This document shows, piece after piece, positions 1-64,000 of a stretch of DNA of 64,000 bases. The position numbers and the translations under genes are program-made. How positions within the stretch are numbered: position 1 is the stretch's first letter; the number at the start of each line of letters is the position of its first letter. The stretch spans positions 372,001 through 436,000 of the forward strand of contig NZ_LMOP01000001.1 of assembly GCF_001423585.1 (NCBI RefSeq), written 5' to 3'. This DNA comes from Xanthomonas sp. Leaf148 (lineage in GTDB: Bacteria; Pseudomonadota; Gammaproteobacteria; Xanthomonadales; Xanthomonadaceae). The notes beneath the pieces are model-generated. The model searched no databases, had not been told where the DNA came from, and saw only the letters and a program-made list of their open reading frames with translations.

Positions 1-79
1 GCCGGGTGGCGGCGCGGCACAGCGGCCCCGATCCGGTCTGGGTGTCAGGCCGGTGGTCGAAGCGCGATGCAGCGATGAA

Positions 80-1270
80 TCAGTTCGACGCGGTGCGTTT
101 GTCCGATGCGGCGGCCATGGCCACGGCCTTGGCATCGACCGGCATGCCGGGCATGAAGATCTTCTGCACGCCATCGACCACGACGCGGTCGCCCGCGGCC
201 AGACCCTTGCGCACGATGCGCAGCCCATCGGCACTGCGACCAAGCTCCACATCGCGACGCTGCGCCTTGCCATCCTTGTCGACCACGTATACGTATTTGC
301 GGTCCTGGTCGGTCAACACGGCTTTTTCGTCGACCAGCATGGCCTTGAACTGGCCGCTGCCCAGCAACTGCACGTGCGCATACAGGCCCGGCGTGAACTG
401 CCGCTGCGCGTTGTCGAGCACGGCACGCACCCGAATGGTGCCGGTGCTGCGGGTTACCTGGTTATCCAGGAAATCCACGCGCCCGGCGTGCGGGAAGCCC
501 TGCTCGCCGACCAGGCCGATACGCACCGGCAACTCGCCGCCGCGTTCGTCCGGACGCTCGCCGTTGCGGGCCATCTGCGAGTAGCGCAGGAAGGTGCCTT
601 CGTCGGCATCGAAGTAGACGAACACCTTGTCCAGCGACACCAGCGTGGTCAGCACGCTGGCGCTGTCGCCGGCGGTGACCAGGTTGCCGGCGGTGACCAT
701 CGCACGCCCGGCGCGGCCGTCGATCGGCGCGCGCACGCGGCTCCAGTCCAGATTGAGCTTGGCGGTGTCCACTGCCGCTTGTGCGGCCAGCAGATCGGCA
801 TCGGCCTGATCGGCGGCGGCGCGACGCTGCTCCCAGATTTCGGTGGAAATGGCCTGCTGGTCGGAGAGTTTGCGCGCACGTGCCGCTTCGCTGCGCGCCA
901 GCGTGGCCTGGGTGCGGGCCCGCACCATCGCTGCGTTGGCGCGGGCGAAATCGGCGCGGTAGCTACGGTCGTCGATGCTGAAGAGCACATCGCCCTTCTT
1001 CACTTCGGCGCCTTCGGTGTAATTCACCTTGTCGATGTAGCCGGACACGCGCGGGCGCAATTCGACGCTTTGCACCGCCTCGATGCGGCCGCTGAATTCG
1101 TCCCACTGGCTGATCTCTTTCATCAGCACCGGCGCGACGCTGACGCTGGGCGGCGGCGGCGCGCCGGTCTGCGCGGCACCGCCGCCGCAGGCGGCAAGCA
1201 CGACCGCGAGCACGGCGCCCGTCAGAACAGTACGCATCGGAAAACGGAACGGGGTGGCGTTCGGGGTCAT
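80..1270 (-). CDS. RND efflux periplasmic adaptor (membrane fusion lipoprotein, AcrA/MexA family)
   Basis: This 396-residue protein should be the periplasmic adaptor that links an inner-membrane RND pump to an outer-membrane channel. It starts with a lipoprotein signal ending in the lipobox LAAC (Cys28). A biotinyl-lipoyl-like half motif follows at about residues 65-100 (LRPRVSGYIDKVNYTEGAEV), then an Ala/Arg-rich coiled coil at about 105-180, then the second lipoyl half and beta-barrel. I chose the ATG at 1270 because it gives the lipoprotein signal and its ATGA overlaps the stop of the upstream dehydrogenase gene, which implies translational coupling. The pump subunit would be expected to the left, outside the window. 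Positions 1-79 hold no gene start. Confidence 0.9.
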   Translation of the reverse strand: MTPNATPFRFPMRTVLTGAVLAVVLAACGGGAAQTGAPPPPSVSVAPVLMKEISQWDEFSGRIEAVQSVELRPRVSGYIDKVNYTEGAEVKKGDVLFSIDDRSYRADFARANAAMVRARTQATLARSEAARARKLSDQQAISTEIWEQRRAAADQADADLLAAQAAVDTAKLNLDWSRVRAPIDGRAGRAMVTAGNLVTAGDSASVLTTLVSLDKVFVYFDADEGTFLRYSQMARNGERPDERGGELPVRIGLVGEQGFPHAGRVDFLDNQVTRSTGTIRVRAVLDNAQRQFTPGLYAHVQLLGSGQFKAMLVDEKAVLTDQDRKYVYVVDKDGKAQRRDVELGRSADGLRIVRKGLAAGDRVVVDGVQKIFMPGMPVDAKAVAMAAASDKRTASN

Positions 1271-2040
1271 GGAGAGATCTCTCGAGTGGGGATGGGCAAA
1301 TGCAGACCGGCCAGCCGGTCCACCGACGGCGCGGTAGAAAGACGACGACTGACGGTCACGATGGGTTGTCCGGGCTGGCCAGGCCCGGCGATGAGCGAGA
1401 CGGCGGCGCGGCCGACATCCACGGCGCGAATCCATTCCGGGCACGCGTCCTTGGCACGGCCCGGCGTGCACACCGGTTGTTCGACCGAGAGCAGATGCAC
1501 GCGCACGCCCAGCGGTTTGGCTTCTTCATGCAGCACCTGGGCGAGCATGCGGATGGCGGCGGCGGCCACCGAACTGTCGCCGTGCGCCGCCCAGGCGCGC
1601 AGCGCGCACGGGCTGCCAAGCAACAGATAGCGGCCGCCGCCGTCGGCTTCGGCCAGCAGCGGCAGCAGGTGACGAGCCGCCGCCAGATGCGGCAGCACGT
1701 CGCGCTCCAGGCGCCGACGCAGCGCCGTCACCGGCCGATCCAGCAAGCGCCCGGCCTTCCGCGGGCTGCCCAGGCTGGCGATCACTGCGCCCAAGGGGCG
1801 CGACCGCTGCGCCAGCTCGGTGGCCAGCGCCTGTGCCGAGGCGTCATCGGCCACCGAGCCTTGCAGGGTCTCCAGCAGCGGGGCATTGCCATGCTGCGCG
1901 CGTAGCGCGTCGAGCTTGGCGGCATCGCGTCCAATCACCAACACCGGCATGCCGGCGTCGAGCAACGCGGTGACGATCCCGGCACCAACGTTGCCCGCAC
2001 CGCCGATTACGACGGTTTCGGATTGGACCATCCCGATCAT
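1267..2040 (-). CDS. Short-chain dehydrogenase/reductase-like protein, atypical active site
   Basis: This 257-residue protein has an N-terminal Rossmann dinucleotide-binding motif (VVIGGAGNVGAGIVTALL, from about residue 10) and the length of a classical SDR. The usual catalytic Tyr-x-x-x-Lys is not visible. The region after the conserved Ser (LLLGSP) reads GDSSVAAAAIRM where the Tyr and Lys should stand. It may therefore be a nucleotide-binding or regulatory SDR and not an active oxidoreductase. The start at 2040 has a GGGAG about ten bases upstream; a second ATG lies at 2031. The gene overlaps the RND adaptor gene by four bases and is the promoter-proximal member of that operon. Confidence 0.8.
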   Translation of the reverse strand: MIGMVQSETVVIGGAGNVGAGIVTALLDAGMPVLVIGRDAAKLDALRAQHGNAPLLETLQGSVADDASAQALATELAQRSRPLGAVIASLGSPRKAGRLLDRPVTALRRRLERDVLPHLAAARHLLPLLAEADGGGRYLLLGSPCALRAWAAHGDSSVAAAAIRMLAQVLHEEAKPLGVRVHLLSVEQPVCTPGRAKDACPEWIRAVDVGRAAVSLIAGPGQPGQPIVTVSRRLSTAPSVDRLAGLHLPIPTREISP

Positions 2041-2393
2041 GGGACTTTCACTCCCGACATCGGGACAATTCCGCGCTGTACCCAGCGCGCCTGCAGTCCA
2101 GTCCGCTGCATGGGCGCACCGCCAGCCTGCCGCTTGGGCGAAGCAGAAAAGCCACGTGAAACGCTGGCACGCGGGCTTCTTGCCGAGGAAACCACCGGAT
2201 CGAAAGCGCTTTCGATGGCGCTGCGCGCGTTAGAGGACAAGCCGAAGACATCGCACAACCACATGGCCGTGCTCCTGCATGGAGGGGATGCCGCATAAGC
2301 TAGGCCTGAAAGTAGCACTTGATTAGTCCGGATTTAGGGGAATAATCGTCCCGCAAGCGGTCCAATCCCTCCTGACCCCCGGAAGGCAGTCCC
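2041..2393. promoter_or_regulatory. Divergent intergenic region between the SDR/efflux operon and the LysR regulator
   Basis: This 353-bp gap separates genes leaving in opposite directions, so it should hold both promoters and, by the usual LysR arrangement, the regulator's binding site. An AT-rich stretch at about 2320-2347, with an AATAAT at 2341, is the likeliest promoter for the LysR gene. Short open frames on both strands here have no start signals and low-complexity products, so I did not call them. Confidence 0.4.
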
Positions 2394-3425
2394 ATGACAC
2401 ACGATCTCAACGACACCCTGATCTTCGTCAAGGTGGTCGAACAAGGCAGCTTCATTGCTGCCGCCAACGCGCTTGGCCTGCCCAAGACCACCGTCAGCCG
2501 CAAGGTGCAGGAACTGGAAACGCGGCTGGGTGCGCGCCTGCTGCACCGGACCACGCGGCGCATCGGCCTGACCGAAGCCGGCTCGGTGTATCACGAACAT
2601 TGCCAGCGCATCGCCCGCGAACTGGAAGAAGCCGAAAGCGCAGTCGGGCAATTGCAGTCTGGCCCTCGCGGCTGGCTGCGGTTTACCGTGCCGTATTCGC
2701 TGGGCATTACCTGGATCGCGCCATTGCTGGGCGAATTCCATGCGCAATACCCGGAAATCCAGCTGGATATGCATCTGGGCAACGAGAAGCTGGACCTGAT
2801 CGGCGGCGAAGCCGATCTGGCATTGCGCGTCGGTGCCCTGCCCGATTCGAACCTGGTCGCACGCAAGCTGGGCAGCCTGCGCACGCAGGTGTTTGCCAGC
2901 CCGTCGTATATCGAACGCTATGGCGAGCCGCTGCATCCGGACGAGCTGCAATTCCATCGCACGCTGGCATTGCGCAAGAACCGCAACGTGCACAACAACC
3001 GCTTTTTCTGGTCGCTCAGCGATGGCAGCGATGTGCGCGATTTTCCGGTCAATCCATTGATGGTGGCCAATGACCCGGCCGCGCTCAACGGTGCGGTGTT
3101 ATGCGGCGAAGGGTTGCTGCTGACCGGCGATGTGATGGCCAAACCGTTCGTGCAATCGGGCCTGGTGCGTCGCGTCCTCGCTGGCTGGACCGGGCCGGAA
3201 GTGGATTTCAACGCAGTGTTTGCCGGCGGCCGCCTGGTGTCGCCCAAAGTGCGCGCGTTCGTGGACTTTCTGGTGACGCGGATGAACTTCGACGCGGATT
3301 ACATGATGGCCCAGTGCCCGGCACGGTTGGCTGCGCAAAAGGCCAACAGCGAGGCGGAAGTGGAAGTCGAAGTCGAAGCCGAACGTGCGGAAGGCAAGCG
3401 CATTCTGGAACACGTGACTGCGTGA
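2394..3425 (+). CDS. LysR-family transcriptional regulator
   Basis: This 343-residue protein is a LysR-type DNA-binding regulator. The N-terminal winged helix-turn-helix covers about residues 5-65 (VVEQGSFIAAANALGLPKTT followed by VSRKVQELETRLGARLLHR). The effector-binding domain spans about 90-300 and resembles the subgroup that ends with a VDFLVTRM helix. A C-terminal tail of about 30 residues is added and contains an alternating Glu-Val run encoded by GAAGTC/GAAGTG hexamers near 3355-3385. The gene is divergent from the SDR/RND-adaptor operon, so control of that operon is the natural inference. The inducer is not predictable. Confidence 0.92.
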   Translation: MTHDLNDTLIFVKVVEQGSFIAAANALGLPKTTVSRKVQELETRLGARLLHRTTRRIGLTEAGSVYHEHCQRIARELEEAESAVGQLQSGPRGWLRFTVPYSLGITWIAPLLGEFHAQYPEIQLDMHLGNEKLDLIGGEADLALRVGALPDSNLVARKLGSLRTQVFASPSYIERYGEPLHPDELQFHRTLALRKNRNVHNNRFFWSLSDGSDVRDFPVNPLMVANDPAALNGAVLCGEGLLLTGDVMAKPFVQSGLVRRVLAGWTGPEVDFNAVFAGGRLVSPKVRAFVDFLVTRMNFDADYMMAQCPARLAAQKANSEAEVEVEVEAERAEGKRILEHVTA

Positions 3426-3477
3426 CTGCGTGCTTGAGTCGCGCGCGTTAGTCGAGTGGGCTTAGATGGATCCTGCT

Positions 3478-3503
3478 CCCGTCGGGAGAAGCTGCCCGAC
3501 GGG
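3478..3503 (+). terminator. Hairpin downstream of the LysR gene
   Basis: A perfect 9-bp stem (CCCGTCGGG/CCCGACGGG) with an 8-nt loop lies about 50 bp after the LysR stop. It has no T tract, so termination is only a possibility. Confidence 0.35.
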
Positions 3504-3576
3504 CGGATGCGGGTACGTGCGCAGGTCGAACTGGCAACATCACGCCGCGCTTTCGCTTGAAATTTCTGGTTCGACA

Positions 3577-3607
3577 TAAAAAAGCAGGCCGCTCTCGCGG
3601 CCTGCTT
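3577..3607 (-). terminator. Intrinsic terminator of the OmpA-like lipoprotein gene
   Basis: An 11-bp perfect stem (AAGCAGGCCGC) with a TCTC loop is followed, reading leftward, by a T run (A run 3578-3583 on the + strand). It lies 57 bp beyond the stop of the lipoprotein gene. Confidence 0.85.
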
Positions 3608-3663
3608 CAGGACTTCTGCGCTGGCGAGGAGTCACCAGCGCACACTTCACACATACGACGTAC

Positions 3664-4389
3664 TCAACGCATGCCGGTGTTGCTGGCAGCGCCTTCCGCA
3701 CGCAGCGGAATCAAGCGGATTTCCACGCGGCGGTTCTGCGCGCGACCGGCGTCAGTGCTGTTGTCGGCGATCGGGTAGCGCTTGCCGGCACCCATAGTTT
3801 CCATGCGTTCGCGCTGCACGCCCTGTGCGGTCAGATACTGCGCCACGGCGCCGGCACGCTCTTCGGACAGGCGCTGATTCACCGCATCGCTGCCGACGCT
3901 ATCGGTATGGCCCACCACTTCCACCATGGTCTGGTTGTACTCGCGCAGCGTGGAGGCGACGCCATTGAGCGCGCTGTAGAACTGCGGCTTCAACGCAGAC
4001 TTGCCGAAGTCGAAGGTGATGCCGTCGGGCAGGTTCAAGGTGATGTTGTCGCCCTGGCGCTGCACGTCGATACCGGTATTGGCGGTGCGCTCACGCAACG
4101 CGCGTTCCTGCCGATCCTGGTACTGACCAACCGCCGCGCCGCTCAGTGCACCGATACCAGCACCAACCATGGCGTGCTGACGACGCTCGGTAGCGCTGTC
4201 GCCGGTGAGCAGGCCCGCAGCCACACCGATCGCGGTGCCGATCAGCGCATTGCGGCCGGTGCGGTTCTGCTGTTGGGTCTGGTCGCCATATTGATCGCGC
4301 TGCACATACGAGCCGCCGGTAGCGCAGGCGGACAGCGCGATGGCGCTGACCAGGGCAACGGCGAGACTCTTGGTGGCTGCTGGGGACAT
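3664..4389 (-). CDS. OmpA-family peptidoglycan-associated lipoprotein with glycine zipper
   Basis: This 241-residue outer-membrane lipoprotein has a signal peptide ending in the lipobox LSAC (Cys22). A glycine-zipper segment follows at about residues 45-90 (ALIGTAIGVAAGLLTGD and a second Gly-rich helix). A C-terminal OmpA domain spans about 115-230, with typical elements such as ITFDFGKSALKP, VVGHTDSVG and NRRVEIRL, and should bind peptidoglycan non-covalently. The layout matches YiaD-type proteins. The ATG at 4389 is preceded by AGGAG at good spacing. The gene is monocistronic with its own terminator. Confidence 0.9.
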   Translation of the reverse strand: MSPAATKSLAVALVSAIALSACATGGSYVQRDQYGDQTQQQNRTGRNALIGTAIGVAAGLLTGDSATERRQHAMVGAGIGALSGAAVGQYQDRQERALRERTANTGIDVQRQGDNITLNLPDGITFDFGKSALKPQFYSALNGVASTLREYNQTMVEVVGHTDSVGSDAVNQRLSEERAGAVAQYLTAQGVQRERMETMGAGKRYPIADNSTDAGRAQNRRVEIRLIPLRAEGAASNTGMR

Positions 4390-4656
4390 GGTGTTCTCCT
4401 GTGGCCGGAACATCCGGCACTCAATCGTGGTGGCGAGGATAAACAGGCCAACGCGACTGGCGCATGATGAAAATGGTCATGGATGACGTACGGATAGCCG
4501 TCCATTCAGGAAAACGTTTTCGGTGGCCACACGCGAAAACATGACGAAAATTGCAGCTGCCTGCGTTGCAACGCGACCGCATCGAGGGAGCGTTGGGCGT
4601 TGCGACGTGCCTGCACTGCAGATGCACACGCACATGCCGCAGCACACGCGCCGCAG

Positions 4657-6075
4657 TCAGCCCCGCGTTTTTGCATAGGCGGCCAACGCCGCATCGCGCC
4701 CTTCTGCAAGACCAATGATCGGTGTGCGCGGATACTCCGGTGCGAAGCGTGCGAGCGACAACGGATGCAGCCAGGGGGCGAAGCGTTCCTTCACCGCGAG
4801 CTTGCCGAGTTCGGGCACCCAGCGCGTGATGTAGGTGGCTTGCGGATCGAATTTTTCTGCCTGCGTGACCGGGTTGAACACGCGGAAATACGGCGCGGCA
4901 TCGGCACCGGTGCCGGCCACCCATTGCCAGCCCATGGTGTTGTTGGCCAGGTCCGCATCCACCAGCGTGTCCCAGAACCAGCGCGCGCCTTCGATCCAGT
5001 GCACGCGAAGATGCTTGCACAGCAGACTGGCCACGATCATGCGCACACGGTTGTGCATCCAGCCGGTGTGCCAGAGCTGACGCATGCCTGCATCGACGAT
5101 CGGAATGCCGGTGCGGCCGCGTTGCCAGGCCTGCAATGCGACCGGATCGACCTTGGCCCAGTCAAACCCTTCGAAGCGCGGGTTGAGATTCTGGTTGGTG
5201 GTGTCCGGGAAGTGATGCAGCAGGTGATACGCAAAATCGCGCCAACCCAGCTGGCGGATGTAGCCATCGATCTCGGCACCATTGCGCGCGTTGCGATGCG
5301 CTTCCAGCGTGCTGGCAATCCGCCACGGTGCGATCTCGCCGAAATGCAGATGCGGCGACAGTTGCGAGGTACCGACGCGATCGGGACGGTCGCGGTTTTC
5401 GCGATACCCGTTGAGCGCACCGTCGATGAAGATCTCCAGCATTTCATGTGCACCGGCCTCGCCGGGCTGCCAGTGCTCCCAGAATCCTTGGTCCCAGTTC
5501 AAGCGCGGCAGCAACTGCAGCGACTCCAGCGCAACGGTTTTTACCTTCGCAGGCAACGGCGGCAAACTGCGCGGCGCCGGCACCGTAGTGGGCAGCTGCA
5601 ACTGGGTCAGCGCGTTGCGCCAGAACGGGGTAAAGACCTTGTACGGGCCGCCCTGTTGCGTCGACAACTGCCAGGGCTCCAACAGCAACGCGGAATTGCA
5701 GCTTTGCACCTCGATGCCGCGCTCACGCAGGCTGCGCTTGATCTGCGCATCGCGCGGCTGGGTGGCCGGCTCGTACTTGCGGTTCCAATACACCGCCACT
5801 GCGCCGGTCTGCGCGATCACCTCATCCAGCACCTGCGCACTGTTGCCGGCACGGATGACCAGGCCGCTCCCCAACGCACGCAGCGCGTTGTCCAGCGCCG
5901 CAAGCGAACGATGTCGCCAGCTGCGCGAAGCCGCGCCAGGCGCCCACTCGCCCTCTTCGTGCGGTGCGTCGATGTAGAGCGGAATCGGGTCATGCCCGGC
6001 ATCCAGCGCAGCGCGCAGGGCCGGGTTGTCCTGCAGACGCAGATCGCGACGGAACCAGACGATGGCGTATGACAT
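4657..6075 (-). CDS. phrB: Deoxyribodipyrimidine photo-lyase (class I CPD photolyase)
   Basis: This 472-residue light-dependent enzyme splits UV-induced cyclobutane pyrimidine dimers. The N-terminal antenna-binding domain starts at AIVWFRRDLRLQDNPAL, and the C-terminal FAD-binding domain contains the signatures TGIPIVDAGMRQLWHTGWMH and NNTMGWQWVAGTG. Length and motifs fit the folate-type class I CPD enzymes; a 6-4 photolyase or cryptochrome is less likely. I placed the start at the ATG at 6075, directly before the conserved YAIVWFRR. The gene stands alone; 4390-4656 upstream of the lipoprotein gene and 6076-6325 after dnaB show no further gene. Confidence 0.93.
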   Translation of the reverse strand: MSYAIVWFRRDLRLQDNPALRAALDAGHDPIPLYIDAPHEEGEWAPGAASRSWRHRSLAALDNALRALGSGLVIRAGNSAQVLDEVIAQTGAVAVYWNRKYEPATQPRDAQIKRSLRERGIEVQSCNSALLLEPWQLSTQQGGPYKVFTPFWRNALTQLQLPTTVPAPRSLPPLPAKVKTVALESLQLLPRLNWDQGFWEHWQPGEAGAHEMLEIFIDGALNGYRENRDRPDRVGTSQLSPHLHFGEIAPWRIASTLEAHRNARNGAEIDGYIRQLGWRDFAYHLLHHFPDTTNQNLNPRFEGFDWAKVDPVALQAWQRGRTGIPIVDAGMRQLWHTGWMHNRVRMIVASLLCKHLRVHWIEGARWFWDTLVDADLANNTMGWQWVAGTGADAAPYFRVFNPVTQAEKFDPQATYITRWVPELGKLAVKERFAPWLHPLSLARFAPEYPRTPIIGLAEGRDAALAAYAKTRG

Positions 6076-6325
6076 GCGAACTCGGCAGCGGCGATGAGGC
6101 TGCGCAGCATAAGCCAGCGCACGCAACGATGGCGCGATGCCCGGCCCACTCCGACATGCGGGTCGTCCGCCGGCAGCACACGTTGCGCGGCAGTGGATCG
6201 CTCACGCGCTACCGCAGCGACATCGATATCGCCGCACGCGCGCGCTCATGGACGGAGGCGCAAGCGTTGCCGCGCCACTGCCGTTCAACCGCCGCCCACG
6301 ACCGCAGGCAGCGCTGACAAGGCAC

Positions 6326-7756
6326 TTACTCGAAGCTGCCCACCGAGTCGTGCGACAGATTGTCGAAGCGAGTGTATTCGCCGAAGAACTTGAGCTTGCA
6401 CGAGCCGGTCGGTCCGCCACGGTGCTTGCCGATGATGATCTCGGCCAGGCCCTTGTCCGGCGAATTTTCCTTGTTGTAGTAATCGTCGCGGTAAATGAAG
6501 ACGATCATGTCGGCGTCCTGCTCGATTGCGCCGGATTCGCGCAAGTCGGCCATCACCGGGCGCTTGTCGGTACGGGTTTCCAGCGAGCGGTTGAGCTGCG
6601 ACAGCGCAATCACCGGCACGTTGAGTTCCTTGGCCAGGCCCTTGAGACCACGCGAGATTTCCGAAATTTCGGTCGCGCGGTTTTCGCTGTTGCCCGGCAC
6701 CGACATCAGCTGCAGGTAGTCGATGACGATCAGGCCCAGGTCGTGTTCGCGCTTGAGCCGGCGGCACTTGGAACGCAGCACTTCCGGCGACACGCCTGGC
6801 GTGTCATCGATGAAGATCTTGGTTTCTTTCAGCATCTTGATCGCGCCCGTCACGCGCGCCCAATCCTCGTCTTCCAGCGCACCGGTACGCAGACGCTGCG
6901 CATTGATGCGACCGTTGGAGGAGATCAGACGCATCGCCAGCTGCGATGCCGACATTTCCATCGAAAATACCGCCACGCCCTTCTTGGACTTGATCGCAGC
7001 GTATTCGGCGATGTTCAGCGCCAGCGTGGTCTTGCCCATGGCCGGACGCGCGGCCAGGATGATCAGATCGGTCGGCTGCAGGCCGGCGGTCATTGCATCG
7101 AAGTCGGTGTAGCCGGTCGGTAGACCGGTGATGTTGCCGCCGTTTTCGAACCGGTTGCGCAGCTCTTCGAACGCGTCCTTCAATGCGCCCGGCATCGCTA
7201 CGAAATCGGTGCGCCCGCGCGCGCCTGCTTCGGCGATCTTGAACACCGCTTTTTCCGCCGATGCCAACAGCTCCACGCTCTCGCGCCCTTCCGGCTGAAA
7301 GCCATCGTTGACGATGGTGGTGCCCACTTCGATGAGCTGCCGCAGCACAGCCTTGTCGCGCACGATTTCCGCATACGCGGCGATATTGGCGGCCGACGGC
7401 GTGGTGCTGGCCAGCTCGATCAGATACGCGCCATCGCCCACCTGCTCCAGCTTGCCCTGCGACTCGAACCACTCGCCCAGCGTCACCGCGTCGAACGGAC
7501 GGTCTTTCTCGTTCAACTCGCGGATCGCGCGGTAGATCAGCCGGTGGTCGCGCCGGTAAAAATCGTTGTCGGTGAGCTGGTCGTTGACCCGATCGAATGC
7601 TTCCGGTGCCAGCATCAGCCCGCCAAGCACAGCCTGTTCGGCTTCGACCGAATGCGGCGGCACGCGCAACTGGTCCAGACGCGGCTCGGGACGATCGTAA
7701 TCGTCGTCGTCGCGATCACGATTGCGCTTGGAACGGAAACCAGGACGAGCGGACAT
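6326..7756 (-). CDS. dnaB: Replicative DNA helicase DnaB
   Basis: This 476-residue hexameric 5'-to-3' helicase unwinds the chromosomal replication fork. The N-terminal DnaG-interaction domain begins near VPPHSVEAEQAVLGGLMLAP. A RecA-like motor follows, with the Walker A motif ARPAMGKTT near residue 230, the Walker B segment LIVIDYLQLM and the C-terminal ALSQLNRSLE/DLRESGAIEQDAD motifs. The ATG at 7756 opens an Arg/Asp-rich N-terminal tail of about 30 residues (RDRDDDDYDRPEPR), typical of this group. No intein is present. Confidence 0.97.
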   Translation of the reverse strand: MSARPGFRSKRNRDRDDDDYDRPEPRLDQLRVPPHSVEAEQAVLGGLMLAPEAFDRVNDQLTDNDFYRRDHRLIYRAIRELNEKDRPFDAVTLGEWFESQGKLEQVGDGAYLIELASTTPSAANIAAYAEIVRDKAVLRQLIEVGTTIVNDGFQPEGRESVELLASAEKAVFKIAEAGARGRTDFVAMPGALKDAFEELRNRFENGGNITGLPTGYTDFDAMTAGLQPTDLIILAARPAMGKTTLALNIAEYAAIKSKKGVAVFSMEMSASQLAMRLISSNGRINAQRLRTGALEDEDWARVTGAIKMLKETKIFIDDTPGVSPEVLRSKCRRLKREHDLGLIVIDYLQLMSVPGNSENRATEISEISRGLKGLAKELNVPVIALSQLNRSLETRTDKRPVMADLRESGAIEQDADMIVFIYRDDYYNKENSPDKGLAEIIIGKHRGGPTGSCKLKFFGEYTRFDNLSHDSVGSFE

Positions 7757-7977
7757 GGACGAACAAACCTGACGCGGGGAGACGAGGGCAGGAAGCATAG
7801 TCATCGACGGCGCCGACGACCATGCACAACTCTGTGGATAACTGGTGGACAGCCAGTGCATCACCTTTGTACGCGAGCGCTGTCTCAGCAGCCGCGACCC
7901 TTGCCCTGTCTGGCTTTCAGCACCCTAGCCAGGCTGCCCGGCGAGCGCGCACCCGCCGCGACAACGCTGTGATCAAC

Positions 7978-8532
7978 TCAATGCTTAAGGTGCGCGACCA
8001 GGCCCAGAAACGCATCGACAAAGCTCTGCAGGAATTTGCGGCTGTCGGCATTGGCGATCTGATCGTCCGGGCCGAACAGGCCGTCCTTGTACTGCAGGAA
8101 GACCTCCGGCTGGCCCAGCACATGCATGTTCAGATAGGCCAGCACATTGCGCAGATGCTGCTGTGCAGTCGCGGTACCGATCGCGCCGACCGAGATACCG
8201 ACCACCGCTGCCGGCTTGCCGCTAAACGCGCTGTCGCCGTAAGGACGCGAGCCGGTGTCGATGGCGTTCTTGAGCACGCCGGGAATCGAACGGTTGTACT
8301 CGGGCGTGACGAACAACACCGCATCGGCCGCGCGGATCTGCTGCTTCAGGCGCGTGCCCTCGGCCGGGTAGTCGCCGTCGTGGTCCTGGTTGTACAGCGG
8401 GATATCGCCGATTTCCACATACTCGAACACGGCCTTGTCGCCAGCCAGATGCTCCAGCGCGCGCGCCAGCTGACGGTTGTACGACTCTGCGCGCAGGCTG
8501 CCGACCAGGACGGCAATACTGATCTTGCTCAT
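7978..8532 (-). CDS. NADPH-dependent FMN reductase (ChrR/YieF-like)
   Basis: This 184-residue flavodoxin-like protein should be a soluble NAD(P)H:FMN or quinone reductase with an oxidative-stress role. The FMN phosphate loop is GSLRAESYNRQLARAL near the N terminus, and the flavin-ring motif is TPEYNRSIPGVLKNAIDTGS in the middle. The start at 8532 has a GGAG-like element about eight bases upstream. The gene is separate from dnaB (221-bp gap), and the 258 bp to its right hold no gene. Confidence 0.88.
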   Translation of the reverse strand: MSKISIAVLVGSLRAESYNRQLARALEHLAGDKAVFEYVEIGDIPLYNQDHDGDYPAEGTRLKQQIRAADAVLFVTPEYNRSIPGVLKNAIDTGSRPYGDSAFSGKPAAVVGISVGAIGTATAQQHLRNVLAYLNMHVLGQPEVFLQYKDGLFGPDDQIANADSRKFLQSFVDAFLGLVAHLKH

Positions 8533-8791
8533 GGGGGACGCTCCGTGGAATCAGGGCCCCACCCTACCCAGCCCCATGCTCAGAGCTGGTGAAACGCCGA
8601 CCGGCACCGGCGGCTCAACCGGCGGCGCACGCATCGACGGCACGCGGATCACCAGGATTTCACCTGCAAGGCGTTGACGCTCCGCTCCTACCCGGCCTGA
8701 TGTTCGAGCCGCGGCGTCCAGCGTCACACTCCGCGCGGGCGCAGCGACGCCGTCTCCCGCACCTATCAACGCTTGATCGCCACGATCACGA

Positions 8792-10732
8792 TCAGCGCGT
8801 CATCGCCGCGCGTTGTTCGCGCCAGTGCGCCTGCCAGGCCTGGAACATCAGCACCGTCCACAGGTGCGTGTGCCATTTGCGTTCGCCACCGTTGAAGTCG
8901 CGCCATAGTCCGGCAACGGTGTCGGCGGCAAACACGCCCTCGCGCTCCAACGTGCCGTGCGCCAGCAGATCGTCCGCCCAGCCGTTCAAATCGCCACGCA
9001 GCCAGGCGCTGACCGGCGCGCCGAAGCCGCGCTTGCCGCGGTAGACCATCGGGTCGGGCAGATAGCGGCACAGCACGCGCTTGAGCAGGTATTTGCTGAC
9101 GCCGTCGCGGTACTTGAGCGAGAGCGGCAGCGACCAGGCGAATTCGGCCACGCGCCAGTCCAGCAGCGGTGCACGCGCTTCCAGCCCCACCGCCATGGTG
9201 GTGCGGTCGACCTTGCACAACAGGTCGTCGGGCAGATACGCGGCGAAATCGGCCAGCATCATCGCGTCGGCCGGCGTGCCGGAGCCGTGCAGCGGGTCGG
9301 CCAGGCTGTAGAAACTGTCCGGCTCGGTGGCGCCCAGCACCACTGCGGCCGGGTCGCGCCAGCGCGAAATGCGATTGCGGTAGATGTCGCCGATGCCGCG
9401 CGCGCCGGCCTCGGCCACCAGCGCGGCCAGCCCGCCGGTACGCGAGGATTCGCCATTGCTGCGCGCCGCCACCGCCATCAGGCGACGCAACGGGCCAGGC
9501 ACCAGGCCGTGCATGCGCCAGTTGCGCAGCGCACGCTGGTAGCGGCCATAGCCGAAGAACAATTCATCGCCGCCATCGCCGGACAGCGCCACGGTCACGC
9601 CGCCGCGTGCCAGGCGTGCCACCAGCGCGGTCGGCACCTGCGACGCATCGGCGAAGGGCTCGTCGAACATGTCCGGCAAGGTCGGCACCACCGCCAATGC
9701 ATCGGCACCGCTGACGTACAGCTCGGTGTGGTCGGTATGCAGATGCGTGGCCACTTCGCGCGCCAGCGGCGCTTCATCGTGATGCGAGCCTTCAAAGCCG
9801 ATGCTGAAGGTGTGCACCGGCTGGCTGCTTTGCGCCTGCATCATCGCGGTGACGATGGACGAGTCGGTGCCGCCGGACAGGAACACGCCGACCGGCACGT
9901 CGGCCACCATGCGTAGCGCCACCGCATCGCGCAGCACGCCATCGAGTTGTTCCTCGGCCTGCGCATCGGTGCCGGTAAATGGCGCTGCCAGGGCGCGCTG
10001 CATCGCTTCGCGCGCATTCCAGAACGGCTGTTGCGCCTGATCGGGACGGTGCGCGGCCGCACCTGCCGCCACGGTCTGCGCATCCATCCGCAACACGCGG
10101 CCCGGCATCAGCTTGAAGGTGCGCTCGTGGATGCAGGCAGGCGCCGGGATGTAGCCCAGGCGCAGCAGCAAGGTCAGCGCGTCGCGATCGACCCCATTGT
10201 CGAAATCCGGGTGCTGCCACAGCGCCTTGAGTTCGGAACCGAACACCAGCGTGTCGCCGGCCCAGCCGTAGTACAGCGGCTTCTTGCCGACACGGTCGCG
10301 CGCCAGGAACAGGCAGTTGTCGCGCTCGTCCCACAGTGCGATGGCGAACATGCCATTGCAGCGGGTCAAGGTGTCGTCCAGCCCCCATTCCACCACCGCT
10401 GCCAGCAGCACTTCGGTATCGGAATGCCCGCGGAAGCGATGCCCGAGCGCAGCCAGTGCGGCACGCAGTTGCGCAAAGTTGTAAACCTCGCCGTTGTAGG
10501 CCAGCACATAGCGGCCGTCGGCCGAACGCATCGGCTGATGGCCCAGCGGCGACAGATCCAGAATGCTCAGCCGCTGGTGCGCCAGTGCCACGCCGGCCTG
10601 CGCATCGCACCAGGTACCTGCATCGTCCGGGCCGCGATGACGCAAGGCCGCACCCATCGGTCGCACCAGCGCGTCGAGCTGCTCGCCATGCAGACGCGGC
10701 GACGCCAGCAGCATTCCTGCCAATCCGCACAT
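8792..10732 (-). CDS. Asparagine synthetase (glutamine-hydrolysing) paralogue
   Basis: This 646-residue amidotransferase couples glutamine hydrolysis to ATP-dependent amidation, normally aspartate to asparagine. The ATG at 10732 exposes the catalytic Cys2 (MCGLAGM) of the class II glutaminase domain, which runs to about residue 200. The synthetase PP-loop SGGTDSS is at 286-292, and ALSGDGGDELFFGY follows. It is about 80 residues longer than the asnB product at 61258-62952 and resembles the AsnB-like enzymes of polysaccharide or exosortase loci, so the amide acceptor may not be free aspartate. A GST gene ends 19 bp upstream on the same strand. No attenuator is visible before this copy. Confidence 0.85.
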   Translation of the reverse strand: MCGLAGMLLASPRLHGEQLDALVRPMGAALRHRGPDDAGTWCDAQAGVALAHQRLSILDLSPLGHQPMRSADGRYVLAYNGEVYNFAQLRAALAALGHRFRGHSDTEVLLAAVVEWGLDDTLTRCNGMFAIALWDERDNCLFLARDRVGKKPLYYGWAGDTLVFGSELKALWQHPDFDNGVDRDALTLLLRLGYIPAPACIHERTFKLMPGRVLRMDAQTVAAGAAAHRPDQAQQPFWNAREAMQRALAAPFTGTDAQAEEQLDGVLRDAVALRMVADVPVGVFLSGGTDSSIVTAMMQAQSSQPVHTFSIGFEGSHHDEAPLAREVATHLHTDHTELYVSGADALAVVPTLPDMFDEPFADASQVPTALVARLARGGVTVALSGDGGDELFFGYGRYQRALRNWRMHGLVPGPLRRLMAVAARSNGESSRTGGLAALVAEAGARGIGDIYRNRISRWRDPAAVVLGATEPDSFYSLADPLHGSGTPADAMMLADFAAYLPDDLLCKVDRTTMAVGLEARAPLLDWRVAEFAWSLPLSLKYRDGVSKYLLKRVLCRYLPDPMVYRGKRGFGAPVSAWLRGDLNGWADDLLAHGTLEREGVFAADTVAGLWRDFNGGERKWHTHLWTVLMFQAWQAHWREQRAAMTR

Positions 10733-10751
10733 GCTCAGCGCTCCTGCCGAC

Positions 10752-11393
10752 TCATGCCGCCACCGCCGCAGGTGGGGGCATCGGCACGAAGCCCGACAGC
10801 GCCCGCACGCGTTGCAGCCAGGCACCGATCGCCGGCCAGCGCTCCAGATCGAAACCGCCGTCTTCGGCGCAATGCGTGTAAGCAAACAGCGCGATGTCGG
10901 CGATGCCGTAGTCGCTCCCGGTAAACCAGGCGTGCTGCTGCAGATGCTGCTCCATCACCGCCAGCGCCTGGTCGCCGCGCACGCGCAGCTGCGGCAATTC
11001 GGCGCGGCGCGCGGCATCGCGCGGGGTCCACAGACTGATGAAGCGCGCCACCGCCAGATACGGTTCGTGGCTGTATTGCTCGAAGAACATCCAGCTCAGC
11101 GCCTGCGCACGTTGCCACGCATCGGTGGGCAGGTACGGCGTGCCTTCAGCCAGCCAGAACAGGATCGCGTTGGATTCGGTCAGCACGCGGCCGTCGTCGC
11201 GTTCCACCATCGGCACCTTGCCGTTGGGATTCTTGGCCAGGTACTCGGGCGTGCGGGTCTGCCCCGCCACGCTGTCTACTTCGACCCAGTGATAACGGCT
11301 ACCCAGCTGCTCCAGCAGCAGACGCACCTTGTAGCAGTTGCCGGAACTGGACATGCCATGCACGGTCAACGGGGGACGCACGGTCGACATCAA
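10752..11393 (-). CDS. Glutathione S-transferase family protein
   Basis: This 213-residue protein has the thioredoxin-like N-terminal domain with the glutathione-contact element SSSGNCYKVRLLLEQLG, the cis-Pro region NPNGKVPMVE and the ESNAIL motif, followed by the all-helical C-terminal domain. It probably conjugates or reduces electrophiles with glutathione; the substrate cannot be read from sequence. ATG codons lie at 11393 and 11390. The gene ends 19 bp before the asparagine synthetase paralogue, so the two may be cotranscribed. Confidence 0.87.
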   Translation of the reverse strand: MMSTVRPPLTVHGMSSSGNCYKVRLLLEQLGSRYHWVEVDSVAGQTRTPEYLAKNPNGKVPMVERDDGRVLTESNAILFWLAEGTPYLPTDAWQRAQALSWMFFEQYSHEPYLAVARFISLWTPRDAARRAELPQLRVRGDQALAVMEQHLQQHAWFTGSDYGIADIALFAYTHCAEDGGFDLERWPAIGAWLQRVRALSGFVPMPPPAAVAA

Positions 11394-11539
11394 GCTGGCT
11401 CCGCGACAACGACGAGGGGGCTGGCAGTGTCACAGCCCCGTGCGCCTTTGCAAAGCCCTTTGCACGCATCGGCAGCCGCCTGCCGCCACCGGTGCGGGCA
11501 CTGCAATCGCCAGTCGGACTGCAGCAGCGATGGCCCATC

Positions 11540-14161
11540 TCACCCCGTCGCCACGATCGCCACCGGCACGCCCAGCACGGCGATCACCACACCCAGCAGC
11601 GACAGCGTCAACGCCCAGGCACCGAAGGCGCGCGCGCGTCCGCACCCGGTGGCACCGGCAACGGCCTGCACCGAGCACACCGACCACCACAGGCCGCCGA
11701 GCATCAACAGCAGCACGCACATCGACAACTGCGCCATGCCGGCCGGATCGCTGGCACCGCTCTGCAGCAGGGCCGGCTTGCCCTTGAGCGCCACCAGCCC
11801 GGCGAGCACGCACACCAGCCATGGCAAGACGCTGCCCGCCATTGCCGGCAGCAGCCGCGCGACCTGCGCCGCGCTGCCCATCCAGCGCAACAACTGTTTG
11901 AGCAGCACGCAGCCCAGCACCAGCACCGCGCCCACGGCCAGAGCACCGGCCAGCTGCATCCACCATGGCAGCGCATGCAGCCACATCCACGCCGACACCA
12001 GCGTGGTCACGGCAAACACCGCCCAGGCACTGCGCTGCAGCCCAACCTGCTGCGGCATGCGCTGCGCCGTGCCGTGCGGGTCGAACAGCAGCCCGCCCAG
12101 CCCACCGCCACGCCACCAGGCCAGGCAACCCAGCACCAGCACGATCAAGGCCAGCAACCCGACCAGCGGATAGCTCAGCGCCCGCCAATCGGTCGGTTGC
12201 TTGCGCCGCTGCGGCTTGAGGTCGTGATTGAAGTACAGCAGGTCGCGCGCACGCTCCATATCGGCCGCCGCACGCTCCACCCCGTTAGCGGGAATGCGGT
12301 CGGTAAAACGCTGCCATTCGCCGACAATTTCGATGCGCCCATCGCGCATCGCAATCGTGCGCGAGAAGCGAAACCAGGGGTTGCTCACGCTCTGCGTGTC
12401 TGCATCCACTTTCGTCACCGGGTCGCTCTGCACGCGCACGGTCTGCCGCGCCAGCTGCGGCCCGCGCAGCACCAACGGGCTCTTGCGCGCCTCCTTGGGC
12501 AAGCTATCCATCCAGTCGCCGAGCTGAAACAGCGGAAAACCCACTTCATCGCCTTCTGCCACCGGCCATTCCAGCCGATAGGTTTCGTGCGTGCGCACAT
12601 TCAATGCATCGCTATCGTCGATGGTCGGCGCATCGACCTGTGTCAGCGCGGTGTAGTACTGCTGCATGAACTCCAGATAGCGCTCGCCCATCGCCTGCGC
12701 GCCATCGTTTTCGAAACTCGATGTCACCCGCTCACCGCGTCCCTGCCGATACGTGGTGTCCACGCTGAAAGTGGCGACGCGCTGCGGTTTGCGCAGCGAA
12801 ATCGCGATGTCTTCGATGACCTCGACCTGCGGCAAGGTCGGCATCGGCGCCGGCACATCGACCAGGGCATCCTGCCCGGCCAGGACCGGCAATCCACGTA
12901 CGAACGGCAGCGGCCGACGCTGCGCAAGCGGGCCGTCCTCGCGGTCGCGCGTGGCGTCCACCCACACATCGCCCTGCGGCAGATGTGCGCGCACCACCAC
13001 ATGGTCGAAGGAGTAGGGGCTGGGCAGGCGCTTGTCCAGTGCGGCGCCCTTGTCGCTGCTGACCAGCACCGGTTCGGCGCGGATGCCGGCCAGCTGCAAC
13101 AACGCAATCAGCAAGGTCGCCTTGTCCTTGCAGTCGCCGTAGCGGTTGCGCAACGTCACTTCCGGCGCATGCGGCGCGTGCGAGTTTTCGCCCATGTCCA
13201 GACCGACGTAGCGGATCTCGCCCTGCACGAAGGCCACCGCGCGCAACAACGCGCCCTGCGCATCGTCGCTGTGCAGCCGCAGGCTCTGCCTCATGCTGGC
13301 GGCCACCTGCGCATCCTTGAACGCATCCGGATACAACTGCGCGGCCCATGCGGCCACATTCGCCCAGTTGCCGGCAGTGGACACTTCGATCACGCCATAC
13401 GGGTCCACATCGTCGGGAGCGCCTTTTTCCTCCTGCACCGCGGCGATATTGCTTGCCCCGATGTTCAACAGCGTGACCCCATCGGCACTGCTGACATTGC
13501 GGCTGAAGCCTGGCGCGCTGATGCGCCACTGCAAGGCCATGTCGGCGGGATAACGCACACGAATCCGCCGTTCGCCCAGCGGCACGCCGTAGCGCGCATC
13601 GAAGATGTCGTAATAGCCCTTGCCGAACACCGGGTTGCTGCCGGTGATGGTCACCCCGTAATCCACCCGGTCGCCGACGCGCAGGTCCGGCAAGGTGATC
13701 GACAGCGTCAGCGCGCCATCGATCAAGCCTTCTTCCAGGCCGCTTTCGCGGCGTAGCTTGGCGTAATGCGCGCGGCTACGCATGTCGATGCGCTGGCCCG
13801 CGCGCCAGACATCCAGGCTGTTGAGCTGCAACGTCTGATACTGCGGCTGGTAGTCGATGGAGATCTGCCCGGCCTCGTCCAGACTCTTGGCCCGCTGCAC
13901 CGTATAACTCAGCCGCCGATACGCGCGCGCCGCAGGGCCGGTCAGATCGACCTGATCGGAGACCAACTCATAGCGCAACCCGCTCGCGCCCGGCACGCTG
14001 TCGGGCACCGCATCGGCGACCACCCATGCTGGTGCCGGAGCCATGCTCGGCGCCTCGTTTGCCTGCGCCGGCGGTATCGCGATTGCGGCAATCGCGCAGA
14101 TCCCGCACACCGTCCAGAAGACGCCGCGTAGGCGCCGCATCACATCCTTGCCGATCAACAC
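11540..14161 (-). CDS. DUF3857 and transglutaminase-core domain membrane protein
   Basis: This protein of about 870 residues is exported. It carries an N-terminal signal sequence, a DUF3857 domain at about 60-230 and a transglutaminase-like core. The core's catalytic triad is visible as the Cys of RYGDCKDKATLL, the His of FDHVVV and the Asp of VWVDATRD. About six hydrophobic helices follow from residue 640 to the C terminus. It may process or cross-link envelope proteins; no substrate is known to me. The start is uncertain: AGGAG sits upstream of a GTG (14161) and a TTG (14158), and an ATG at 14140 also gives a good signal peptide. The gcdH-like gene ends 10 bp upstream, which indicates an operon. 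Confidence 0.82.
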   Translation of the reverse strand: MLIGKDVMRRLRGVFWTVCGICAIAAIAIPPAQANEAPSMAPAPAWVVADAVPDSVPGASGLRYELVSDQVDLTGPAARAYRRLSYTVQRAKSLDEAGQISIDYQPQYQTLQLNSLDVWRAGQRIDMRSRAHYAKLRRESGLEEGLIDGALTLSITLPDLRVGDRVDYGVTITGSNPVFGKGYYDIFDARYGVPLGERRIRVRYPADMALQWRISAPGFSRNVSSADGVTLLNIGASNIAAVQEEKGAPDDVDPYGVIEVSTAGNWANVAAWAAQLYPDAFKDAQVAASMRQSLRLHSDDAQGALLRAVAFVQGEIRYVGLDMGENSHAPHAPEVTLRNRYGDCKDKATLLIALLQLAGIRAEPVLVSSDKGAALDKRLPSPYSFDHVVVRAHLPQGDVWVDATRDREDGPLAQRRPLPFVRGLPVLAGQDALVDVPAPMPTLPQVEVIEDIAISLRKPQRVATFSVDTTYRQGRGERVTSSFENDGAQAMGERYLEFMQQYYTALTQVDAPTIDDSDALNVRTHETYRLEWPVAEGDEVGFPLFQLGDWMDSLPKEARKSPLVLRGPQLARQTVRVQSDPVTKVDADTQSVSNPWFRFSRTIAMRDGRIEIVGEWQRFTDRIPANGVERAAADMERARDLLYFNHDLKPQRRKQPTDWRALSYPLVGLLALIVLVLGCLAWWRGGGLGGLLFDPHGTAQRMPQQVGLQRSAWAVFAVTTLVSAWMWLHALPWWMQLAGALAVGAVLVLGCVLLKQLLRWMGSAAQVARLLPAMAGSVLPWLVCVLAGLVALKGKPALLQSGASDPAGMAQLSMCVLLLMLGGLWWSVCSVQAVAGATGCGRARAFGAWALTLSLLGVVIAVLGVPVAIVATG

Positions 14162-14171
14162 CTACTCCTCG

Positions 14172-15350
14172 TTAAAACGCGTTGAGTCCCGTCAGCGCAC
14201 GTCCTACCACCAGCTGATGCACGGTTTCGGTGCCCTCGTAAGTAATCACCGATTCCAGGTTGAGCGCATGCCGGATCGCCACATGTTCGGTGGTGATGCC
14301 GGCCGCCCCCAGCAGGTCGCGGCATTCGCGTGCCACGTCCAGCGCCATGCGGCAATTATTCCACTTTGCCAGCGAGATCTGTTCCGGCCGCAACGTCCCG
14401 GCCTCCTTCAAACGGCCAAGCTGCAGCGCCAGCAGCTGTGCGGTGGAGATCCGTCGCGCCATGTCGGCCAGCTTGATCTGCGCGCTCTGGGTGGCCGCCA
14501 GCGGCCGGCCGAACAGGATGCGCTCGCCCGCGTAGGCCAGCGCCTCGCGCAGGCAGGCCACCGCAGCACCGATGGCGCCCCAGGCAATGCCGTAACGCGC
14601 CTGGTTGAGGCAGCCCAGCGGCGCCTTCAACCCGGCCGCGTTCGGCAGGCGCATCTGCTCGGGCACGAACACGTTGTCCAGGAACAGCGCGGAGGTGACC
14701 GAGGCGCGCAGGCTCATCTTGTGGGTGATGTCCTGCGCACTGAACCCGGGGCTGTCGGTGTCGACCAGAAAGCCGCACACGCCATCGTCGGTATGCGCCC
14801 AGATGATGGCCAGGCTGGCGATGCTGCCGTTGGTGATCCACATCTTGGCGCCGTTCAAGCGCCAGCCATCGCCATCGCGCACCGCACGGGTGGTCATCGC
14901 CGCCGGGTCCGAGCCGCCCTGCGCCTCGCTCAGGCCGAAGCAGCCGATCACGCGGCCGGCGGCCATCTCCGGCAACCAGCGTTGGCGTTGCGCGTCGCTG
15001 CCATAGGCATGGATGGGATACATGCACAGCGAGGACTGCACGCTGACGAAACTGCGCAAACCGCTGTCGCCACGCTCCAGTTCCTGGCAAATCAACCCGT
15101 AGGACACCGCCCCCAGACCCGCACCGCCATCGCCGACCGGCAGGCTGGCGCCGAGCAATCCCAGCTGCGCCAGTTCCGGCACCCACTCGCGTGGGAACCG
15201 CCCCGCATCGAAGGCATCGCCGATCGCCGGCAGTACCCGGGCATCGGTAAAACGCGCGACGGCATCCTGCACCGCCCGCTCCTCGTCGGTCAGCAGCGCT
15301 CGTACATCGAACAGATCATCGGGACGCACCGGCATGCTGGTTTCCACCAC
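14172..15350 (-). CDS. gcdH: Glutaryl-CoA dehydrogenase-type acyl-CoA dehydrogenase
   Basis: This 392-residue FAD enzyme of the acyl-CoA dehydrogenase fold most resembles glutaryl-CoA dehydrogenase, which oxidises and decarboxylates glutaryl-CoA to crotonyl-CoA in lysine and tryptophan breakdown. The evidence is the FAD-contact segment KMWITNGSIASLAIIWAHT, the substrate-loop GSDPAAM region and the catalytic-base motif YEGTETVHQLVVGRALTG near the C terminus. ATG codons at 15350 and 15335 are both possible starts. It is the upstream partner of the DUF3857 gene. Confidence 0.87.
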   Translation of the reverse strand: MVETSMPVRPDDLFDVRALLTDEERAVQDAVARFTDARVLPAIGDAFDAGRFPREWVPELAQLGLLGASLPVGDGGAGLGAVSYGLICQELERGDSGLRSFVSVQSSLCMYPIHAYGSDAQRQRWLPEMAAGRVIGCFGLSEAQGGSDPAAMTTRAVRDGDGWRLNGAKMWITNGSIASLAIIWAHTDDGVCGFLVDTDSPGFSAQDITHKMSLRASVTSALFLDNVFVPEQMRLPNAAGLKAPLGCLNQARYGIAWGAIGAAVACLREALAYAGERILFGRPLAATQSAQIKLADMARRISTAQLLALQLGRLKEAGTLRPEQISLAKWNNCRMALDVARECRDLLGAAGITTEHVAIRHALNLESVITYEGTETVHQLVVGRALTGLNAF

Positions 15351-15425
15351 AGGAGAGGCGGCGATTATCTGCCAGTTCCCGGCTCAGCACCGTTGTGCTC
15401 ATGCGGTAGCTCGCTGGGCTGAAAC

Positions 15426-15449
15426 GAAAAGAGCCGGCAATGCCGGCTC
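15426..15449 (-). terminator. Intrinsic terminator of the glycine-zipper gene
   Basis: An 8-bp stem (GAGCCGGC/GCCGGCTC) with an AAT loop is followed leftward by a short T run. It lies about 30 bp beyond the stop at 15480. Confidence 0.75.
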
Positions 15450-15479
15450 TCTCGTTGCAGTGATGTCGATCCCTGCGGA

Positions 15480-16271
15480 TTACTGACGGCTGCTCGCCGC
15501 GTCCTGACGGACGCCGGGATCGCCCGCCGTCGAGGCGGTCTGGGTCACCAGCTGACCATCGACCACGGCCAGACGATCGCTCGCCGGCTTGTCGTTCATC
15601 CGCACGGTCTTTTCGAAACCGTCGTAGCGGTAGGTCACGTCGTAGGCCACCACGTTGTCGGCATCGCCCAGCGAAATGCGCTCGCCCGGCTTGCTGTCCA
15701 TACGCATGGTGCCGGTGGTGCCGTCGGCATTGCGGTAGGTCACGTCGTAGCCCACCACACGCGACGAACTCGAATTGGCGTTTTCGGTGTGGCACTGGCG
15801 CTCGGTGCGATCCACCACGCGGCCACCGACATGGTTGCGGTCCACACGATTGCCGACCATGCCACCACCGACAGCGCCAGCAACGGTCGCCAGCTTGCGG
15901 CCATTACCGCCACCTACCTGGTTGCCCAGCAGGCCACCGATCACTGCGCCTGCGACGGTGCCGCCGACGTTGCCATCGCGCTCGGGCAGACGTTCCTGCA
16001 CCACCACGTCGCGGCATACTTCGCGCGGCGAGGAACTGGTGGTGGTTTCGCGGATTGCGGCGCTGTTGACGACCTGCGCGTACTGCGGCTCGCGCTGGGT
16101 GATCGGTGCGACCTTGACCACATCGGCGTATTCCAGACCGCGCGGCGCCGGCTGGCCGTTGGCGACGAAGTCGCCCGACGACGGACGGTTATTCATGAAG
16201 GCGGCAGTGGCCACGCCTCCTACCAGCAAGGCACCGGCAGCGACCAGTATAGTTGTCGTGTTGCTCTTCAT
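15480..16271 (-). CDS. Glycine-zipper 2TM domain protein
   Basis: This 263-residue envelope protein has an N-terminal membrane segment (TTTILVAAGALLVGGVATAA) and a central glycine-zipper double helix at about residues 100-150 (GGTVAGAVIGGLLGNQVGGG, then VAGAVGGGMVGNRV). The C-terminal half contains two related repeats around VGYDVTYRNADGTTGTMRMD and VAYDVTYRYDGFEKTVRMND. Such proteins (Rick_17kDa/SlyB-like) contribute to envelope integrity. I chose the ATG at 16271 because GGGAG precedes it and the membrane segment follows at once. The gene is monocistronic with its own terminator. Confidence 0.85.
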   Translation of the reverse strand: MKSNTTTILVAAGALLVGGVATAAFMNNRPSSGDFVANGQPAPRGLEYADVVKVAPITQREPQYAQVVNSAAIRETTTSSSPREVCRDVVVQERLPERDGNVGGTVAGAVIGGLLGNQVGGGNGRKLATVAGAVGGGMVGNRVDRNHVGGRVVDRTERQCHTENANSSSSRVVGYDVTYRNADGTTGTMRMDSKPGERISLGDADNVVAYDVTYRYDGFEKTVRMNDKPASDRLAVVDGQLVTQTASTAGDPGVRQDAASSRQ

Positions 16272-16415
16272 GACCAGCTCCCTGCGGACGTACCGCGTTG
16301 TTGACGGCGTGATTCCAGCACGTGAACCCTGAACGAAAACGCCCTCGCTCATGAACGCCGCGGTTAAGTTCAGCTAGCGGTTACTTCATGCACTTCTAAC
16401 AGCCGGAGCTCTCGC

Positions 16416-16631
16416 ATGCGAAATCCTCTGACCGCGCGTGCCCTGGACTGGGCGGCCAAGCTGCGCTACCCCACCTTGTTCAAGCTGGCAGCCACGCTGT
16501 TCGTGGTGGATGTACTGGTGCCGGATCTGGTGCCATTCGTGGACGAATTGCTGTTCGGCCTGACCACGCTGCTGCTGGCGAACTGGAAGACCCGCAAGGC
16601 GCCGCTGCCGGCACCGGTGCGCCGCGACTGA
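16416..16631 (+). CDS. Small DUF6116-type membrane protein
   Basis: This 71-residue protein has two hydrophobic stretches (LFKLAATLFVVDVLVPDLV and LLFGLTTLLLANW) between basic ends, consistent with a small inner-membrane protein. I recognise it as the DUF6116 family found next to tatD in xanthomonads; its function is unknown. A CCGGAG lies seven bases before the ATG. Its TGA overlaps the tatD ATG (TGATG), so the two are translationally coupled. Confidence 0.8.
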   Translation: MRNPLTARALDWAAKLRYPTLFKLAATLFVVDVLVPDLVPFVDELLFGLTTLLLANWKTRKAPLPAPVRRD

Positions 16632-17398
16632 TGCAGTTGATCGACAGCCATTGCCATCTGGACGCCAGCGAATTCGACCACGACCGCGCTGCGGTGGTTG
16701 CCCGCGCGCGCGCGGCCGGCGTCGTCCAACAAGTAGTGCCGGCGATCACCGCGGCCAGCTGGCCGAACCTGCGCGCAGTGTGCACGCAGGCTCCGGGCCT
16801 GCATCCTGCCTATGGCCTGCATCCGATCTTTCTCGATCAGCACCGCCCCGAGCACCTGGAACTACTGACCGAATGGATCGAACGCGAGCGCCCCTGCGCG
16901 ATCGGCGAATGCGGGCTGGATTTCTATCTGGAGGGCCTGGACGCGCAGGCCCAGCGCGACTACTTCGATGGGCAATTGCACCTGGCCAAACGCTTCGACC
17001 TGCCGCTGATCGTGCACGCGCGCCGCGCCACCGAAGAAGTCATCGCGCGCATCAAGGCCATTGGCGGCCTGCGCGGCGTGGTGCACAGCTTTGCCGGCAG
17101 CCCCGAGCAGGCGCAGCAGTTGTGGAAGCTGGATTTCATGATCGGCCTGGGCGGCCCGGTCACCTACCCACGCGCCAACCGCCTGCGCGGCCTGGCCGCA
17201 ACCATGCCATTGCAGCACCTGCTGCTGGAAACCGACGCACCCGATCAACCCGATGCCAGCATCCGCGGTGAGCGCAACGAGCCGGCCGCTCTGCGCACGG
17301 TCTTGGCGTGCATCGCGCAGCTGCGCGGCGAAGACGCCGACCATATCGCCACGCAAACCACGGCCAACGCGCGCGCCTTGTTCGGCTTGCCGGGCTGA
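16631..17398 (+). CDS. tatD: TatD family metal-dependent DNase
   Basis: This 255-residue TIM-barrel hydrolase of the TatD/YcfH family acts on DNA 3' ends in repair or degradation. Metal ligands are visible in DSHCHLD (His7, His9), IGECGLDFY (Glu), VHARRATEE (His), HSFAGS (His) and LETDAPDQP (Asp). The length is normal. It starts on the stop codon of the DUF6116 gene and converges on tcdA with a 33-bp gap. Confidence 0.93.
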   Translation: MQLIDSHCHLDASEFDHDRAAVVARARAAGVVQQVVPAITAASWPNLRAVCTQAPGLHPAYGLHPIFLDQHRPEHLELLTEWIERERPCAIGECGLDFYLEGLDAQAQRDYFDGQLHLAKRFDLPLIVHARRATEEVIARIKAIGGLRGVVHSFAGSPEQAQQLWKLDFMIGLGGPVTYPRANRLRGLAATMPLQHLLLETDAPDQPDASIRGERNEPAALRTVLACIAQLRGEDADHIATQTTANARALFGLPG

Positions 17399-17431
17399 TA
17401 GGCCAGCTGCCGCCGCAGCGCGCGCGTGCAG

Positions 17432-18265
17432 TTATGGCGACGCGGCAGCAACCTCGGCTAGCGGCTTGGACGCAGCGGGCTTGGGCTTGAGCAACATCTC
17501 CAGCGCCTTGCCCACCGCCACAAACGCGAACGTGCCGGTGATATGCGTGGCCGCGCCCAGCCCGGCACCGCAATCCAGCTTGAGCGTGGCATCGGCATCG
17601 AGCTGCGGGCGAATGCCGCACACGCTGCCATCGGCCTGCGGGTATTTGACGTTTTCCAGCGAGTACACCGCCGGCACGCCGAAATAGCGCTGCGCATTCT
17701 TGGGGAAATTGAAATCGCTACGCAGCTTCTTGCGGATCAGCGCCAGCATCGCATCGTGTTCGGTGCGCGAGACATCGCGCACGCGCACCAGGGTGGGATC
17801 GGTGCGCCCGCCGGCGGCGCCCACGGTCAGCAGCGGCAGCTTGCGACGGCGGCACCAGGCGATGGTTTCCACCTTGACCCGGAAACTGTCGCAGGCATCG
17901 ATCACCAGATCCAGGCCATCGCCCAGCAGCGTTTCGATATTGCCGGTGGTGAGAAACGCCTCCACCGCATCGGCCTCGATCTCCGGGTTGATCGCAACGC
18001 AGCGCTCGGCCATGGCGCGCGCCTTGTTGCGCCCGTACTGCCCGGCCAATGCCGGCAATTGCCGATTGGTGTTGGACACGCACAGGTCGTCGGCATCGAT
18101 CAGGCGCAGATGCCCGACGCCGGTCCGTGCCAGCGCCTCGACCACCCACGAGCCCACCCCGCCCATGCCGACCACTGCCACGCGGCAGGCGGACAGCCGC
18201 TCCACCGTGCCGACTCCGTACAGCCGGTCGATACCGGCAAAGCGTTCACGCCATTGTGCTTTCAT
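17432..18265 (-). CDS. tcdA: tRNA threonylcarbamoyladenosine dehydratase (TcdA/CsdL)
   Basis: This 277-residue E1-like enzyme of the ThiF/MoeB superfamily cyclises the N6-threonylcarbamoyladenosine at position 37 of ANN-decoding tRNAs in an ATP-dependent step. Markers are the nucleotide-binding GMGGVGSWVVEALARTGVG, the adenylation-domain VIDACDSFRVK and VGAAGGRTDPT. The RTEHDAML and late HITGTFAFVAVG segments are typical of the family. The start at 18265 matches the usual beginning of the family (WRERFAGIDRLYG). It is divergent from the cytochrome-like gene. Confidence 0.92.
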   Translation of the reverse strand: MKAQWRERFAGIDRLYGVGTVERLSACRVAVVGMGGVGSWVVEALARTGVGHLRLIDADDLCVSNTNRQLPALAGQYGRNKARAMAERCVAINPEIEADAVEAFLTTGNIETLLGDGLDLVIDACDSFRVKVETIAWCRRRKLPLLTVGAAGGRTDPTLVRVRDVSRTEHDAMLALIRKKLRSDFNFPKNAQRYFGVPAVYSLENVKYPQADGSVCGIRPQLDADATLKLDCGAGLGAATHITGTFAFVAVGKALEMLLKPKPAASKPLAEVAAASP

Positions 18266-18336
18266 CGGCCTATTTTACGCGCGCCACCTCCCGCGCGTCC
18301 GCCCCATCGCACGCCTTCCTGCCGGAGCAGCTCGCC

Positions 18337-18765
18337 ATGTCCGCCACACCTCCCAACCAATCCCGCGCTGCCCGTTACGCCTTCATGCTGGTGCTGGGTG
18401 TGTTGATCGGGCTGATCACAACCGTGATGGTGGCGCGCGTGCTGCAGGCGCGGCGCGACCCGGTACCCGACAGCCTGATGCACGTGCTGGACTACCAATT
18501 GCGCGCATTGCAGCCGACGCCGGGCGCCGTGTGCACACCCGCGCAGCAACTGGCGCGGCTGCAATCGCTGCGCTTGCTGGCCGACGAACTGGAACCGGCA
18601 TTTCCACAGATCGGCGAGGACCGCCGCTTCGGCGAACATGCCCAGGCACTGCGTGTCGCTCTGGATCAGGCGCAGCGCAGCGCGCCGTCCAGCTGCGCCG
18701 CGTTCGTGCCGATCAAACGGCAGATTTCAGAGGCCTGCGAGGGGTGTCACCGCGACTTTCGATGA
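18337..18765 (+). CDS. Membrane-anchored cytochrome c-like protein with C-terminal CxxCH
   Basis: This 142-residue protein has an N-terminal signal anchor (AFMLVLGVLIGLITTVMVA), a helical periplasmic part and a haem-binding CEGCH only six residues from the C terminus. A haem motif that close to the end of a helical domain of this length is the hallmark of cytochrome c'-type proteins, so I infer that fold; ordinary class I cytochromes c carry CxxCH near the N terminus. I chose the ATG at 18337 because upstream in-frame starts would overlap tcdA on the opposite strand and lack a signal sequence. Confidence 0.72.
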   Translation: MSATPPNQSRAARYAFMLVLGVLIGLITTVMVARVLQARRDPVPDSLMHVLDYQLRALQPTPGAVCTPAQQLARLQSLRLLADELEPAFPQIGEDRRFGEHAQALRVALDQAQRSAPSSCAAFVPIKRQISEACEGCHRDFR

Positions 18766-18895
18766 GGTTGGATGAAGGCGGCGCTCGGGTTTCGTTAAGC
18801 CTGGAGTGATCCAGTTGGCAGACCGTTCACCTGGACCAACACAGGATGACGTCGCCGCGGCCCTGACCGCCTTCAGAACCATCCGGAGACATCTC

Positions 18896-19378
18896 ATGAA
18901 GACCCGACTGCTTGTTATTGGCCTGGCTGCAACCGCGACCCTGGTCGGCTGCGCCACGTCCCAGCCCCAGTACGGCAGCTATCGCGGCGACCGCGGCTAC
19001 GACCAGGGCTATTCCCAGCCGGCGCCGCGTTGCGTGGATTGCGGCATCGTGACCCGTATCGATGAAGTCGGCCCCACCCGCTCCGCCCCCACCGGCACTG
19101 GCGCAGTGCTCGGCGGCATCGTCGGCGCAGTGGCCGGCCGCCAGATCTCCAAGGAAACCGGCGGCAGCAAGGGCAACAAGAATGTATCGGCCGTGGCCGG
19201 TGCCGCTGCCGGCGCGCTGGCGGGTAACGCCATCCAGAACAACGTCACCAGCGACAGCTTCGACGTGCAGGTGCGCATGGACGATGGCCGCGTGGTCGTG
19301 GTGAACCAGCGCGACCTGGCCGGCGTGCGCGAAAACGCCTACGTGCGGGTGGTCAACGGCAAGGTGGTGCTGCGCTAA
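18896..19378 (+). CDS. Glycine-zipper outer-membrane lipoprotein (SlyB/17-kDa antigen-like)
   Basis: This 160-residue protein has a lipoprotein signal (lipobox LVGC, Cys19), a Tyr/Gly/Gln-rich linker and a CVDCG motif. A glycine zipper follows (GTGAVLGGIVGAVAGRQI and AVAGAAAGALAGNAI), then a C-terminal beta domain with DGRVVVVNQRDL. It belongs to the Pcp/SlyB-type envelope lipoproteins. CGGAG precedes the ATG at 18896. A strong shared terminator follows 28 bp after the stop. Confidence 0.85.
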   Translation: MKTRLLVIGLAATATLVGCATSQPQYGSYRGDRGYDQGYSQPAPRCVDCGIVTRIDEVGPTRSAPTGTGAVLGGIVGAVAGRQISKETGGSKGNKNVSAVAGAAAGALAGNAIQNNVTSDSFDVQVRMDDGRVVVVNQRDLAGVRENAYVRVVNGKVVLR

Positions 19379-19406
19379 GCAGCGGCTGCCGCCAACGTGC
19401 AGACAA

Positions 19407-19433
19407 CAAAAAGGCCCGGTAACGGGCCTTTTT
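19407..19433. terminator. Bidirectional terminator between the glycine-zipper lipoprotein and csp genes
   Basis: An 8-bp stem (AAGGCCCG/CGGGCCTT) with a GTAA loop is flanked by an A run on the left and a T run on the right. It can stop transcription from both converging genes. Confidence 0.9.
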
Positions 19434-19468
19434 GCTGGGCGCGTGATGTATTACCCCGGTGCCGTGGC

Positions 19469-19684
19469 TCAGACCAGTTGCACCGCATCGGCCTGCAGGC
19501 CTTTTTGACCTTGCACGACGGTAAAACTGACCTTCTGCCCTTCCTTGAGACTCTTGAAGCCCTGGATCTGGATGGCGCGGAAATGGACGAAGACGTCTTC
19601 GCCGTTTTCGCGACTGATGAATCCAAAGCCCTTGGCATCGTTGAACCACTTCACGACACCATTCTCGCGTTCGATATTGGACAT
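19469..19684 (-). CDS. Cold-shock domain protein (CspA family)
   Basis: This 71-residue single-domain OB-fold RNA/DNA chaperone carries the RNP1 motif KGFGFI and the RNP2 motif DVFVHF. The length is exactly that of CspA-type proteins. GGGAG lies about nine bases before the ATG at 19684. The 228-bp region between it and the divergent DUF456 gene could hold a structured, thermoresponsive 5' leader, but I cannot fold it here. It converges with the lipoprotein gene on a shared terminator. Confidence 0.95.
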
Positions 19685-19912
19685 CTCGACTGACTCCCTA
19701 CGACACTGTGATGGACTGGCGGTGGCGGCTGTGATTGCAAGGAGGAAGCGAGGTGCAAGGATGTAGCGGATCGGGCGATCTACCGCATCAGGCCACGATT
19801 CACGGTGACCTTTGCAAACAGCAGCGGCTGCAACTTAACCCGCACAAAACCAATTTTCAAGCATCCCTTGCGTATTTTTATAAAGCCTGAAATAGGACAT
19901 TTCCAAACCATC

Positions 19913-20398
19913 ATGGACACGACTGTCGTTTATTACGTGCTGGCTGGCGTGCTGGTGCTGGTGGGCCTTGCCGGCGTCATCCTGCCCGCGCTGCCTGGCT
20001 TGCCGCTGGTCTTTGCCGGGCTGCTGGTGGCCGCCTGGGCCGACGGGTTCACCCATGTCGGTTGGGTCGCGCTGGTGATCCTCGGGTTGATCACCGCGCT
20101 GTCTTTTGTCATCGACTTCCTGGCCACCCTGTACGGCGCGCAGCGCGTGGGGGCCAGCAAGATGGCGATGTGGGGCTCGGTGATCGGCGCCATCGCCGGT
20201 ATTTTCTTTATGCCGATCGGCTTGTTCGTCGGCCCGTTTGCCGGCGCGTGGCTGGGCGAGTACTACCAGACCCGCAAGACCGGCCAGGCCACCAAGGTGG
20301 GCTTCGGCACCTGGATTGGGATCATGCTCGGCACGGCCACCAAGCTGGCGCTGGGCCTGTGCATGTTGGGCGTGTTTGCGATCGCCTGGTTCTTCTAA
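19913..20398 (+). CDS. DUF456 family membrane protein
   Basis: This 161-residue protein is made almost entirely of hydrophobic helices (VVYYVLAGVLVLVGLAGVIL, WVALVILGLITALSFVIDFL, WGSVIGAIAGIFFMPIGLFV and a C-terminal helix). Between them lies the Gly-rich PFAGAWLGEY typical of DUF456. The function of the family is unknown. I chose the ATG at 19913 because upstream in-frame codons encode a basic, non-hydrophobic extension. No strong ribosome binding site is seen, only AGGA 17 bases upstream. Confidence 0.85.
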   Translation: MDTTVVYYVLAGVLVLVGLAGVILPALPGLPLVFAGLLVAAWADGFTHVGWVALVILGLITALSFVIDFLATLYGAQRVGASKMAMWGSVIGAIAGIFFMPIGLFVGPFAGAWLGEYYQTRKTGQATKVGFGTWIGIMLGTATKLALGLCMLGVFAIAWFF

Positions 20399-20609
20399 CG
20401 CAGTAGTTAAAGCTCCCAAGCCGTCGCGGCCACCGTCGCTCCAAGCGTGCAGAACGCGCAGCAGCAGCGACCTGGCGAGCGTCGCGACACCTGTTTAGTC
20501 GACACGCCGCAGATGTTATGCCGCCGTGTACACATCGCGTATGCAGACGCGACCGTTAAGCTACGCGCCTGACGCGCCTGCCTGGCGCCTACACTCGGCC
20601 AGACTGCCC

Positions 20610-21740
20610 ATGCCCAAGCACCGCACCCGTCCCCTGATGCTGATCGCCCTGGCCGCCGCGCCGTTGGCGCATGGGCAGGAAATCGCTCCGCAACCCGCAT
20701 CGCCGCAAGCCTGCACGTCCGTGACCTCGGATGCGGCGCGTCTGGCGTGTTACGACCAGGCGCTGGGCTACACCCCGCAGGCGGTGCAGGAGGCAGATGC
20801 CGCAGCGCAATTGGCCAAGCAGGCTGCCAAGGCGGAAGACAGCCCCAAGAGCAGCCGTATGGGCGATTTCTTTCGCGCCGACGTCCAGGAGCAGCCGAAA
20901 GAAGAAGCAGTCGCCAATGCCGGCCGCGGCTCGCTGCTGGATCGCCGCTGGGAACTGGCCAAGGACTCCAAGCTGGGCACGTTTCAACTGCGTGGCTACA
21001 AGCCGGTCTATCTGCTGCCGGCGTTCTGGACCAGCGACACCAACCGCACCCCGCAATCGCCGAATCCGGCCAACTCGGTCAGCACGCCGCAGCAGCTGGA
21101 CAGCGCCGAGCTGAAGTTCCAGCTGAGCTTCAAGACCAAGGTGGTCGAAGACCTGTTCGGCGACAACGGCGACATCTGGATGGGCTACACCCAGAGCTCG
21201 CGGTGGCAGGCCTACAACTCCGATGCATCGCGCCCGTTCCGCGAGACCAATTACGAGCCGGAAGCGATGCTGGTGTTTCGCAACAACTACAGCCTGTTCG
21301 GCTGGAAGGGCCGCATGAGCGGCATCAGCCTCAACCACATGTCCAACGGCCGCGAAGATCCGCTGTCGCGCTCCTGGAACCGGGTGATCCTCAACATCGG
21401 TCTGGATCGCGAAAACTGGGCGCTGACGTTGCGCCCGTGGTTCCGCATCAAGGAAGACCGTGCCGACGACAATAATCCCGACATCGAGGATTACATGGGT
21501 CGCGGCGATGCCACCCTGGTCTACAACAAGGATGGGCATGAATTTGCGTTGATCGCGCGGCATTCGCTGCGTGGCGGCGACCGCTCGCATGGCTCGGTGC
21601 AGCTGGATTACGGCTTCCCCATCACCAACCTGCTGCGCGGCCATGTGCAGGTGTTCGACGGCTACGGCGAAAGCTTGATCGACTACAACCACAAGGCTAC
21701 CTATATCGGCCTGGGCGTGTCGTTGCTGGAGTGGTTCTGA
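20610..21740 (+). CDS. pldA: Outer-membrane phospholipase A (OMPLA)
   Basis: This 376-residue outer-membrane beta-barrel esterase hydrolyses phospholipids mislocalised to the outer leaflet. The active-site segment LNHMSNGR has the catalytic His at about 243 and Ser at about 245. The preceding YNLRETNYEPEAML-like strand (here FRETNYEPEAMLVF) is characteristic. A signal peptide precedes the mature start near AHGQEIAPQ. An N-terminal extension of about 100 residues, with Cys-containing and Ala/Glu-rich parts, is longer than in E. coli PldA. I chose the ATG at 20610 as the one directly before the signal peptide. Confidence 0.9.
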   Translation: MPKHRTRPLMLIALAAAPLAHGQEIAPQPASPQACTSVTSDAARLACYDQALGYTPQAVQEADAAAQLAKQAAKAEDSPKSSRMGDFFRADVQEQPKEEAVANAGRGSLLDRRWELAKDSKLGTFQLRGYKPVYLLPAFWTSDTNRTPQSPNPANSVSTPQQLDSAELKFQLSFKTKVVEDLFGDNGDIWMGYTQSSRWQAYNSDASRPFRETNYEPEAMLVFRNNYSLFGWKGRMSGISLNHMSNGREDPLSRSWNRVILNIGLDRENWALTLRPWFRIKEDRADDNNPDIEDYMGRGDATLVYNKDGHEFALIARHSLRGGDRSHGSVQLDYGFPITNLLRGHVQVFDGYGESLIDYNHKATYIGLGVSLLEWF

Positions 21741-21840
21741 CGCGTCGATGTCGGGCGGCACGGGTGTAGACACGCACCCGTCGCCTCCTGCGAACATTGC
21801 CGCGCCGGTGCTGCATCGGCGCCGCGTCCACAGAAGATCG

Positions 21841-21879
21841 CCACAAAAAAGCCGGCATTGCTGCCGGCTTTTTTTGTGG
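21841..21879. terminator. Bidirectional terminator between pldA and carbonic anhydrase
   Basis: A near-perfect 17-bp stem around TTGC contains GCCGGCA/TGCCGGC flanked by A6 and T7 runs. It serves both convergent genes. Confidence 0.92.
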
Positions 21880-21941
21880 CGATGACGATGGCGGTCGGCA
21901 GGCGTGTGGAGCATCGCTACTGCCGCTTTTCATGCGCCGAC

Positions 21942-22655
21942 TCAGACGTCGAAGAAATCCACCTTGCCGTCCTTGAGGGTGTAGTAAGCCCCCACGACAC
22001 GGCATGCGCCTGCGCTCAGCGGTTCGAGCAAGGCGGGTTCGGAAGCACCGCGCAGGCGGTCGACCGTGCGCTTGACGTTGGCCTTGACCGACGCTGCGAG
22101 CAGGTCGTCGCCGCCATTCTTCTTGGCAGTCAGCACGGCCGGGACGATCGGTTCGATCATGGCGCCGATCGCGCCGGGGAAGAACGCGCCCTGCTCCACC
22201 ACCGACACCGCGGCGGCAACCGCGCCGCAGCTTTCGTGGCCCATCACCACCACCAACGGCACGCCGAGCTGGCTCACCGCATATTCGATCGAACCCAATG
22301 CCGTGGTATCGACGGTGTTGCCGGCGTTGCGAACGATGAACATCTCGCCCAGGCCGCGACCGAACAGCAGTTCTGGCGGCACGCGCGAATCCGAGCACGA
22401 CACCAGGATCACGAACGGGGTCTGGCCCAGCGCCAGTTCCAAGCGGCGCTTGCCGTCGGAGATCACCTTCTTAGGACGGTTCTCGACAAATGCAGCGTTG
22501 CCGTCACGCAGGGTCTGCAGCGCCTGCTCGGCATTCAAATCGGTTTTCTTGCTGGGCGCGGCGCGCAACGAAAATGGCAACGACGCGGCGGCCGCGGCCA
22601 CCGGCGCGCAACATGCGCATTGCAACAGCTTGCGACGGGATACGGACTGCAACAT
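21942..22655 (-). CDS. Exported beta-class carbonic anhydrase
   Basis: This 237-residue zinc enzyme interconverts CO2 and bicarbonate. The beta-class zinc ligands and catalytic dyad are visible in VSCSDSR (Cys87, Asp89, Arg91) and GHESCG (His140, Cys143). The N terminus has a twin-arginine-like signal, SRRKLLQ, then a hydrophobic core and an Ala-rich cleavage region, so the enzyme is probably exported folded to the periplasm. Cytoplasmic beta enzymes lack this signal. Confidence 0.92.
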   Translation of the reverse strand: MLQSVSRRKLLQCACCAPVAAAAASLPFSLRAAPSKKTDLNAEQALQTLRDGNAAFVENRPKKVISDGKRRLELALGQTPFVILVSCSDSRVPPELLFGRGLGEMFIVRNAGNTVDTTALGSIEYAVSQLGVPLVVVMGHESCGAVAAAVSVVEQGAFFPGAIGAMIEPIVPAVLTAKKNGGDDLLAASVKANVKRTVDRLRGASEPALLEPLSAGACRVVGAYYTLKDGKVDFFDV

Positions 22656-22769
22656 GGTAGAGCCCCTGTTCTCTGGTGTGTCGCGCGATCGTACACCCCA
22701 GCGGGCATAACCTAACGGACTCTAGCGGCGCTATCGACGCACCACTTCGCTTTAGCGTGCGCGCCGCAG

Positions 22770-23405
22770 TCAGGTCCAGTCGGTCAGGCCTTCGCGCCGG
22801 TAGGTTTCCTGGAACGCCGGCCGGGCCTTCATCCGCTGCGCATGCGCTTTCAGTGCCGGCCAGGTATCGGTCGCACGCGGCATATTGCGCGACCAGCGCA
22901 TCAACATGGTCAGCATGAAATCGGCGGCCGATACCGTCTGGCCGAGCAGATAGGGCCCGTGTTCCTGCAGATGCGCATCGACCTGGGTCCAGGCCGCTTC
23001 CAGTCTGTTGCGTGCCTGGGCCTGCGCCGCATCGGCATGGGCAGCGCCGGCCGGCTCGTGCGGGTAGAACCAGGCGCGATAGGCCGGCTGCAAGGTATTG
23101 GCGCAGAAAAACATCCACTTGTAGTACGCCGCACGCTCGGGCGTGCCGACCGGCGGCGCCAACCCGGCTTGCGGGTAGAGATCGGCCAGGTGCATGGCGA
23201 TCGCGGCCGCTTCGGTCAACACCTGACCGTCCAGCACCAGCGTCGGCACCACGCCGGCCGGGTTGAGCGCCAGATACTCCGGCGCCTTTTGCTCGCCGCG
23301 CTCGAAATCCAGCGGATGCAGCACGTGGGCAACGTCCAGTTCGATCAGCAGCCAATGGACGACCAGGGCGGCGGTACTAGGGGTGTGATAAAGCGTAGCG
23401 GCCAT
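22770..23405 (-). CDS. Glutathione S-transferase family protein
   Basis: This 211-residue two-domain GST has the N-terminal element YHTPSTAALVVHWLLIELDV, a cis-Pro region NPAGVVPTLVLDGQ and the TEAAAIAMHL motif, followed by a helical C-terminal domain. The enzymatic substrate is unknown. The ATG at 23405 is the first that yields the canonical beta-alpha-beta start. The cysteine-rich exported protein gene ends 13 bp upstream, so the two are likely cotranscribed. Confidence 0.87.
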   Translation of the reverse strand: MAATLYHTPSTAALVVHWLLIELDVAHVLHPLDFERGEQKAPEYLALNPAGVVPTLVLDGQVLTEAAAIAMHLADLYPQAGLAPPVGTPERAAYYKWMFFCANTLQPAYRAWFYPHEPAGAAHADAAQAQARNRLEAAWTQVDAHLQEHGPYLLGQTVSAADFMLTMLMRWSRNMPRATDTWPALKAHAQRMKARPAFQETYRREGLTDWT

Positions 23406-23418
23406 GCGGGCTCTCGGG

Positions 23419-23844
23419 TCAGTTGGTACAGGCGCGCAGGCAGGCGAGCTTGCGCGGTTCGCAGCGATTGTCATCGCTCTGCTGGGTGCAGTCGAAGACT
23501 TGCGCCATGCAGTTGGCCCGTTGCGCCGGATTCTGTACGTCGTCGCAGCGCTTTCCACGCGGTGCTGCCCTGCTGCTGCAACTGGACTCGCTGGGTCGGT
23601 CGGCGCGGCATTGTCGGGCGCTGCTGTTGCACTGTGCGATGCAGCGATCCGCAGCCGAGGGTCCGTTGAACCGAGTCGCGGTGTCGTTTGTCCTGAGCGG
23701 CTTGCGCTCTGCGAACGGCCCTGGGGCGGCAGGTGGCGGCGCGTAGTTGCGCGAGGGAAACAACACCGTGGGTGCCTTTTGCTGCTGCGCCGCCGAACTC
23801 AGGCTCAGGCACAACAACAACGCGATACAGACGAGTCGGAGCAT
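23419..23844 (-). CDS. Small exported cysteine-rich protein of unknown function
   Basis: This 141-residue protein has a clear signal peptide (MLRLVCIALLLCLSLSSAAQ), a Pro-rich linker and a C-terminal region with ten cysteines in CxxxC-like spacings (RCIAQC, RCDDV, NCMAQVFDC, CEPRKLACLRAC). This pattern suggests a disulfide-bonded periplasmic or secreted domain. I do not recognise the family. AGGAG stands directly before the ATG at 23844. It lies upstream of a GST gene in the same orientation with a 13-bp gap. Confidence 0.75.
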   Translation of the reverse strand: MLRLVCIALLLCLSLSSAAQQQKAPTVLFPSRNYAPPPAAPGPFAERKPLRTNDTATRFNGPSAADRCIAQCNSSARQCRADRPSESSCSSRAAPRGKRCDDVQNPAQRANCMAQVFDCTQQSDDNRCEPRKLACLRACTN

Positions 23845-24124
23845 TCCTGTTCTCCTTGGGGTACCGGCCAGTGCAGCGAGCATAGCCGGTTCGCGTGGGG
23901 CAACACCGGTCTTCCTCTGTCGAGAGGTCGCAGATGCTCCGCCTCCCGACAGCACCAGACCCTCTGCCGACAACCGCCTCCATCTGCCCGGTTATCTGCA
24001 GCAAACAGCAAGACGTGTCATCGCCTCGCCATTCCACATCAAGCCTGACGACCGCACTGGCGTGCACGGTCGTCAGCCGGATGCAGACAGTGCGGAGAAA
24101 ACACACCCGCGTGTCCGCGTACGT

Positions 24125-24177
24125 CTTGCGCCAACTGGCGCAGCCCGCCTGGCTGACGGGCTGCACAGTCGGCGCCA
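24125..24177. repeat. 53-bp imperfect palindrome next to the dispersed element
   Basis: Outer arms TTGCGCC/GGCGCCAA and inner arms GCAGCCCG/CGGGCTGC form a long hairpin. Part of it (CCCGCCTGGC and GGCTGCACAGT) resembles the right end of the adjacent element at 24180-24322, so it may be a degraded second copy. The rest of the 484-bp gap 23845-24328 shows no gene. Confidence 0.5.
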
Positions 24178-24179
24178 AG

Positions 24180-24322
24180 AGTGGCTAACAAAACGTAGCG
24201 AGCAGTCGTCAGGTGGGTGTGGACGGCGCGCTCAGAACCGGAGTGTACGAGTGGTACATGCCGATTCCGAGCACCGGCCGCGCCCGCCTGGCGGCTGCAC
24301 AGTAGTTTTGTCAGTTGCTCTA
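24180..24322 (+). repeat. Dispersed imperfect-palindrome element, copy A
   Basis: This stretch is homologous to the reverse complement of 57361-57492. Shared blocks are GTGGCTAAC, AAACGTAGCGA, CAGTCGTCAGG, AACCGGAG, GTGGTACAT, GGCCGCGCCCGCCTG, GGCTGCACAGT and the end block GCTCTAA. Internal arms (CAGTCGTCAGG and CCGCCTGGCGGCTG) make it an imperfect palindrome. It lies just beyond the 3' end of the fumarase gene. It holds no gene and I do not know its family. Confidence 0.8.
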
Positions 24323-24328
24323 ACGCGG

Positions 24329-25846
24329 TTACTCCACCACCACCGGAATCTTGCCGATACGCGACTGCCACAGCCGCGGGCCGGTCTTGTGCACCGATTC
24401 GCCGGTGGAATCCACCGCCACGGTGACCGGCATGTCCTTGACCTCGAACTCGTAGATCGCTTCCATGCCGAGGTCTTCGAACGCCAGCACGCGCGCGGCC
24501 TTGATCGCCTTGGACACCAGATACGCCGAGCCGCCGACCGCCATCAGGTACACGGCCTTGTTGTCGCGGATCGCATCGATGGCCGCATCGCCGCGCTCGG
24601 ACTTGCCGACCATGCCGAGCAGGCCGGTTTGTTCCAGCATCTGGCGGGTGAACTTGTCCATGCGGGTGGCGGTGGTCGGGCCGGCCGGACCGACCACTTC
24701 ATCGCGCACCGGGTCGACCGGACCGACGTAATAGATGAAGCGATTGGTGAAGTCGACCGGCAGCGTTTCGCCGCGATTGAGCATGTCGATCATGCGCTTG
24801 TGCGCGGCGTCGCGGCCTGTCAGCAGCTTGCCGTTGAGCAGGACCACTTCGCCCGGCTTGAAGCTGGCGACTTCTTCGCGGGTGATGGTGTCCAGATTCA
24901 CCCGGCGCGCGTTGGTCGGGTTGTAGGTGAGCTTGGGCCAGTCTTCCAGCGACGGCGGGTCCAGCATCACCGGGCCGCTGCCGTCCAGGGTGAAATGCGC
25001 GTGGCGAGTGGCGGCGCAGTTGGGAATCAGCGCCACCGGCAAGTTGGCGGCGTGGGTGGGATAGTCCTTGACCTTGATGTCGAGCACCGTGGTCAGGCCG
25101 CCCAGGCCCTGCGCGCCGATCCCGAGCGCGTTGACCTTTTCGTACAGCTCCAGACGCAGTTCTTCGGCACGATTGGAGGCGCCACGCGCCTGCAGGTCGA
25201 CGATGTCGATTGGCTCCATCAGCGCTTCTTTGGCCAGCAGCATTGCCTTTTCGGCAGTGCCGCCGATGCCGATGCCGAGCATGCCCGGCGGGCACCAGCC
25301 GGCGCCCATGGTCGGCACGGTCTTGAGCACCCAATCGACGATGGAATCGGACGGGTTGAGCATGGCGAACTTGCTCTTGGCCTCCGAGCCGCCGCCCTTG
25401 GCCGCGACGATCACGTCCAGATGGTCGCCCGGCACGATCTTGGTGTTGACCACTGCCGGCGTGTTGTCTTTGGTGTTGGCGCGCTTGCCGGCCGGATCGG
25501 CCAGCACGCTGGCGCGCAACTTGTTGTCCGGATGGTTGTAGGCGCGGCGCACGCCTTCGTTGACCATGTCTTCCACGCCCATGGTCGCGTCGTCCCAACG
25601 CACGTTCATGCCGATTTCCAGGAACACGGTGACGATGCCGGTGTCCTGGCAGATCGGGCGGTGGCCTTCGGCGCACATGCGCGAGTTGATCAGGATCTGC
25701 GCGATGGCGTCTTTGGCGGCCGGCGATTCTTCGCGCTCGTAGGCGGCGGACAGGTTCTTGATGTAGTCGACCGGGTGGTAGTAGCTGATGTACTGCAGCG
25801 CATCGGCGACGGACTGGATGAGGTCTTCCTGCTTGATCGAGGTCAC
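24329..25846 (-). CDS. fumA: Fumarate hydratase class I (iron-sulfur)
   Basis: This 505-residue oxygen-sensitive [4Fe-4S] enzyme interconverts fumarate and malate in the citric acid cycle. The three cluster cysteines are visible in RPICQDTG (about Cys66), GWCPPGMLGIG and PNCAATRHAHF. The C-terminal beta domain contains VGPAGPTTATRMD. I chose the GTG at 25846, which gives the familiar start TSIKQEDLIQSVADAL; an ATG at 25882 would add twelve residues. Neither has a strong ribosome binding site. The symbol could equally be fumB; only the class is certain. Confidence 0.92.
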   Translation of the reverse strand: MTSIKQEDLIQSVADALQYISYYHPVDYIKNLSAAYEREESPAAKDAIAQILINSRMCAEGHRPICQDTGIVTVFLEIGMNVRWDDATMGVEDMVNEGVRRAYNHPDNKLRASVLADPAGKRANTKDNTPAVVNTKIVPGDHLDVIVAAKGGGSEAKSKFAMLNPSDSIVDWVLKTVPTMGAGWCPPGMLGIGIGGTAEKAMLLAKEALMEPIDIVDLQARGASNRAEELRLELYEKVNALGIGAQGLGGLTTVLDIKVKDYPTHAANLPVALIPNCAATRHAHFTLDGSGPVMLDPPSLEDWPKLTYNPTNARRVNLDTITREEVASFKPGEVVLLNGKLLTGRDAAHKRMIDMLNRGETLPVDFTNRFIYYVGPVDPVRDEVVGPAGPTTATRMDKFTRQMLEQTGLLGMVGKSERGDAAIDAIRDNKAVYLMAVGGSAYLVSKAIKAARVLAFEDLGMEAIYEFEVKDMPVTVAVDSTGESVHKTGPRLWQSRIGKIPVVVE

Positions 25847-26322
25847 GGCTGGCTCTACGGCTGGCGGGGGCAATCCGCACATTTTAGAGCAAACCGCGGC
25901 CGCGGCCGGATGTGGCATCTATTGAAGCGATTGACTGGGGCCTGCGCCGCGCGCCACCCAGGCGCGGCAAGATGAGTGCGCCGCGCTCGCCGGCGACGAT
26001 GGCAGCCGACCTGCGAGGGCGCAGGGAGCGCTGCGACATCGCAGCACGCCGCACCCGGAACACGGGCACGTGCAGAAGACCGAATGGACCTCCAACGACC
26101 GTGCCGCCCTGGATAAGCCTTCCGGTATTGCCGTCATGGTAGACGCGCGCCTGCAGGCCGCCGCGGCCCCACTCGACCCGCACAGGCGGTGGCGCTGCTG
26201 TCGCGGCTGGCCGAGGCATTGCGTCGAGCGGCAGATATCCCGGGCCGCTGCGATGCGTGCACGTCCTCCCCGGCGAGCGGCCCAACACTCCGCACCGACG
26301 CCGCGCGCGGCACACTAGTGGG
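25847..26322. other. Divergent intergenic region between fumarase and the ABC exporter
   Basis: This gap of about 476 bp separates two genes leaving in opposite directions and should hold both promoters. Open frames crossing it on either strand lack ribosome binding sites and recognisable products. I see no RNA gene or strong hairpin. Confidence 0.5.
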
Positions 26323-28203
26323 ATGTCAGCTTCCCGTTCCAGCGCTACTGCGCCTGCCGCCCCTCGTACCGGCCCTACCCTGCGCGAGCGCCTGGATGCG
26401 CTGCGTAATCTGCCCCCGTTCCTGCGCCAGATCTGGCAGACCAGCCGCTGGTTGAGCGCCAGCAGCATCGGCCTGCGTGTGCTGCGCGCGTTGATGCCGG
26501 TGGCCACGCTCTACATCGGCAAATTGATCATCGACGAGGCGATTCACCTGGTCGACCAGCCGCCGGCATTCGAGTCCTTTACGCAGGCGCTCAGCAGCGG
26601 GCGCTTGAACCGCTTGCTGGAATTGCTGGCGCTGGAACTGGCGCTGGCGATCGGCTCGGACCTGCTCGGGCGCATGGTCGGTTATGCCGATGCGCTGTTG
26701 TCGGAGTTGTTCAACAACGCTGCCAGCGTGCGGTTGATGGAACATGCCGCACAACTGGATCTGGAAGATTTCGAAGACCCCGACCGCCAGGACAAGCTGG
26801 ATCGCGCACGGCGTCAGACCATGAACCGCATGAACCTGATGAGCCAGTTGTTCGGCCAGGTGCAGGATGCGATCACCGTGATCAGCCTGGCGGTGGGGCT
26901 GGTGGTGTATGCGCCGTGGTTGATCGTGCTGCTGGCGGTGGCGCTAATCCCGGCCTTCATCGGCGAAGCGCACTTCAATGCGCTGGGCTATTCGCTCAAC
27001 TTCCAGTGGACGCCGGAGCGCCGCCAGCTCGATTACCTGCGCCAGGTCGGCGCCAGCGTGGAGACTGCAAAAGAAGTCAAAATCCTCAACCTGCACCGCT
27101 TCTTGATCGCGCGTTATCGCCGCCTGGCCGACAAGTTCTTCCAGGCCAACCGCGCACTGGCGCGCAAGCGTGCGTCGTGGGGTGCGTTGCTGGCGGCGCT
27201 GGGTACGCTGGGCTACTACATGGCCTATGGCTATATCGCCTGGCGCACGGTGCGCGGCGATTTCAGCATCGGCGACCTGACCTTTCTGGCCGGCAGCTTC
27301 CTGCGTCTGCGTCAGTTGCTGGAAGGCCTGTTGATTGGGTTTTCGCAGGTCGCCGGCCAGGCCTTGTATCTGGACGATCTGTATTCGTTCTTCAACATCG
27401 TGCCGGAAATCCGCTCGCGCCCCAACGCCTTGCCGGTGCCGCGCCCGATCCGCCAGGGTTTCGTGTTCCAGGATGTGGGCTTCCGTTATCCGGACGCCGA
27501 GACGTGGACGGTGCGGCATCTGGATTTCGAACTGCGCGCCGGCGAAGTGCTGGCCCTGGTTGGCGAAAACGGCGCCGGCAAGACCACCCTGGTCAAGCTG
27601 CTGGCGCGGCTGTACGACCCCGACGAAGGCCGCATCCTGCTCGATGGGCAGGACCTGCGCGACTACGACCTGGACGATCTGCGCGCCAACTTGGGCGTGA
27701 TCTTTCAGGACTTTGTGCGCTACCACCTGAGCGTAGGCGAGAACATCGGCGTGGGCCAGGTCGATGCGATGGACGATGCGCCGCGTATCCAGGCCGCAGC
27801 GCAGCGCGCGATGGCTGGCGAGCTCATCGACAGCCTGCCCGATGGCTACGATCAATTGATCGGCCGCCGCTTCAAGAACAGCGTGGATCTGTCCGGCGGG
27901 CAATGGCAGAAGATCGCCATCGCACGCGCTTACATGCGCGATGCGCAGCTAATGATTTTGGACGAACCCACCGCCGCGCTGGATGCGCGCAGCGAGTTCG
28001 AGGTGTTCCAGCGCTTCAAGGAGCTCTCCGACAACCGCACTGCGGTGCTGATCTCGCACCGCTTCTCAAGCGTGCGCATGGCCGACCGCATTCTGGTGCT
28101 GGCCGACGGGCGCATCGAAGCCAACGGCACCCATGCGGAACTGATGGCGCAGGGCGGGCGCTATGCGGAGCTGTTCGAGCTGCAGGCGGCGGGATATCGG
28201 TGA
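26323..28203 (+). CDS. ABC-type exporter half-transporter (fused permease and ATPase)
   Basis: This 626-residue protein joins a membrane domain of about six helices (roughly residues 40-370) to a nucleotide-binding domain. The ATPase has the Walker A motif GENGAGKTT, the signature LSGGQWQKIAIARA, Walker B LMILDEPTAALD and the switch His in VLISHRF. Half transporters of this kind dimerise and export lipids, peptides or drugs; the substrate cannot be told. The ATG at 26323 begins a 50-residue cytoplasmic leader rich in Ala, Pro and Arg. No neighbouring accessory gene is cotranscribed. Confidence 0.93.
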   Translation: MSASRSSATAPAAPRTGPTLRERLDALRNLPPFLRQIWQTSRWLSASSIGLRVLRALMPVATLYIGKLIIDEAIHLVDQPPAFESFTQALSSGRLNRLLELLALELALAIGSDLLGRMVGYADALLSELFNNAASVRLMEHAAQLDLEDFEDPDRQDKLDRARRQTMNRMNLMSQLFGQVQDAITVISLAVGLVVYAPWLIVLLAVALIPAFIGEAHFNALGYSLNFQWTPERRQLDYLRQVGASVETAKEVKILNLHRFLIARYRRLADKFFQANRALARKRASWGALLAALGTLGYYMAYGYIAWRTVRGDFSIGDLTFLAGSFLRLRQLLEGLLIGFSQVAGQALYLDDLYSFFNIVPEIRSRPNALPVPRPIRQGFVFQDVGFRYPDAETWTVRHLDFELRAGEVLALVGENGAGKTTLVKLLARLYDPDEGRILLDGQDLRDYDLDDLRANLGVIFQDFVRYHLSVGENIGVGQVDAMDDAPRIQAAAQRAMAGELIDSLPDGYDQLIGRRFKNSVDLSGGQWQKIAIARAYMRDAQLMILDEPTAALDARSEFEVFQRFKELSDNRTAVLISHRFSSVRMADRILVLADGRIEANGTHAELMAQGGRYAELFELQAAGYR

Positions 28204-28207
28204 GGCC

Positions 28208-28345
28208 GGGAATGGGGAATCGGGAATGGGGAATCGTTAGAAGCGGCGTCGCGGCGGCTGACAGGTACTGAGCCTCCCCATCCTGCAGAAGCCCCAGATC
28301 TTGCGGCCCTGCACCCCATTCCGGATTCCCGATTCTCCATTCCCG
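28208..28345. repeat. Inverted repeat of GGGAAT-type motifs
   Basis: The left arm (28208-28236) consists of GGGAATGGGGAATC units. The right arm (28314-28345) carries the inverted counterpart GATTCCCGATTCTCCATTCC. Together they enclose about 78 bp downstream of the ABC exporter gene. The arrangement suggests a miniature mobile or extragenic repeat element and could form a long hairpin. No coding sequence lies between the arms. Confidence 0.65.
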
Positions 28346-28370
28346 CCAAATGAGAGTTCATCTCATTTGG
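28346..28370. promoter_or_regulatory. Perfect 10-bp inverted repeat upstream of fpr
   Basis: CCAAATGAGA and TCTCATTTGG flank a 5-bp spacer. A TAGAAT at 28382-28387 makes a good -10 element, and the palindrome occupies the -35 zone. This fits an activator or repressor operator for fpr. The protein that binds is unknown. Confidence 0.55.
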
Positions 28371-28420
28371 CCAGCTTGAGGTAGAATTGCCGAGTATTCC
28401 TCCCACGACACTAAACCGGT

Positions 28421-29200
28421 ATGTCTTCCGCTTTCGGCGCCGAAACGGTGCTTGAGGTCCGTCATTGGACCGATGCCTACTTCAGCTTCACCACGACCCG
28501 CGATGCCGGTTTCCGCTTCGAAAACGGCCAGTTCGTGATGATCGGGCTGGAAACCGAAACCCGGCCGTTGCTGCGCGCGTATTCGATCGCCAGCGCCAAC
28601 TGGGAAGAGCATCTGGAGTTCTTCAGCATCAAGGTGCCGGACGGCCCGCTGACCTCGCGGCTGCAGCACATCCAACCGGGCGACAAGGTGCTGGTCGGCA
28701 AGAAACCCACCGGCACGCTGCTGATCAGCGACCTGCATCCGGGTCGTAATCTGTATCTGCTGGGCACCGGCACCGGCTTGGCGCCGTGGCTGTCGATCAT
28801 CAAGGACCCGGAAACCTACGAGCGCTTCGACAAGGTGATCCTCACCCAGGGCGTGCGCTTCGTGCAGGATCTGGCCTATCGCGACTACTTCGAGCGCGAG
28901 CTGCCGCAGCACGAATTCCTCGGCGATCTGCTGCGCGAAAAACTGCTGTATTACCCGGCAGTCACCCGTGAAGCGTTTGCCAATCAGGGCCGCCTGACCG
29001 AACTGATGGCCGATGGCCGCATGCAGCAGACGCTGGGCCTGCCGACCCTGGACCCGGCCAACGACCGCTTCATGATCTGCGGCAGCCCGCAGATGCTGGC
29101 CGACCTGCGCACGTTGCTGGACGCACGCGGTTTCCAGACCTCGCCACGCATCGGCACCCCGGGGCATTACGTGTTCGAGCGCGCCTTCGTCGAGAAGTGA
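28421..29200 (+). CDS. fpr: Ferredoxin/flavodoxin-NADP+ reductase
   Basis: This 259-residue FAD enzyme moves electrons between NADPH and ferredoxin or flavodoxin, in oxidative stress defence and iron-sulfur repair. FAD-binding RAYSIASA, the NADP loop GTGTGLAPWLSI and the C-terminal YVFERAFVEK identify the bacterial E. coli-like subclass. The last ten codons lie inside a 270-bp tandem duplication, whose second copy leaves a fossil of these codons at 29441-29470. A palindrome and a -10 element lie 35-75 bp upstream. It converges with the glutathione peroxidase gene. Confidence 0.95.
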   Translation: MSSAFGAETVLEVRHWTDAYFSFTTTRDAGFRFENGQFVMIGLETETRPLLRAYSIASANWEEHLEFFSIKVPDGPLTSRLQHIQPGDKVLVGKKPTGTLLISDLHPGRNLYLLGTGTGLAPWLSIIKDPETYERFDKVILTQGVRFVQDLAYRDYFERELPQHEFLGDLLREKLLYYPAVTREAFANQGRLTELMADGRMQQTLGLPTLDPANDRFMICGSPQMLADLRTLLDARGFQTSPRIGTPGHYVFERAFVEK

Positions 29201-29440
29201 AGCAATGCACAGGCGTGCCGCTACTACACCGTCGTAGGAGCGCACCTGGGCGCGACGAAGCGTTCCCGGTACAGCCTCATCCCCGGTAACGCCTCGCATT
29301 TTCGGTAACGCCTCGTCGCGCCCGGGTGCGCTCCTACGATCCAGGCGCATCTAAGATTGGGCGTGCGGCTGCGATGTCACGCGCCCAGCGCACGCTCGAT
29401 ATCGGCGGCCAAGGCCTCCGGCTTGGTGGTGGTGCGTAAG
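29171..29440. repeat. Tandem duplication, copy 1 (fpr 3' end, intergenic, fossil gpx 3' end)
   Basis: The unit begins at the GTG codon ten codons from the end of fpr and runs through the spacer. It ends inside a non-functional copy of the last 20 or so codons of the peroxidase gene (29377-29439, minus strand). It repeats at 29441-29710 with an exact 270-bp offset. I count about 13 mismatches and one single-base indel between the copies, most of them in the non-coding part. Confidence 0.93.
29234..29337. repeat. GTAG-type extragenic palindrome pair (REP-like), first copy
   Basis: GTAGGAGCGCACCTGGGCGC at 29234 and its inverse, ending CTCCTAC at 29337, face each other over about 50 bp that contain GGTAACGCCTCG twice. 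The GTAG head and inverted pairing fit the REP/BIME elements known from Stenotrophomonas and Xanthomonas. An identical arrangement lies at 29504-29607 because of the tandem duplication. Confidence 0.7.
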
Positions 29441-29710
29441 GTGTTCGAGCGCGCCTTCGTCGAGAAGTGAAGCAACGCGCAGGCATGCCGCTACTGCACT
29501 GTCGTAGGAGCGCACCTGGGCGCGACGAAGCCTTACCGGTACAGCCTCATCCCCGGTAACGCCTTGCATTTTCGGTAACGCCTCGTCGCGCCCGGGTGCG
29601 CTCCTACGATCCAGGCGCATCTAAGGTTGGGCATGCACCTGCGATGTCACGCGCCCAGCGCACGCTCGATATCGGCGGCCAGGGCCTCCGGCTTGGTGGT
29701 CGGTGCGTAG
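29441..29710. repeat. Tandem duplication, copy 2 (fossil fpr 3' end, intergenic, gpx 3' end)
   Basis: This is the second 270-bp unit. It opens with a fossil of the last ten fpr codons and stop (29441-29470) and closes with the functional 3' end of the glutathione peroxidase gene. The arrangement is what a simple tandem duplication of gene end, spacer and gene end would leave. Confidence 0.93.
29504..29607. repeat. GTAG-type extragenic palindrome pair (REP-like), second copy
   Basis: This is the duplicate of the element at 29234-29337 within the second 270-bp unit, with a few base changes between the arms. It could act as the terminator-like structure between the convergent fpr and peroxidase genes. 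Confidence 0.7.
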
Positions 29711-30132
29711 CGCTCCAACACGGTGCCATCGCGGCCGATCAGGAACTTGGTGAAGTTCCATTTGATCGCCTCCGATCCAAGCACGCCGCGCTGTTCGTGC
29801 TTGAGCCATTGCCACAGCGGATGCGCGCTGCTGCCGTTGACCTCGACTTTGGACGCCAGCGGAAAATCCACCGCATAGTCGAGCGAGCAGAACTGCCGGA
29901 TCTGTGCAGCATCGCCGGGCTCCTGGTGACCGAACTGATCGCACGGGAAACCGATCACTACCAGGCCACGCTCACGATAGCGCTGCCATAAGGCCTGCAA
30001 CCCTGCGTACTGCGGGGTAAAGCCGCATTTCGAAGCCACATTCACCACCAGCACCACACTGCCGGCGTAGTCACGCATCGATTGCGTGCGACCGTCCAGG
30101 TCGGTGAACTCAAAGGTGGATAGCGCGGTCAT
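29647..30132 (-). CDS. Glutathione peroxidase family protein
   Basis: This 161-residue thioredoxin-fold peroxidase reduces hydroperoxides. The peroxidatic cysteine is in NVASKCGFTPQY (Cys36), where animal enzymes have selenocysteine, and the conserved VIGFPCDQFG and WNFTKFLIG segments follow. The bacterial version (BtuE-like) usually takes electrons from thioredoxin. The ATG at 30132 is preceded by GAGAG; a TTG two codons upstream is less likely. Its 3' end lies in the second unit of a tandem duplication. Confidence 0.93.
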   Translation of the reverse strand: MTALSTFEFTDLDGRTQSMRDYAGSVVLVVNVASKCGFTPQYAGLQALWQRYRERGLVVIGFPCDQFGHQEPGDAAQIRQFCSLDYAVDFPLASKVEVNGSSAHPLWQWLKHEQRGVLGSEAIKWNFTKFLIGRDGTVLERYAPTTKPEALAADIERALGA

Positions 30133-30501
30133 CGACAACTCTCGATAGGGAAAGCGCTAGCCTAACCCAGCCCTCTCGGCCAGCCACACCCTCTCCGCAC
30201 AGCGCTACCTCTCGCCCATGTGACATCCGCGCACCACGATCCAGCCGCGTATCGTTGGCTGTTCGCAGGTCTGTATGCAGGACCTCCGGCAGCGCATTCG
30301 CTGGAGCAGGACTTGTAGCATGTCCCGATGTGTCGCCGAGCCGCTGGCGGCTGTCCTGGCGAAGTCCCGGCGTCTTGGCGGCCTTGGGGCCTGGCGTGAC
30401 CTGGCGCATGGTCGCGTCCGCCAGCCAGACATGCCTTTTGTCACACGCCTGTCCCGGCGGGCTGGGTTAGCCTCGGCGGCTCGCACTTTGGAGCCACCCT
30501 C
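30133..30501. other. Divergent intergenic region between gpx and the M3 peptidase gene
   Basis: This 369-bp region should hold the promoters of two diverging genes. It is GC-rich with short dyads (for example around 30345-30400). No open frame has a credible start, and I see no strong operator. Confidence 0.45.
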
Positions 30502-32700
30502 TTGACCACCCGTCTCGCCTTTGCCCTGGCCGCTTCCCTGGGACTTGCCATGCCGTCCTACAGCATCGCCGCACCCGCCACCACGCAGGCTGCCACCCAA
30601 GCCAACCCCTTCTTTGCCGACAGCACGCTGCCACTGCATTACCCGCAGTTCGACAAGATCAAAGACAGCGACTTCGCACCTGCCTTCGACGCCGGCATGG
30701 CCGAGCAGTTGAAGGAAGTGGACAAGATCGCCACCCAGAAAGCCAAGCCGAGCTTCGACAACACCATCGTCGCACTCGAAAAGAGCGGCGCCACGCTCGA
30801 TCGCGCCACCACGGTGTTCTTCAACCTGGTGGGTGCCGACACCAACGATGCACGCAAGAAACTGCAGGCCGACTACTCGGCCAAGTTCGCTGCGCATCGC
30901 GATGCGATTTCGCTCAACGGCAAGCTGTTCGCGCGCATCCAGACCTTGTACGACCAACGCGCCAAGCTGGGCCTGGATGCGCAAGGCCTGCGCTTGGTCG
31001 AGAAGTACTACAGCGACTTCGTCCGCGATGGCGCCAAGCTCTCCGATGCCGACAAGACCACGCTCAAGGCGATGAATGCCGAACTGGCCAACCTGGGCAC
31101 CACCTTCAGCCAGAACGTGCTGGCCGAGGTCAATGCGGCGGCAGTCGTAGTGGATGACGTCAAGCAGCTCGATGGCCTGTCCGAGGAGCAGATCGCTTCT
31201 GCTGCCGAAGCAGCCAAGGCGCGCAAGCTCGATGGCAAGTACGTGATTGCGCTGCTCAACACCACCGGCCAGCCGCCGCTGACCCAGCTGAAGAATCGCG
31301 ACCTGCGCAAGAAAATCTATGACGCGTCGGTCTCGCGCGGCAGCCATGGTGGTCAGTACGACAACACCGCGCTGGTGTCGCGCATCATGAAGCTGCGCGC
31401 CGACAAGGCCAAGCTGCTCGGCTTCCCGACCTACGCCGCGTACTCGCTGGAAAACCAGACCGCCAAGACCCCGGAAGCGGTCAACGCCATGCTGGGCAAG
31501 CTGGCACCGGCCGCGGTGGCCAACGCCAAGCGCGAGGCTGCCGATCTGCAGGCGATGATCGACAAGGAACAAAAAGCCGCACGCAAACCAACCTTCAAAC
31601 TCGAAGCCTGGGATTGGGCCTACTACAGCGAGAAGGTGCGCCAGGCCAAGTACAACTTCGACGAGTCGCAGCTCAAGCCGTACTTCGAGCTCAAGAACGT
31701 GCTGGAAAACGGCGTGTTTTATGCAGCCAACCAGGAATACGGCCTGACCTTCAAGCAGCGCACCGACCTGCCGACCTACCGCGACGACATCACCGTCTAT
31801 GACGTGTTCGATGCCGACGGCAAGCAGCTGGCGATCTTCATCGCCGACATGTATGCACGCGAATCCAAGCGCGGTGGCGCATGGATGAACTCATACGTGT
31901 CGCAGTCGGACCTGACCGGTTTCAAGCCGGTGGTGGCCAATCACCTCAACATCCCCAAGCCGCCTGCCGGCCAGCCCACGCTGCTGACCTGGGACGAAGT
32001 GACCACCATGTTCCATGAGTTCGGGCATGCGCTGCACGGCATGTTCTCCGATGTGAAATACCCGTATTTCTCCGGCACCAGCGTGCCGCGCGACTTTGTG
32101 GAGTTCCCCTCGCAGGTCAACGAGATGTGGGCCGACGAGCCGTCCATCCTGAAGAACTACGCCAAGCATTATCAAAACGGCACCCCGATGCCGCAGGCCT
32201 TGCTGGACAAGGTGATTGCCGCGTCCAAGTTCAACCAGGGCTTTGCGACCACCGAATATCTGGGTGCGGCGATGCTGGATCAGAACTGGCATCAGATCAG
32301 CGCCAACCAGGTGCCCGATGCGGCCGGCGTCATGGCGTTCGAGGCCAAGGCCTTGCAGCAGGACGGCATTGCCTACGCGCCGGTACCGCCGCGCTACAAG
32401 ACTCCATATTTCAGCCACATCATGGGCGGCTATGCGGCGGGCTATTACGCCTACATCTGGTCCGAAGTGCTGGATGCCAACACCCAGCAATGGTTCAAAC
32501 AGAATGGTGGATTGAGCCGCGCCAATGGCGATCGGTTCCGCAAGACGCTGCTGTCGCGCGGTGGTAGCGTGGATGCGATGGAGCTGTTCCAGAACTTCGC
32601 CGGGCATGCGCCGCAGATCGAGCCCTTGCTTGAGAAGCGCGGTCTGAGCGCGCAGGGCGGCGATGGCGCCACCCCGGAAGCGCCGCAGTCCAAGCCGTGA
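30502..32700 (+). CDS. dcp: Exported M3 family peptidyl-dipeptidase (Dcp-like)
   Basis: This 732-residue zinc metallopeptidase cleaves dipeptides from the C termini of oligopeptides. The zinc motif HEFGHALH is at residues 505-512, with the downstream glutamate in the DFVEFPSQVNEMW helix. The N terminus (TTRLAFALAASLGLAMPSYS) is a signal peptide, so the enzyme is periplasmic. The start is a TTG at 30502 with GGAG eight bases upstream; no ATG would keep the signal peptide. A perfect terminator follows 14 bp after the stop. Confidence 0.93.
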   Translation: MTTRLAFALAASLGLAMPSYSIAAPATTQAATQANPFFADSTLPLHYPQFDKIKDSDFAPAFDAGMAEQLKEVDKIATQKAKPSFDNTIVALEKSGATLDRATTVFFNLVGADTNDARKKLQADYSAKFAAHRDAISLNGKLFARIQTLYDQRAKLGLDAQGLRLVEKYYSDFVRDGAKLSDADKTTLKAMNAELANLGTTFSQNVLAEVNAAAVVVDDVKQLDGLSEEQIASAAEAAKARKLDGKYVIALLNTTGQPPLTQLKNRDLRKKIYDASVSRGSHGGQYDNTALVSRIMKLRADKAKLLGFPTYAAYSLENQTAKTPEAVNAMLGKLAPAAVANAKREAADLQAMIDKEQKAARKPTFKLEAWDWAYYSEKVRQAKYNFDESQLKPYFELKNVLENGVFYAANQEYGLTFKQRTDLPTYRDDITVYDVFDADGKQLAIFIADMYARESKRGGAWMNSYVSQSDLTGFKPVVANHLNIPKPPAGQPTLLTWDEVTTMFHEFGHALHGMFSDVKYPYFSGTSVPRDFVEFPSQVNEMWADEPSILKNYAKHYQNGTPMPQALLDKVIAASKFNQGFATTEYLGAAMLDQNWHQISANQVPDAAGVMAFEAKALQQDGIAYAPVPPRYKTPYFSHIMGGYAAGYYAYIWSEVLDANTQQWFKQNGGLSRANGDRFRKTLLSRGGSVDAMELFQNFAGHAPQIEPLLEKRGLSAQGGDGATPEAPQSKP

Positions 32701-32714
32701 TTGGAGCTGCGTAA

Positions 32715-32757
32715 CGACAACGCCGCCCGGAGCGATCCGGGCGGCGTTGTCGTTTTT
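32715..32757 (+). terminator. Intrinsic terminator of the M3 peptidase gene
   Basis: A perfect 17-bp stem (left arm CGACAACGCCGCCCGGA) with a GCGA loop is followed by T5. Confidence 0.95.
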
Positions 32758-32790
32758 GCGGTGGCGTGCATGGCAGCCATCGCGCGTCGC

Positions 32791-33291
32791 TCAGGACTCT
32801 ACGGCGTCCACGCCATTGAGCAATTTCTTGAGCAGTTTTTCCAGACGCGCCTGTTCGGCCTCGCTGATATCGCCCGCCTGCTCGTGCAACAGCGTGCATG
32901 CTTCCGGCAACAGGCTTTCGATTAACGCCAGCCCGGCCGGTTGCAGGGACAGCACGATCTTGCGCCGGTCGTCGGGACTGCTGCCCCGTGCGATCAAACC
33001 CTTCTCGCACAACTGATCGGTGAGTCGGGTGATGTTGGCCGGCTTCTCGCTGGCCGCCTCTGCCGCCTCGGTCGGCGTAATGGCCTGCTCGGGCGTGCCG
33101 TACAACATCATCAGGATCTCGTATTCCGGCGGACTGATCCCGTACGGCCTGAGTCGCACACAACTGATGGTGTGCAGCCGCTTGTAGAGATGCTTGATCA
33201 ACCTCACCAGGACAGCCGGCTCCCGCGGAAAGGCTGGATAGCGCGCGCAGGTGTGGTCTACGCGATTTGCGGTTGGATCGAAACTGCTCAT
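32791..33291 (-). CDS. MarR-family transcriptional regulator
   Basis: This 166-residue winged-helix protein has the recognition region EAAEAASEKPANITRLTDQL and the wing motif SSPDDRRKIVLSLQPAG. It has long flanking helices that would form the dimer interface. It stands alone, divergent from nothing obvious: the DUF3298 lipoprotein gene to its right runs in the same direction 66 bp away. The regulated gene is unknown. Confidence 0.88.
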   Translation of the reverse strand: MSSFDPTANRVDHTCARYPAFPREPAVLVRLIKHLYKRLHTISCVRLRPYGISPPEYEILMMLYGTPEQAITPTEAAEAASEKPANITRLTDQLCEKGLIARGSSPDDRRKIVLSLQPAGLALIESLLPEACTLLHEQAGDISEAEQARLEKLLKKLLNGVDAVES

Positions 33292-33357
33292 ATCACCCGT
33301 TTGGTTACATTACTGAATGGCCTGAGCATTCAATCACATCACTTGCGGGGCGACATC

Positions 33358-34203
33358 TCAGCGAGCGAAAAGATGTACATATTCCGGCGCGACCCACGGC
33401 ATCAACGTGGATGCAGCGACCTCGGCCGTTTGCGTGCCATCCGAATACGGCCCGACCTGATAAGGCGGAAACACGAAGCGCACTGCGGTGATCTGTCCGG
33501 CCGCATTCAACACCGGCACGAACTGCGCGAAGTTGTCCACCTGCGCTGCGGTTCCTTCGGCAATCATGCGGTCGGCCGATGCGACTTGTTCGGCCTGTTC
33601 TTCGACCGGCACACGATCGGCTTCCACGCGCTGGGTGGCAGCGGCATGCAATTGCGCAGCGACATCGCGACCGATCTTTTCCCAGCCGGCCGGGTCGGGA
33701 ATCATCGCTTGCGCGGTCAGTTGCTTGCGCTCCTTGATCAGCCAGACGAAGCGCGCCACCAGCGGATCGCCATGCGCGCCGCCGGTATAGCGGCTGCCAT
33801 CGGCGGAGACGACGATCAGGTCGGCGGTCTGCAATAGTTTTTCGAATGCCAGCGACAACTCATAGGGCGCTGCCGGTTTGTCGTTGCCCAGACCGGTTAC
33901 CGCTTCCATCAGTTCGCTGCGGGCATCCTGCGCATACGTGCGAATCAACGCGGCCAGTTCCGGATACGCATCCAGCCCAGGCGGATAGCTGATCCCGACC
34001 ATATAAGCCGGCGCGTGTTCGATCACATCTTCCAACGGGCCACTCTGCACCATCAGCGGTTCCGGAGGCGGCGTTGTCGCTGCTGCCGCATCGGCTGCCG
34101 GCTCGGTCGGCTCGACTACTGCCGGTTCGCGCTGCGTACAGCCCGCCAACAGGGCCAGCATCAGCAGACCCCGCACACTCTTGAATCCAAGCAACCGCAC
34201 CAT
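33358..34203 (-). CDS. DUF3298/RsiV-like lipoprotein
   Basis: This 281-residue lipoprotein has a signal ending at the lipobox LAGC, a Pro/Ala/Glu-rich linker and a DUF4163/DUF3298 pair. Evidence for the latter is the central FVWLIKERKQLTAQAMIPD and the C-terminal VFPPYQVGPYSDGTQTAEV. This fold occurs in the extracytoplasmic part of RsiV and in peptidoglycan-interacting lipoproteins; the role here is unknown. The ATG at 34203 and an in-frame GTG at 34209 share the same GGGGAGCAGGTGGGA region, so the exact start is open. Confidence 0.83.
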   Translation of the reverse strand: MVRLLGFKSVRGLLMLALLAGCTQREPAVVEPTEPAADAAAATTPPPEPLMVQSGPLEDVIEHAPAYMVGISYPPGLDAYPELAALIRTYAQDARSELMEAVTGLGNDKPAAPYELSLAFEKLLQTADLIVVSADGSRYTGGAHGDPLVARFVWLIKERKQLTAQAMIPDPAGWEKIGRDVAAQLHAAATQRVEADRVPVEEQAEQVASADRMIAEGTAAQVDNFAQFVPVLNAAGQITAVRFVFPPYQVGPYSDGTQTAEVAASTLMPWVAPEYVHLFAR

Positions 34204-34243
34204 TCCCACCTGCTCCCCTGATCAAACCACCCACTGCTGTCCG

Positions 34244-34528
34244 TCAGGCCAGCAGATCCTGAAACTGTTGATGCCGGCGCACGTAGGCGGCGGCGTAGCT
34301 GCACGCTGGCACGACCTTCAGGCCGGCCTCGCGCGCATGCTGCAAAGCAGACTCGACCAACACGGCGGCAATACCGCGCCCTGCAATCGCATCCGGCACC
34401 AGCGTATGCGTGATGGTCATGCGCGCACCCTCGAGCTGATACACCAGCTCGGCGCGATGTCCCTCGGTGTCAATAACGAATCGCTGCTGTGTCGGGTCGT
34501 GTTCGGCGTGCACTGTCGCTGCCTCCAT
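34244..34528 (-). CDS. GNAT-like N-acetyltransferase (YjdJ type)
   Basis: This 94-residue minimal acetyltransferase has the acetyl-CoA loop LVPDAIAGRGIAAVLVESAL and a C-terminal CSYAAAYVRRH, typical of the short Acetyltransf_CG family. The acceptor is unknown. I chose the ATG at 34528, which gives the usual family length; an ATG at 34561 would add eleven residues. No good ribosome binding site is visible for either. Confidence 0.8.
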   Translation of the reverse strand: MEAATVHAEHDPTQQRFVIDTEGHRAELVYQLEGARMTITHTLVPDAIAGRGIAAVLVESALQHAREAGLKVVPACSYAAAYVRRHQQFQDLLA

Positions 34529-34740
34529 CGTGGTGTGCGCCCGGCAGTGAATGTGCGGCAAGTGTGACCAGCGCGACGCCGCGCCTGCGTGAAAATGAAT
34601 CCACGCTGTGACCGTTAGCCCGACTCGGCAACGACATCCTTAAGTTCGCTCAACCAGCGCCGATAGCTGACTCGAAGGCGCTGCCTGCAACCGGTCTCCG
34701 GCCTGGCCAGCGCCCTCGCCTTACCAACGAGGAGTCACGC

Positions 34741-34941
34741 ATGCAAAACGATTCGGCAGGAAACGGCACAGACAGCGACAGCTCGCTGCTGGAAGGCTTG
34801 TTCCAGTTCGCCATCAACGGCGACACCCACAACCCCGACTTCGCGCAACTCAACGATACCGTCTACGAGCGTCTGCAGCAGGCCTACGGCGCGGTGTCGG
34901 GCTCGGCACTCAGTACTGACCGGGAACGCAGCGCAGCCTGA
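34741..34941 (+). CDS. Small acidic protein of unknown function
   Basis: This 66-residue open frame is preceded by GAGGAG at ideal spacing and has a non-random composition, rich in Asp, Asn, Ser and Gln with an amphipathic centre (LLEGLFQFAINGD). I do not recognise it. It stands alone and is followed 20 bp later by a long perfect hairpin, which supports a real short transcript. Confidence 0.6.
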   Translation: MQNDSAGNGTDSDSSLLEGLFQFAINGDTHNPDFAQLNDTVYERLQQAYGAVSGSALSTDRERSAA

Positions 34942-34961
34942 TGCCTGCGTCGCTCCACTTG

Positions 34962-34994
34962 CCAGGACCTGTGACGCCATGGCGTCGGTCCTGG
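34962..34994. terminator. Long perfect hairpin after the small acidic gene
   Basis: The outer arms CCAGGACC/GGTCCTGG enclose a 14-bp inner palindrome, GACGCCATGGCGTC. There is no T tract, so it may be a transcript-stabilising or REP-like structure and not a classical terminator. Confidence 0.5.
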
Positions 34995-35081
34995 CCCGGT
35001 TGCCGCACGCAACCGCTGCACTGACGCATTACCGCAACCCCGGCCAGCCCGGTACCCGAGCGACCGGACCCGCCAGCGCCC

Positions 35082-35690
35082 TCAGCCGAAGCGCGGATTG
35101 GACAGCTGCTCCAGAAAGATCTGCCACACCCGCGGCTCCATGATCAGCATGAACATCACCCCGAATGCCGCGCCGGCCAGGTGTGCGCTGTGGTTGATGC
35201 GATCGCCGCCGCGGCGGTCCATCCACAGGCTGTAGCCGACGTAGAACACCGCATAGATGATCGCCGGTGCCGGAATGAACAGCACCAGGATGATGGTCCA
35301 CGGCTGCAGCAGGATGAAGGCGAACAGCACCGCCGACACCGCACCGGAGGCACCCAGGCTCAGATAATTGGGGTTCTTCTGGTTCTTCAGATAGCTGGGC
35401 AGGATCGACACCACCAGCGCGGCCAGATAGAACAACGGATAGGTCAGCACGCTGCCGGTCAGCTGCGTCATCACCTTTTCGATCACTCGTCCGAAAAAGA
35501 ACAGCGTGATCATGTTGAAGACCAGGTGTCCCAGGTCGGCGTGGATGAAGCCGTAGGTCACCAGGCGGTCGTACTGCCGGTTCTTGTCCAGCGCCGGCGG
35601 CCACAGGATGAGCCGGTCGGCCAGCTTGCGGTTATTGAACGCCAGCCACGAGACGATGCCGGTGATGGCGATCAGGATCAGGGTAATCAT
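35082..35690 (-). CDS. Rhomboid-family intramembrane serine protease
   Basis: This 202-residue protein has about six membrane helices. It carries the rhomboid hallmarks HADLGHLVFNM (oxyanion His and Asn), the catalytic serine in LGASGAVSA (Ser115) and a second-helix HSAHLAGAAFG (His170). It should cut transmembrane substrates within the bilayer; no substrate is known. The ATG at 35690 follows GAGG. It starts 7 bp after the POT transporter stop, so the two genes form an operon. Confidence 0.92.
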   Translation of the reverse strand: MITLILIAITGIVSWLAFNNRKLADRLILWPPALDKNRQYDRLVTYGFIHADLGHLVFNMITLFFFGRVIEKVMTQLTGSVLTYPLFYLAALVVSILPSYLKNQKNPNYLSLGASGAVSAVLFAFILLQPWTIILVLFIPAPAIIYAVFYVGYSLWMDRRGGDRINHSAHLAGAAFGVMFMLIMEPRVWQIFLEQLSNPRFG

Positions 35691-35697
35691 GCGGACC

Positions 35698-37263
35698 TCA
35701 GGCAGAACGGTAATTGTCGACCATGCGATAACGGCGCGCGTACAAGCCAAAGGCCAGTGCTGCCAGGAATGCGAAGGCCGCGAAGAAGAACATCAAAAAT
35801 GCCGCTTCGCTGAGCCCAGTATCGGCGATATGCGAGGTCACCGTCGCATTGCGCACCGCCACGTTCGATAGCAGCACCCACAGATTGCCGACCGTGGTGG
35901 TCAGATACCAGAAGCTCATCACCACGCCCTTCATCGACGGCGGCGCCTGGCTATAAGCGAACTCGATGCCGGTGGCCGACACCAGCACCTCGCCGAAGGT
36001 AAGCAAGGCATAGGGCAGCATCTGCCAGGCGATGTGCATCGGCTCGCCGCCGTCCATGACGACCTGGATCGCGCCGACCGCAATCCACGCCACGCCACTG
36101 AAGGCGATACCGCTGGTCATGCGACGCAACGGCGTCGGCTCCCAGCCACCACGGCGTAACAGCGGATACAGCACCAGGTTGTTGAAGGGGATCAGCAACA
36201 TCACCAGCAGCGGATTGAGCGCCTGCATCTGCGAGGCGGTGAACCACGCCGGCATGGTCATCTCGCGTCCCTGCAACACCCAGGTCGAGGCCTTCTGATC
36301 GAACAACGAAAAGAACGGCGTCACCAGCGCGAAGATCACCAGCACCCGCAGCAAGGCGCGCACGCCTTCGACCGCGGCATCCGGATGCGTACCGCGCGCG
36401 CGCTCCAGCTGCCACCAGGTGCCGCCGCCGATCCCGGCCAGCAGCAACACCAGCGCCATGCACAGGCAGATAACGATGCCCAGCGGCTCGATCAGCATCA
36501 TGCAGGCCAGTGCAGCGACCACCGCGATGACTGCCAGCGCCAGACCAGGCCGCCCCTGCCCTGGCGCGCGTGCCAGCAATGCCGTGCGCAGCACCGCGCC
36601 GAACCCGTGCGGGTCTTTCGGCGGCAACGGCACCAGCACGTAGCGCTTGCGACCCAGCCAGAACACCAGCGTGGCCACGAACATCAAGATGCCGGGAATG
36701 CCGAACGCCCACGACGGGCCCAGATTCTTCAGTGCGACCGGGATCAGCAACGAGGCGAACAACGAGCCGAAGTTGATGATCCAGTAGAAAGCGTCGAACA
36801 CCACCTTGGCCATGTGTTTGTTGGACTGGTCGAACTGGTCGCCCATGAACGAGGCCACCAGCGGTTTGATGCCGCCCGCACCCAGCGCAATCAAGCCCAG
36901 CCCGACGAAGAAGCCTTGACGGCTGCCCTCGAACATCGCCAGACACGCGTGGCCGGCGCAATAGATGAGGCTGAACCACAGAATCGTGTTGTATTTGCCG
37001 AACAAGCGATCAGCCAGCCAGCCGCCCAGCAGCGGGAAGAAAAACACCCCGATCATGAAGCTGTGCAGGATGTGCTTGGCTTCGGCCTCGCGGCCCGGCC
37101 CGCCAACCTCCTGCAGCAGCAGCGAGGTGATCAGAAACTGCACCAGGATGTTGCGCATCCCGTAGAAGCTGAAACGCTCGCAGGCTTCGTTGCCGATGAT
37201 GAAAGGAATCTGGCGCGGCAGGCGCGCGCCGGCCGTGGGGCCCGGCAAGGTCGAGGTGGTCAA
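35698..37263 (-). CDS. POT/PTR-family proton-dependent peptide transporter
   Basis: This protein of about 521 residues is a di/tripeptide-proton symporter of the major facilitator superfamily. The diagnostic ExxERFxFYG element is present as EACERFSFYGMRNI near residue 26, with about 12-14 further helices and the FALVTPFFSLFDQKASTWVL segment typical of POT proteins. The open frame begins at a TTG (37263) without an obvious ribosome binding site; no better upstream start exists. It lies upstream of the rhomboid gene and near two exported peptidases, consistent with peptide use. Confidence 0.9.
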   Translation of the reverse strand: MTTSTLPGPTAGARLPRQIPFIIGNEACERFSFYGMRNILVQFLITSLLLQEVGGPGREAEAKHILHSFMIGVFFFPLLGGWLADRLFGKYNTILWFSLIYCAGHACLAMFEGSRQGFFVGLGLIALGAGGIKPLVASFMGDQFDQSNKHMAKVVFDAFYWIINFGSLFASLLIPVALKNLGPSWAFGIPGILMFVATLVFWLGRKRYVLVPLPPKDPHGFGAVLRTALLARAPGQGRPGLALAVIAVVAALACMMLIEPLGIVICLCMALVLLLAGIGGGTWWQLERARGTHPDAAVEGVRALLRVLVIFALVTPFFSLFDQKASTWVLQGREMTMPAWFTASQMQALNPLLVMLLIPFNNLVLYPLLRRGGWEPTPLRRMTSGIAFSGVAWIAVGAIQVVMDGGEPMHIAWQMLPYALLTFGEVLVSATGIEFAYSQAPPSMKGVVMSFWYLTTTVGNLWVLLSNVAVRNATVTSHIADTGLSEAAFLMFFFAAFAFLAALAFGLYARRYRMVDNYRSA

Positions 37264-37547
37264 AGGCGGTCCGACGAGCTGAAAACAGGCCCTATCGTAC
37301 CGGCGCCGAGCTGCCGGCCGCCATGCGCGCGCAGGTCGGCTGCTGGCGTTGCGCGCTCAGGACATCGCACCGCGCGCAGTCGACGCCGAGTGCATGCGTG
37401 CGCAGACCGCGTCGATAACCCGCAAAAACCGGCGTTTTCGAATCGCTCGCGCCCGCTTGAAGTCGGCGACCATGCCGCAGTGCAGATTGGCCTGCCAGCT
37501 CGGCTCGGCTACATTGCAAACGTTTTCCTGGAACACTGGACCGCTGG

Positions 37548-39317
37548 ATGCCCCGCTTCACCCGCCTGGCCCTGAGCCTGTTGTTGTTGACCTGCGCCCC
37601 TGTCGCGCTGGCCGCCGAACCGCTGACCACCCAGGCCGAGCGCAGCGGCTTTGTGCATACCGGCCGCTATGACGAAGTCATCGCGCTGTGCGATGCGTTT
37701 GCGCAGCGTTACCCGCAGGCGGTGCGCTGCGTCGAGTTCGGCACCACGCCGGAAGGCAGGCCGATGAAGGCCTTGATCGCCTCCACCAGCGGCGCGCTGG
37801 ATGCGGCCAGCGCCGCACAGCGCAAGCTGCCGGTGGTCTTGATCCAGGGCGGCATCCACGCTGGCGAAATCGATGGCAAGGACGCGGGCTTTCTGGCCTT
37901 GCGCCAGCTGCTCGATGGCAAGGCCGGCAAGGGCGTGCTCGACACGTTGGTATGGGTATTCGTGCCGGTGTTCAACGTGGATGGACACGAGCGCTTCGGC
38001 GCCTGGAATCGCCCCAACCAGCGCGGCCCCGAGCAGATGGGCTGGCGTGTCACCGCGCAGAACCTCAATCTCAACCGCGACTACGTCAAGGCCGACGCGC
38101 CGGAGATGCAGGCCATGCTGCGGCTGGTACAGCAGTGGGACCCGCTGATGTACGTGGACCTGCATGTCACCGACGGCGCCAAGTTCGAGCACGACGTCTC
38201 GGTGCAGGTGGAGCCGGTGCATGCCGGCGACACCACGCTGCAGCGCGACGGCACGCGTTGGCGCGATGCAGTGCTGGGCGATCTGGCCAAGCAAGGTTCG
38301 CTGCCGCTGCCGTATTACCCCTCTTTCGTGCACGAAGACGACCCCAGCTCCGGCTTCGCCGACGACGTGTCGCCGCCGCGGTTTTCGCATGGCTATTTCC
38401 TGCTGCGCAACCGCTTCGGCATGTTGGTGGAAACCCACTCGTGGAAGGACTACCCCACGCGCGTGCGGGTCACCCGCAATGCCATCGTGTCGGTGCTGCA
38501 GCAGGCCGCAAAACATGGCAACGCCTGGCGCGCCGATGCGCTGGCGGCCGATCAGCGCGCCAGCCAGCTGGCCGGCATGCCCGAGCCGCTGCGCTTTGCC
38601 GCCGGCCCTGCCGCGCGCACCGTGGCGTTTCGCGGCTATGCGTATACGCGCACGCCGTCGCCGATTTCCGGCGCGCTGATGACGCGCTACGACGAGAGCA
38701 AACCGCAGATCTGGAAGGTACCGCTGCGCGATCAGATCAAACCCGATTTGGTGGTCGACGCACCGCGTGGCGGCTATCTGGTGCCGGCAGCGCAAGCGGC
38801 CTTTGTCGCCGAGAAATTACGCCTACATGGCATCGATTTCCGCACCGTCGCCAGTGCGGCAGAACATCCGGTGCAAACCTTCCGTGCCGACACCGCCAAC
38901 TTTGCCGCGCGCTCGAACGAAGGTCACCAGACCTTGGAGGTCGGTGGGCAATGGCGCGATGAAACCCGCAATGTCCCGGCCGGCGCGTTGTTCGTGCCGA
39001 TTGCGCAACCCAAGGCGCGCCTGTTGATGGCGATGCTGGAGCCGCAGGCACCGGACTCGCTGCTGCAGTGGGGCTTTTTCAACACGGCCTTCGAGCGCAA
39101 GGAATACATGGAGGCCTACGTGGCCGAAGACGTGGCGCGCGACATGCTGGCCAACGACGCCGCGTTGAAGGCCCAGTTCGACCAGCGCATCGCCAGCGAC
39201 CCGGAGTTTGCCAACAGCCCGCAAGCGCGCCTGGAGTTCTTCGCCAAGCGTCATTCTTCCTGGGACGAGCGCTACCAGCTCTATCCGGTGCTGCGTACCG
39301 CGCAGACCGACTTCTAA
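37548..39317 (+). CDS. Exported M14-family zinc carboxypeptidase
   Basis: This 589-residue metallopeptidase has a signal peptide (LALSLLLLTCAPVALAA) and a carboxypeptidase A-like domain. The zinc motif HxxE is IHAGEIDG near residue 105, and VFVPVFNVDGHERFG and NLNRDYVKAD are typical. The third zinc ligand is probably the His of MYVDLHVTDGA. A long C-terminal extension of about 250 residues follows the catalytic domain. Periplasmic or secreted peptide breakdown is the likely role. It diverges from the POT transporter; the 284-bp gap shows no other gene. Confidence 0.9.
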   Translation: MPRFTRLALSLLLLTCAPVALAAEPLTTQAERSGFVHTGRYDEVIALCDAFAQRYPQAVRCVEFGTTPEGRPMKALIASTSGALDAASAAQRKLPVVLIQGGIHAGEIDGKDAGFLALRQLLDGKAGKGVLDTLVWVFVPVFNVDGHERFGAWNRPNQRGPEQMGWRVTAQNLNLNRDYVKADAPEMQAMLRLVQQWDPLMYVDLHVTDGAKFEHDVSVQVEPVHAGDTTLQRDGTRWRDAVLGDLAKQGSLPLPYYPSFVHEDDPSSGFADDVSPPRFSHGYFLLRNRFGMLVETHSWKDYPTRVRVTRNAIVSVLQQAAKHGNAWRADALAADQRASQLAGMPEPLRFAAGPAARTVAFRGYAYTRTPSPISGALMTRYDESKPQIWKVPLRDQIKPDLVVDAPRGGYLVPAAQAAFVAEKLRLHGIDFRTVASAAEHPVQTFRADTANFAARSNEGHQTLEVGGQWRDETRNVPAGALFVPIAQPKARLLMAMLEPQAPDSLLQWGFFNTAFERKEYMEAYVAEDVARDMLANDAALKAQFDQRIASDPEFANSPQARLEFFAKRHSSWDERYQLYPVLRTAQTDF

Positions 39318-39425
39318 CCGCGCCGCCTCTCCAGGCGAGCGACCGAACCGCGCCTGTGCGCGGCTCCCATCCGGGCATCTCGCTGCCCCCAATTTCGTAA
39401 TGACCCAGTACGACAAGGACACCCC

Positions 39426-41687
39426 GTGCCACACCCCGCTATGAAACCGTTTACAACGACTACTCTTCGCCCTCGCCCGCTCGTCTTGGCGGTGGTCATG
39501 GGCCTGGGCATCGCGCTGTCTGCGCCGTTGGCACTCGCACAATCCGCAGCGGCACCGCAGCCATGGATGGACACCGCGTTGACCGCCGACCAACGTGCGG
39601 ACCGGCTGCTGGCGCAGATGACCGACGACGAAAAATTCCAGATGCTGCGCAGCTATTTCGGCCTGGGCACCGACAAGATTCCCAAGCCGGAAGGCGCGCT
39701 GGGGTCGGCAGGCTATGTGCCCGGCATTCCACGCTTGGGTATCCCCGCGCAGCAGCTGGCAGATGCCGGCGTGGGCGTGACCAATCCAGGTGGCATCCGC
39801 AAGGGCGACTTCGCCACCGCGATGCCGTCCGGCCCGTCCACGGCATCCAGCTGGAACCCGCAGCTGGCCTTTGCCGGCGGCAAGACCATGGGCCGCGAAT
39901 CCTGGCAGCAGGGCTTCAACGTGCTGCTGGCCGGCAGCGTCAACCTGCAGCGCGATCCGCGCAACGGCCGCAACTTCGAATACGCCGGCGAAGACCCGCT
40001 GCTGGCCGGCACCATGGTCGGCGAATCGATCCGCGGCGTGCAGAGCGAACACGTGCTGTCGACGATGAAGCACTTCGCGCTCAACGACATGGAAACCCGG
40101 CGCAACTTCCATAGCGCCGACATTGGCGAGCAGGCGATGCACGAGTCGGACCTGCTGGCCTTCGAGATTGCGCTGAAGATCGGCGACCCGGCGTCGGTGA
40201 TGTGTTCGTACAACAAGATCAACGGCATCTACGGCTGCGAGCACGATTACCTGCTCAACCAGGTGCTCAAACAGGAATGGAAATACCCCGGCTATGTGAT
40301 GTCCGATTGGGGCGGCGTGCACAGCGGCTCCAAGGCCGCGCTGGCTGGACTGGATCAGCAATCGGCCGGCGAAGTGTTCGATGCTGCAGTGTTCTTCGAT
40401 GCGCCGTTGCGCATGGCGGTGGGCGCCGGCGTGGTGCCGCGCGCGCGCTTCGACGACATGGTCAAGCGCGTGCTGCGCAGCCTGTTTGCGCATGGCGCGT
40501 TCGATCACCCGACCCAGCGCCAACCCATCGATGGCAAGGCCGGGCAACTGGCCGCGCAGCATGTGGCCGAAGAAGGCAGCGTGCTGCTGCGTAATGAGCA
40601 AGCTCTGTTGCCACTCTCCAAGGACGTGCGCCGCATCGCGGTGATTGGCGGCTACGCCGACAAGGGCGTGATGTCCGGCGGCGGCTCCTCGCGGGTGGAC
40701 TACACCATCAATGGCGGCAACGCGGTGCCCGGGCTCACCCCGACCACCTGGCCGGGCCCGGTGATCATCCATCCGTCCTCGCCGTTGCAGGCCCTGCGCG
40801 CCGCATTGCCAAATGTGCAGATCGACTACGTCGACGGCAAGGACCGCAATGCGGCCGCACGTGCGGCCAAAGCGGCCGATGTCGCCATCGTGTTCGCCAC
40901 CCAATGGGCCGCCGAATCGGTGGACCTGCCGGACATGCAGTTGCCCGACAACCAGGATGCGTTGATCGACGCAGTGGCCAAGGCCAACCCCAAGACCACC
41001 GTGGTGCTGGAAACCAACGGCCCCGTGCGCATGCCCTGGGCCGAGCGCGTGCCGGCGGTGCTGCAGGCCTGGTATCCGGGCATCGGCGGCGGCCAAGCGA
41101 TCGCCAACCTTTTGACCGGCGCGGTGAATCCGTCCGGCCATCTGCCGGTGACCTGGCCGGTGGACGAATCGCAGCTGCCGCGCCCGTCGATTCCGGGGCT
41201 GGGCTTCAAGCCGGCCAAGCCGGGCGAAGACAGCATCGACTACGCCATCGAAGGTGCCAACGTCGGCTACAAGTGGTTTGCCGCGCGCAAGCTCACCCCA
41301 CGTTATCCGTTCGGCCACGGTCTGTCGTACACGCAATTCCGCATGGGCGGCCTGCAGGTGGACGCGCAAGGCAGCACCCTCACCGCACGCTTCGAGGTGG
41401 AGAACACCGGCCAGCGCGAAGGCGCTGCGGTGCCGCAGCTCTACGTCACCTTGCCCGATGGCCATGCCACACCGCTGCGCCTGATCGGCTGGCAGAAGCT
41501 CACCCTCAAGCCCGGCGAAAAGCGCAGCGTGCAGGTGATTGCCGAACCGAAGACGCTGGCCGATTTCGATGCCAAGGCACGTCATTGGAAGATCGCTGGC
41601 GGCACCTACCGCGTGCAACTGGCGCGCTCGGCGAGCGAGCCGGTGCAGAGTGCGGAGGTCCGCTTGCAGGCGACGCAACTGCCGTAA
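39426..41687 (+). CDS. Glycoside hydrolase family 3 beta-glycosidase
   Basis: This 753-residue exported enzyme should hydrolyse beta-linked glucosides or xylosides from plant polymers. It has a signal peptide, the GH3 N-terminal barrel with the catalytic nucleophile in VMSDWGGVHSG (Asp294), the C-terminal domain with AADVAIVFATQWAAES, and a C-terminal fibronectin-like domain (FEVENTGQREG). The start is a GTG at 39426 with AAGGA upstream; an ATG five codons later lacks a ribosome binding site. It lies 130 bp before tRNA-Leu. Confidence 0.92.
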   Translation: MPHPAMKPFTTTTLRPRPLVLAVVMGLGIALSAPLALAQSAAAPQPWMDTALTADQRADRLLAQMTDDEKFQMLRSYFGLGTDKIPKPEGALGSAGYVPGIPRLGIPAQQLADAGVGVTNPGGIRKGDFATAMPSGPSTASSWNPQLAFAGGKTMGRESWQQGFNVLLAGSVNLQRDPRNGRNFEYAGEDPLLAGTMVGESIRGVQSEHVLSTMKHFALNDMETRRNFHSADIGEQAMHESDLLAFEIALKIGDPASVMCSYNKINGIYGCEHDYLLNQVLKQEWKYPGYVMSDWGGVHSGSKAALAGLDQQSAGEVFDAAVFFDAPLRMAVGAGVVPRARFDDMVKRVLRSLFAHGAFDHPTQRQPIDGKAGQLAAQHVAEEGSVLLRNEQALLPLSKDVRRIAVIGGYADKGVMSGGGSSRVDYTINGGNAVPGLTPTTWPGPVIIHPSSPLQALRAALPNVQIDYVDGKDRNAAARAAKAADVAIVFATQWAAESVDLPDMQLPDNQDALIDAVAKANPKTTVVLETNGPVRMPWAERVPAVLQAWYPGIGGGQAIANLLTGAVNPSGHLPVTWPVDESQLPRPSIPGLGFKPAKPGEDSIDYAIEGANVGYKWFAARKLTPRYPFGHGLSYTQFRMGGLQVDAQGSTLTARFEVENTGQREGAAVPQLYVTLPDGHATPLRLIGWQKLTLKPGEKRSVQVIAEPKTLADFDAKARHWKIAGGTYRVQLARSASEPVQSAEVRLQATQLP

Positions 41688-41775
41688 CCAGCGGCGCGGC
41701 GCGCGCGATCCATGCGTCCGCCGCGTCCAGCTGCCGAGCGCTGCATGGCACACACAAAAAATGTAGGAAAGTGCG

Positions 41776-41804
41776 TTGACAGCCGCACGCCCAGCTTGCA
41801 CAAT
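41776..41804 (+). promoter_or_regulatory. Sigma-70 promoter of tRNA-Leu
   Basis: A perfect -35 TTGACA (41776-41781) and a -10-like CACAAT (41799-41804) are 17 bp apart. The start would fall about 8-10 bases before the mature tRNA. Confidence 0.7.
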
Positions 41805-41818
41805 TCGCCCCCTGAGTC

Positions 41819-41905
41819 GCCCAGGTGGCGGAATTGGTAGACGCACTAGCTTCAGGTGCTAGCGGGGGCAACTTCGTGGAGGTTCGAGTCCTCTCCTGGG
41901 CACCA
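41819..41905 (+). tRNA. tRNA-Leu (anticodon CAG)
   Basis: This is a complete 87-nt class II tRNA. The acceptor stem is GCCCAGG/CCTGGGC, the D arm carries TGGCGGAATTGGTAGACGC, the anticodon stem CTAGC/GCTAG holds the loop TTCAGGT (anticodon CAG), a long variable arm follows, the T arm is GGTTCGAGTCC and CCA is encoded. It has its own promoter and terminator. Confidence 0.97.
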
Positions 41906-41924
41906 CGACTCACGGTAGATCGTA

Positions 41925-41952
41925 AAAAACCTCGCTTCGGCGGGGTTTTTTG
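41925..41952 (+). terminator. Intrinsic terminator of tRNA-Leu
   Basis: CCTCGC and GCGGGG flank a stable TTCG tetraloop, with A6 before and T6 after the stem. Confidence 0.93.
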
Positions 41953-42470
41953 CGTTTGGGTGTTTGCTTTAGCGCACTACTGGCCGCTGAGCCGTTGTCT
42001 GTTGCAGGCAGTCTCCGGCGGCAGGTCCATCGAACGATTCCGCCATCGCGCGGCAAGGTCACTGAGCACCAGCCAAGCTCACGCCGCGCAGCACGCGCAG
42101 CCGCAGTGATCCAAAGCCATGTGCTGCCAACAAACACCACATGGCTGCACGCCGTTGCGGTGTTTTACAGACACACAAGCGCCGTAGCGCGCGAGGCAGT
42201 GACTTTCGACACGCGCCGCACGCGATCCAAACGCATGAGGATGCCGCGTCACCTTCACGGCAATCCCCATGCGTCGCTCGCTGCCACGTGCCTTATTGCA
42301 GATTGCCACGCTCAGCCCACCCGCGTGGGCACAGCAGGCGCATACTAGCCCGTCGCAGACGCATCGGGCGCAGATGTGATCGCACCACTGCGGCCTTGGT
42401 ACAGCGTTCAATGTGCTCGCCGACCGCGGCGGCATCTGGCTTTACTGCGACAGTGGCGTGTTAGCTGCGC
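41953..42470. other. Gene-free region after tRNA-Leu
   Basis: About 518 bp between the tRNA terminator and the serine hydrolase stop. The open frames here lack ribosome binding sites and recognisable products. No integrase, direct repeat of the tRNA 3' end or other sign of an inserted element is visible. Confidence 0.5.
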
Positions 42471-43997
42471 TTAGTCAGGACTGCTGGACTTGTCCCTGAT
42501 CGCTTGACTGATGCGCTTGGCGCGTGCGAGGTCTCCGGCCGCCTCATACGCCTCCGCCAGGCTGTCCAGCGCATTGCTCGATGCCGGGAACAAGTCCACG
42601 TTGAGTGCAAACACCCTGATCGCGGCGGTGGCGCCCAGGTTGGACAGCACGGTGTAGCCGGTGGTGTTGATCGCCCGTTCGAGCGCCTCGTCGGAGAGGC
42701 CGGGCCGCGCCCGGAGTGCCTGCGCAAAGATGCGGGTCTCCTGCTCGTCGGGAGCGCGCAGTGCGAAGGCGATCAGTGTTTCAGCCAGCGATTTGCTGGG
42801 AAACCGTTGCGTTGAGAGCGTGGCAACGACGCTGTCCAGCAGCACCCTGCTCCACACACCGCGCGCACTTCCATTAGTGAGATAGACCACGCTGTAGCTG
42901 TCACCATCAAGCGTCGTATCGAACAGGATCCGCACCCGCACTCGCGCGCCGCCATCGTGGCCGACAGATTGATACGCATCGTCTTGCCCGACCTCCCAAC
43001 CACTGGCGAACCAGCCGCGCTGCCCATTGGGAAGCGTCTGCGGTTGCCAGAGCTTGCGTAGGGTCTCCTTGCCCACCAGGCGCCCGGTCCGCACCGCCTC
43101 CAGAAACGTGCTCAGATCGTCGACGCTTGTGTACAACTGCCCATGCGCCAGCGCGTACTCCGGCCAGGCGACAGTGGGCTCCGGCTCCAGCTTGCCGTCG
43201 GTGCCGAGATACGCGCTGGCTACGCGATGCGCAGGCAGCAGTGGAAGTCCAATTGATGTGTGCGTCAGATGCAGCTTGGTGATGATTCGCTCCGATGCAA
43301 TCTGCGGATACGGCTTGCGGTAGTGCGCCTGCAGTAGCTGCCCAAGCACCACGTAATTGATGTTGGTATAGCGCGTATCGCTGCCGGGAACGGCAACCAA
43401 GGGCTGTGTGGCCAGTCGCTCGAACATCGCCTGCGCGCTGGCCGCAAAGCGCGCATTGGCCTCGTCCGCGCCACGCATCTGCGACGGTTCAAAGTACTCC
43501 GGCAGACCGGAGGTGTGATCGAGCAGCTGCCGAACGGTGATGTGCTTCCAGGGTTCGGGTAACGCAGGCAGATACTGCCTGGCCGGCTGATCCAGGTCGA
43601 TCTCACCTGCTTCCACTAATTGCATGATCAAGGTGCTGACAAACAGCTTGGCGACCGAAAACGCCGGAAAGATCTGCTCGGGCGTGACCGGCTGCTGCGT
43701 CTGCAGATCGGCAACGCCGTCGACTCCGCGAAACACCCGCTTGCCGTTGTGCACGACAACCACCGCTTGGCCGACGATGCCGTAGCGTTGCCGATTGAGC
43801 TGCATCTGCCGGGTCAGACGGTCGGCAAGAGGCTCAGGCGTGGCAGCGACGGGAAAGCAACAGCACACCGCAAGACACAGCAGCAACCATGCAAACCAGT
43901 GCGGAAGGTGTAGTCGCCGCGCCGGCAGACGCGATGATCGCGTCGTGGCTGGCGAAGCTCCATCCGTGAATGCCCTACCTGCCCAACACCTGACCAT
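42471..43997 (-). CDS. Exported serine hydrolase of the beta-lactamase/class C family
   Basis: This 508-residue protein has an N-terminal signal anchor (WFAWLLLCLAVCCCFPVAA) and a class C beta-lactamase-like domain. The nucleophile motif SxxK is FSVAKLF near residue 114, and YTNINYVVLG gives the second motif. A helical C-terminal part ends in a TPR-like stretch (LDSLAEAYEAAGDLARAKRI). Family members are D-aminopeptidases, esterases or penicillin-binding-like enzymes; antibiotic hydrolysis cannot be assumed. AGGAG lies eight bases before the ATG at 43997. It lies 59 bp downstream of emrB on the same strand. Confidence 0.87.
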   Translation of the reverse strand: MVRCWAGRAFTDGASPATTRSSRLPARRLHLPHWFAWLLLCLAVCCCFPVAATPEPLADRLTRQMQLNRQRYGIVGQAVVVVHNGKRVFRGVDGVADLQTQQPVTPEQIFPAFSVAKLFVSTLIMQLVEAGEIDLDQPARQYLPALPEPWKHITVRQLLDHTSGLPEYFEPSQMRGADEANARFAASAQAMFERLATQPLVAVPGSDTRYTNINYVVLGQLLQAHYRKPYPQIASERIITKLHLTHTSIGLPLLPAHRVASAYLGTDGKLEPEPTVAWPEYALAHGQLYTSVDDLSTFLEAVRTGRLVGKETLRKLWQPQTLPNGQRGWFASGWEVGQDDAYQSVGHDGGARVRVRILFDTTLDGDSYSVVYLTNGSARGVWSRVLLDSVVATLSTQRFPSKSLAETLIAFALRAPDEQETRIFAQALRARPGLSDEALERAINTTGYTVLSNLGATAAIRVFALNVDLFPASSNALDSLAEAYEAAGDLARAKRISQAIRDKSSSPD

Positions 43998-44056
43998 CGG
44001 CGCTGCTCCTGAGTGAACAGCGCCAGTCTAGCCGAGCCGCACAACCTGCCGTGCGC

Positions 44057-45637
44057 TCAGTGTCCCCCAGCCGCTGCAGCGCCACCGGCGCCCGCACCGA
44101 ACGGCGGCTTCGCCAACCACAGGAAGAAGATGATCGCCAGGAACGTCCAGCCGAGCAGATAGAAGATGTCGTTGAAGCCCATCTGCGAGGCCTGGTGGTT
44201 GATCATGTTGTTGAGCGAGGCCGCGCCGCGTTGCAGGTCGCCCTGCCCCATCGCGGTGACCTGTTCCTGCATGCCGGACGTGTAGACCGAGATGTGTTCG
44301 GTGATATGCGCGTGGTGCACTTGCGTGCGTCGCGCCCACAGATACGTGGTCAGCGATGCAGCAAAGCTGCCGCCCAACGTCCGCAGGAACGTCGCCAGGC
44401 CGGAGCCGGCCGCGATCTCGCGCCCGTCCAGATCCGATAGCAGAATCTGCAGCACCGGCATGAAGAACAACGCAACGCCGACACCCATCACCAATTGCAC
44501 GGTGGCCACGTGGCTGAAGTCCACCTGCAGGTTGAAGTTGGAGCGCAGGAAGCTGGTGAACGACAAAAAGATAAAGGCGACGGTGGCCAGCATGCGCAGA
44601 TCGAACCGCAATGCGTACTTGCCCACGAACGGCGTCATCAACACCGGCAGGATGCCGATTGGCGCGGTGGCCAGGCCGGCCCAGATCGCGGTATAGCCCA
44701 TGTCGCGTTGCAGCCACTGCGGGATCAACAGGCTCACGCTGAAGAACGCCGCATACGCCACCACCATCGCCAAGGTGCCGGCGCGGAAGTTGCGATGTCG
44801 AAACAGTTTGAGATCGACGATGGGGTCCTTGTCGGTGAGTTCCCAGATCACGAACACCACCAGCGCCACGGCGGCGACACAGGCCAGCACCACGATCTTG
44901 TCGGACGAGAACCAGTCTTCGTCATTGCCCAGGTCCAGCACCAGCTGCAGCGCGCCCACGCCGACCACCAGCAGGATCAGGCCGATGTAATCCATGCGCG
45001 GTTTTTCGAGCTGTTCGGGGCGATGCCGCAACTGTGACCCCACAATACTGCTGGCGATGATGCCCAGCGGCACGTTGATCAGAAAGATCCATTCCCAGCT
45101 GTAGTTGTCGGTAATCCAGCCGCCCAGGATCGGGCCGGCAATCGGCGCGACCACGGTGATCATTGCGAGCAACGCCAGCGCCTGCCCACGTTTTTCGCGC
45201 GGGTAGATCGACACCAGCAAACTTTGGGTGATGGGATACATCGGCCCGGCGACAAACCCCTGCAGCGCGCGTGCGACCACCAGCATGCCCATGCTCTGCG
45301 CCAAGCCGCACAACAGCGATGCCACGGTGAACGCCAGCGTCGACCACACGAACAACTTGGTTTCGCCAAAGCGCCGGCTCAACCAGCCGGTCAGCGGCAA
45401 CGCGATCGCCGTGCTCACCGCGAACGAGGTGATGACCCAGGTGGCCTGCTGCGAACTTGCGCCGAGATTGCCGGCGATGGTCGGCAGCGAGACGTTGGCG
45501 ATGGTGGTGTCCAGCACCTGCATGAACGAGGCCATGGCCAGGCCCATGGTGCACAACGCCACGCTGGCCGGACGAAAGCCGGCCGCGGGCGCCGGCGCCG
45601 CCGGGCCGCCGGACGCGGTGGGAGCTTGCGAAGACAT
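44057..45637 (-). CDS. emrB: EmrB/QacA-type MFS drug efflux transporter
   Basis: This 526-residue, 14-helix proton antiporter of the DHA2 family has motif D1 (LDTTIANVSLPTIAGNLG) in the first helix and the antiporter motif C (PIAGPILGGWITDNYSWEW) in helix 5. It should form a tripartite pump with the EmrA-like adaptor and the NodT-type channel encoded just upstream. It starts 6 bp after emrA. The Gly/Ala-rich C-terminal tail is unremarkable. Confidence 0.93.
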   Translation of the reverse strand: MSSQAPTASGGPAAPAPAAGFRPASVALCTMGLAMASFMQVLDTTIANVSLPTIAGNLGASSQQATWVITSFAVSTAIALPLTGWLSRRFGETKLFVWSTLAFTVASLLCGLAQSMGMLVVARALQGFVAGPMYPITQSLLVSIYPREKRGQALALLAMITVVAPIAGPILGGWITDNYSWEWIFLINVPLGIIASSIVGSQLRHRPEQLEKPRMDYIGLILLVVGVGALQLVLDLGNDEDWFSSDKIVVLACVAAVALVVFVIWELTDKDPIVDLKLFRHRNFRAGTLAMVVAYAAFFSVSLLIPQWLQRDMGYTAIWAGLATAPIGILPVLMTPFVGKYALRFDLRMLATVAFIFLSFTSFLRSNFNLQVDFSHVATVQLVMGVGVALFFMPVLQILLSDLDGREIAAGSGLATFLRTLGGSFAASLTTYLWARRTQVHHAHITEHISVYTSGMQEQVTAMGQGDLQRGAASLNNMINHQASQMGFNDIFYLLGWTFLAIIFFLWLAKPPFGAGAGGAAAAGGH

Positions 45638-45643
45638 GGTGGC

Positions 45644-46837
45644 TTAGCCCGCCTTGCTGGCAGCCTGCGACGGCAGGTTGTCCTGGATGATGCGATGGAT
45701 GTCGGCGTCGGCAGCCTGCAACTGCTGCGCATACACATCGGTGGAGAACACCGAGCCGGTCGCCAGCTTGGTCGGCAGCACGCTGCCCTGCTGGTCATGC
45801 AGATTGACGTCGACCTTCATCGACAAGCCAATGCGCAGCGGGTTGTCGGCCAGTTGCTTGCTGTCCACCGCAATGCGCACCGGCACGCGCTGCACGATCT
45901 TGATCCAGTTGCCGCTGGCGTTTTGCGCCGGCAACAGCGAGAACGCGCTGCCGGTGCCCAGGCCCAGACTCTCGATGCGACCGGTGTAGTCGACGCCACC
46001 GCCGTACAGATCCGAATGCAGTTCCACTTCCTGGCCCAGGCGCATGTGCTTGAGCTGGGTTTCCTTGAAGTTGGCTTCCACCCACACCTGCTCCAGCGGC
46101 ACCACCGCCATCAGCACGCTACCCGGCTGCACGCGTTGGCCAACCTGCGCCGAACGGCGTGCGACATAGCCGGACACCGGTGCCACCACACCGGTACGTG
46201 CGTGGTTGAGATAGGCCTGACGCACCTGCGCTGCAGCCGTCTGTACATCCGGCTGATTGGACAACGCGCTGTCGTCGATCAGCGCACGGTTGCGCTCGAA
46301 GCTCTCGCGCGAGCCGCTCACTGCCGCTTCGGCGGCAGCCAGTTCTTCGCGGACATGCGCCAGTTCTTCATTGGAAATGGCGCCACTGGCAGCCAGATTC
46401 TTGCGTCGCGCAAAGTCGGCACGGGCACTGCGCAAGGTGACTTCGCGTGCCGACAATTCGGCCTGCGCGCCTTCCACGCTGCGGTACAGACCACGCACCT
46501 GGCGCACGGTCTTGGCCAGGTTGGCTTCGGCCTGCTGCAACGCCACTGCGGTATCGGCCGGATCCAGTTGCACCAGCAGCTGGCCGCGTTCGACGCGCAT
46601 GCCGTCTTCGGCACCAATGCTGACCACCGTGCCGCCCACCATCGGGGTGATCTGCACCTGGTTACCCTGCACGTAGGCGTCGTCGGTGTCCTCATACCAG
46701 CGGCCGACCAGGACGTACCAGGTCACGATGCCGATGATCGCCAGGATCACCACAATGGCCACGATGCGCAGCGCCGCACGGCGCTTGCTCGGTGCGGCGG
46801 GCGCGGGTTGGGAAGAAGTTGGAGTCGTCTGGCTCAT
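45644..46837 (-). CDS. emrA: EmrA/HlyD-type efflux adaptor
   Basis: This 397-residue inner-membrane-anchored adaptor has one N-terminal transmembrane helix (IVAIVVILAIIGIVTWYVLV), the split lipoyl domain (DDAYVQGNQVQITPMVGGTV and VVAPVSGYVARRSAQVGQRV) and a long coiled coil at about residues 95-200. It bridges EmrB and the outer-membrane channel. I chose the ATG at 46837, 10 bp after the channel gene, because an upstream in-frame ATG would overlap that gene and lacks support. Confidence 0.93.
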   Translation of the reverse strand: MSQTTPTSSQPAPAAPSKRRAALRIVAIVVILAIIGIVTWYVLVGRWYEDTDDAYVQGNQVQITPMVGGTVVSIGAEDGMRVERGQLLVQLDPADTAVALQQAEANLAKTVRQVRGLYRSVEGAQAELSAREVTLRSARADFARRKNLAASGAISNEELAHVREELAAAEAAVSGSRESFERNRALIDDSALSNQPDVQTAAAQVRQAYLNHARTGVVAPVSGYVARRSAQVGQRVQPGSVLMAVVPLEQVWVEANFKETQLKHMRLGQEVELHSDLYGGGVDYTGRIESLGLGTGSAFSLLPAQNASGNWIKIVQRVPVRIAVDSKQLADNPLRIGLSMKVDVNLHDQQGSVLPTKLATGSVFSTDVYAQQLQAADADIHRIIQDNLPSQAASKAG

Positions 46838-46847
46838 CGTCGATGTC

Positions 46848-48362
46848 TCAGGAATTCGGTTGTGCGGAAGTGGGCGCGGTGTGTGCGGTGTCGCGTGCGG
46901 GCTCCGGCGTGAATCCGCCGCCCAGCGCACGCTGCAACCTCACCGAGGCCAAAAGTTGTTGCGACTGCAGCCCGGCCATGCGCTGGCGTGCGACGAGCAA
47001 TTGCTCCTGCACGCTGAGCACGTCCAGATAGCCGCCGATACCGGCGCGGTAGCGCTGCTGCGCCAGATCGAATGCCGCAGCAGCGGTCTGCACGGCGTCG
47101 TCCTGCGCACGTGCGCGTTGCTCCAGCGAACGCACTGCGTTGGCCTGGTCGGCCACTTCGCGCAGCGCCGCGATCACTTTCTGGTTGTAGTCGGCCACCG
47201 CCAGGTCGTACTGCGCGTCGCTGCCGGCCAGATTGGCGCGCAGCTTGCCGCCGTCGAAAATCGGCAGGCTCAATGCCGGCGCAACCACGCCGAACACCGA
47301 CGCGCTTTCCAGTAACTGGCCGACATCGCGGTTCACTACGCCGCCCAGGGCGATGATGTTGAAGCTGGGATAGAAGCGCGTCTTGGCCGTGGCGATGTCC
47401 TTGTCGGCCGCCTCCACGCGCCAGCGCGCAGCCACCACGTCCGGGCGACGGCCGAGCAGATCGGCCGGCAGGTTGCTCGGCAGCTGCGCGGCAATGGTCG
47501 CGCCCAGCACCGGGCGTGCGATGTCCAGCCCGCGGTCCGGGCCCTGGCCAAGCAACGCCGCCAGCGCGTTACGCGCCTCGTCGATCTGTTGCTGCGACGA
47601 CTGCACCTGCTGCTGCGCGGCCGGCACCCGGGCCTGCGCCTGACGCAGTTGCAGATCGCTGTCGATGCCGGCACTGCGGCGCTGCTGGGTGAGTTCCACG
47701 GTCTTGCGCGAGCGCGCCAGTTCTTCGTCGGCCACATCGTGCAGACGCCAGGCGTAGTCGAGCTGCGCATAGGCTTCGGCGATCGCCGCCGACAGGTTCA
47801 GGCGCGCTGCCTGCGCATCCACCTCGGCCGCGTGCGCGGTGTCCACCGCCGCTTCCCAGGCGGCGCGCTTGCCGCCCCACAGGTCCACGCCGTAGCGGAA
47901 ATCCACCACCAACTGACCGTTACCACCAAAGCGTCCGCCGCGTTCCTCACCGGCCACCGATTCCGGCAACTGCACGCCTGCGTAGCCGCCGGAGACCGAC
48001 AGGCTGGGGCCGCGATCGGCCTGCGCGGTGCCGATACGGGCCTGTGCCTGGCGCAGGCGCACGTCGGCGGCGTCAAGGCTGGGGCTGTGCTGCAGGCCCT
48101 CGCCGATCAGCGCATTCAATTGCGCATCGCCCAGCGCGCGCCACCAATCGCTAGCCGGCCATGCGGCTGGGCTCAGCCCGGCTTGCGCCAGGGTGCGCTC
48201 GGCATGCAGCTGGCTGGCGTCGAGCAAGGTGCCTTGCGGCGCCAGCCCACGGCTGCTGGCGCAGGCGGCCAGCGCCAGCGTCAACGCGGTGAGAACAAGC
48301 GGCCGCGCCAGGCGCATCGAGCGCGGGCGCAGCGTCTGGATGAAGGAACTAGCAGCGTTCAT
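46848..48362 (-). CDS. NodT-family outer-membrane efflux lipoprotein
   Basis: This 504-residue TolC-like channel lipoprotein has the lipobox LAAC and two outer membrane efflux domains, each with a long coiled-coil hairpin (for example ADVRLRQAQARIGTAQADRG and the LRQAQARVPAAQQQVQSSQQ region). The typical motif of the family, AQLPSNLPADLLGRRPDVVA, is present. Its ATG overlaps the marR stop (ATGA), so channel production is coupled to the regulator. Confidence 0.93.
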   Translation of the reverse strand: MNAASSFIQTLRPRSMRLARPLVLTALTLALAACASSRGLAPQGTLLDASQLHAERTLAQAGLSPAAWPASDWWRALGDAQLNALIGEGLQHSPSLDAADVRLRQAQARIGTAQADRGPSLSVSGGYAGVQLPESVAGEERGGRFGGNGQLVVDFRYGVDLWGGKRAAWEAAVDTAHAAEVDAQAARLNLSAAIAEAYAQLDYAWRLHDVADEELARSRKTVELTQQRRSAGIDSDLQLRQAQARVPAAQQQVQSSQQQIDEARNALAALLGQGPDRGLDIARPVLGATIAAQLPSNLPADLLGRRPDVVAARWRVEAADKDIATAKTRFYPSFNIIALGGVVNRDVGQLLESASVFGVVAPALSLPIFDGGKLRANLAGSDAQYDLAVADYNQKVIAALREVADQANAVRSLEQRARAQDDAVQTAAAAFDLAQQRYRAGIGGYLDVLSVQEQLLVARQRMAGLQSQQLLASVRLQRALGGGFTPEPARDTAHTAPTSAQPNS

Positions 48363-48808
48363 GAGTTGAGTGCATCGCGGACACGGATAAGAAGGGAGGT
48401 GAGTTGCTCGCGCTCAGGGGCATCCAGGTCGCGCAGGCCATGCTCGATCGCACGTTCGCCGCGCAAGCGCAGCCGTTCCCACAGCGCCACGCCCTGCTCG
48501 GTCATGACGATCTGCAGCGCGCGCCGGTCCTGGGCATGCGGCTCGCGCCGCACTGCGCCCAAGGCCTCGAGCTTGTCGAGCAGGCGGGTCACCGCGCTCG
48601 GCGTCTGGTCCAGCGCCTGCGCCAGTTCGTTGGCCGTGCAGGGCGAACGCACTGCCAGGATCTTCAGACCGACGTAGTGACTGAAACCGAAGTCGGGCAG
48701 CTCGCCCTTCATCTCGGCCTCGAGCTGACGCATCAGCGCGTCGCGCACCTGGCGCAACAGCAACCCGAACGACGGCGGAGCGGTGGGGGTTAAATTCATG
48801 CAGCACAT
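48359..48808 (-). CDS. MarR/EmrR-type regulator of the efflux operon
   Basis: This 149-residue winged-helix repressor has the recognition helix region ALDQTPSAVTRLLDKLEALG and the wing HAQDRRALQIVMTEQG. ATG codons at 48808 and 48799 are both possible. The first has a GGAA four bases upstream. It is the first gene of a four-gene operon (marR, nodT, emrA, emrB) and overlaps the channel gene by four bases. A palindrome just upstream is the probable autoregulatory operator. By family precedent, phenolic or hydrophobic compounds would relieve repression. Confidence 0.9.
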   Translation of the reverse strand: MCCMNLTPTAPPSFGLLLRQVRDALMRQLEAEMKGELPDFGFSHYVGLKILAVRSPCTANELAQALDQTPSAVTRLLDKLEALGAVRREPHAQDRRALQIVMTEQGVALWERLRLRGERAIEHGLRDLDAPEREQLTSLLIRVRDALNS

Positions 48809-48823
48809 TTTGTTCCGAAAAAT

Positions 48824-48843
48824 ATATTTGTCAACGCAAATAT
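48824..48843. promoter_or_regulatory. Probable MarR operator upstream of the efflux operon
   Basis: ATATTTG and CAAATAT form a perfect 7-bp inverted repeat around TCAACG, 16 bp before the marR start. A leftward TTGACA overlaps its centre. The position between marR and the divergent AraC gene allows control of both. Confidence 0.65.
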
Positions 48844-48921
48844 CTCAACCGGGATTAAACCGTCAGCAAGGATCGTCACCTTACGCGCCACTCCGTCTGG
48901 CCCGGTAATACAATCAGGCCA

Positions 48922-49773
48922 ATGACTATCGAAAACCCGCCAACGACCGTGGACGCCCTTCCCCCTGGCGTACGTGCCAGCTTCGAATGGGCCGACGGGC
49001 CGGTGCTGATCGCGTTCCTGGCCGACCTGCGCGCGGTGTGGGCGCCGGAGACCGCCTGGCATACGCATGTGCGCGGGCAGCTGATGTTTGTCGAGCAAGG
49101 GGTGCTGACCGTGCACACCGAGCAAGGCGCGCTGTCGCTGCCACCGGGCTGCGCCGGCTGGATGCCGCCCGGCCAGCAGCACACCGTAGAGCTGGCCGGT
49201 CCGATGCGCGGCTGGGGCGTGGTGGTGCGGCCGGATGCCTGCGCCGCCCTGCCCGCGCAAGGCGGCGTGATCCGGCTGACCGGGTTGGCGCGCGAAGCGA
49301 TCATGCGCGCCGCCAGCTGGCCGCTGGATCAGCCGCTGGATACCGCCCAGCAACGGCTGGCTGCGGTGCTACTGGACGAGCTATGCCAGGTCCAGATCGA
49401 CCACCTGCACCTGCCGATGCCGGCCGACCGCCGCCTGCTGCGGATTGCCCGGCAATTGCTCGCCACCCCCGCCGACCCGCGCCCGCTCGATGCCTGGGCC
49501 GATTGGGGCGGGCTGTCGCCGCGCAGCCTGAGCCGACATTTTCGCGACGAGACCGGGTTGAGTTTTGCGCAGTGGCGCCAGCAGGCCCGGCTGGCCGAAG
49601 GTCTGCGCCGGCTCAGCCAGGGCAGCGCCGTGGCGCAGGTGGCCGACCAGCTCGGCTACAGCAGCCCCAGTGCCTTCGTCAGTGTGTTTCACCGCCATTT
49701 CGGCGCCCCGCCCACCCGTTATCTGGCCGCCGGCCACGCGCGCGGCTTGGCATCCCCCGCCGCATCCGGATAA
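48922..49773 (+). CDS. AraC-family regulator with N-terminal cupin domain
   Basis: This 283-residue regulator has a cupin sensor at about residues 20-120 (WHTHVRGQLMFVEQG and WMPPGQQHTVEL) and a C-terminal double helix-turn-helix at about 185-270 (LSPRSLSRHFRDETGLSF and VADQLGYSSPSAFVSVFHRH). This layout is shared with NimR-type regulators that control adjacent efflux genes. It diverges from the marR-emr operon, sharing a 113-bp intergenic region, so it could act there. Confidence 0.9.
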   Translation: MTIENPPTTVDALPPGVRASFEWADGPVLIAFLADLRAVWAPETAWHTHVRGQLMFVEQGVLTVHTEQGALSLPPGCAGWMPPGQQHTVELAGPMRGWGVVVRPDACAALPAQGGVIRLTGLAREAIMRAASWPLDQPLDTAQQRLAAVLLDELCQVQIDHLHLPMPADRRLLRIARQLLATPADPRPLDAWADWGGLSPRSLSRHFRDETGLSFAQWRQQARLAEGLRRLSQGSAVAQVADQLGYSSPSAFVSVFHRHFGAPPTRYLAAGHARGLASPAASG

Positions 49774-49833
49774 TCGGCGCTCTTCGAGTCCGCGCTCTGG
49801 TGCGGGTTCTTCTTTCGCAGGACCTGGCTTTAC

Positions 49834-52077
49834 ATGACCGATCTGACCCGCCCCACCTTCCACGGCTTCGAACAGCTGCCGCTGCGCGAGTACGCCGAAC
49901 GCGCCTATCTCGATTATTCGATGTACGTGGTGCTCGACCGCGCCCTGCCGTTCCTGGGCGATGGCCTGAAGCCGGTGCAGCGCCGCATCATCTTCGCGAT
50001 GAGCGAGCTCGGCCTGAACGCGGCCGCCAAGCCGAAGAAGTCCGCGCGCACCGTGGGCGATGTCATCGGTAAGTACCATCCGCACGGCGACAGCGCGTGC
50101 TACGAAGCGCTGGTGCTGATGGCGCAGCCGTTCTCGTACCGCTACCCGCTGATCGAAGGCCAGGGCAACTTCGGCTCCACCGACGATCCCAAGTCGTTTG
50201 CGGCGATGCGTTACACCGAATCCAAGCTGACCCCGATCGCCGAAGTGCTGCTGGGCGAGATCAGCCAGGGCACCACCGACTGGGCGGCCAACTTCGACGG
50301 CACCCTGGAAGAGCCAACCTGGTTGCCGGCGCGCCTGCCGCACCTGCTGCTCAACGGCACCACCGGCATTGCCGTCGGCATGGCCACCGACGTACCACCG
50401 CACAACCTCAACGAGATCGTCAGCGCGCTGCTGCGCCTGCTCGACGACCCCGATGCCACGGTCGCCGACCTGTGCGAGCACGTGCTGGGCCCGGACTACC
50501 CGACCACCGCGGAAATCATTACCCCGGCCGCCGACCTGCGCGCCATCTACGAGACCGGCCATGGCAGCGTGCGCGCACGTTCCACCTATAAACGGGAACA
50601 CGCCAACATCGTCATCGATGCGCTGCCGTATCAGGTGTCGCCGTCCAAGGTGATCGAACAGATCGCCCAGCAAATGCGCGCCAAGAAGCTGCCGTGGCTG
50701 GAAGACATTCGCGACGAATCCGACCACACCAGCCCGGTGCGTGTCGTCCTGGTGCCGCGCTCCAATCGCGTGGATGCCGAGCAGTTGATGGGCCACTTGT
50801 TCGTCACCACCGATCTGGAACGCAGCTACCGCGTCAATCTCAATGTGATCGGTCTGGATGGCCGCCCGAAGGTCAAGAACCTGCGCCAGCTGCTGACGGA
50901 GTGGCTGACCTTCCGCAGCGACACCGTCACCCGCCGCCTCAACCATCGCCTGCAGAAGGTCGAGCGTCGTCTGCACCTGTTGGAAGGCTTGTTGATCGCT
51001 TTCCTCAATCTGGACGAAGTGATCCGCATCGTCCGCAGCGAAGACGAACCCAAGCCGGTGTTGATCGCCCGTTTCGCGCTCAGCGAGGAACAGGCCGAAT
51101 ACATCCTAGAAACCAAGCTGCGTCAGTTGGCGCGCCTGGAAGAAATGAAGATCCGCGGCGAGCAGGAAGCGCTGGCCAAGGAACGCGCGCAGTTGATGGC
51201 CATCCTGGAAAGCAAGACCAAGCTGAAGAAGCTGATCAAGGACGAGCTCACCGCCGACGCCAAGAAGTTCGGCGACGCGCGTCGCTCGCCGCTGGTGCAG
51301 CGCGGCGCCGCGCAGGCGATCGACGAAACCGAGATGGTCGCCAGCGAACCGATGACGGTAGTGCTGTCGGAAAAGGGCTGGGTGCGCGCAGCCAAGGGCC
51401 ACGAGGTCGATCCGGCCGGCATGTCGTATCGCGATGGCGACAGCCTGCTGACCGCGGTGCGTAGCCGCAGCACGCATCAGGTGGCGTTTCTGGATTCGGA
51501 CGGCCGCGCTTATTCCACTGCCGTGCACACCCTGCCCTCTGCACGTGGTAACGGCGAACCGCTGACCGGGCGTTTTTCGCCGGCCTCCGGCGCATCGTTC
51601 CAGGTCATGGCCAGTGCCGACAATGCCACCCGCTTCGTGCTGGCGTCCTCGCACGGCTATGGCTTCGTGACCCGTTTCGAAAACCTCACCGGCCGCAACA
51701 AGGCCGGCAAAGCGATGCTCAACCTGACCGCCGGCTCGCATGTGCTGAGCCCGGCGCAGGTGAGCAACCCGCAGACCGACCGCATCGTTGCCGTCACCAG
51801 CGCCGGCAACCTGCTGGCCGTGCCGGCCACCGACGTGCCTGAGCTGGACAAGGGCAAAGGCAACAAGATCATCGAGATCCCCAAGGCCAAACTCGGCACC
51901 GAGCGCGTGGTGGCGGTGGTCGCGGTGGCACCGGGCAACACCCTGCTGGTACGCAGCGGCGCGCGCACCATGAGCCTGTCGTTCAAGGATCTGGACACCT
52001 ATGTGGGCACACGTGCGAGTCGTGGCTCGTTGTTGCCGCGAGGGTGGCAGAAGGTGGATGGACTGGAAGTGCAGTAA
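49834..52077 (+). CDS. parC: DNA topoisomerase IV subunit A
   Basis: This 747-residue type II topoisomerase subunit decatenates daughter chromosomes with ParE. The catalytic tyrosine is Tyr127 in [10 protein letters not shown]. The quinolone-determining region reads [12 protein letters not shown] with Ser87 and Glu91 (E. coli Ser80 and Glu84), the susceptible state. The C-terminal beta-pinwheel domain is present. The last 12 or so codons are repeated twice more downstream as part of a roughly 100-bp tandem repeat. An AGGA lies upstream of the ATG. Confidence 0.96.
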
Positions 52078-52290
52078 CGGCCTGTCATCCAATCGGCGCG
52101 CGGCGGCGCGGCTGGCATTACCGCCGCCGCTTTTCACTGAGATGCGGCAAAAGGTCGATGGACTGGAAGTGCAGTAACGGTCTGTCATCGCGGTGATGCG
52201 CGGCGGCGCGGTTGGCACTGACGCTGAGCCCTGATTCACTGAGGCGCAACAAAAGGTGGACAGGCTGGAAGCTCAGTAACGGTGGTTCGC
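52041..52290. repeat. Degenerating tandem repeat of the parC 3' end (three copies)
   Basis: Copy 1 (52041-52140) contains the true parC end. Copy 2 (52141-52242) and copy 3 (from 52243, partial) repeat the segment AAGGTGGATGGACTGGAAGT, then GCAGTAACGG, at offsets of 100 and 102 bp. Copy 2 is close to copy 1 through the stop codon, while copy 3 has more changes. Copies 1 and 2 also share the spacer GCGCGGCGGCGCGG. Confidence 0.88.
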
Positions 52291-52404
52291 TGAAGCGCCG
52301 CGCGACTGCACGTTGTTCGGGCGTTTTGGGTGGCTAATAAAATCACCACCAGATAGGCGCGGCCGGCGTTGTGGTTTCTATCAGCACACGGCCAAATTGC
52401 AGGT

Positions 52405-52507
52405 GCGATGTCCTCAGCGCTCGCGGGACCCTGTGGCGACATGGATGTCGCCACGGAGTCTCCATGGATGGATATACGACGTGTCCCGCGAGCGCTGAGG
52501 GCATCGC
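52405..52507. repeat. Nested inverted repeat, 25-bp outer arms
   Basis: The outer arms (52405-52429 and 52483-52507) match at 24 of 25 positions around TCAGCGCTCGCGGGAC. An inner perfect 8-bp hairpin (GTGGCGAC/GTCGCCAC, 52433-52454) sits asymmetrically inside. The whole can fold into a long cruciform. I see no coding sequence in it. The rest of the 781-bp gap between parC and tpm has no gene that I can support. Confidence 0.8.
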
Positions 52508-52671
52508 GCCCTCGATCAGCTCGGCTTGGAACAACGAGACGACGCTGAAGCTCAAGCTCTGCCTCGCACGGTGCAGATGCGTCGGTTGTAGCGTGGTTGA
52601 TCTGCGGATTTACTGCAGGGCCCTTGCCCGCCCACCATCGCAGGACACGCTGCAAGTACGTCCATGTAGCT

Positions 52672-52697
52672 CTTATGCGGCATCCATGCCGCATAAG
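52672..52697. repeat. Perfect 12-bp palindrome upstream of tpm
   Basis: CTTATGCGGCAT and ATGCCGCATAAG flank two bases, 160 bp before tpm. It could be an extragenic palindrome or an operator. Confidence 0.5.
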
Positions 52698-52858
52698 GTC
52701 CCGCGACGGCGGGCGAGCAAGGACCAGTCAAGATGGTCGGTGTGCATGTCGCGCGGATGCCCGGCGCGGTGCGGTCTGATCGGCTCCTTTAGATCTGAGA
52801 TGTCACTGCTATTCCCACCACTACGTCACTCGTCAACGCAAACCAACAAGGCAACAGC

Positions 52859-53515
52859 ATGGACACAAACTTCTGGCTGCAGCGCTGGCAGGACGGGCAG
52901 ACCGGCTTTCATCAGGATGAGGTGATGCCGCTGCTGCAAAAGCACTGGCCCGCACTGCAGTTGCCACACGCTGCACGCGTATTGGTGCCGCTCTGCGGCA
53001 AGACGCTGGATCTGCATTGGCTGGCTGCGCAAGGCCATCGTGTCCTGGGTGTGGAGCTCTCGCCGCTGGCCGTGACGCAGTTCTTCGATGAGGCCAACCT
53101 GCACCCGCAGCGCCACACCAGCAGCGCTGGCGAACATTTCGTCGCCGGCCCCATCGAGATCATCTGCGGCGACGCCTTTGCGCTGGACGCAAGCGTGTTG
53201 GCCGATTGCACGGCGGTCTACGACCGTGCCGCGCTGGTGGCCTTGCCGGCGGATCTGCGCTGGCGGTACTTGGAAACCACCTACGCGCGCTTGCCTGCAG
53301 CGTGTCGCGGGCTGCTGATCACGCTGGATTATCCGCAAGCCGAAAAGGCCGGCCCACCCTTCGCGGTGGATGCGGCCGAGGTGCAGACGCTGTTTCAGGC
53401 GCAATGGCAGGTGCAGCAGTTGGAACAGCGCGACATCCTTGATCAGGAATCGCGTTTCCGTGCCGATGGCGTCACCGCACTCTCCACCGCGGTGTATCGC
53501 CTGCAACGCAGCTGA
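52859..53515 (+). CDS. tpm: Thiopurine S-methyltransferase
   Basis: This 218-residue SAM-dependent methyltransferase acts on thiopurines and, in bacteria, on selenium and tellurium oxyanions or other soft nucleophiles. The opening FWLQRWQDGQTGFHQDEV, the SAM motif RVLVPLCGKTLDLHWLAAQG and YDRAALVALPADLR are diagnostic of Tpm. The length is normal and the ATG at 52859 fits the family start. It converges with bfr. Confidence 0.95.
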   Translation: MDTNFWLQRWQDGQTGFHQDEVMPLLQKHWPALQLPHAARVLVPLCGKTLDLHWLAAQGHRVLGVELSPLAVTQFFDEANLHPQRHTSSAGEHFVAGPIEIICGDAFALDASVLADCTAVYDRAALVALPADLRWRYLETTYARLPAACRGLLITLDYPQAEKAGPPFAVDAAEVQTLFQAQWQVQQLEQRDILDQESRFRADGVTALSTAVYRLQRS

Positions 53516-53694
53516 CACCCAGCCTCACCGCCGGTGTCGGCTACATCGCGGCGGACCGCAGGCAATGTCGAAACAAGGTCTGCAGCGCTACTCTCGACGC
53601 ATGGACGGCCTTGACGAAAAACGCCGGCACCAAGACGGCGATCTAGCTCAGCTCGACCAGCGGTAGAGCGATGAGATCAGCACATCCGATCGGG

Positions 53695-53725
53695 GCGCGA
53701 TAGACGCGTGGGCCGTCTATCGCGC
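53695..53725. terminator. 12-bp hairpin between tpm and bacterioferritin genes
   Basis: GCGCGATAGACG and CGTCTATCGCGC pair perfectly around a 7-nt loop in the 280-bp space between convergent genes. A T tract is absent, so termination is uncertain. Confidence 0.5.
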
Positions 53726-53795
53726 TGGCCCATACGCCGAGGCCGCCACCGCCGCGCGGCCTTGCACCGCACAGCGGTCGGCAGCGATCCCGCAA

Positions 53796-54281
53796 TCAAC
53801 CGGCCACGTGGCCCTTGTCGATCTTCGAGGTCTGGTACAGCTCCAGGCCGATCCGCTTGATCAGGCCGAGCTGCTGCTCCAGCCACCAGGCATGATCTTC
53901 TTCGGTGTCCTGCAGCTGCTTGAGCAGCATGTCGCGGCTGACGTAATCGCCGTGCTCTTCGCACAGCTTCATGCCGGCAGCGAGCGCCGCGCGTACTTCG
54001 TATTCCACCACCAAATCGCGCTCGAGCATCTCGACCACGGTCTTGCCTGGCGCAAACTCCGCCGGGCGCATATCCGGGTCGCCTTCCAGGAACAGGATGC
54101 GACGTAGCAACGCGTCGGCGTGCTCGGTCTCTTCCTGCATCTCATGATTGATGCGCTCGTACAGCGCCATCAGGCCCTGATCCTCGTAGCGGCGCGAATG
54201 CAGAAAATACTGGTCGCGTGCCGCCAGTTCGCCGCGTAGCAGCTGTTTGAGGTAATCGACGACTTCGGGATGGCCTTTCAT
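53796..54281 (-). CDS. bfr: Bacterioferritin-family iron storage protein
   Basis: This 161-residue four-helix protein forms 24-mer iron-storage cages. The ferroxidase ligands are present: Glu18, Glu51, His54, a Glu near 93, and Glu and His in DTEEDHAWW. By alignment from memory to E. coli Bfr, the haem-ligating Met52 is replaced by Thr (EETEHAD, where E. coli has DEMKHAD), so haem binding in the usual way is doubtful. GGAG precedes the ATG at 54281. Confidence 0.93.
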
Positions 54282-54546
54282 GGTGTGCTCCAGCAACGCA
54301 ATGCGCGCATGGTGCACTAAGCCGGCGGGCAATGATCTAATCGGAATCACTTTCAGTTGCGCTTGCGGCAAGACCCGTCGCGGTCATGATCTGCGGCCAC
54401 ACTGAGACGACCCAAACCACCACGGCGCAGTGGCAAACGGGCGGTATCGGCCAGCACTGCACTTGATGCGCCAGTGCTGCTGCTCCCGCCCCACTGCCCG
54501 CCAAGGTCTGTCGGCTACCCACGAACCACGCTCCAAGGAATAGACG

Positions 54547-56952
54547 ATGCGCAAATGGCTGACCCGGCTGATATTGGCAACTGTGGTGCTGGTGCTCGCC
54601 GCCGGCCTGACGCTGTATCTGCTGCTGCGCGGCAGCCTGGCGCAGTTGGACGGCGAGACGCCCTTGACCGGCCTGACCGCCCCAGTCGGCGTGCAGCGCG
54701 ACCACAACGGCGTGGTCACCATCGACGCGGCCAGCCAGGCCGATGCGATGCGCGCACTCGGCTACGTGCATGCGCAGGAGCGCTATTTCGAGATGGATCT
54801 GATGCGCCGCGCGCCTGCCGGTGAATTGTCCGAACTGTTCGGCCCCAAAGCGGTGGATCTGGACAAGCGCAACCGCGTGCATCGGCTGCGCGCACGCGTG
54901 CATGCCAACCTGGACATCGCCGCCGGCAGCCAGCGCGCGGCTCTGCAGGCCTACACCGACGGCGTGAATGCAGGTCTGGCCGCGCTGCCGGTGCGGCCGT
55001 GGCCATATCTACTGCTGCGCCAGACCCCGCGCGCCTGGACGTTGGAAGACTCCATCCTCACCGGCTTGGCGATGTATGCCGACCTGCAGGACAGCGACAA
55101 TCAGACCGAACTGGCTGCCGCGCGCATCCGCGCCGTGGTGCCGCCCGCCCTGGCGGCGCTGCTCGATCATCAAGGCTCCAGCTGGGACGCGCCACTGTTC
55201 GGCGCGGCGCACGGCGATGCCGTGTTGCCCGATGCGGCTGCGCTGGATCTGCGTCGCTTGCCGCATCCGCCCGCTACACCGCCTGCCGAGCAACCCACCC
55301 CGGGCAGCAATAATTTTGCAGTGGATGGCAGCCTCACGGCCGACGGCCGCGCCATCGTCGCCGACGACATGCATCTGGGCCTGCGCGCGCCCAACATCTG
55401 GTTCCGCGCGCGGCTGCGCTATCCCGACGCCGCGGCGCCGGACGGCAAGGTGGACGTCACCGGCTTCACCCTGCCCGGCCTGCCTGCGGTGGTGGTCGGC
55501 AGCAATGGCCATGTAGCCTGGGCGTTCACCAACAGCTATATCGACACCGCCGACTTTGCGCGGATTCCCGCTGCCACGCCCGAGCATCCGCAAGCGCTGA
55601 CCACGCATGTCGAAACGATTCGTGTGGCGGGCGCTGCGCCGGTGCGCCTGGACGTACGCGAAGCGGCGTGGGGGCCAATCCTGCATGAAAACCAGGATGG
55701 CAGCCTGCTGGCGCTGCGCTGGGCCGCGCAGCTGCCCGGCGCGATCCGTCTGGACTTCGCACAGATGAGCAGCGCACGCGACCTGCAGAGCGCATTTGAA
55801 GTGGCCGACCGCTCGGGCATTCCGGCACAGAACCTGTTGCTGGCCGACCGCAGCGGGCGCATCGCCTGGCGCCTGATCGGCGCACGTCCTGCACGCAACG
55901 CTGGATGCAGCCCGACCGGCATTGCCGAGCTTGCGACCTCTGCAGCTCAGCCGACCTTGCCCACACCTCCTGCGCAGACCGGCACACCGCCGCCCACCTG
56001 CATGCCATGGCCGGTACGCAGCGATGCGGCGCCGGCATTGGTCGACCCGCCCTCGCATCGGCTATGGACCGCCAATAGCCGCGTGGTCGATACGCAACAA
56101 CTGGCCACGCTTGGCAATGCCGGCTACGACCTCGGCGCGCGTGCGCAGCAGATCCGCGACGACTTGTTCGCAAAGCAGCGCTTTAGCGAGCGCGATCTGC
56201 TGGCGATCCAGCTGGACGACCGTGCGCTGTTGCTGACGCGGTGGTGGCAGCTGTTGCGCAGCGTGGTCGAGCACAGCAAAGACCCGGCGTTGCAGCAGAT
56301 CGAACAAGCAACGCGCCAGTGGGACGGTCATGCAACCACCACGTCGGTCAGCTACCGCATCGTGCGCGATTTCCGCAGCAAGACCATCGATGCGGTAGAA
56401 GCCGGTCTGCTGGCGCCCGCCCAATCCGCATTGGGCGAGCAGTTCCTGACGCCGCGTCGCGCACAGCTGGAAGGCATCGTCTGGCCGATCTTGCAGCAGC
56501 GCCCCGCCAACCTGCTGCCGCCTGCCTTTGCAAGCTGGGACCAATTGCTGAGCGATGCTGCACGCAATGCGCAAGCGGAGTTGGTGGCGCAGGCCGACCC
56601 AGGCCAGCCACTCGACAAACGCACCTGGGGCGAGCGCAACACCGCCGCCATCTGCCACCCGATCGCACGCGCGCTGCCGGCGTTGGCCGCGCGCTGGCTG
56701 TGCATGCCGGCCGACCAACTCCCAGGCGACCGCGACATGCCGCGCGTCCAGGGCCCGGCCTTTGGCGCCTCCGAACGCATGGTGGTGTCGCCCGGCCACG
56801 AGCAGGACGGCATCGTGCACATGCCCGGCGGCCAGAGCGGCCACCCACTGTCGCCGTTCTGGGGCGCCGGCCACGACGACTGGGTCCACGGCCGTCCGAC
56901 TCCGTTCCTGCCGACCACCACAACGCACACGCTGCGTTTGCAGCCGCAGTAA
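54547..56952 (+). CDS. Penicillin acylase family Ntn-hydrolase
   Basis: This 801-residue protein has an N-terminal signal anchor (LILATVVLVLAAGLTLYLLL) and the penicillin G acylase fold. Autocatalytic cleavage should occur before the nucleophile serine in TPGSNNFAVDGS (near residue 258), separating a small alpha and a large beta chain. Members hydrolyse amides such as beta-lactam side chains or acyl-homoserine lactones, so a quorum-quenching or scavenging role is possible. AAGGA precedes the ATG. The last 15 codons lie in a tandem duplication of 135 bp. Confidence 0.9.
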   Translation: MRKWLTRLILATVVLVLAAGLTLYLLLRGSLAQLDGETPLTGLTAPVGVQRDHNGVVTIDAASQADAMRALGYVHAQERYFEMDLMRRAPAGELSELFGPKAVDLDKRNRVHRLRARVHANLDIAAGSQRAALQAYTDGVNAGLAALPVRPWPYLLLRQTPRAWTLEDSILTGLAMYADLQDSDNQTELAAARIRAVVPPALAALLDHQGSSWDAPLFGAAHGDAVLPDAAALDLRRLPHPPATPPAEQPTPGSNNFAVDGSLTADGRAIVADDMHLGLRAPNIWFRARLRYPDAAAPDGKVDVTGFTLPGLPAVVVGSNGHVAWAFTNSYIDTADFARIPAATPEHPQALTTHVETIRVAGAAPVRLDVREAAWGPILHENQDGSLLALRWAAQLPGAIRLDFAQMSSARDLQSAFEVADRSGIPAQNLLLADRSGRIAWRLIGARPARNAGCSPTGIAELATSAAQPTLPTPPAQTGTPPPTCMPWPVRSDAAPALVDPPSHRLWTANSRVVDTQQLATLGNAGYDLGARAQQIRDDLFAKQRFSERDLLAIQLDDRALLLTRWWQLLRSVVEHSKDPALQQIEQATRQWDGHATTTSVSYRIVRDFRSKTIDAVEAGLLAPAQSALGEQFLTPRRAQLEGIVWPILQQRPANLLPPAFASWDQLLSDAARNAQAELVAQADPGQPLDKRTWGERNTAAICHPIARALPALAARWLCMPADQLPGDRDMPRVQGPAFGASERMVVSPGHEQDGIVHMPGGQSGHPLSPFWGAGHDDWVHGRPTPFLPTTTTHTLRLQPQ

Positions 56953-57176
56953 GCGCGCTGGCGTTGTCCGATCTGTCGGATACCGGTCTCGATGCAAGCG
57001 AAGAAATGATTGAGCCGCAGTAGCCCCTCTCCTGCGGGAGACCTGCCGACCACCACAACGCACACGCTGCGTTTGCAGCCGCAGTAGGCGCGCTGGCGTT
57101 GTCCGATTTGTCGGATACCGGTCTCGACGCAAGCGAAGAAATGGTCGAGCCGCAGTAGCCCCTCTCCTGCGGGAGA
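56907..57176. repeat. 135-bp tandem duplication covering the penicillin acylase 3' end
   Basis: Unit 1 (56907-57041) starts 15 codons before the stop and ends within a CCCCTCTCCTGC hairpin. Unit 2 (57042-57176) follows directly with about five base changes, including TAA to TAG at the stop. Only the second copy is followed by the completed hairpin CCCCTCTCC/GGAGAGGGG (57159-57180), a sequence type common between xanthomonad genes. Further GC-rich repeat-like DNA extends to about 57350. Confidence 0.93.
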
Positions 57177-57360
57177 GGGGTTGGGGTGAGGGTACGTGCG
57201 CACGCATGCGACCGATGGCATGCGATGCGACGCAGCCTCGGCTTGTTTCAAGCGGCTTGTGCATGACAAACACCACGAGGCTTCGTGTGTCCCCTCATCC
57301 GCCCTTCGGGCACCTTCTCCCATCGGAAGAGGGAGAGCGCTGCACTTCTGACGTCTGCAT

Positions 57361-57492
57361 TTAGAGCAGCTAAAAAAAGACTGTGCAGCCATCAGGCGGG
57401 CGCGGCCATTGCTCGGTGGGGTATGTACCACGCATACGCTCCGGTTACTCCGCGCCCCGCCTGACGACTGTTCGCTACGTTTCGTTAGCCAC
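57361..57492 (-). repeat. Dispersed imperfect-palindrome element, copy B
   Basis: Its reverse complement matches 24180-24322 over its whole length, with the same ends (GTGGCTAAC and GCTCTAA) and shared blocks such as AAACGTAGCGA, CAGTCGTCAGG and GGCCGCGCCCGCCTG. The inner arms CAGTCGTCAGGCGGG and CCCGCCTGATGGCTG pair. It lies between the penicillin acylase locus and the siderophore receptor. Confidence 0.8.
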
Positions 57493-57504
57493 GCTTATGG
57501 GTTG

Positions 57505-57575
57505 CGTTTGGCGTTCGGCGTTCGGCGTTCGGCGTTCGGCGTTTGGCGTTTGGCGTTTGGCGTTTGGCGTTTTGG
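57505..57575. repeat. Heptanucleotide repeat tract (about ten units)
   Basis: CGTTTGG, then four CGTTCGG, then four CGTTTGG, then CGTTTTGG run head to tail. The two blocks of four differ only by C versus T. The tract ends about 120 bp before the siderophore receptor start. Confidence 0.95.
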
Positions 57576-57671
57576 ATGCTGCACCTCGCACATCTGCACG
57601 TTTCAGCGTCCAGGCATCCGCACGGCAGGCGGGGCATGTGATCAAGCGAGCACAGCATGATAAGATGCATT

Positions 57672-57686
57672 TGATAACCATTATCA
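57672..57686. promoter_or_regulatory. Fur box of the siderophore receptor gene
   Basis: TGATAA and TTATCA are separated by CCA, and the flanks extend the match to the Fur consensus (TTGATAACCATTATCATTAA). It lies 10-25 bp before the ATG, so Fur-Fe(II) binding would block transcription or initiation in iron-replete cells. Confidence 0.85.
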
Positions 57687-57696
57687 TTAACGACCA

Positions 57697-59838
57697 ATGC
57701 GCCCCACGCTTCTTGTCACCGCGCTGACCGCTGCGCTCGCCCTGCCCTCGCCATCCGCTTTCGCTCAGCACACCAGCACCTCGCCTGCGGTCACCGAACT
57801 GGATGGCGTCAACGTGGTCGGTCGGGCGCAGACGTTATACAAATCCGACGATGCAGCGGTCGCCACGCGCACCGACACGCCACTGGCGCTGGTGCCGCAA
57901 TCGGTGCAGGTGCTGCCGCGCGAGTTGATCGACGACCAGGCCGCGCGCCAGATCACCGATCTGTATCGCAGCATCAGCGGCATCAGTTTCTTCAGCTACG
58001 CGGGCGTTACCTTGCGCGGGTTCCGACAGGAAAACGTGCTGTATGACGGTCTGCGTGGCGATCCGTATGCCGGTTTTTCGGTGCCGCAGCTGTTCAACAT
58101 CGAACGCGTGGAAGTGCTCAAGGGTCCGGCCGGTGCGTTGTATGGCGGCGGCGAACCCGGCGGCGTCATCAACTACGTCACCCGCAAGCCTGCGCACCAG
58201 GCGCAGCGGCGGGTGGAGCTGCAGCTGGGCAATCAATCGTTCGGCGCAGCGTCGTTCGAAGCCACCGGCCCGGCGCGCGAAGACGGCCGCATCCGCTATC
58301 GCATCGGCGCCTATGCCGATGGCGAGGATGGCTTTCGCTGGAACACCGATAGCCAGAGCCAGATCGGCGATGCCTCGGTGGCCTTCGATGTCGGCGACAC
58401 CGGCGAGCTCACCTTGCAATACACCGATATCACCCAGAACCTGGGCGGCAATCGCCTGCGCGGCGTGCCGGTCGATGACGACGGCAGCTTCCTCACCGAC
58501 CGTCGCTGGAACCACAACGAGCCCACCGATTTTCTCGACATGCGCGCCAAGGTCGCCTTCGCGCAGTATCGGTTTGCGCCCTCCAGTGCGTGGGATGTGG
58601 ATATGGCACTGCGCTGGTTCAAAAACGATGAGCATCAGATCTATCACGAGCCGATGGGCTTGATCGACCGCGATCGCGACGGCACCGCCGAGTGGATGAC
58701 GCGGCAGTTACGCAACCAGTACCGCGACAACGATGCCATTTCCAGCAACGTCAATGCGGTGTTCCGCACCAGCACCGGCGCCATCGCACACAAGCTGCTG
58801 ATGGGCGCCGATTACTATCGCCTGGATGCCGATTTCCGTGCGCAAACGGCCAATACCGCAGATAGCGGACGCGTGCGCGGGCCGGTGCCGGGCATCGACT
58901 TGTTCAACCCGGTCTACGGGCGTAGCGGCTTTTACGATTACGGCCTGGACACGCTGCCCTGGCGTGCCACCAGCACGCGTAGCCTGCGCTACGGCGCGTA
59001 TCTGCAGGACGAACTGACGTTGACCCCACGCTGGTATGCGATGGCCGGACTGCGCTGGGATGGCTTCAAGGACGACAACCTGCTGGATGGCTCGCGCATC
59101 ACCGGCAACGACCTCAGCTGGCGCGTGGGCAGCACCTTCGTGCTGCGCGATGGCGTCAATGCCTATGCGAGTTACGCCAGCGGGTTTGTGCCGCAGGACG
59201 CGGCAAATCAGGATGCGAGCGTCGGCGGGCCGTTCGACCCGGAGCGCAGCAAACAATGGGAGCTTGGCCTGAAGACCGCGCTCAACGATGGCGGGCTGAC
59301 GCTCAATACCGCGCTGTATCGCATCGAGCGCAGCAACATCGTGCAGGCCAACGGCAGCGTCGTCGATGGCGTCAACCAACTCTCTGCGCTGGGCCTGGTG
59401 CGCAGCGAAGGGCTGGAGGTCGATCTGCTGGCCGATCTGACCCAGCGCTGGGTGCTCAACCTGACCTACGCCTACAACGATGCGCGCGTGCTCGATGCCG
59501 GTAGCGACGGCATCACCAATGCATCGGGCGATCGCTTCGCCAACGCACCGCGTAACACGCTCGGGCTGTGGACCCGCTACGACTTGCCGGCCTGGCGCTC
59601 GGCGGTAGCCTTCGGCGCCGACTACGTGGGCGAGCGCGTCAGCCTGGACGGCCAGCGCGTCAAGCCGTACGCCATCTACGACATCAGCTGGCAGACGCAG
59701 TGGGATGCGTGGAAGCTGCAGATCAACGTCAAGAATCTATTCGACAAGGTGTACGCGATGAGCGGCTTCAATGCGCGTGGCGGGCACTTTCCGGGCGAGC
59801 CGCGACGCATCTATGCGCAGTTGGCCTATACCTTCTGA
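57697..59838 (+). CDS. TonB-dependent ferric-siderophore receptor
   Basis: This 713-residue outer-membrane receptor has a signal peptide (LLVTALTAALALPSPSAFA) and a plug domain at about 45-170 with VPQSVQVLPRELIDDQ and VEVLKGPAGALYGGGEPGG. A 22-stranded barrel follows, ending in the terminal aromatic of AQLAYTF. The plug motifs match the FhuE/FpvA-type siderophore subgroup. A Fur box overlaps the promoter, which supports iron uptake. No transcriptional coupling to a biosynthetic or periplasmic transport gene is seen in the window. Confidence 0.94.
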   Translation: MRPTLLVTALTAALALPSPSAFAQHTSTSPAVTELDGVNVVGRAQTLYKSDDAAVATRTDTPLALVPQSVQVLPRELIDDQAARQITDLYRSISGISFFSYAGVTLRGFRQENVLYDGLRGDPYAGFSVPQLFNIERVEVLKGPAGALYGGGEPGGVINYVTRKPAHQAQRRVELQLGNQSFGAASFEATGPAREDGRIRYRIGAYADGEDGFRWNTDSQSQIGDASVAFDVGDTGELTLQYTDITQNLGGNRLRGVPVDDDGSFLTDRRWNHNEPTDFLDMRAKVAFAQYRFAPSSAWDVDMALRWFKNDEHQIYHEPMGLIDRDRDGTAEWMTRQLRNQYRDNDAISSNVNAVFRTSTGAIAHKLLMGADYYRLDADFRAQTANTADSGRVRGPVPGIDLFNPVYGRSGFYDYGLDTLPWRATSTRSLRYGAYLQDELTLTPRWYAMAGLRWDGFKDDNLLDGSRITGNDLSWRVGSTFVLRDGVNAYASYASGFVPQDAANQDASVGGPFDPERSKQWELGLKTALNDGGLTLNTALYRIERSNIVQANGSVVDGVNQLSALGLVRSEGLEVDLLADLTQRWVLNLTYAYNDARVLDAGSDGITNASGDRFANAPRNTLGLWTRYDLPAWRSAVAFGADYVGERVSLDGQRVKPYAIYDISWQTQWDAWKLQINVKNLFDKVYAMSGFNARGGHFPGEPRRIYAQLAYTF

Positions 59839-60138
59839 GCACGGCGACTCGTCGCTCAAGCATCTGCAGCACGCGACGCTTGCAACGCCGGCGCGCCCTC
59901 CGGCAAGCATCGCCATCACGATCACGCCTGCGTCCATGCAACACGCACTCGCCACCACCGCAACTGCGCGTTGACGCACAGTTGCACTGCGCACGATTGC
60001 CACGCAATGAACCTGCGCCGAATCGCGCAGGCGGTCATGGGCTGGAACTTAACGTTCGGTGGGACACACTAGAGGCCGTCGCGATCTGGAGATCTCTCCA
60101 CACCGATCGCCCCCCTCCCCTCACTGACCGGAATCCGC
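59839..60138. other. Gene-free spacer after the siderophore receptor
   Basis: This 300-bp gap has no credible open frame and no clear terminator. It must contain the promoter of the beta-helix gene. Confidence 0.45.
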
Positions 60139-61191
60139 ATGCCTCAGCTTGCCCGCTCCGTTTCCGCCCTGTTGCCCCTGGTGTTTGCAGCCGCCTGCTC
60201 GGCCGCACCACCGGCTAAATCCGGCCCACCCGACGCGCCTGTCGCCAGCTGCACCGCCAAGGTGAAGCCGGGGCAGGATCTGCAAAAGGCCATCGATAAA
60301 CTGCCGCAAGGCGATACGCCGTCGGTGTTGTGCCTGGAAAAAGGCGAATTTCCGCTGCGTGGGCTGGTCTCGATCCACCGCGGCAACCTGACCTTGCGCG
60401 GCAAAGGCCCAAGCACGGTGTTGCGTATGGCCGATGGCGTGCAGCAACCGGCACTGGTGGTGGGCGACTACGAAAATCAGCAGCCAACCGGCGTGATCCG
60501 CAATGTCAGCATCGAAGACATGCAGATCGTTGCCAGCACCGGCGACAAGGAATTCATGCCCGAGCGCCCGTACCTGAGCAACAGCGCAGTGGTGGTGCGC
60601 TCCGGCCAAGGCATTCGCCTGGCTGGGTTGCAGGTCAACAAGTGCCGTAGCGCCTGTCTGTTGAGCGAATACGACACGCGCGAGATCACCATCGAAAACA
60701 ACGATGTGTCTGGCGCGATCTGGGACGGTGTGTCGTTCAACCGCACCGCCAAGGTGACCATGGTCAACAACTACATCCACGACAACGTGGCGGCCGGGTT
60801 GACCACCGAACATCTGGAAGACAGCGAGATCCGCAACAACCGCTTCGAGCGTAACGGCAGCCAGGGCATCTATCTGTCCGATGCGCGGCGCAACCGCTTC
60901 AGCAACAACGTGTTCGATGGCAACAAGGTGGCCGGCGTGTTCCTGGCCTGCGCCATCCGCTATCGCACGCCGGAAATCCTGTGCTGGGACAACAGCATGA
61001 GTCAGGACAACGTGTTCGAGAACAACCGCTTCTCCAATACGCCGTTCACCTACACCATCGGTGTGGACCGTGCCGCCAACTGCACCGCGGCCGACTTCAA
61101 GCCCAACCTGTGGCGCAACAACCAGGCCGATGTGGCCGGTGTGGATATCGAGCCGCAGCGCTACGGCTATTGCGTGCGCCACGAGCAATAA
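60139..61191 (+). CDS. Exported right-handed parallel beta-helix protein
   Basis: This 350-residue protein has an N-terminal signal ending in FAAACSA, possibly a lipobox. A series of beta-helix coils follows at about residues 85-310, recognisable from repeats such as ITIENNDVSGAIWDGVSF, VTMVNNYIHDNVAAG and SEIRNNRFERNGSQG. The fold is shared by pectate lyases, NosD and alginate epimerases. No lyase active site is obvious to me, so carbohydrate binding or processing in the periplasm is an inference only. It converges with asnB. Confidence 0.83.
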   Translation: MPQLARSVSALLPLVFAAACSAAPPAKSGPPDAPVASCTAKVKPGQDLQKAIDKLPQGDTPSVLCLEKGEFPLRGLVSIHRGNLTLRGKGPSTVLRMADGVQQPALVVGDYENQQPTGVIRNVSIEDMQIVASTGDKEFMPERPYLSNSAVVVRSGQGIRLAGLQVNKCRSACLLSEYDTREITIENNDVSGAIWDGVSFNRTAKVTMVNNYIHDNVAAGLTTEHLEDSEIRNNRFERNGSQGIYLSDARRNRFSNNVFDGNKVAGVFLACAIRYRTPEILCWDNSMSQDNVFENNRFSNTPFTYTIGVDRAANCTAADFKPNLWRNNQADVAGVDIEPQRYGYCVRHEQ

Positions 61192-61207
61192 ACACGTGCA
61201 CTACAGA

Positions 61208-61240
61208 GCGGCCGGCAGCGCGTTGGCGCATGCCGGCCGC
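61208..61240. terminator. Hairpin between the beta-helix gene and asnB
   Basis: Ten-bp arms GCGGCCGGCA/TGCCGGCCGC flank a 13-nt loop in the 66-bp convergent gap. There is no T tract, so it may act weakly on both genes. Confidence 0.5.
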
Positions 61241-61257
61241 TGCAGTTGCAACGCGCG

Positions 61258-62952
61258 TTATGAGGCCAGTGCCTGTTCGTGCACGCCGGCGATCGCACGG
61301 CCCGACGGGTCGGCCATCGCGGCAAAACTCGCATCCCAGGCAATCGCGGTCGGCGACGAGCACGCAATCGACTTGCCGCCCGGCACCGTTTCTGCCGCCG
61401 CCTGGCTCGGGAAAAACTGCTCGAACAGGCTGCGATAGAAATACGCTTCCTTGGTCTGCGGCGGGTTGACCGGAAAACGCCGGTCGGCCGCAGCCAGCTC
61501 GCGGTCGCTCACATGCGCGGCGGCATGCGCCTTGAGCCCATCGATCCAGCCGTAGCCCACGCCATCGCTGAACTGCTCTTTCTGCCGCCACAGGATCGAT
61601 TCCGGCAGATAACCGGCGAACGCTTCGCGCAGCACGCCCTTTTCCATACGCGTGGCGCCGGTGCTGGTCTTGTCGATCATCTTGAAGCTGGCATCCATGC
61701 GCATGGCCACATCCAGGAACTCGCGGTCCAGGAACGGCACGCGTGGCTCAACGCCCCAAGCCATCATCGACTTGTTGGCGCGCAGGCAATCGAAGTTGTT
61801 GAGTGCATCCAGCTTACGTACCAATTCCTCATGGAATTCGCGCGCGTTCGGTGCCTTGTGGAAATACAAATAGCCGCCAAAGATTTCGTCGCTGCCTTCG
61901 CCAGACAGCACCATCTTGACGCCCATCGCCTTTATGCGCCGCGCCAGCAGAAACATCGGCGTGGACGCGCGAATGGTGGTGACGTCGTAGGTTTCGATGT
62001 GGCGGATCACTTCAGGCAACGCGTCCAGGCCTTCTTCGAAAGTGTATTCGAACCCGTGGTGCACGGTGCCCAGCGCTGCGGCGGCCACTTCTGCAGCGGC
62101 AAGATCGGGCGAGCCTTTCAGGCCGATCGCGAACGAATGCAGCCGCGGCCACCACGCTTCGGTGGTGTCGTTTTCTTCGATGCGATGCCGTGCATAGCGC
62201 GCGGCGACGGCTGCAACCAACGACGAATCCAGGCCGCCCGAGAGCAACACGCCGTATGGCACGTCGGTCATCAACTGACGATGCACCGCCCGCTCGAAGG
62301 CTTCGCGCAATTCCTGCAGTTGCACCTGCACGCCTTCCACTTCGCCGTATTCGCGCCAGGCGCGTTCGTAGTAGCGGCTCAATGCGCCGGTGGCGCTGTC
62401 GTACCAATGGCCCGGCGGAAACTGTGCGGCATCGGCGCAATCGTCCACCAACGATTTCAGCTCGGAGGCCACGCGCAGGCGGCCTTCGCGATCGTGGCCC
62501 CAGTACAGCGGCACCACGCCGATCGGGTCGCGCGCAATGATCACGCGCCCGGCCGCCTTGTCCCACAGTGCGAACGCAAAGATGCCGTTGAGGCGGTTGA
62601 GATACGAGGCCGGTGCATCTTCGCGATACAGCGCGTTGATCACCTCGCAATCGGAACCGGTCTGGAAGGCGTACGGCTGCTGCAGCTCCTGCTTGAGTTC
62701 GCGATGGTTATAGATTTCGCCATTCACCGCCAAGGCCAGCTGCCCATCTTCGGAGAGCAAGGGCTGCGAGCCGCCAGCCGGGTCGACGATGGCCAGCCGC
62801 TCGTGCACCAGGATTGCGCCGGTGTCGACATACACGCCGCTCCAGTCCGGACCGCGATGCCGCTGCCGCTGCGAACATTCCAGCGCCTGCCGGCGCAGGG
62901 CCTGCAGATCGTCGCCGGGTTGCAGGCCGAAAATGCCGAAGATGGAACACAT
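61258..62952 (-). CDS. asnB: Asparagine synthetase B (glutamine-hydrolysing)
   Basis: This 564-residue enzyme converts aspartate, glutamine and ATP to asparagine and glutamate. The ATG at 62952 exposes Cys2 (MCSIFGIFG). The glutaminase domain runs to about residue 190 with LNGIFAFALWDK. The synthetase PP-loop is SGGLDSS (238-244), followed by LSGEGSDEIFGGYLYFHKAP, as in E. coli AsnB. AGGAG lies 8 bases before the ATG. A leader peptide with six Asn codons and an overlapping terminator/antiterminator lie at 63175-63023, so transcription is probably attenuated in response to charged tRNA-Asn. It lies downstream of dapE on the same strand. Confidence 0.95.
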   Translation of the reverse strand: MCSIFGIFGLQPGDDLQALRRQALECSQRQRHRGPDWSGVYVDTGAILVHERLAIVDPAGGSQPLLSEDGQLALAVNGEIYNHRELKQELQQPYAFQTGSDCEVINALYREDAPASYLNRLNGIFAFALWDKAAGRVIIARDPIGVVPLYWGHDREGRLRVASELKSLVDDCADAAQFPPGHWYDSATGALSRYYERAWREYGEVEGVQVQLQELREAFERAVHRQLMTDVPYGVLLSGGLDSSLVAAVAARYARHRIEENDTTEAWWPRLHSFAIGLKGSPDLAAAEVAAAALGTVHHGFEYTFEEGLDALPEVIRHIETYDVTTIRASTPMFLLARRIKAMGVKMVLSGEGSDEIFGGYLYFHKAPNAREFHEELVRKLDALNNFDCLRANKSMMAWGVEPRVPFLDREFLDVAMRMDASFKMIDKTSTGATRMEKGVLREAFAGYLPESILWRQKEQFSDGVGYGWIDGLKAHAAAHVSDRELAAADRRFPVNPPQTKEAYFYRSLFEQFFPSQAAAETVPGGKSIACSSPTAIAWDASFAAMADPSGRAIAGVHEQALAS

Positions 62953-63022
62953 GGAAACACTCCTGATCAAACTGCGGGGATGGATGACCGATGGACGAGC
63001 ATGCTGCTTGGAAGTGACGCCC

Positions 63023-63055
63023 AAAAAAAAACCCGCATCGGCCGATGCGGGTTTT
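63023..63055 (-). terminator. Attenuator terminator in the asnB leader
   Basis: Reading leftward, a perfectly self-complementary stretch (AAACCCGCATCGG/CCGATGCGGGTTT, 63055-63028) is followed by a run of nine T (A run 63023-63031). It lies 70 nt before the asnB start and about 190 nt after the dapE stop. The 5' arm plus centre can pair instead with the identical-sense segment at 63108-63096 inside the leader peptide frame, giving a 13-bp antiterminator. Confidence 0.9.
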
Positions 63056-63085
63056 CTGATTCCTGGGCGTTTGGATGTACTTCGC

Positions 63086-63175
63086 CTAGTCGCAGACCCG
63101 CATCGGCCGCGCACGATTATTCGCGCGCAGCGTGTTGCGGTTGGCGTTATTAAGCTTGGCGAGGTGGATGACCAT
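63086..63175 (-). CDS. asnB leader peptide (29 codons, six Asn)
   Basis: This short frame, starting at the ATG at 63175 and ending at TAG (63088-63086), lies between dapE and asnB. Asn occupies positions 9, 10, 12, 14, 19 and 20 (LNNANRNTLRANNR), an extreme enrichment for one amino acid in 29 codons. Codons 23-27 carry the antiterminator segment GGCCGATGCGGGT. A ribosome stalled for lack of Asn-tRNA at codons 9-20 leaves this segment free, while one at the stop codon covers it. No strong ribosome binding site is seen; a short or leaderless mRNA start is possible. Confidence 0.82.
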   Translation of the reverse strand: MVIHLAKLNNANRNTLRANNRARPMRVCD

Positions 63176-63182
63176 GTAACCG

Positions 63183-63211
63183 ACGCTAACCGTTCGTTTT
63201 CGCTGGCGCAA
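63183..63211 (-). promoter_or_regulatory. Possible promoter of the asnB leader
   Basis: Leftward TTGCGC (63211-63206) and TAGCGT (63188-63183) are 17 bp apart and would start transcription close to the leader ATG. Both elements are weak matches, so transcription from dapE is an alternative. Confidence 0.25.
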
Positions 63212-63247
63212 CTGTTTCAGCGGCAACGACGGCGACGCAGCGCTTGC

Positions 63248-64000
63248 TCAACCGATCAACAAGCGTTCGACAAGCGTGCGGTACAGCGACGGCAACGCCT
63301 CCAGATCGGCCACGCGCACATGCTCGTCGACTTGGTGGATCGACGCGTTGACCGGGCCGACCTCGATGCATTGCGCGCCCAGCGGCGCGATGAAGCGCGC
63401 ATCGGAGGTGCCACCGCCGGTGCTCTCCTCCGGCGGCGCGCCAGCGAACTGGCCCAACACTTCGCGCGCGACGCTGCGCAGGCGCCCCTCCGGGGTGTAG
63501 AACGGCTCGCCGCTGCGGTGCCAGCGCACGCTGTAATCCAGCGCATGGCGATCCAGCACTGCGGTGATTTCTGCCTCCAGCCGCGGCGCATCCCACTGCG
63601 GGGTGTAACGCAGATTGAAGGCCACCTGCAGCTCGCCGGGGATCACGTTGTTGGCACCGGTGCCGGCATGGATGTTGGAAATCTGCAGACTGGTGGGCGG
63701 GAAACTTTCGAACCCGTCGTCCCAGCGCCGTGCGACCAATTCGGCCAACGCGGGCGCTGCCAGATGGATCGGGTTGCGCGCCTTGTGCGGATACGCCACA
63801 TGGCCCTGCACGCCGTTGACGGTCAGCGTGCCGGACAGGCTACCGCGGCGTCCAACCCGCAGCAGGTCGCCCAGTCGCTCGGTGGACGATGGCTCGCCGG
63901 TGATGCACCAATCGATCGCTTGCCCACGTTCGCGGAACAGATCGGCCACACGCCGCACGCCATCGATGGCATCGCCTTCCTCATCGGAGGTCAACAACAC
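63248..64000 (-). CDS. dapE: Succinyl-diaminopimelate desuccinylase, 3' part (runs off the window)
   Basis: The visible 250 residues are the C-terminal two thirds of an M20-family dizinc amidohydrolase of the lysine/meso-diaminopimelate pathway. They include [13 protein letters not shown] (catalytic Glu), the dimerisation-domain signatures [14 protein letters not shown] and [13 protein letters not shown], and the C-terminal zinc-ligand region [14 protein letters not shown]. The true start and first zinc ligand lie beyond position 64000, and the first visible codon is internal. It is upstream of the asnB leader on the same strand. Confidence 0.93.

Follow-up and report, generated by a model that had tools for sequence, protein, structure and literature searches.

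A predicted leader-peptide attenuator responsive to asparagine upstream of asnB in Xanthomonas and related bacteria

Organization of the asnB locus

The window analysed here is a stretch of 64,000 nucleotides from Xanthomonas sp. Leaf148 (contig NZ_LMOP01000001.1, positions 372,001 to 436,000). On its minus strand we find, in order, a DapE-like gene ending at 63248, a promoter-like pair of hexamers, a 29-codon ORF, an inverted repeat followed by nine T residues, and a gene whose product (P0001) is asparagine synthase B by a match to NF006949 (869 bits; cut-off 499). The initial annotation, made from the letters alone, had called this gene asnB and had placed it 70 nt downstream of an intrinsic terminator; the identity is borne out by the family match, and 70 nt indeed separate the last T from the start at 62952. 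Since the next long ORF past asnB (60139-61191) lies on the opposite strand, asnB is probably transcribed alone. This 350-aa ORF, convergent with asnB, looks by eye like a secreted parallel beta-helix protein, and a further convergent ORF on the plus strand (57697-59838; 713 aa) looks by eye like a TonB-dependent receptor.

The small ORF had been described as having asparagine at codons 9, 10, 12, 14, 19 and 20, and the terminator as a perfect one with nine T; both descriptions hold in coordinates and content, and the terminator arms form a perfect inverted repeat (Table 1). A segment within codons 23-27 of the ORF, said to repeat the centre and 3' half of the terminator over 13 nt, is present and matches in sense, but is 14 nt long; it is perfectly complementary to a segment that includes most of the terminator 5' arm. 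In predicted folds, Asn codons 19-20 form the loop of a further hairpin within the ORF, and the 181-nt region as a whole folds 5.45 standard deviations below dinucleotide shuffles, with none of 200 shuffles as low. A generic scan for terminators and promoters listed neither the asnB-proximal terminator nor a sigma-70 promoter at the leader: the former probably because A-T and G-T pairs extend the counted stem into the T-tract, and the latter probably because the hexamers match the consensus at three of six positions each and the scan needs four. The first reading of the leader and terminator ahead of asnB, as a putative transcription attenuator, is supported by the sequence comparisons described below.

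Table 1. Features of the predicted attenuator and of asnB, in window coordinates
Feature	Coordinates	Strand	Basis
Predicted -35 box of the leader promoter, TTGCGC	63206..63211	-	motif in the alignment of relatives
Predicted -10 box, TAGCGT, ending 7 nt before the leader ATG	63183..63188	-	motif in relatives
Leader peptide ORF, 29 codons plus TAG, encoding MVIHLAKLNNANRNTLRANNRARPMRVCD	63086..63175	-	sequence; conservation
Leader Asn codons 9 and 10; 12; 14; 19 and 20	63151-63146; 63142-63140; 63136-63134; 63121-63116	-	
Candidate strand 1:2 pause hairpin, CTGCGCGCG-AATAAT-CGTGCGCGG	63107..63130	-	folding; putative function
Strand 2, 5' strand of the predicted antiterminator, CGGCCGATGCGGGT (leader codons 23-27)	63096..63109	-	complementarity; co-variation
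Strand 3 as antiterminator partner, ACCCGCATCGGCCG	63039..63052	-	14 bp, perfect with strand 2
Intrinsic terminator; arms 63055-63042 and 63041-63028, T-tract 63031-63023 (nine T)	63023..63055	-	sequence; folding; conservation
Shine-Dalgarno motif of asnB, AGGAG	62960..62964	-	sequence; SD-like motif before asnB in 53 of 62 representatives
asnB, asparagine synthase B (glutamine-hydrolysing), 564 aa, predicted regulated gene	61258..62952	-	family match

An asparagine-rich ORF ahead of asnB

To analyse the leader we used a set of 129 loci (several genomes appear twice), comprising 122 unique segments and 62 representatives that are at most 0.90 alike. The set was picked after inspection, leaving out those loci in which no Asn leader was evident (L088-L110, L112-L151, L167, L177, L192, and L194 onward except L212 and L218); the enrichment and co-variation tests therefore describe leader-bearing loci, and the unselected figures are the presence counts, which use all loci examined. 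Taking the best 12-residue stretch in any short ORF within the 300 nt before asnB, we obtained a mean Asn count of 5.71 across the 62 representatives versus 1.15 in dinucleotide shuffles (z ~72), and five or more Asn in 12 residues were reached by 50 of the 62 versus none of 1240 shuffles. The residues next in line, Ala and Met, stand at z ~7.5, with at least five Ala in 28 of 62 representatives versus 11% of shuffles. Among 101 dropped loci used as controls (one of which, L130, is from the same genome, G056, as the leader-bearing L039), a single locus has five or more Asn in 12 residues and four have at least four. Five loci of the leader set have just three Asn in their best 12 residues (L059 and its identical twin L163, L086, L170 and L212). 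The upstream short ORF thus combines repeated codons for the very amino acid that the downstream gene product makes with conservation across relatives.

The conservation is one of residues rather than bases: the two Asn codons are used almost equally (AAC 210, AAT 181), and in the 32 same-genus leaders of 29 codons (31 genomes, L001 and L040 being the same) residues 12, 19 and 20 are always Asn, with AAC and AAT exchanging at residues 12 and 19. This bears on the possibility that the region is a T-box or some other RNA that binds tRNA-Asn or asparagine directly, without translation. T-boxes for Asn are known in front of asparagine genes in Firmicutes, but here the conserved features are codons, no T-box match was obtained in window positions 62700-63400 at E<=10, and no Rfam family reached its gathering score in six relatives; we accord such an RNA practically no probability.

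Distribution of the leader

A 361-nt query from the window, searched against 61 genomes, matched 39 of them, including all 35 of the genus (own genome counted). An upstream ORF with at least four Asn is present at all 39 asnB loci first taken, which were chosen by DNA match; at three of these, from families f2 and f12, the leader region hardly aligns and the Asn-rich ORF is still there. In an order-wide sample of 150 genomes, 98 have an asnB of this type, and upstream regions were read in all 53 such genomes from families f1, f2 and f12 and in 39 of the 45 from f9, f7, f5 and f4. By reading of the best short ORFs, the Asn leader occurs in 27 of 28 (f1), 3 of 3 (f2) and 21 of 22 (f12) asnB-bearing genomes, that is 51 of 53, the calls at L059 and L086 being based on just three clustered Asn plus the terminator and strand 2; in f9, f7, f5 and f4 it occurs at one of the 39 loci read. 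The check proposed at the outset, conservation of the Asn codons in relatives that keep asnB, hence came out in favour of the attenuator in three families, of which f12 falls together with Rhodanobacter and Dyella in the AsnB phylogeny. Two loci inside leader-bearing families, L088 and L089, have asnB without the leader.

A search of a named collection recovered the leader in 41 of the best 80 among at least 590 relatives; the genera bearing it among these 80 are Xanthomonas, Stenotrophomonas, Pseudoxanthomonas, Thermomonas, Luteimonas, Lysobacter, Arenimonas, Dyella, Rhodanobacter, Fulvimonas and Frateuria, along with unnamed Lysobacterales. It is missing in the other 39 of the best 80, mostly other Gammaproteobacteria (Shewanella, Colwellia, Vibrio, Pseudoalteromonas and others), with records of other phyla, unplaced Proteobacteria and one Lysobacterales MAG (L220) also among them. 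A phylum-wide sample of 60 asnB genomes yielded no accepted leader among the 21 new gammaproteobacterial loci read. One AT-rich ORF with five Asn, at L133, ends 13 nt before asnB and was judged a chance occurrence. Separately, a similar frame recurs at seven f9 loci (L091-L093, L096, L097, L100 and L104), ending 5-18 nt before asnB (HLTERGIEFRSTMTLKD and alike); it may represent the C-terminal end of a conserved gene that lies upstream and is coupled to asnB.

Among leader-bearing genomes the peptide, the terminator and the upstream gene all diverge, and the Asn-rich leader stays before asnB. A DapE-like gene is found near asnB in just 8 of the 62 representatives, a count that a very diverged DapE would escape; on genomic comparison, the DapE-like gene is outside the predicted regulatory system. 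This is of consequence for the simplest competing explanation, whereby the hairpin, sitting as it does in the window between the DapE-like stop (63248) and asnB, merely terminates the upstream gene and the small ORF is a chance frame. Against it, leader, hairpin and asnB remain together as the upstream gene changes; a chance ORF is at odds with Asn clustering that none of the 1240 shuffles reproduced; the stretch separating the leader from the upstream gene has a promoter motif of fixed spacing; and a plain terminator has no need of strand 2. We consider this explanation highly improbable.

A terminator and a co-varying antiterminator

In the representatives shown, the leader is followed by a stable hairpin that runs into a T-rich tail, placing an intrinsic terminator between leader and asnB; the terminator finder takes the best hairpin and returns one for every locus, and it is the T-rich tails that carry the conviction. 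Over the 122 unique segments, the duplex between strand 2 and the terminator 5' arm lies on average 3.0 standard deviations below shuffles, and is at or below 5 of 100 shuffles in 82% and at or below 1 of 100 in 66%. In the remaining 18% strand 2 complementarity does not go past the 5-in-100 level; L171 and L172 fall there because their last Asn was taken too far downstream.

The antiterminator on the terminator 5' arm also co-varies, as the initial annotation had asked of the alternative hairpins. Across the 62 representatives, strand 2 pairs with its own strand 3 better than in all 10,000 random re-pairings. Within the GGCCCGC-type subset (30 sequences, mostly Rhodanobacteraceae-like) the cognate pairing is likewise unbeaten in 10,000 re-pairings, and within the Xanthomonas/Stenotrophomonas-type subset (19 sequences) 45 of 10,000 equal the true pairing; these comparisons are uncorrected for relatedness. 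A second helix, at the apex, in which the region of the stop codon pairs with the bases ahead of strand 3, co-varies too (for example CGCGTA/TACGCG in L173 and CGTGTA/TACACG in L070), with none of 10,000 re-pairings as good. The most telling case, in our reading of the sequences, is a single-site compensation in L063 and L168, where GGCCTGC in strand 3 is matched by GCAGGCC in strand 2 and strand 4 is still GCGGGCC; the predicted antiterminator pair is kept, and the peptide reads LPQAGD versus LPRAGD in L061.

The same case speaks to a second alternative, namely that the ORF product is an Asn-rich micropeptide with a function of its own, ahead of a terminator that is constitutive or regulated just in part. 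In favour of this are the conservation of the ORF and the ability of leader peptides to work in trans, as with peTrpL of Sinorhizobium meliloti (PMC7298713). However, the peptide varies freely outside the Asn clusters and the strand 2 codons (compare MVIHLAKLNNANRNTLRANNRARPMRVCD, MLRIAANNANTNNARNLGRVGV and MSLQRASNNNRPNASPPRVGD), and its C-terminus tracks RNA pairing, with Arg in L061 versus Gln in L063 and L168; a micropeptide of this kind seems to us very unlikely.

Geometry and folding of the nascent RNA

The initial annotation had also held that the arrangement fits the trp/his model, and the 62 representatives agree: strand 2 starts at a median of 14 nt before the stop codon (IQR 13 to 16.75) and 13 nt after the last Asn codon (IQR 9-16), such that a ribosome at the stop covers strand 2 and one stalled on Asn leaves it free. 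The longest contiguous helix between strands 2 and 3 reaches 7 bp or more in 51 of 62 representatives, shares 5 nt or more with the terminator 5' arm in 55 of 62, and in 38 of 62 comes to an end 7-8 nt short of the leader stop codon. In several Rhodanobacteraceae-like leaders just 7 nt separate the final Asn from strand 2, and earlier Asn codons must therefore act there.

We folded the nascent RNA as far as the end of strand 3, the ribosome being represented by a mask that reaches 14 nt from the A-site codon, counted from its first base. In 51 of 62 representatives, capture of strand 3 by upstream sequence is higher with the ribosome at the last clustered Asn codon than at the stop (mean capture 0.58 and 0.23, respectively), and if the best Asn codon is taken instead, capture exceeds that at the stop by at least 0.2 in 61 of 62, the exception being L062. 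Once strand 4 is included, the terminator prevails at equilibrium whatever the state of the ribosome (mean 0.94 stalled, 0.99 at the stop and 0.91 ribosome-free). In ribosome-free nascent RNA strand 3 capture is 0.59, about that with a stalled ribosome (0.58), yet the full RNA goes to the terminator (0.91). Because the terminator wins at equilibrium in all states and ribosome-free capture is about that in the stalled state, the switch must act kinetically, and folding alone does not predict termination in the untranslated state.

A promoter motif and a probable leaderless start

Upstream of the leader, a TTGC motif, a spacer of 16-18 nt (mostly 17-18) and a -10-like hexamer are found in 58 of 62 representatives. 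The -10 element lies 6 or 7 nt from the ATG in 55 of the 61 representatives with a promoter score of at least 9, and base -1 of the leader ATG is C in 58 of 62. The score was devised after the motif had been seen and picks the best in-frame ATG and spacing, and for this reason its contrast with 173 other ATGs overstates the significance; more weight falls on the fixed spacing and on the C at -1. SD-like motifs occur ahead of the leader in 10 of 62 representatives, as against 53 of 62 for asnB.

The distance between the -10 element and the ATG is that usual for a transcription start, and +1 is therefore expected at the A of the ATG. The start of transcription thus probably coincides with the leader AUG or lies one or two bases away from it, which would make the leader leaderless. 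No transcription start-site map of Xanthomonas was found in the open literature searched. There are parallels for such a start: the rnTrpL RNA of S. meliloti begins with the ATG of trpL (PMC7298713), and several leader ORFs of Streptomyces lividans lack a 5' UTR in a genome-wide start-site map (PMC8079986). The S. meliloti attenuator RNA resembles ours in starting at the ATG of the leader ORF, which the promoter motif predicts for the asnB leader, but it responds to Trp instead of Asn and its 5' end is stated as known (PMC7298713). The S. lividans attenuators share the leaderless transcription of the leader ORF, again predicted here, but belong to an Actinobacterium, and the eight leaders given in PMC8079986 are for Leu (2), Trp (2), Ala, Ile, Met and Thr, with none for Asn.

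Relationship to known attenuation systems

Leader-peptide transcription attenuators of Gram-negative bacteria serve the his, trp, leu, ilv, thr and phe systems. The asnB leader shares with these a short ORF rich in codons for the product amino acid, the strand 1-4 logic, mutually exclusive antiterminator and terminator, and a biosynthetic gene downstream; it differs in the amino acid, asparagine, and in the gene, asnB. The T-box attenuators carried by asparagine genes of Firmicutes have in common with it the signal, uncharged tRNA-Asn, and the kind of target gene, but they bind the tRNA directly and have no leader ORF, and the window is without a T-box match.

The suggestion that no asparagine attenuator had been documented is in keeping with what we found: none is described in the open full-text literature searched, a prediction in subscription papers, such as early comparative surveys, being possible, and in Rfam no family reached its gathering score in window positions 62700-63400 or in the six relatives. 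The matches below threshold included a Thr_leader of 22.7 bits (55 needed) and a Leu_leader of 21 bits (50 needed), both due to the terminator, and, highest of all, ncS011 on the opposite strand at 25.8 bits (48 needed), which we took as chance.

Evolution of the leader and of AsnB

In a FastTree phylogeny of 181 AsnB sequences, one side of a supported branch (SH 99; 106 rows) holds 102 of the 103 rows labelled leader-bearing. The other four rows there are L130, in which the leader is present (same genome, G056, as L039), and L167 (a Holophagales MAG), L177 (Rhodococcus RD6.2) and L192 (a Deltaproteobacteria MAG), whose asnB genes are nested in the leader group without a leader. These last three look like horizontal transfers without the attenuator or misbinned contigs. 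The AsnB proteins of the leader-less loci L088, L089 and L220 lie outside the leader group and are of a more distant type (62-66% identical), which suggests that asnB was replaced together with its control.

The sole leader in f7 (L111/L232) encodes MFAIYNTINTTNNRLLRSAGSF and has its own terminator and a 6-bp strand 2; its AsnB falls elsewhere in the tree, and the promoter pattern of the other leaders was not seen there. L253 represents a second copy, an 86-nt piece of the L111/L232 upstream region that is 81% identical and lies about 270 nt further upstream. G109 is the sole member of its genus in the collection. A second, independent origin of the Asn leader in f7 is plausible and is based on one genome.

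Proposed mechanism and physiological context

The leader, its Asn codons, the mutually exclusive hairpins with their co-variation, the geometry, the promoter motif and the gene content, all read from sequence, lead us to propose, with high confidence, that transcription of asnB is under the control of a ribosome-mediated attenuator of the his/trp type, with charged tRNA-Asn as its signal. We infer its operation, from promoter use and leaderless translation to stalling, termination and read-through, to be as follows. Transcription would start at, or within 1-2 bases of, the leader AUG, and a ribosome would load on the probably leaderless mRNA and trail RNA polymerase. With Asn-tRNA plentiful, the ribosome would reach the stop codon and mask strand 2, leaving strands 3 and 4 to pair and the terminator to end transcription ahead of asnB. 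With Asn-tRNA scarce, it would stall in the clusters of Asn codons with strand 2 exposed; strands 2 and 3 would then pair before strand 4 is made, the terminator would form too late, and asnB would be transcribed.

The gene content of these bacteria is consistent with such a sensor. AsnRS is present in all 48 genomes tested, and GatB was found in none of the 48 and AsnA in none of the 13 genomes tested for it; therefore tRNA-Asn is expected to be charged from free asparagine, either imported or made by AsnB. This is the situation in which sensing charged tRNA-Asn makes sense, for the downstream gene supplies the asparagine on which charging depends.

A further, improbable extension is that a terminated leaderless mRNA of about 150 nt and an Asn-/Arg-rich peptide might act in trans on other asparagine or nitrogen transcripts under Asn-replete growth, in the manner of rnTrpL and peTrpL, which act on other targets in Sinorhizobium. 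If this were true, a wider asparagine response throughout the order would centre on the attenuation of asnB.

Attenuation is a textbook mechanism known for few amino acids, and an asparagine member across several families would extend the list. That the leader may have arisen a second time in a distant family points to such switches being able to evolve repeatedly, and the predicted start at the leader AUG offers a test case for whether a leaderless mRNA can couple a ribosome to RNA polymerase tightly enough for attenuation. The order that carries the leader includes crop pathogens, hospital opportunists and soil bacteria; for these organisms, which from the genes searched seemingly make asparagine by AsnB alone, the predicted switch would be the means by which AsnB expression is set.
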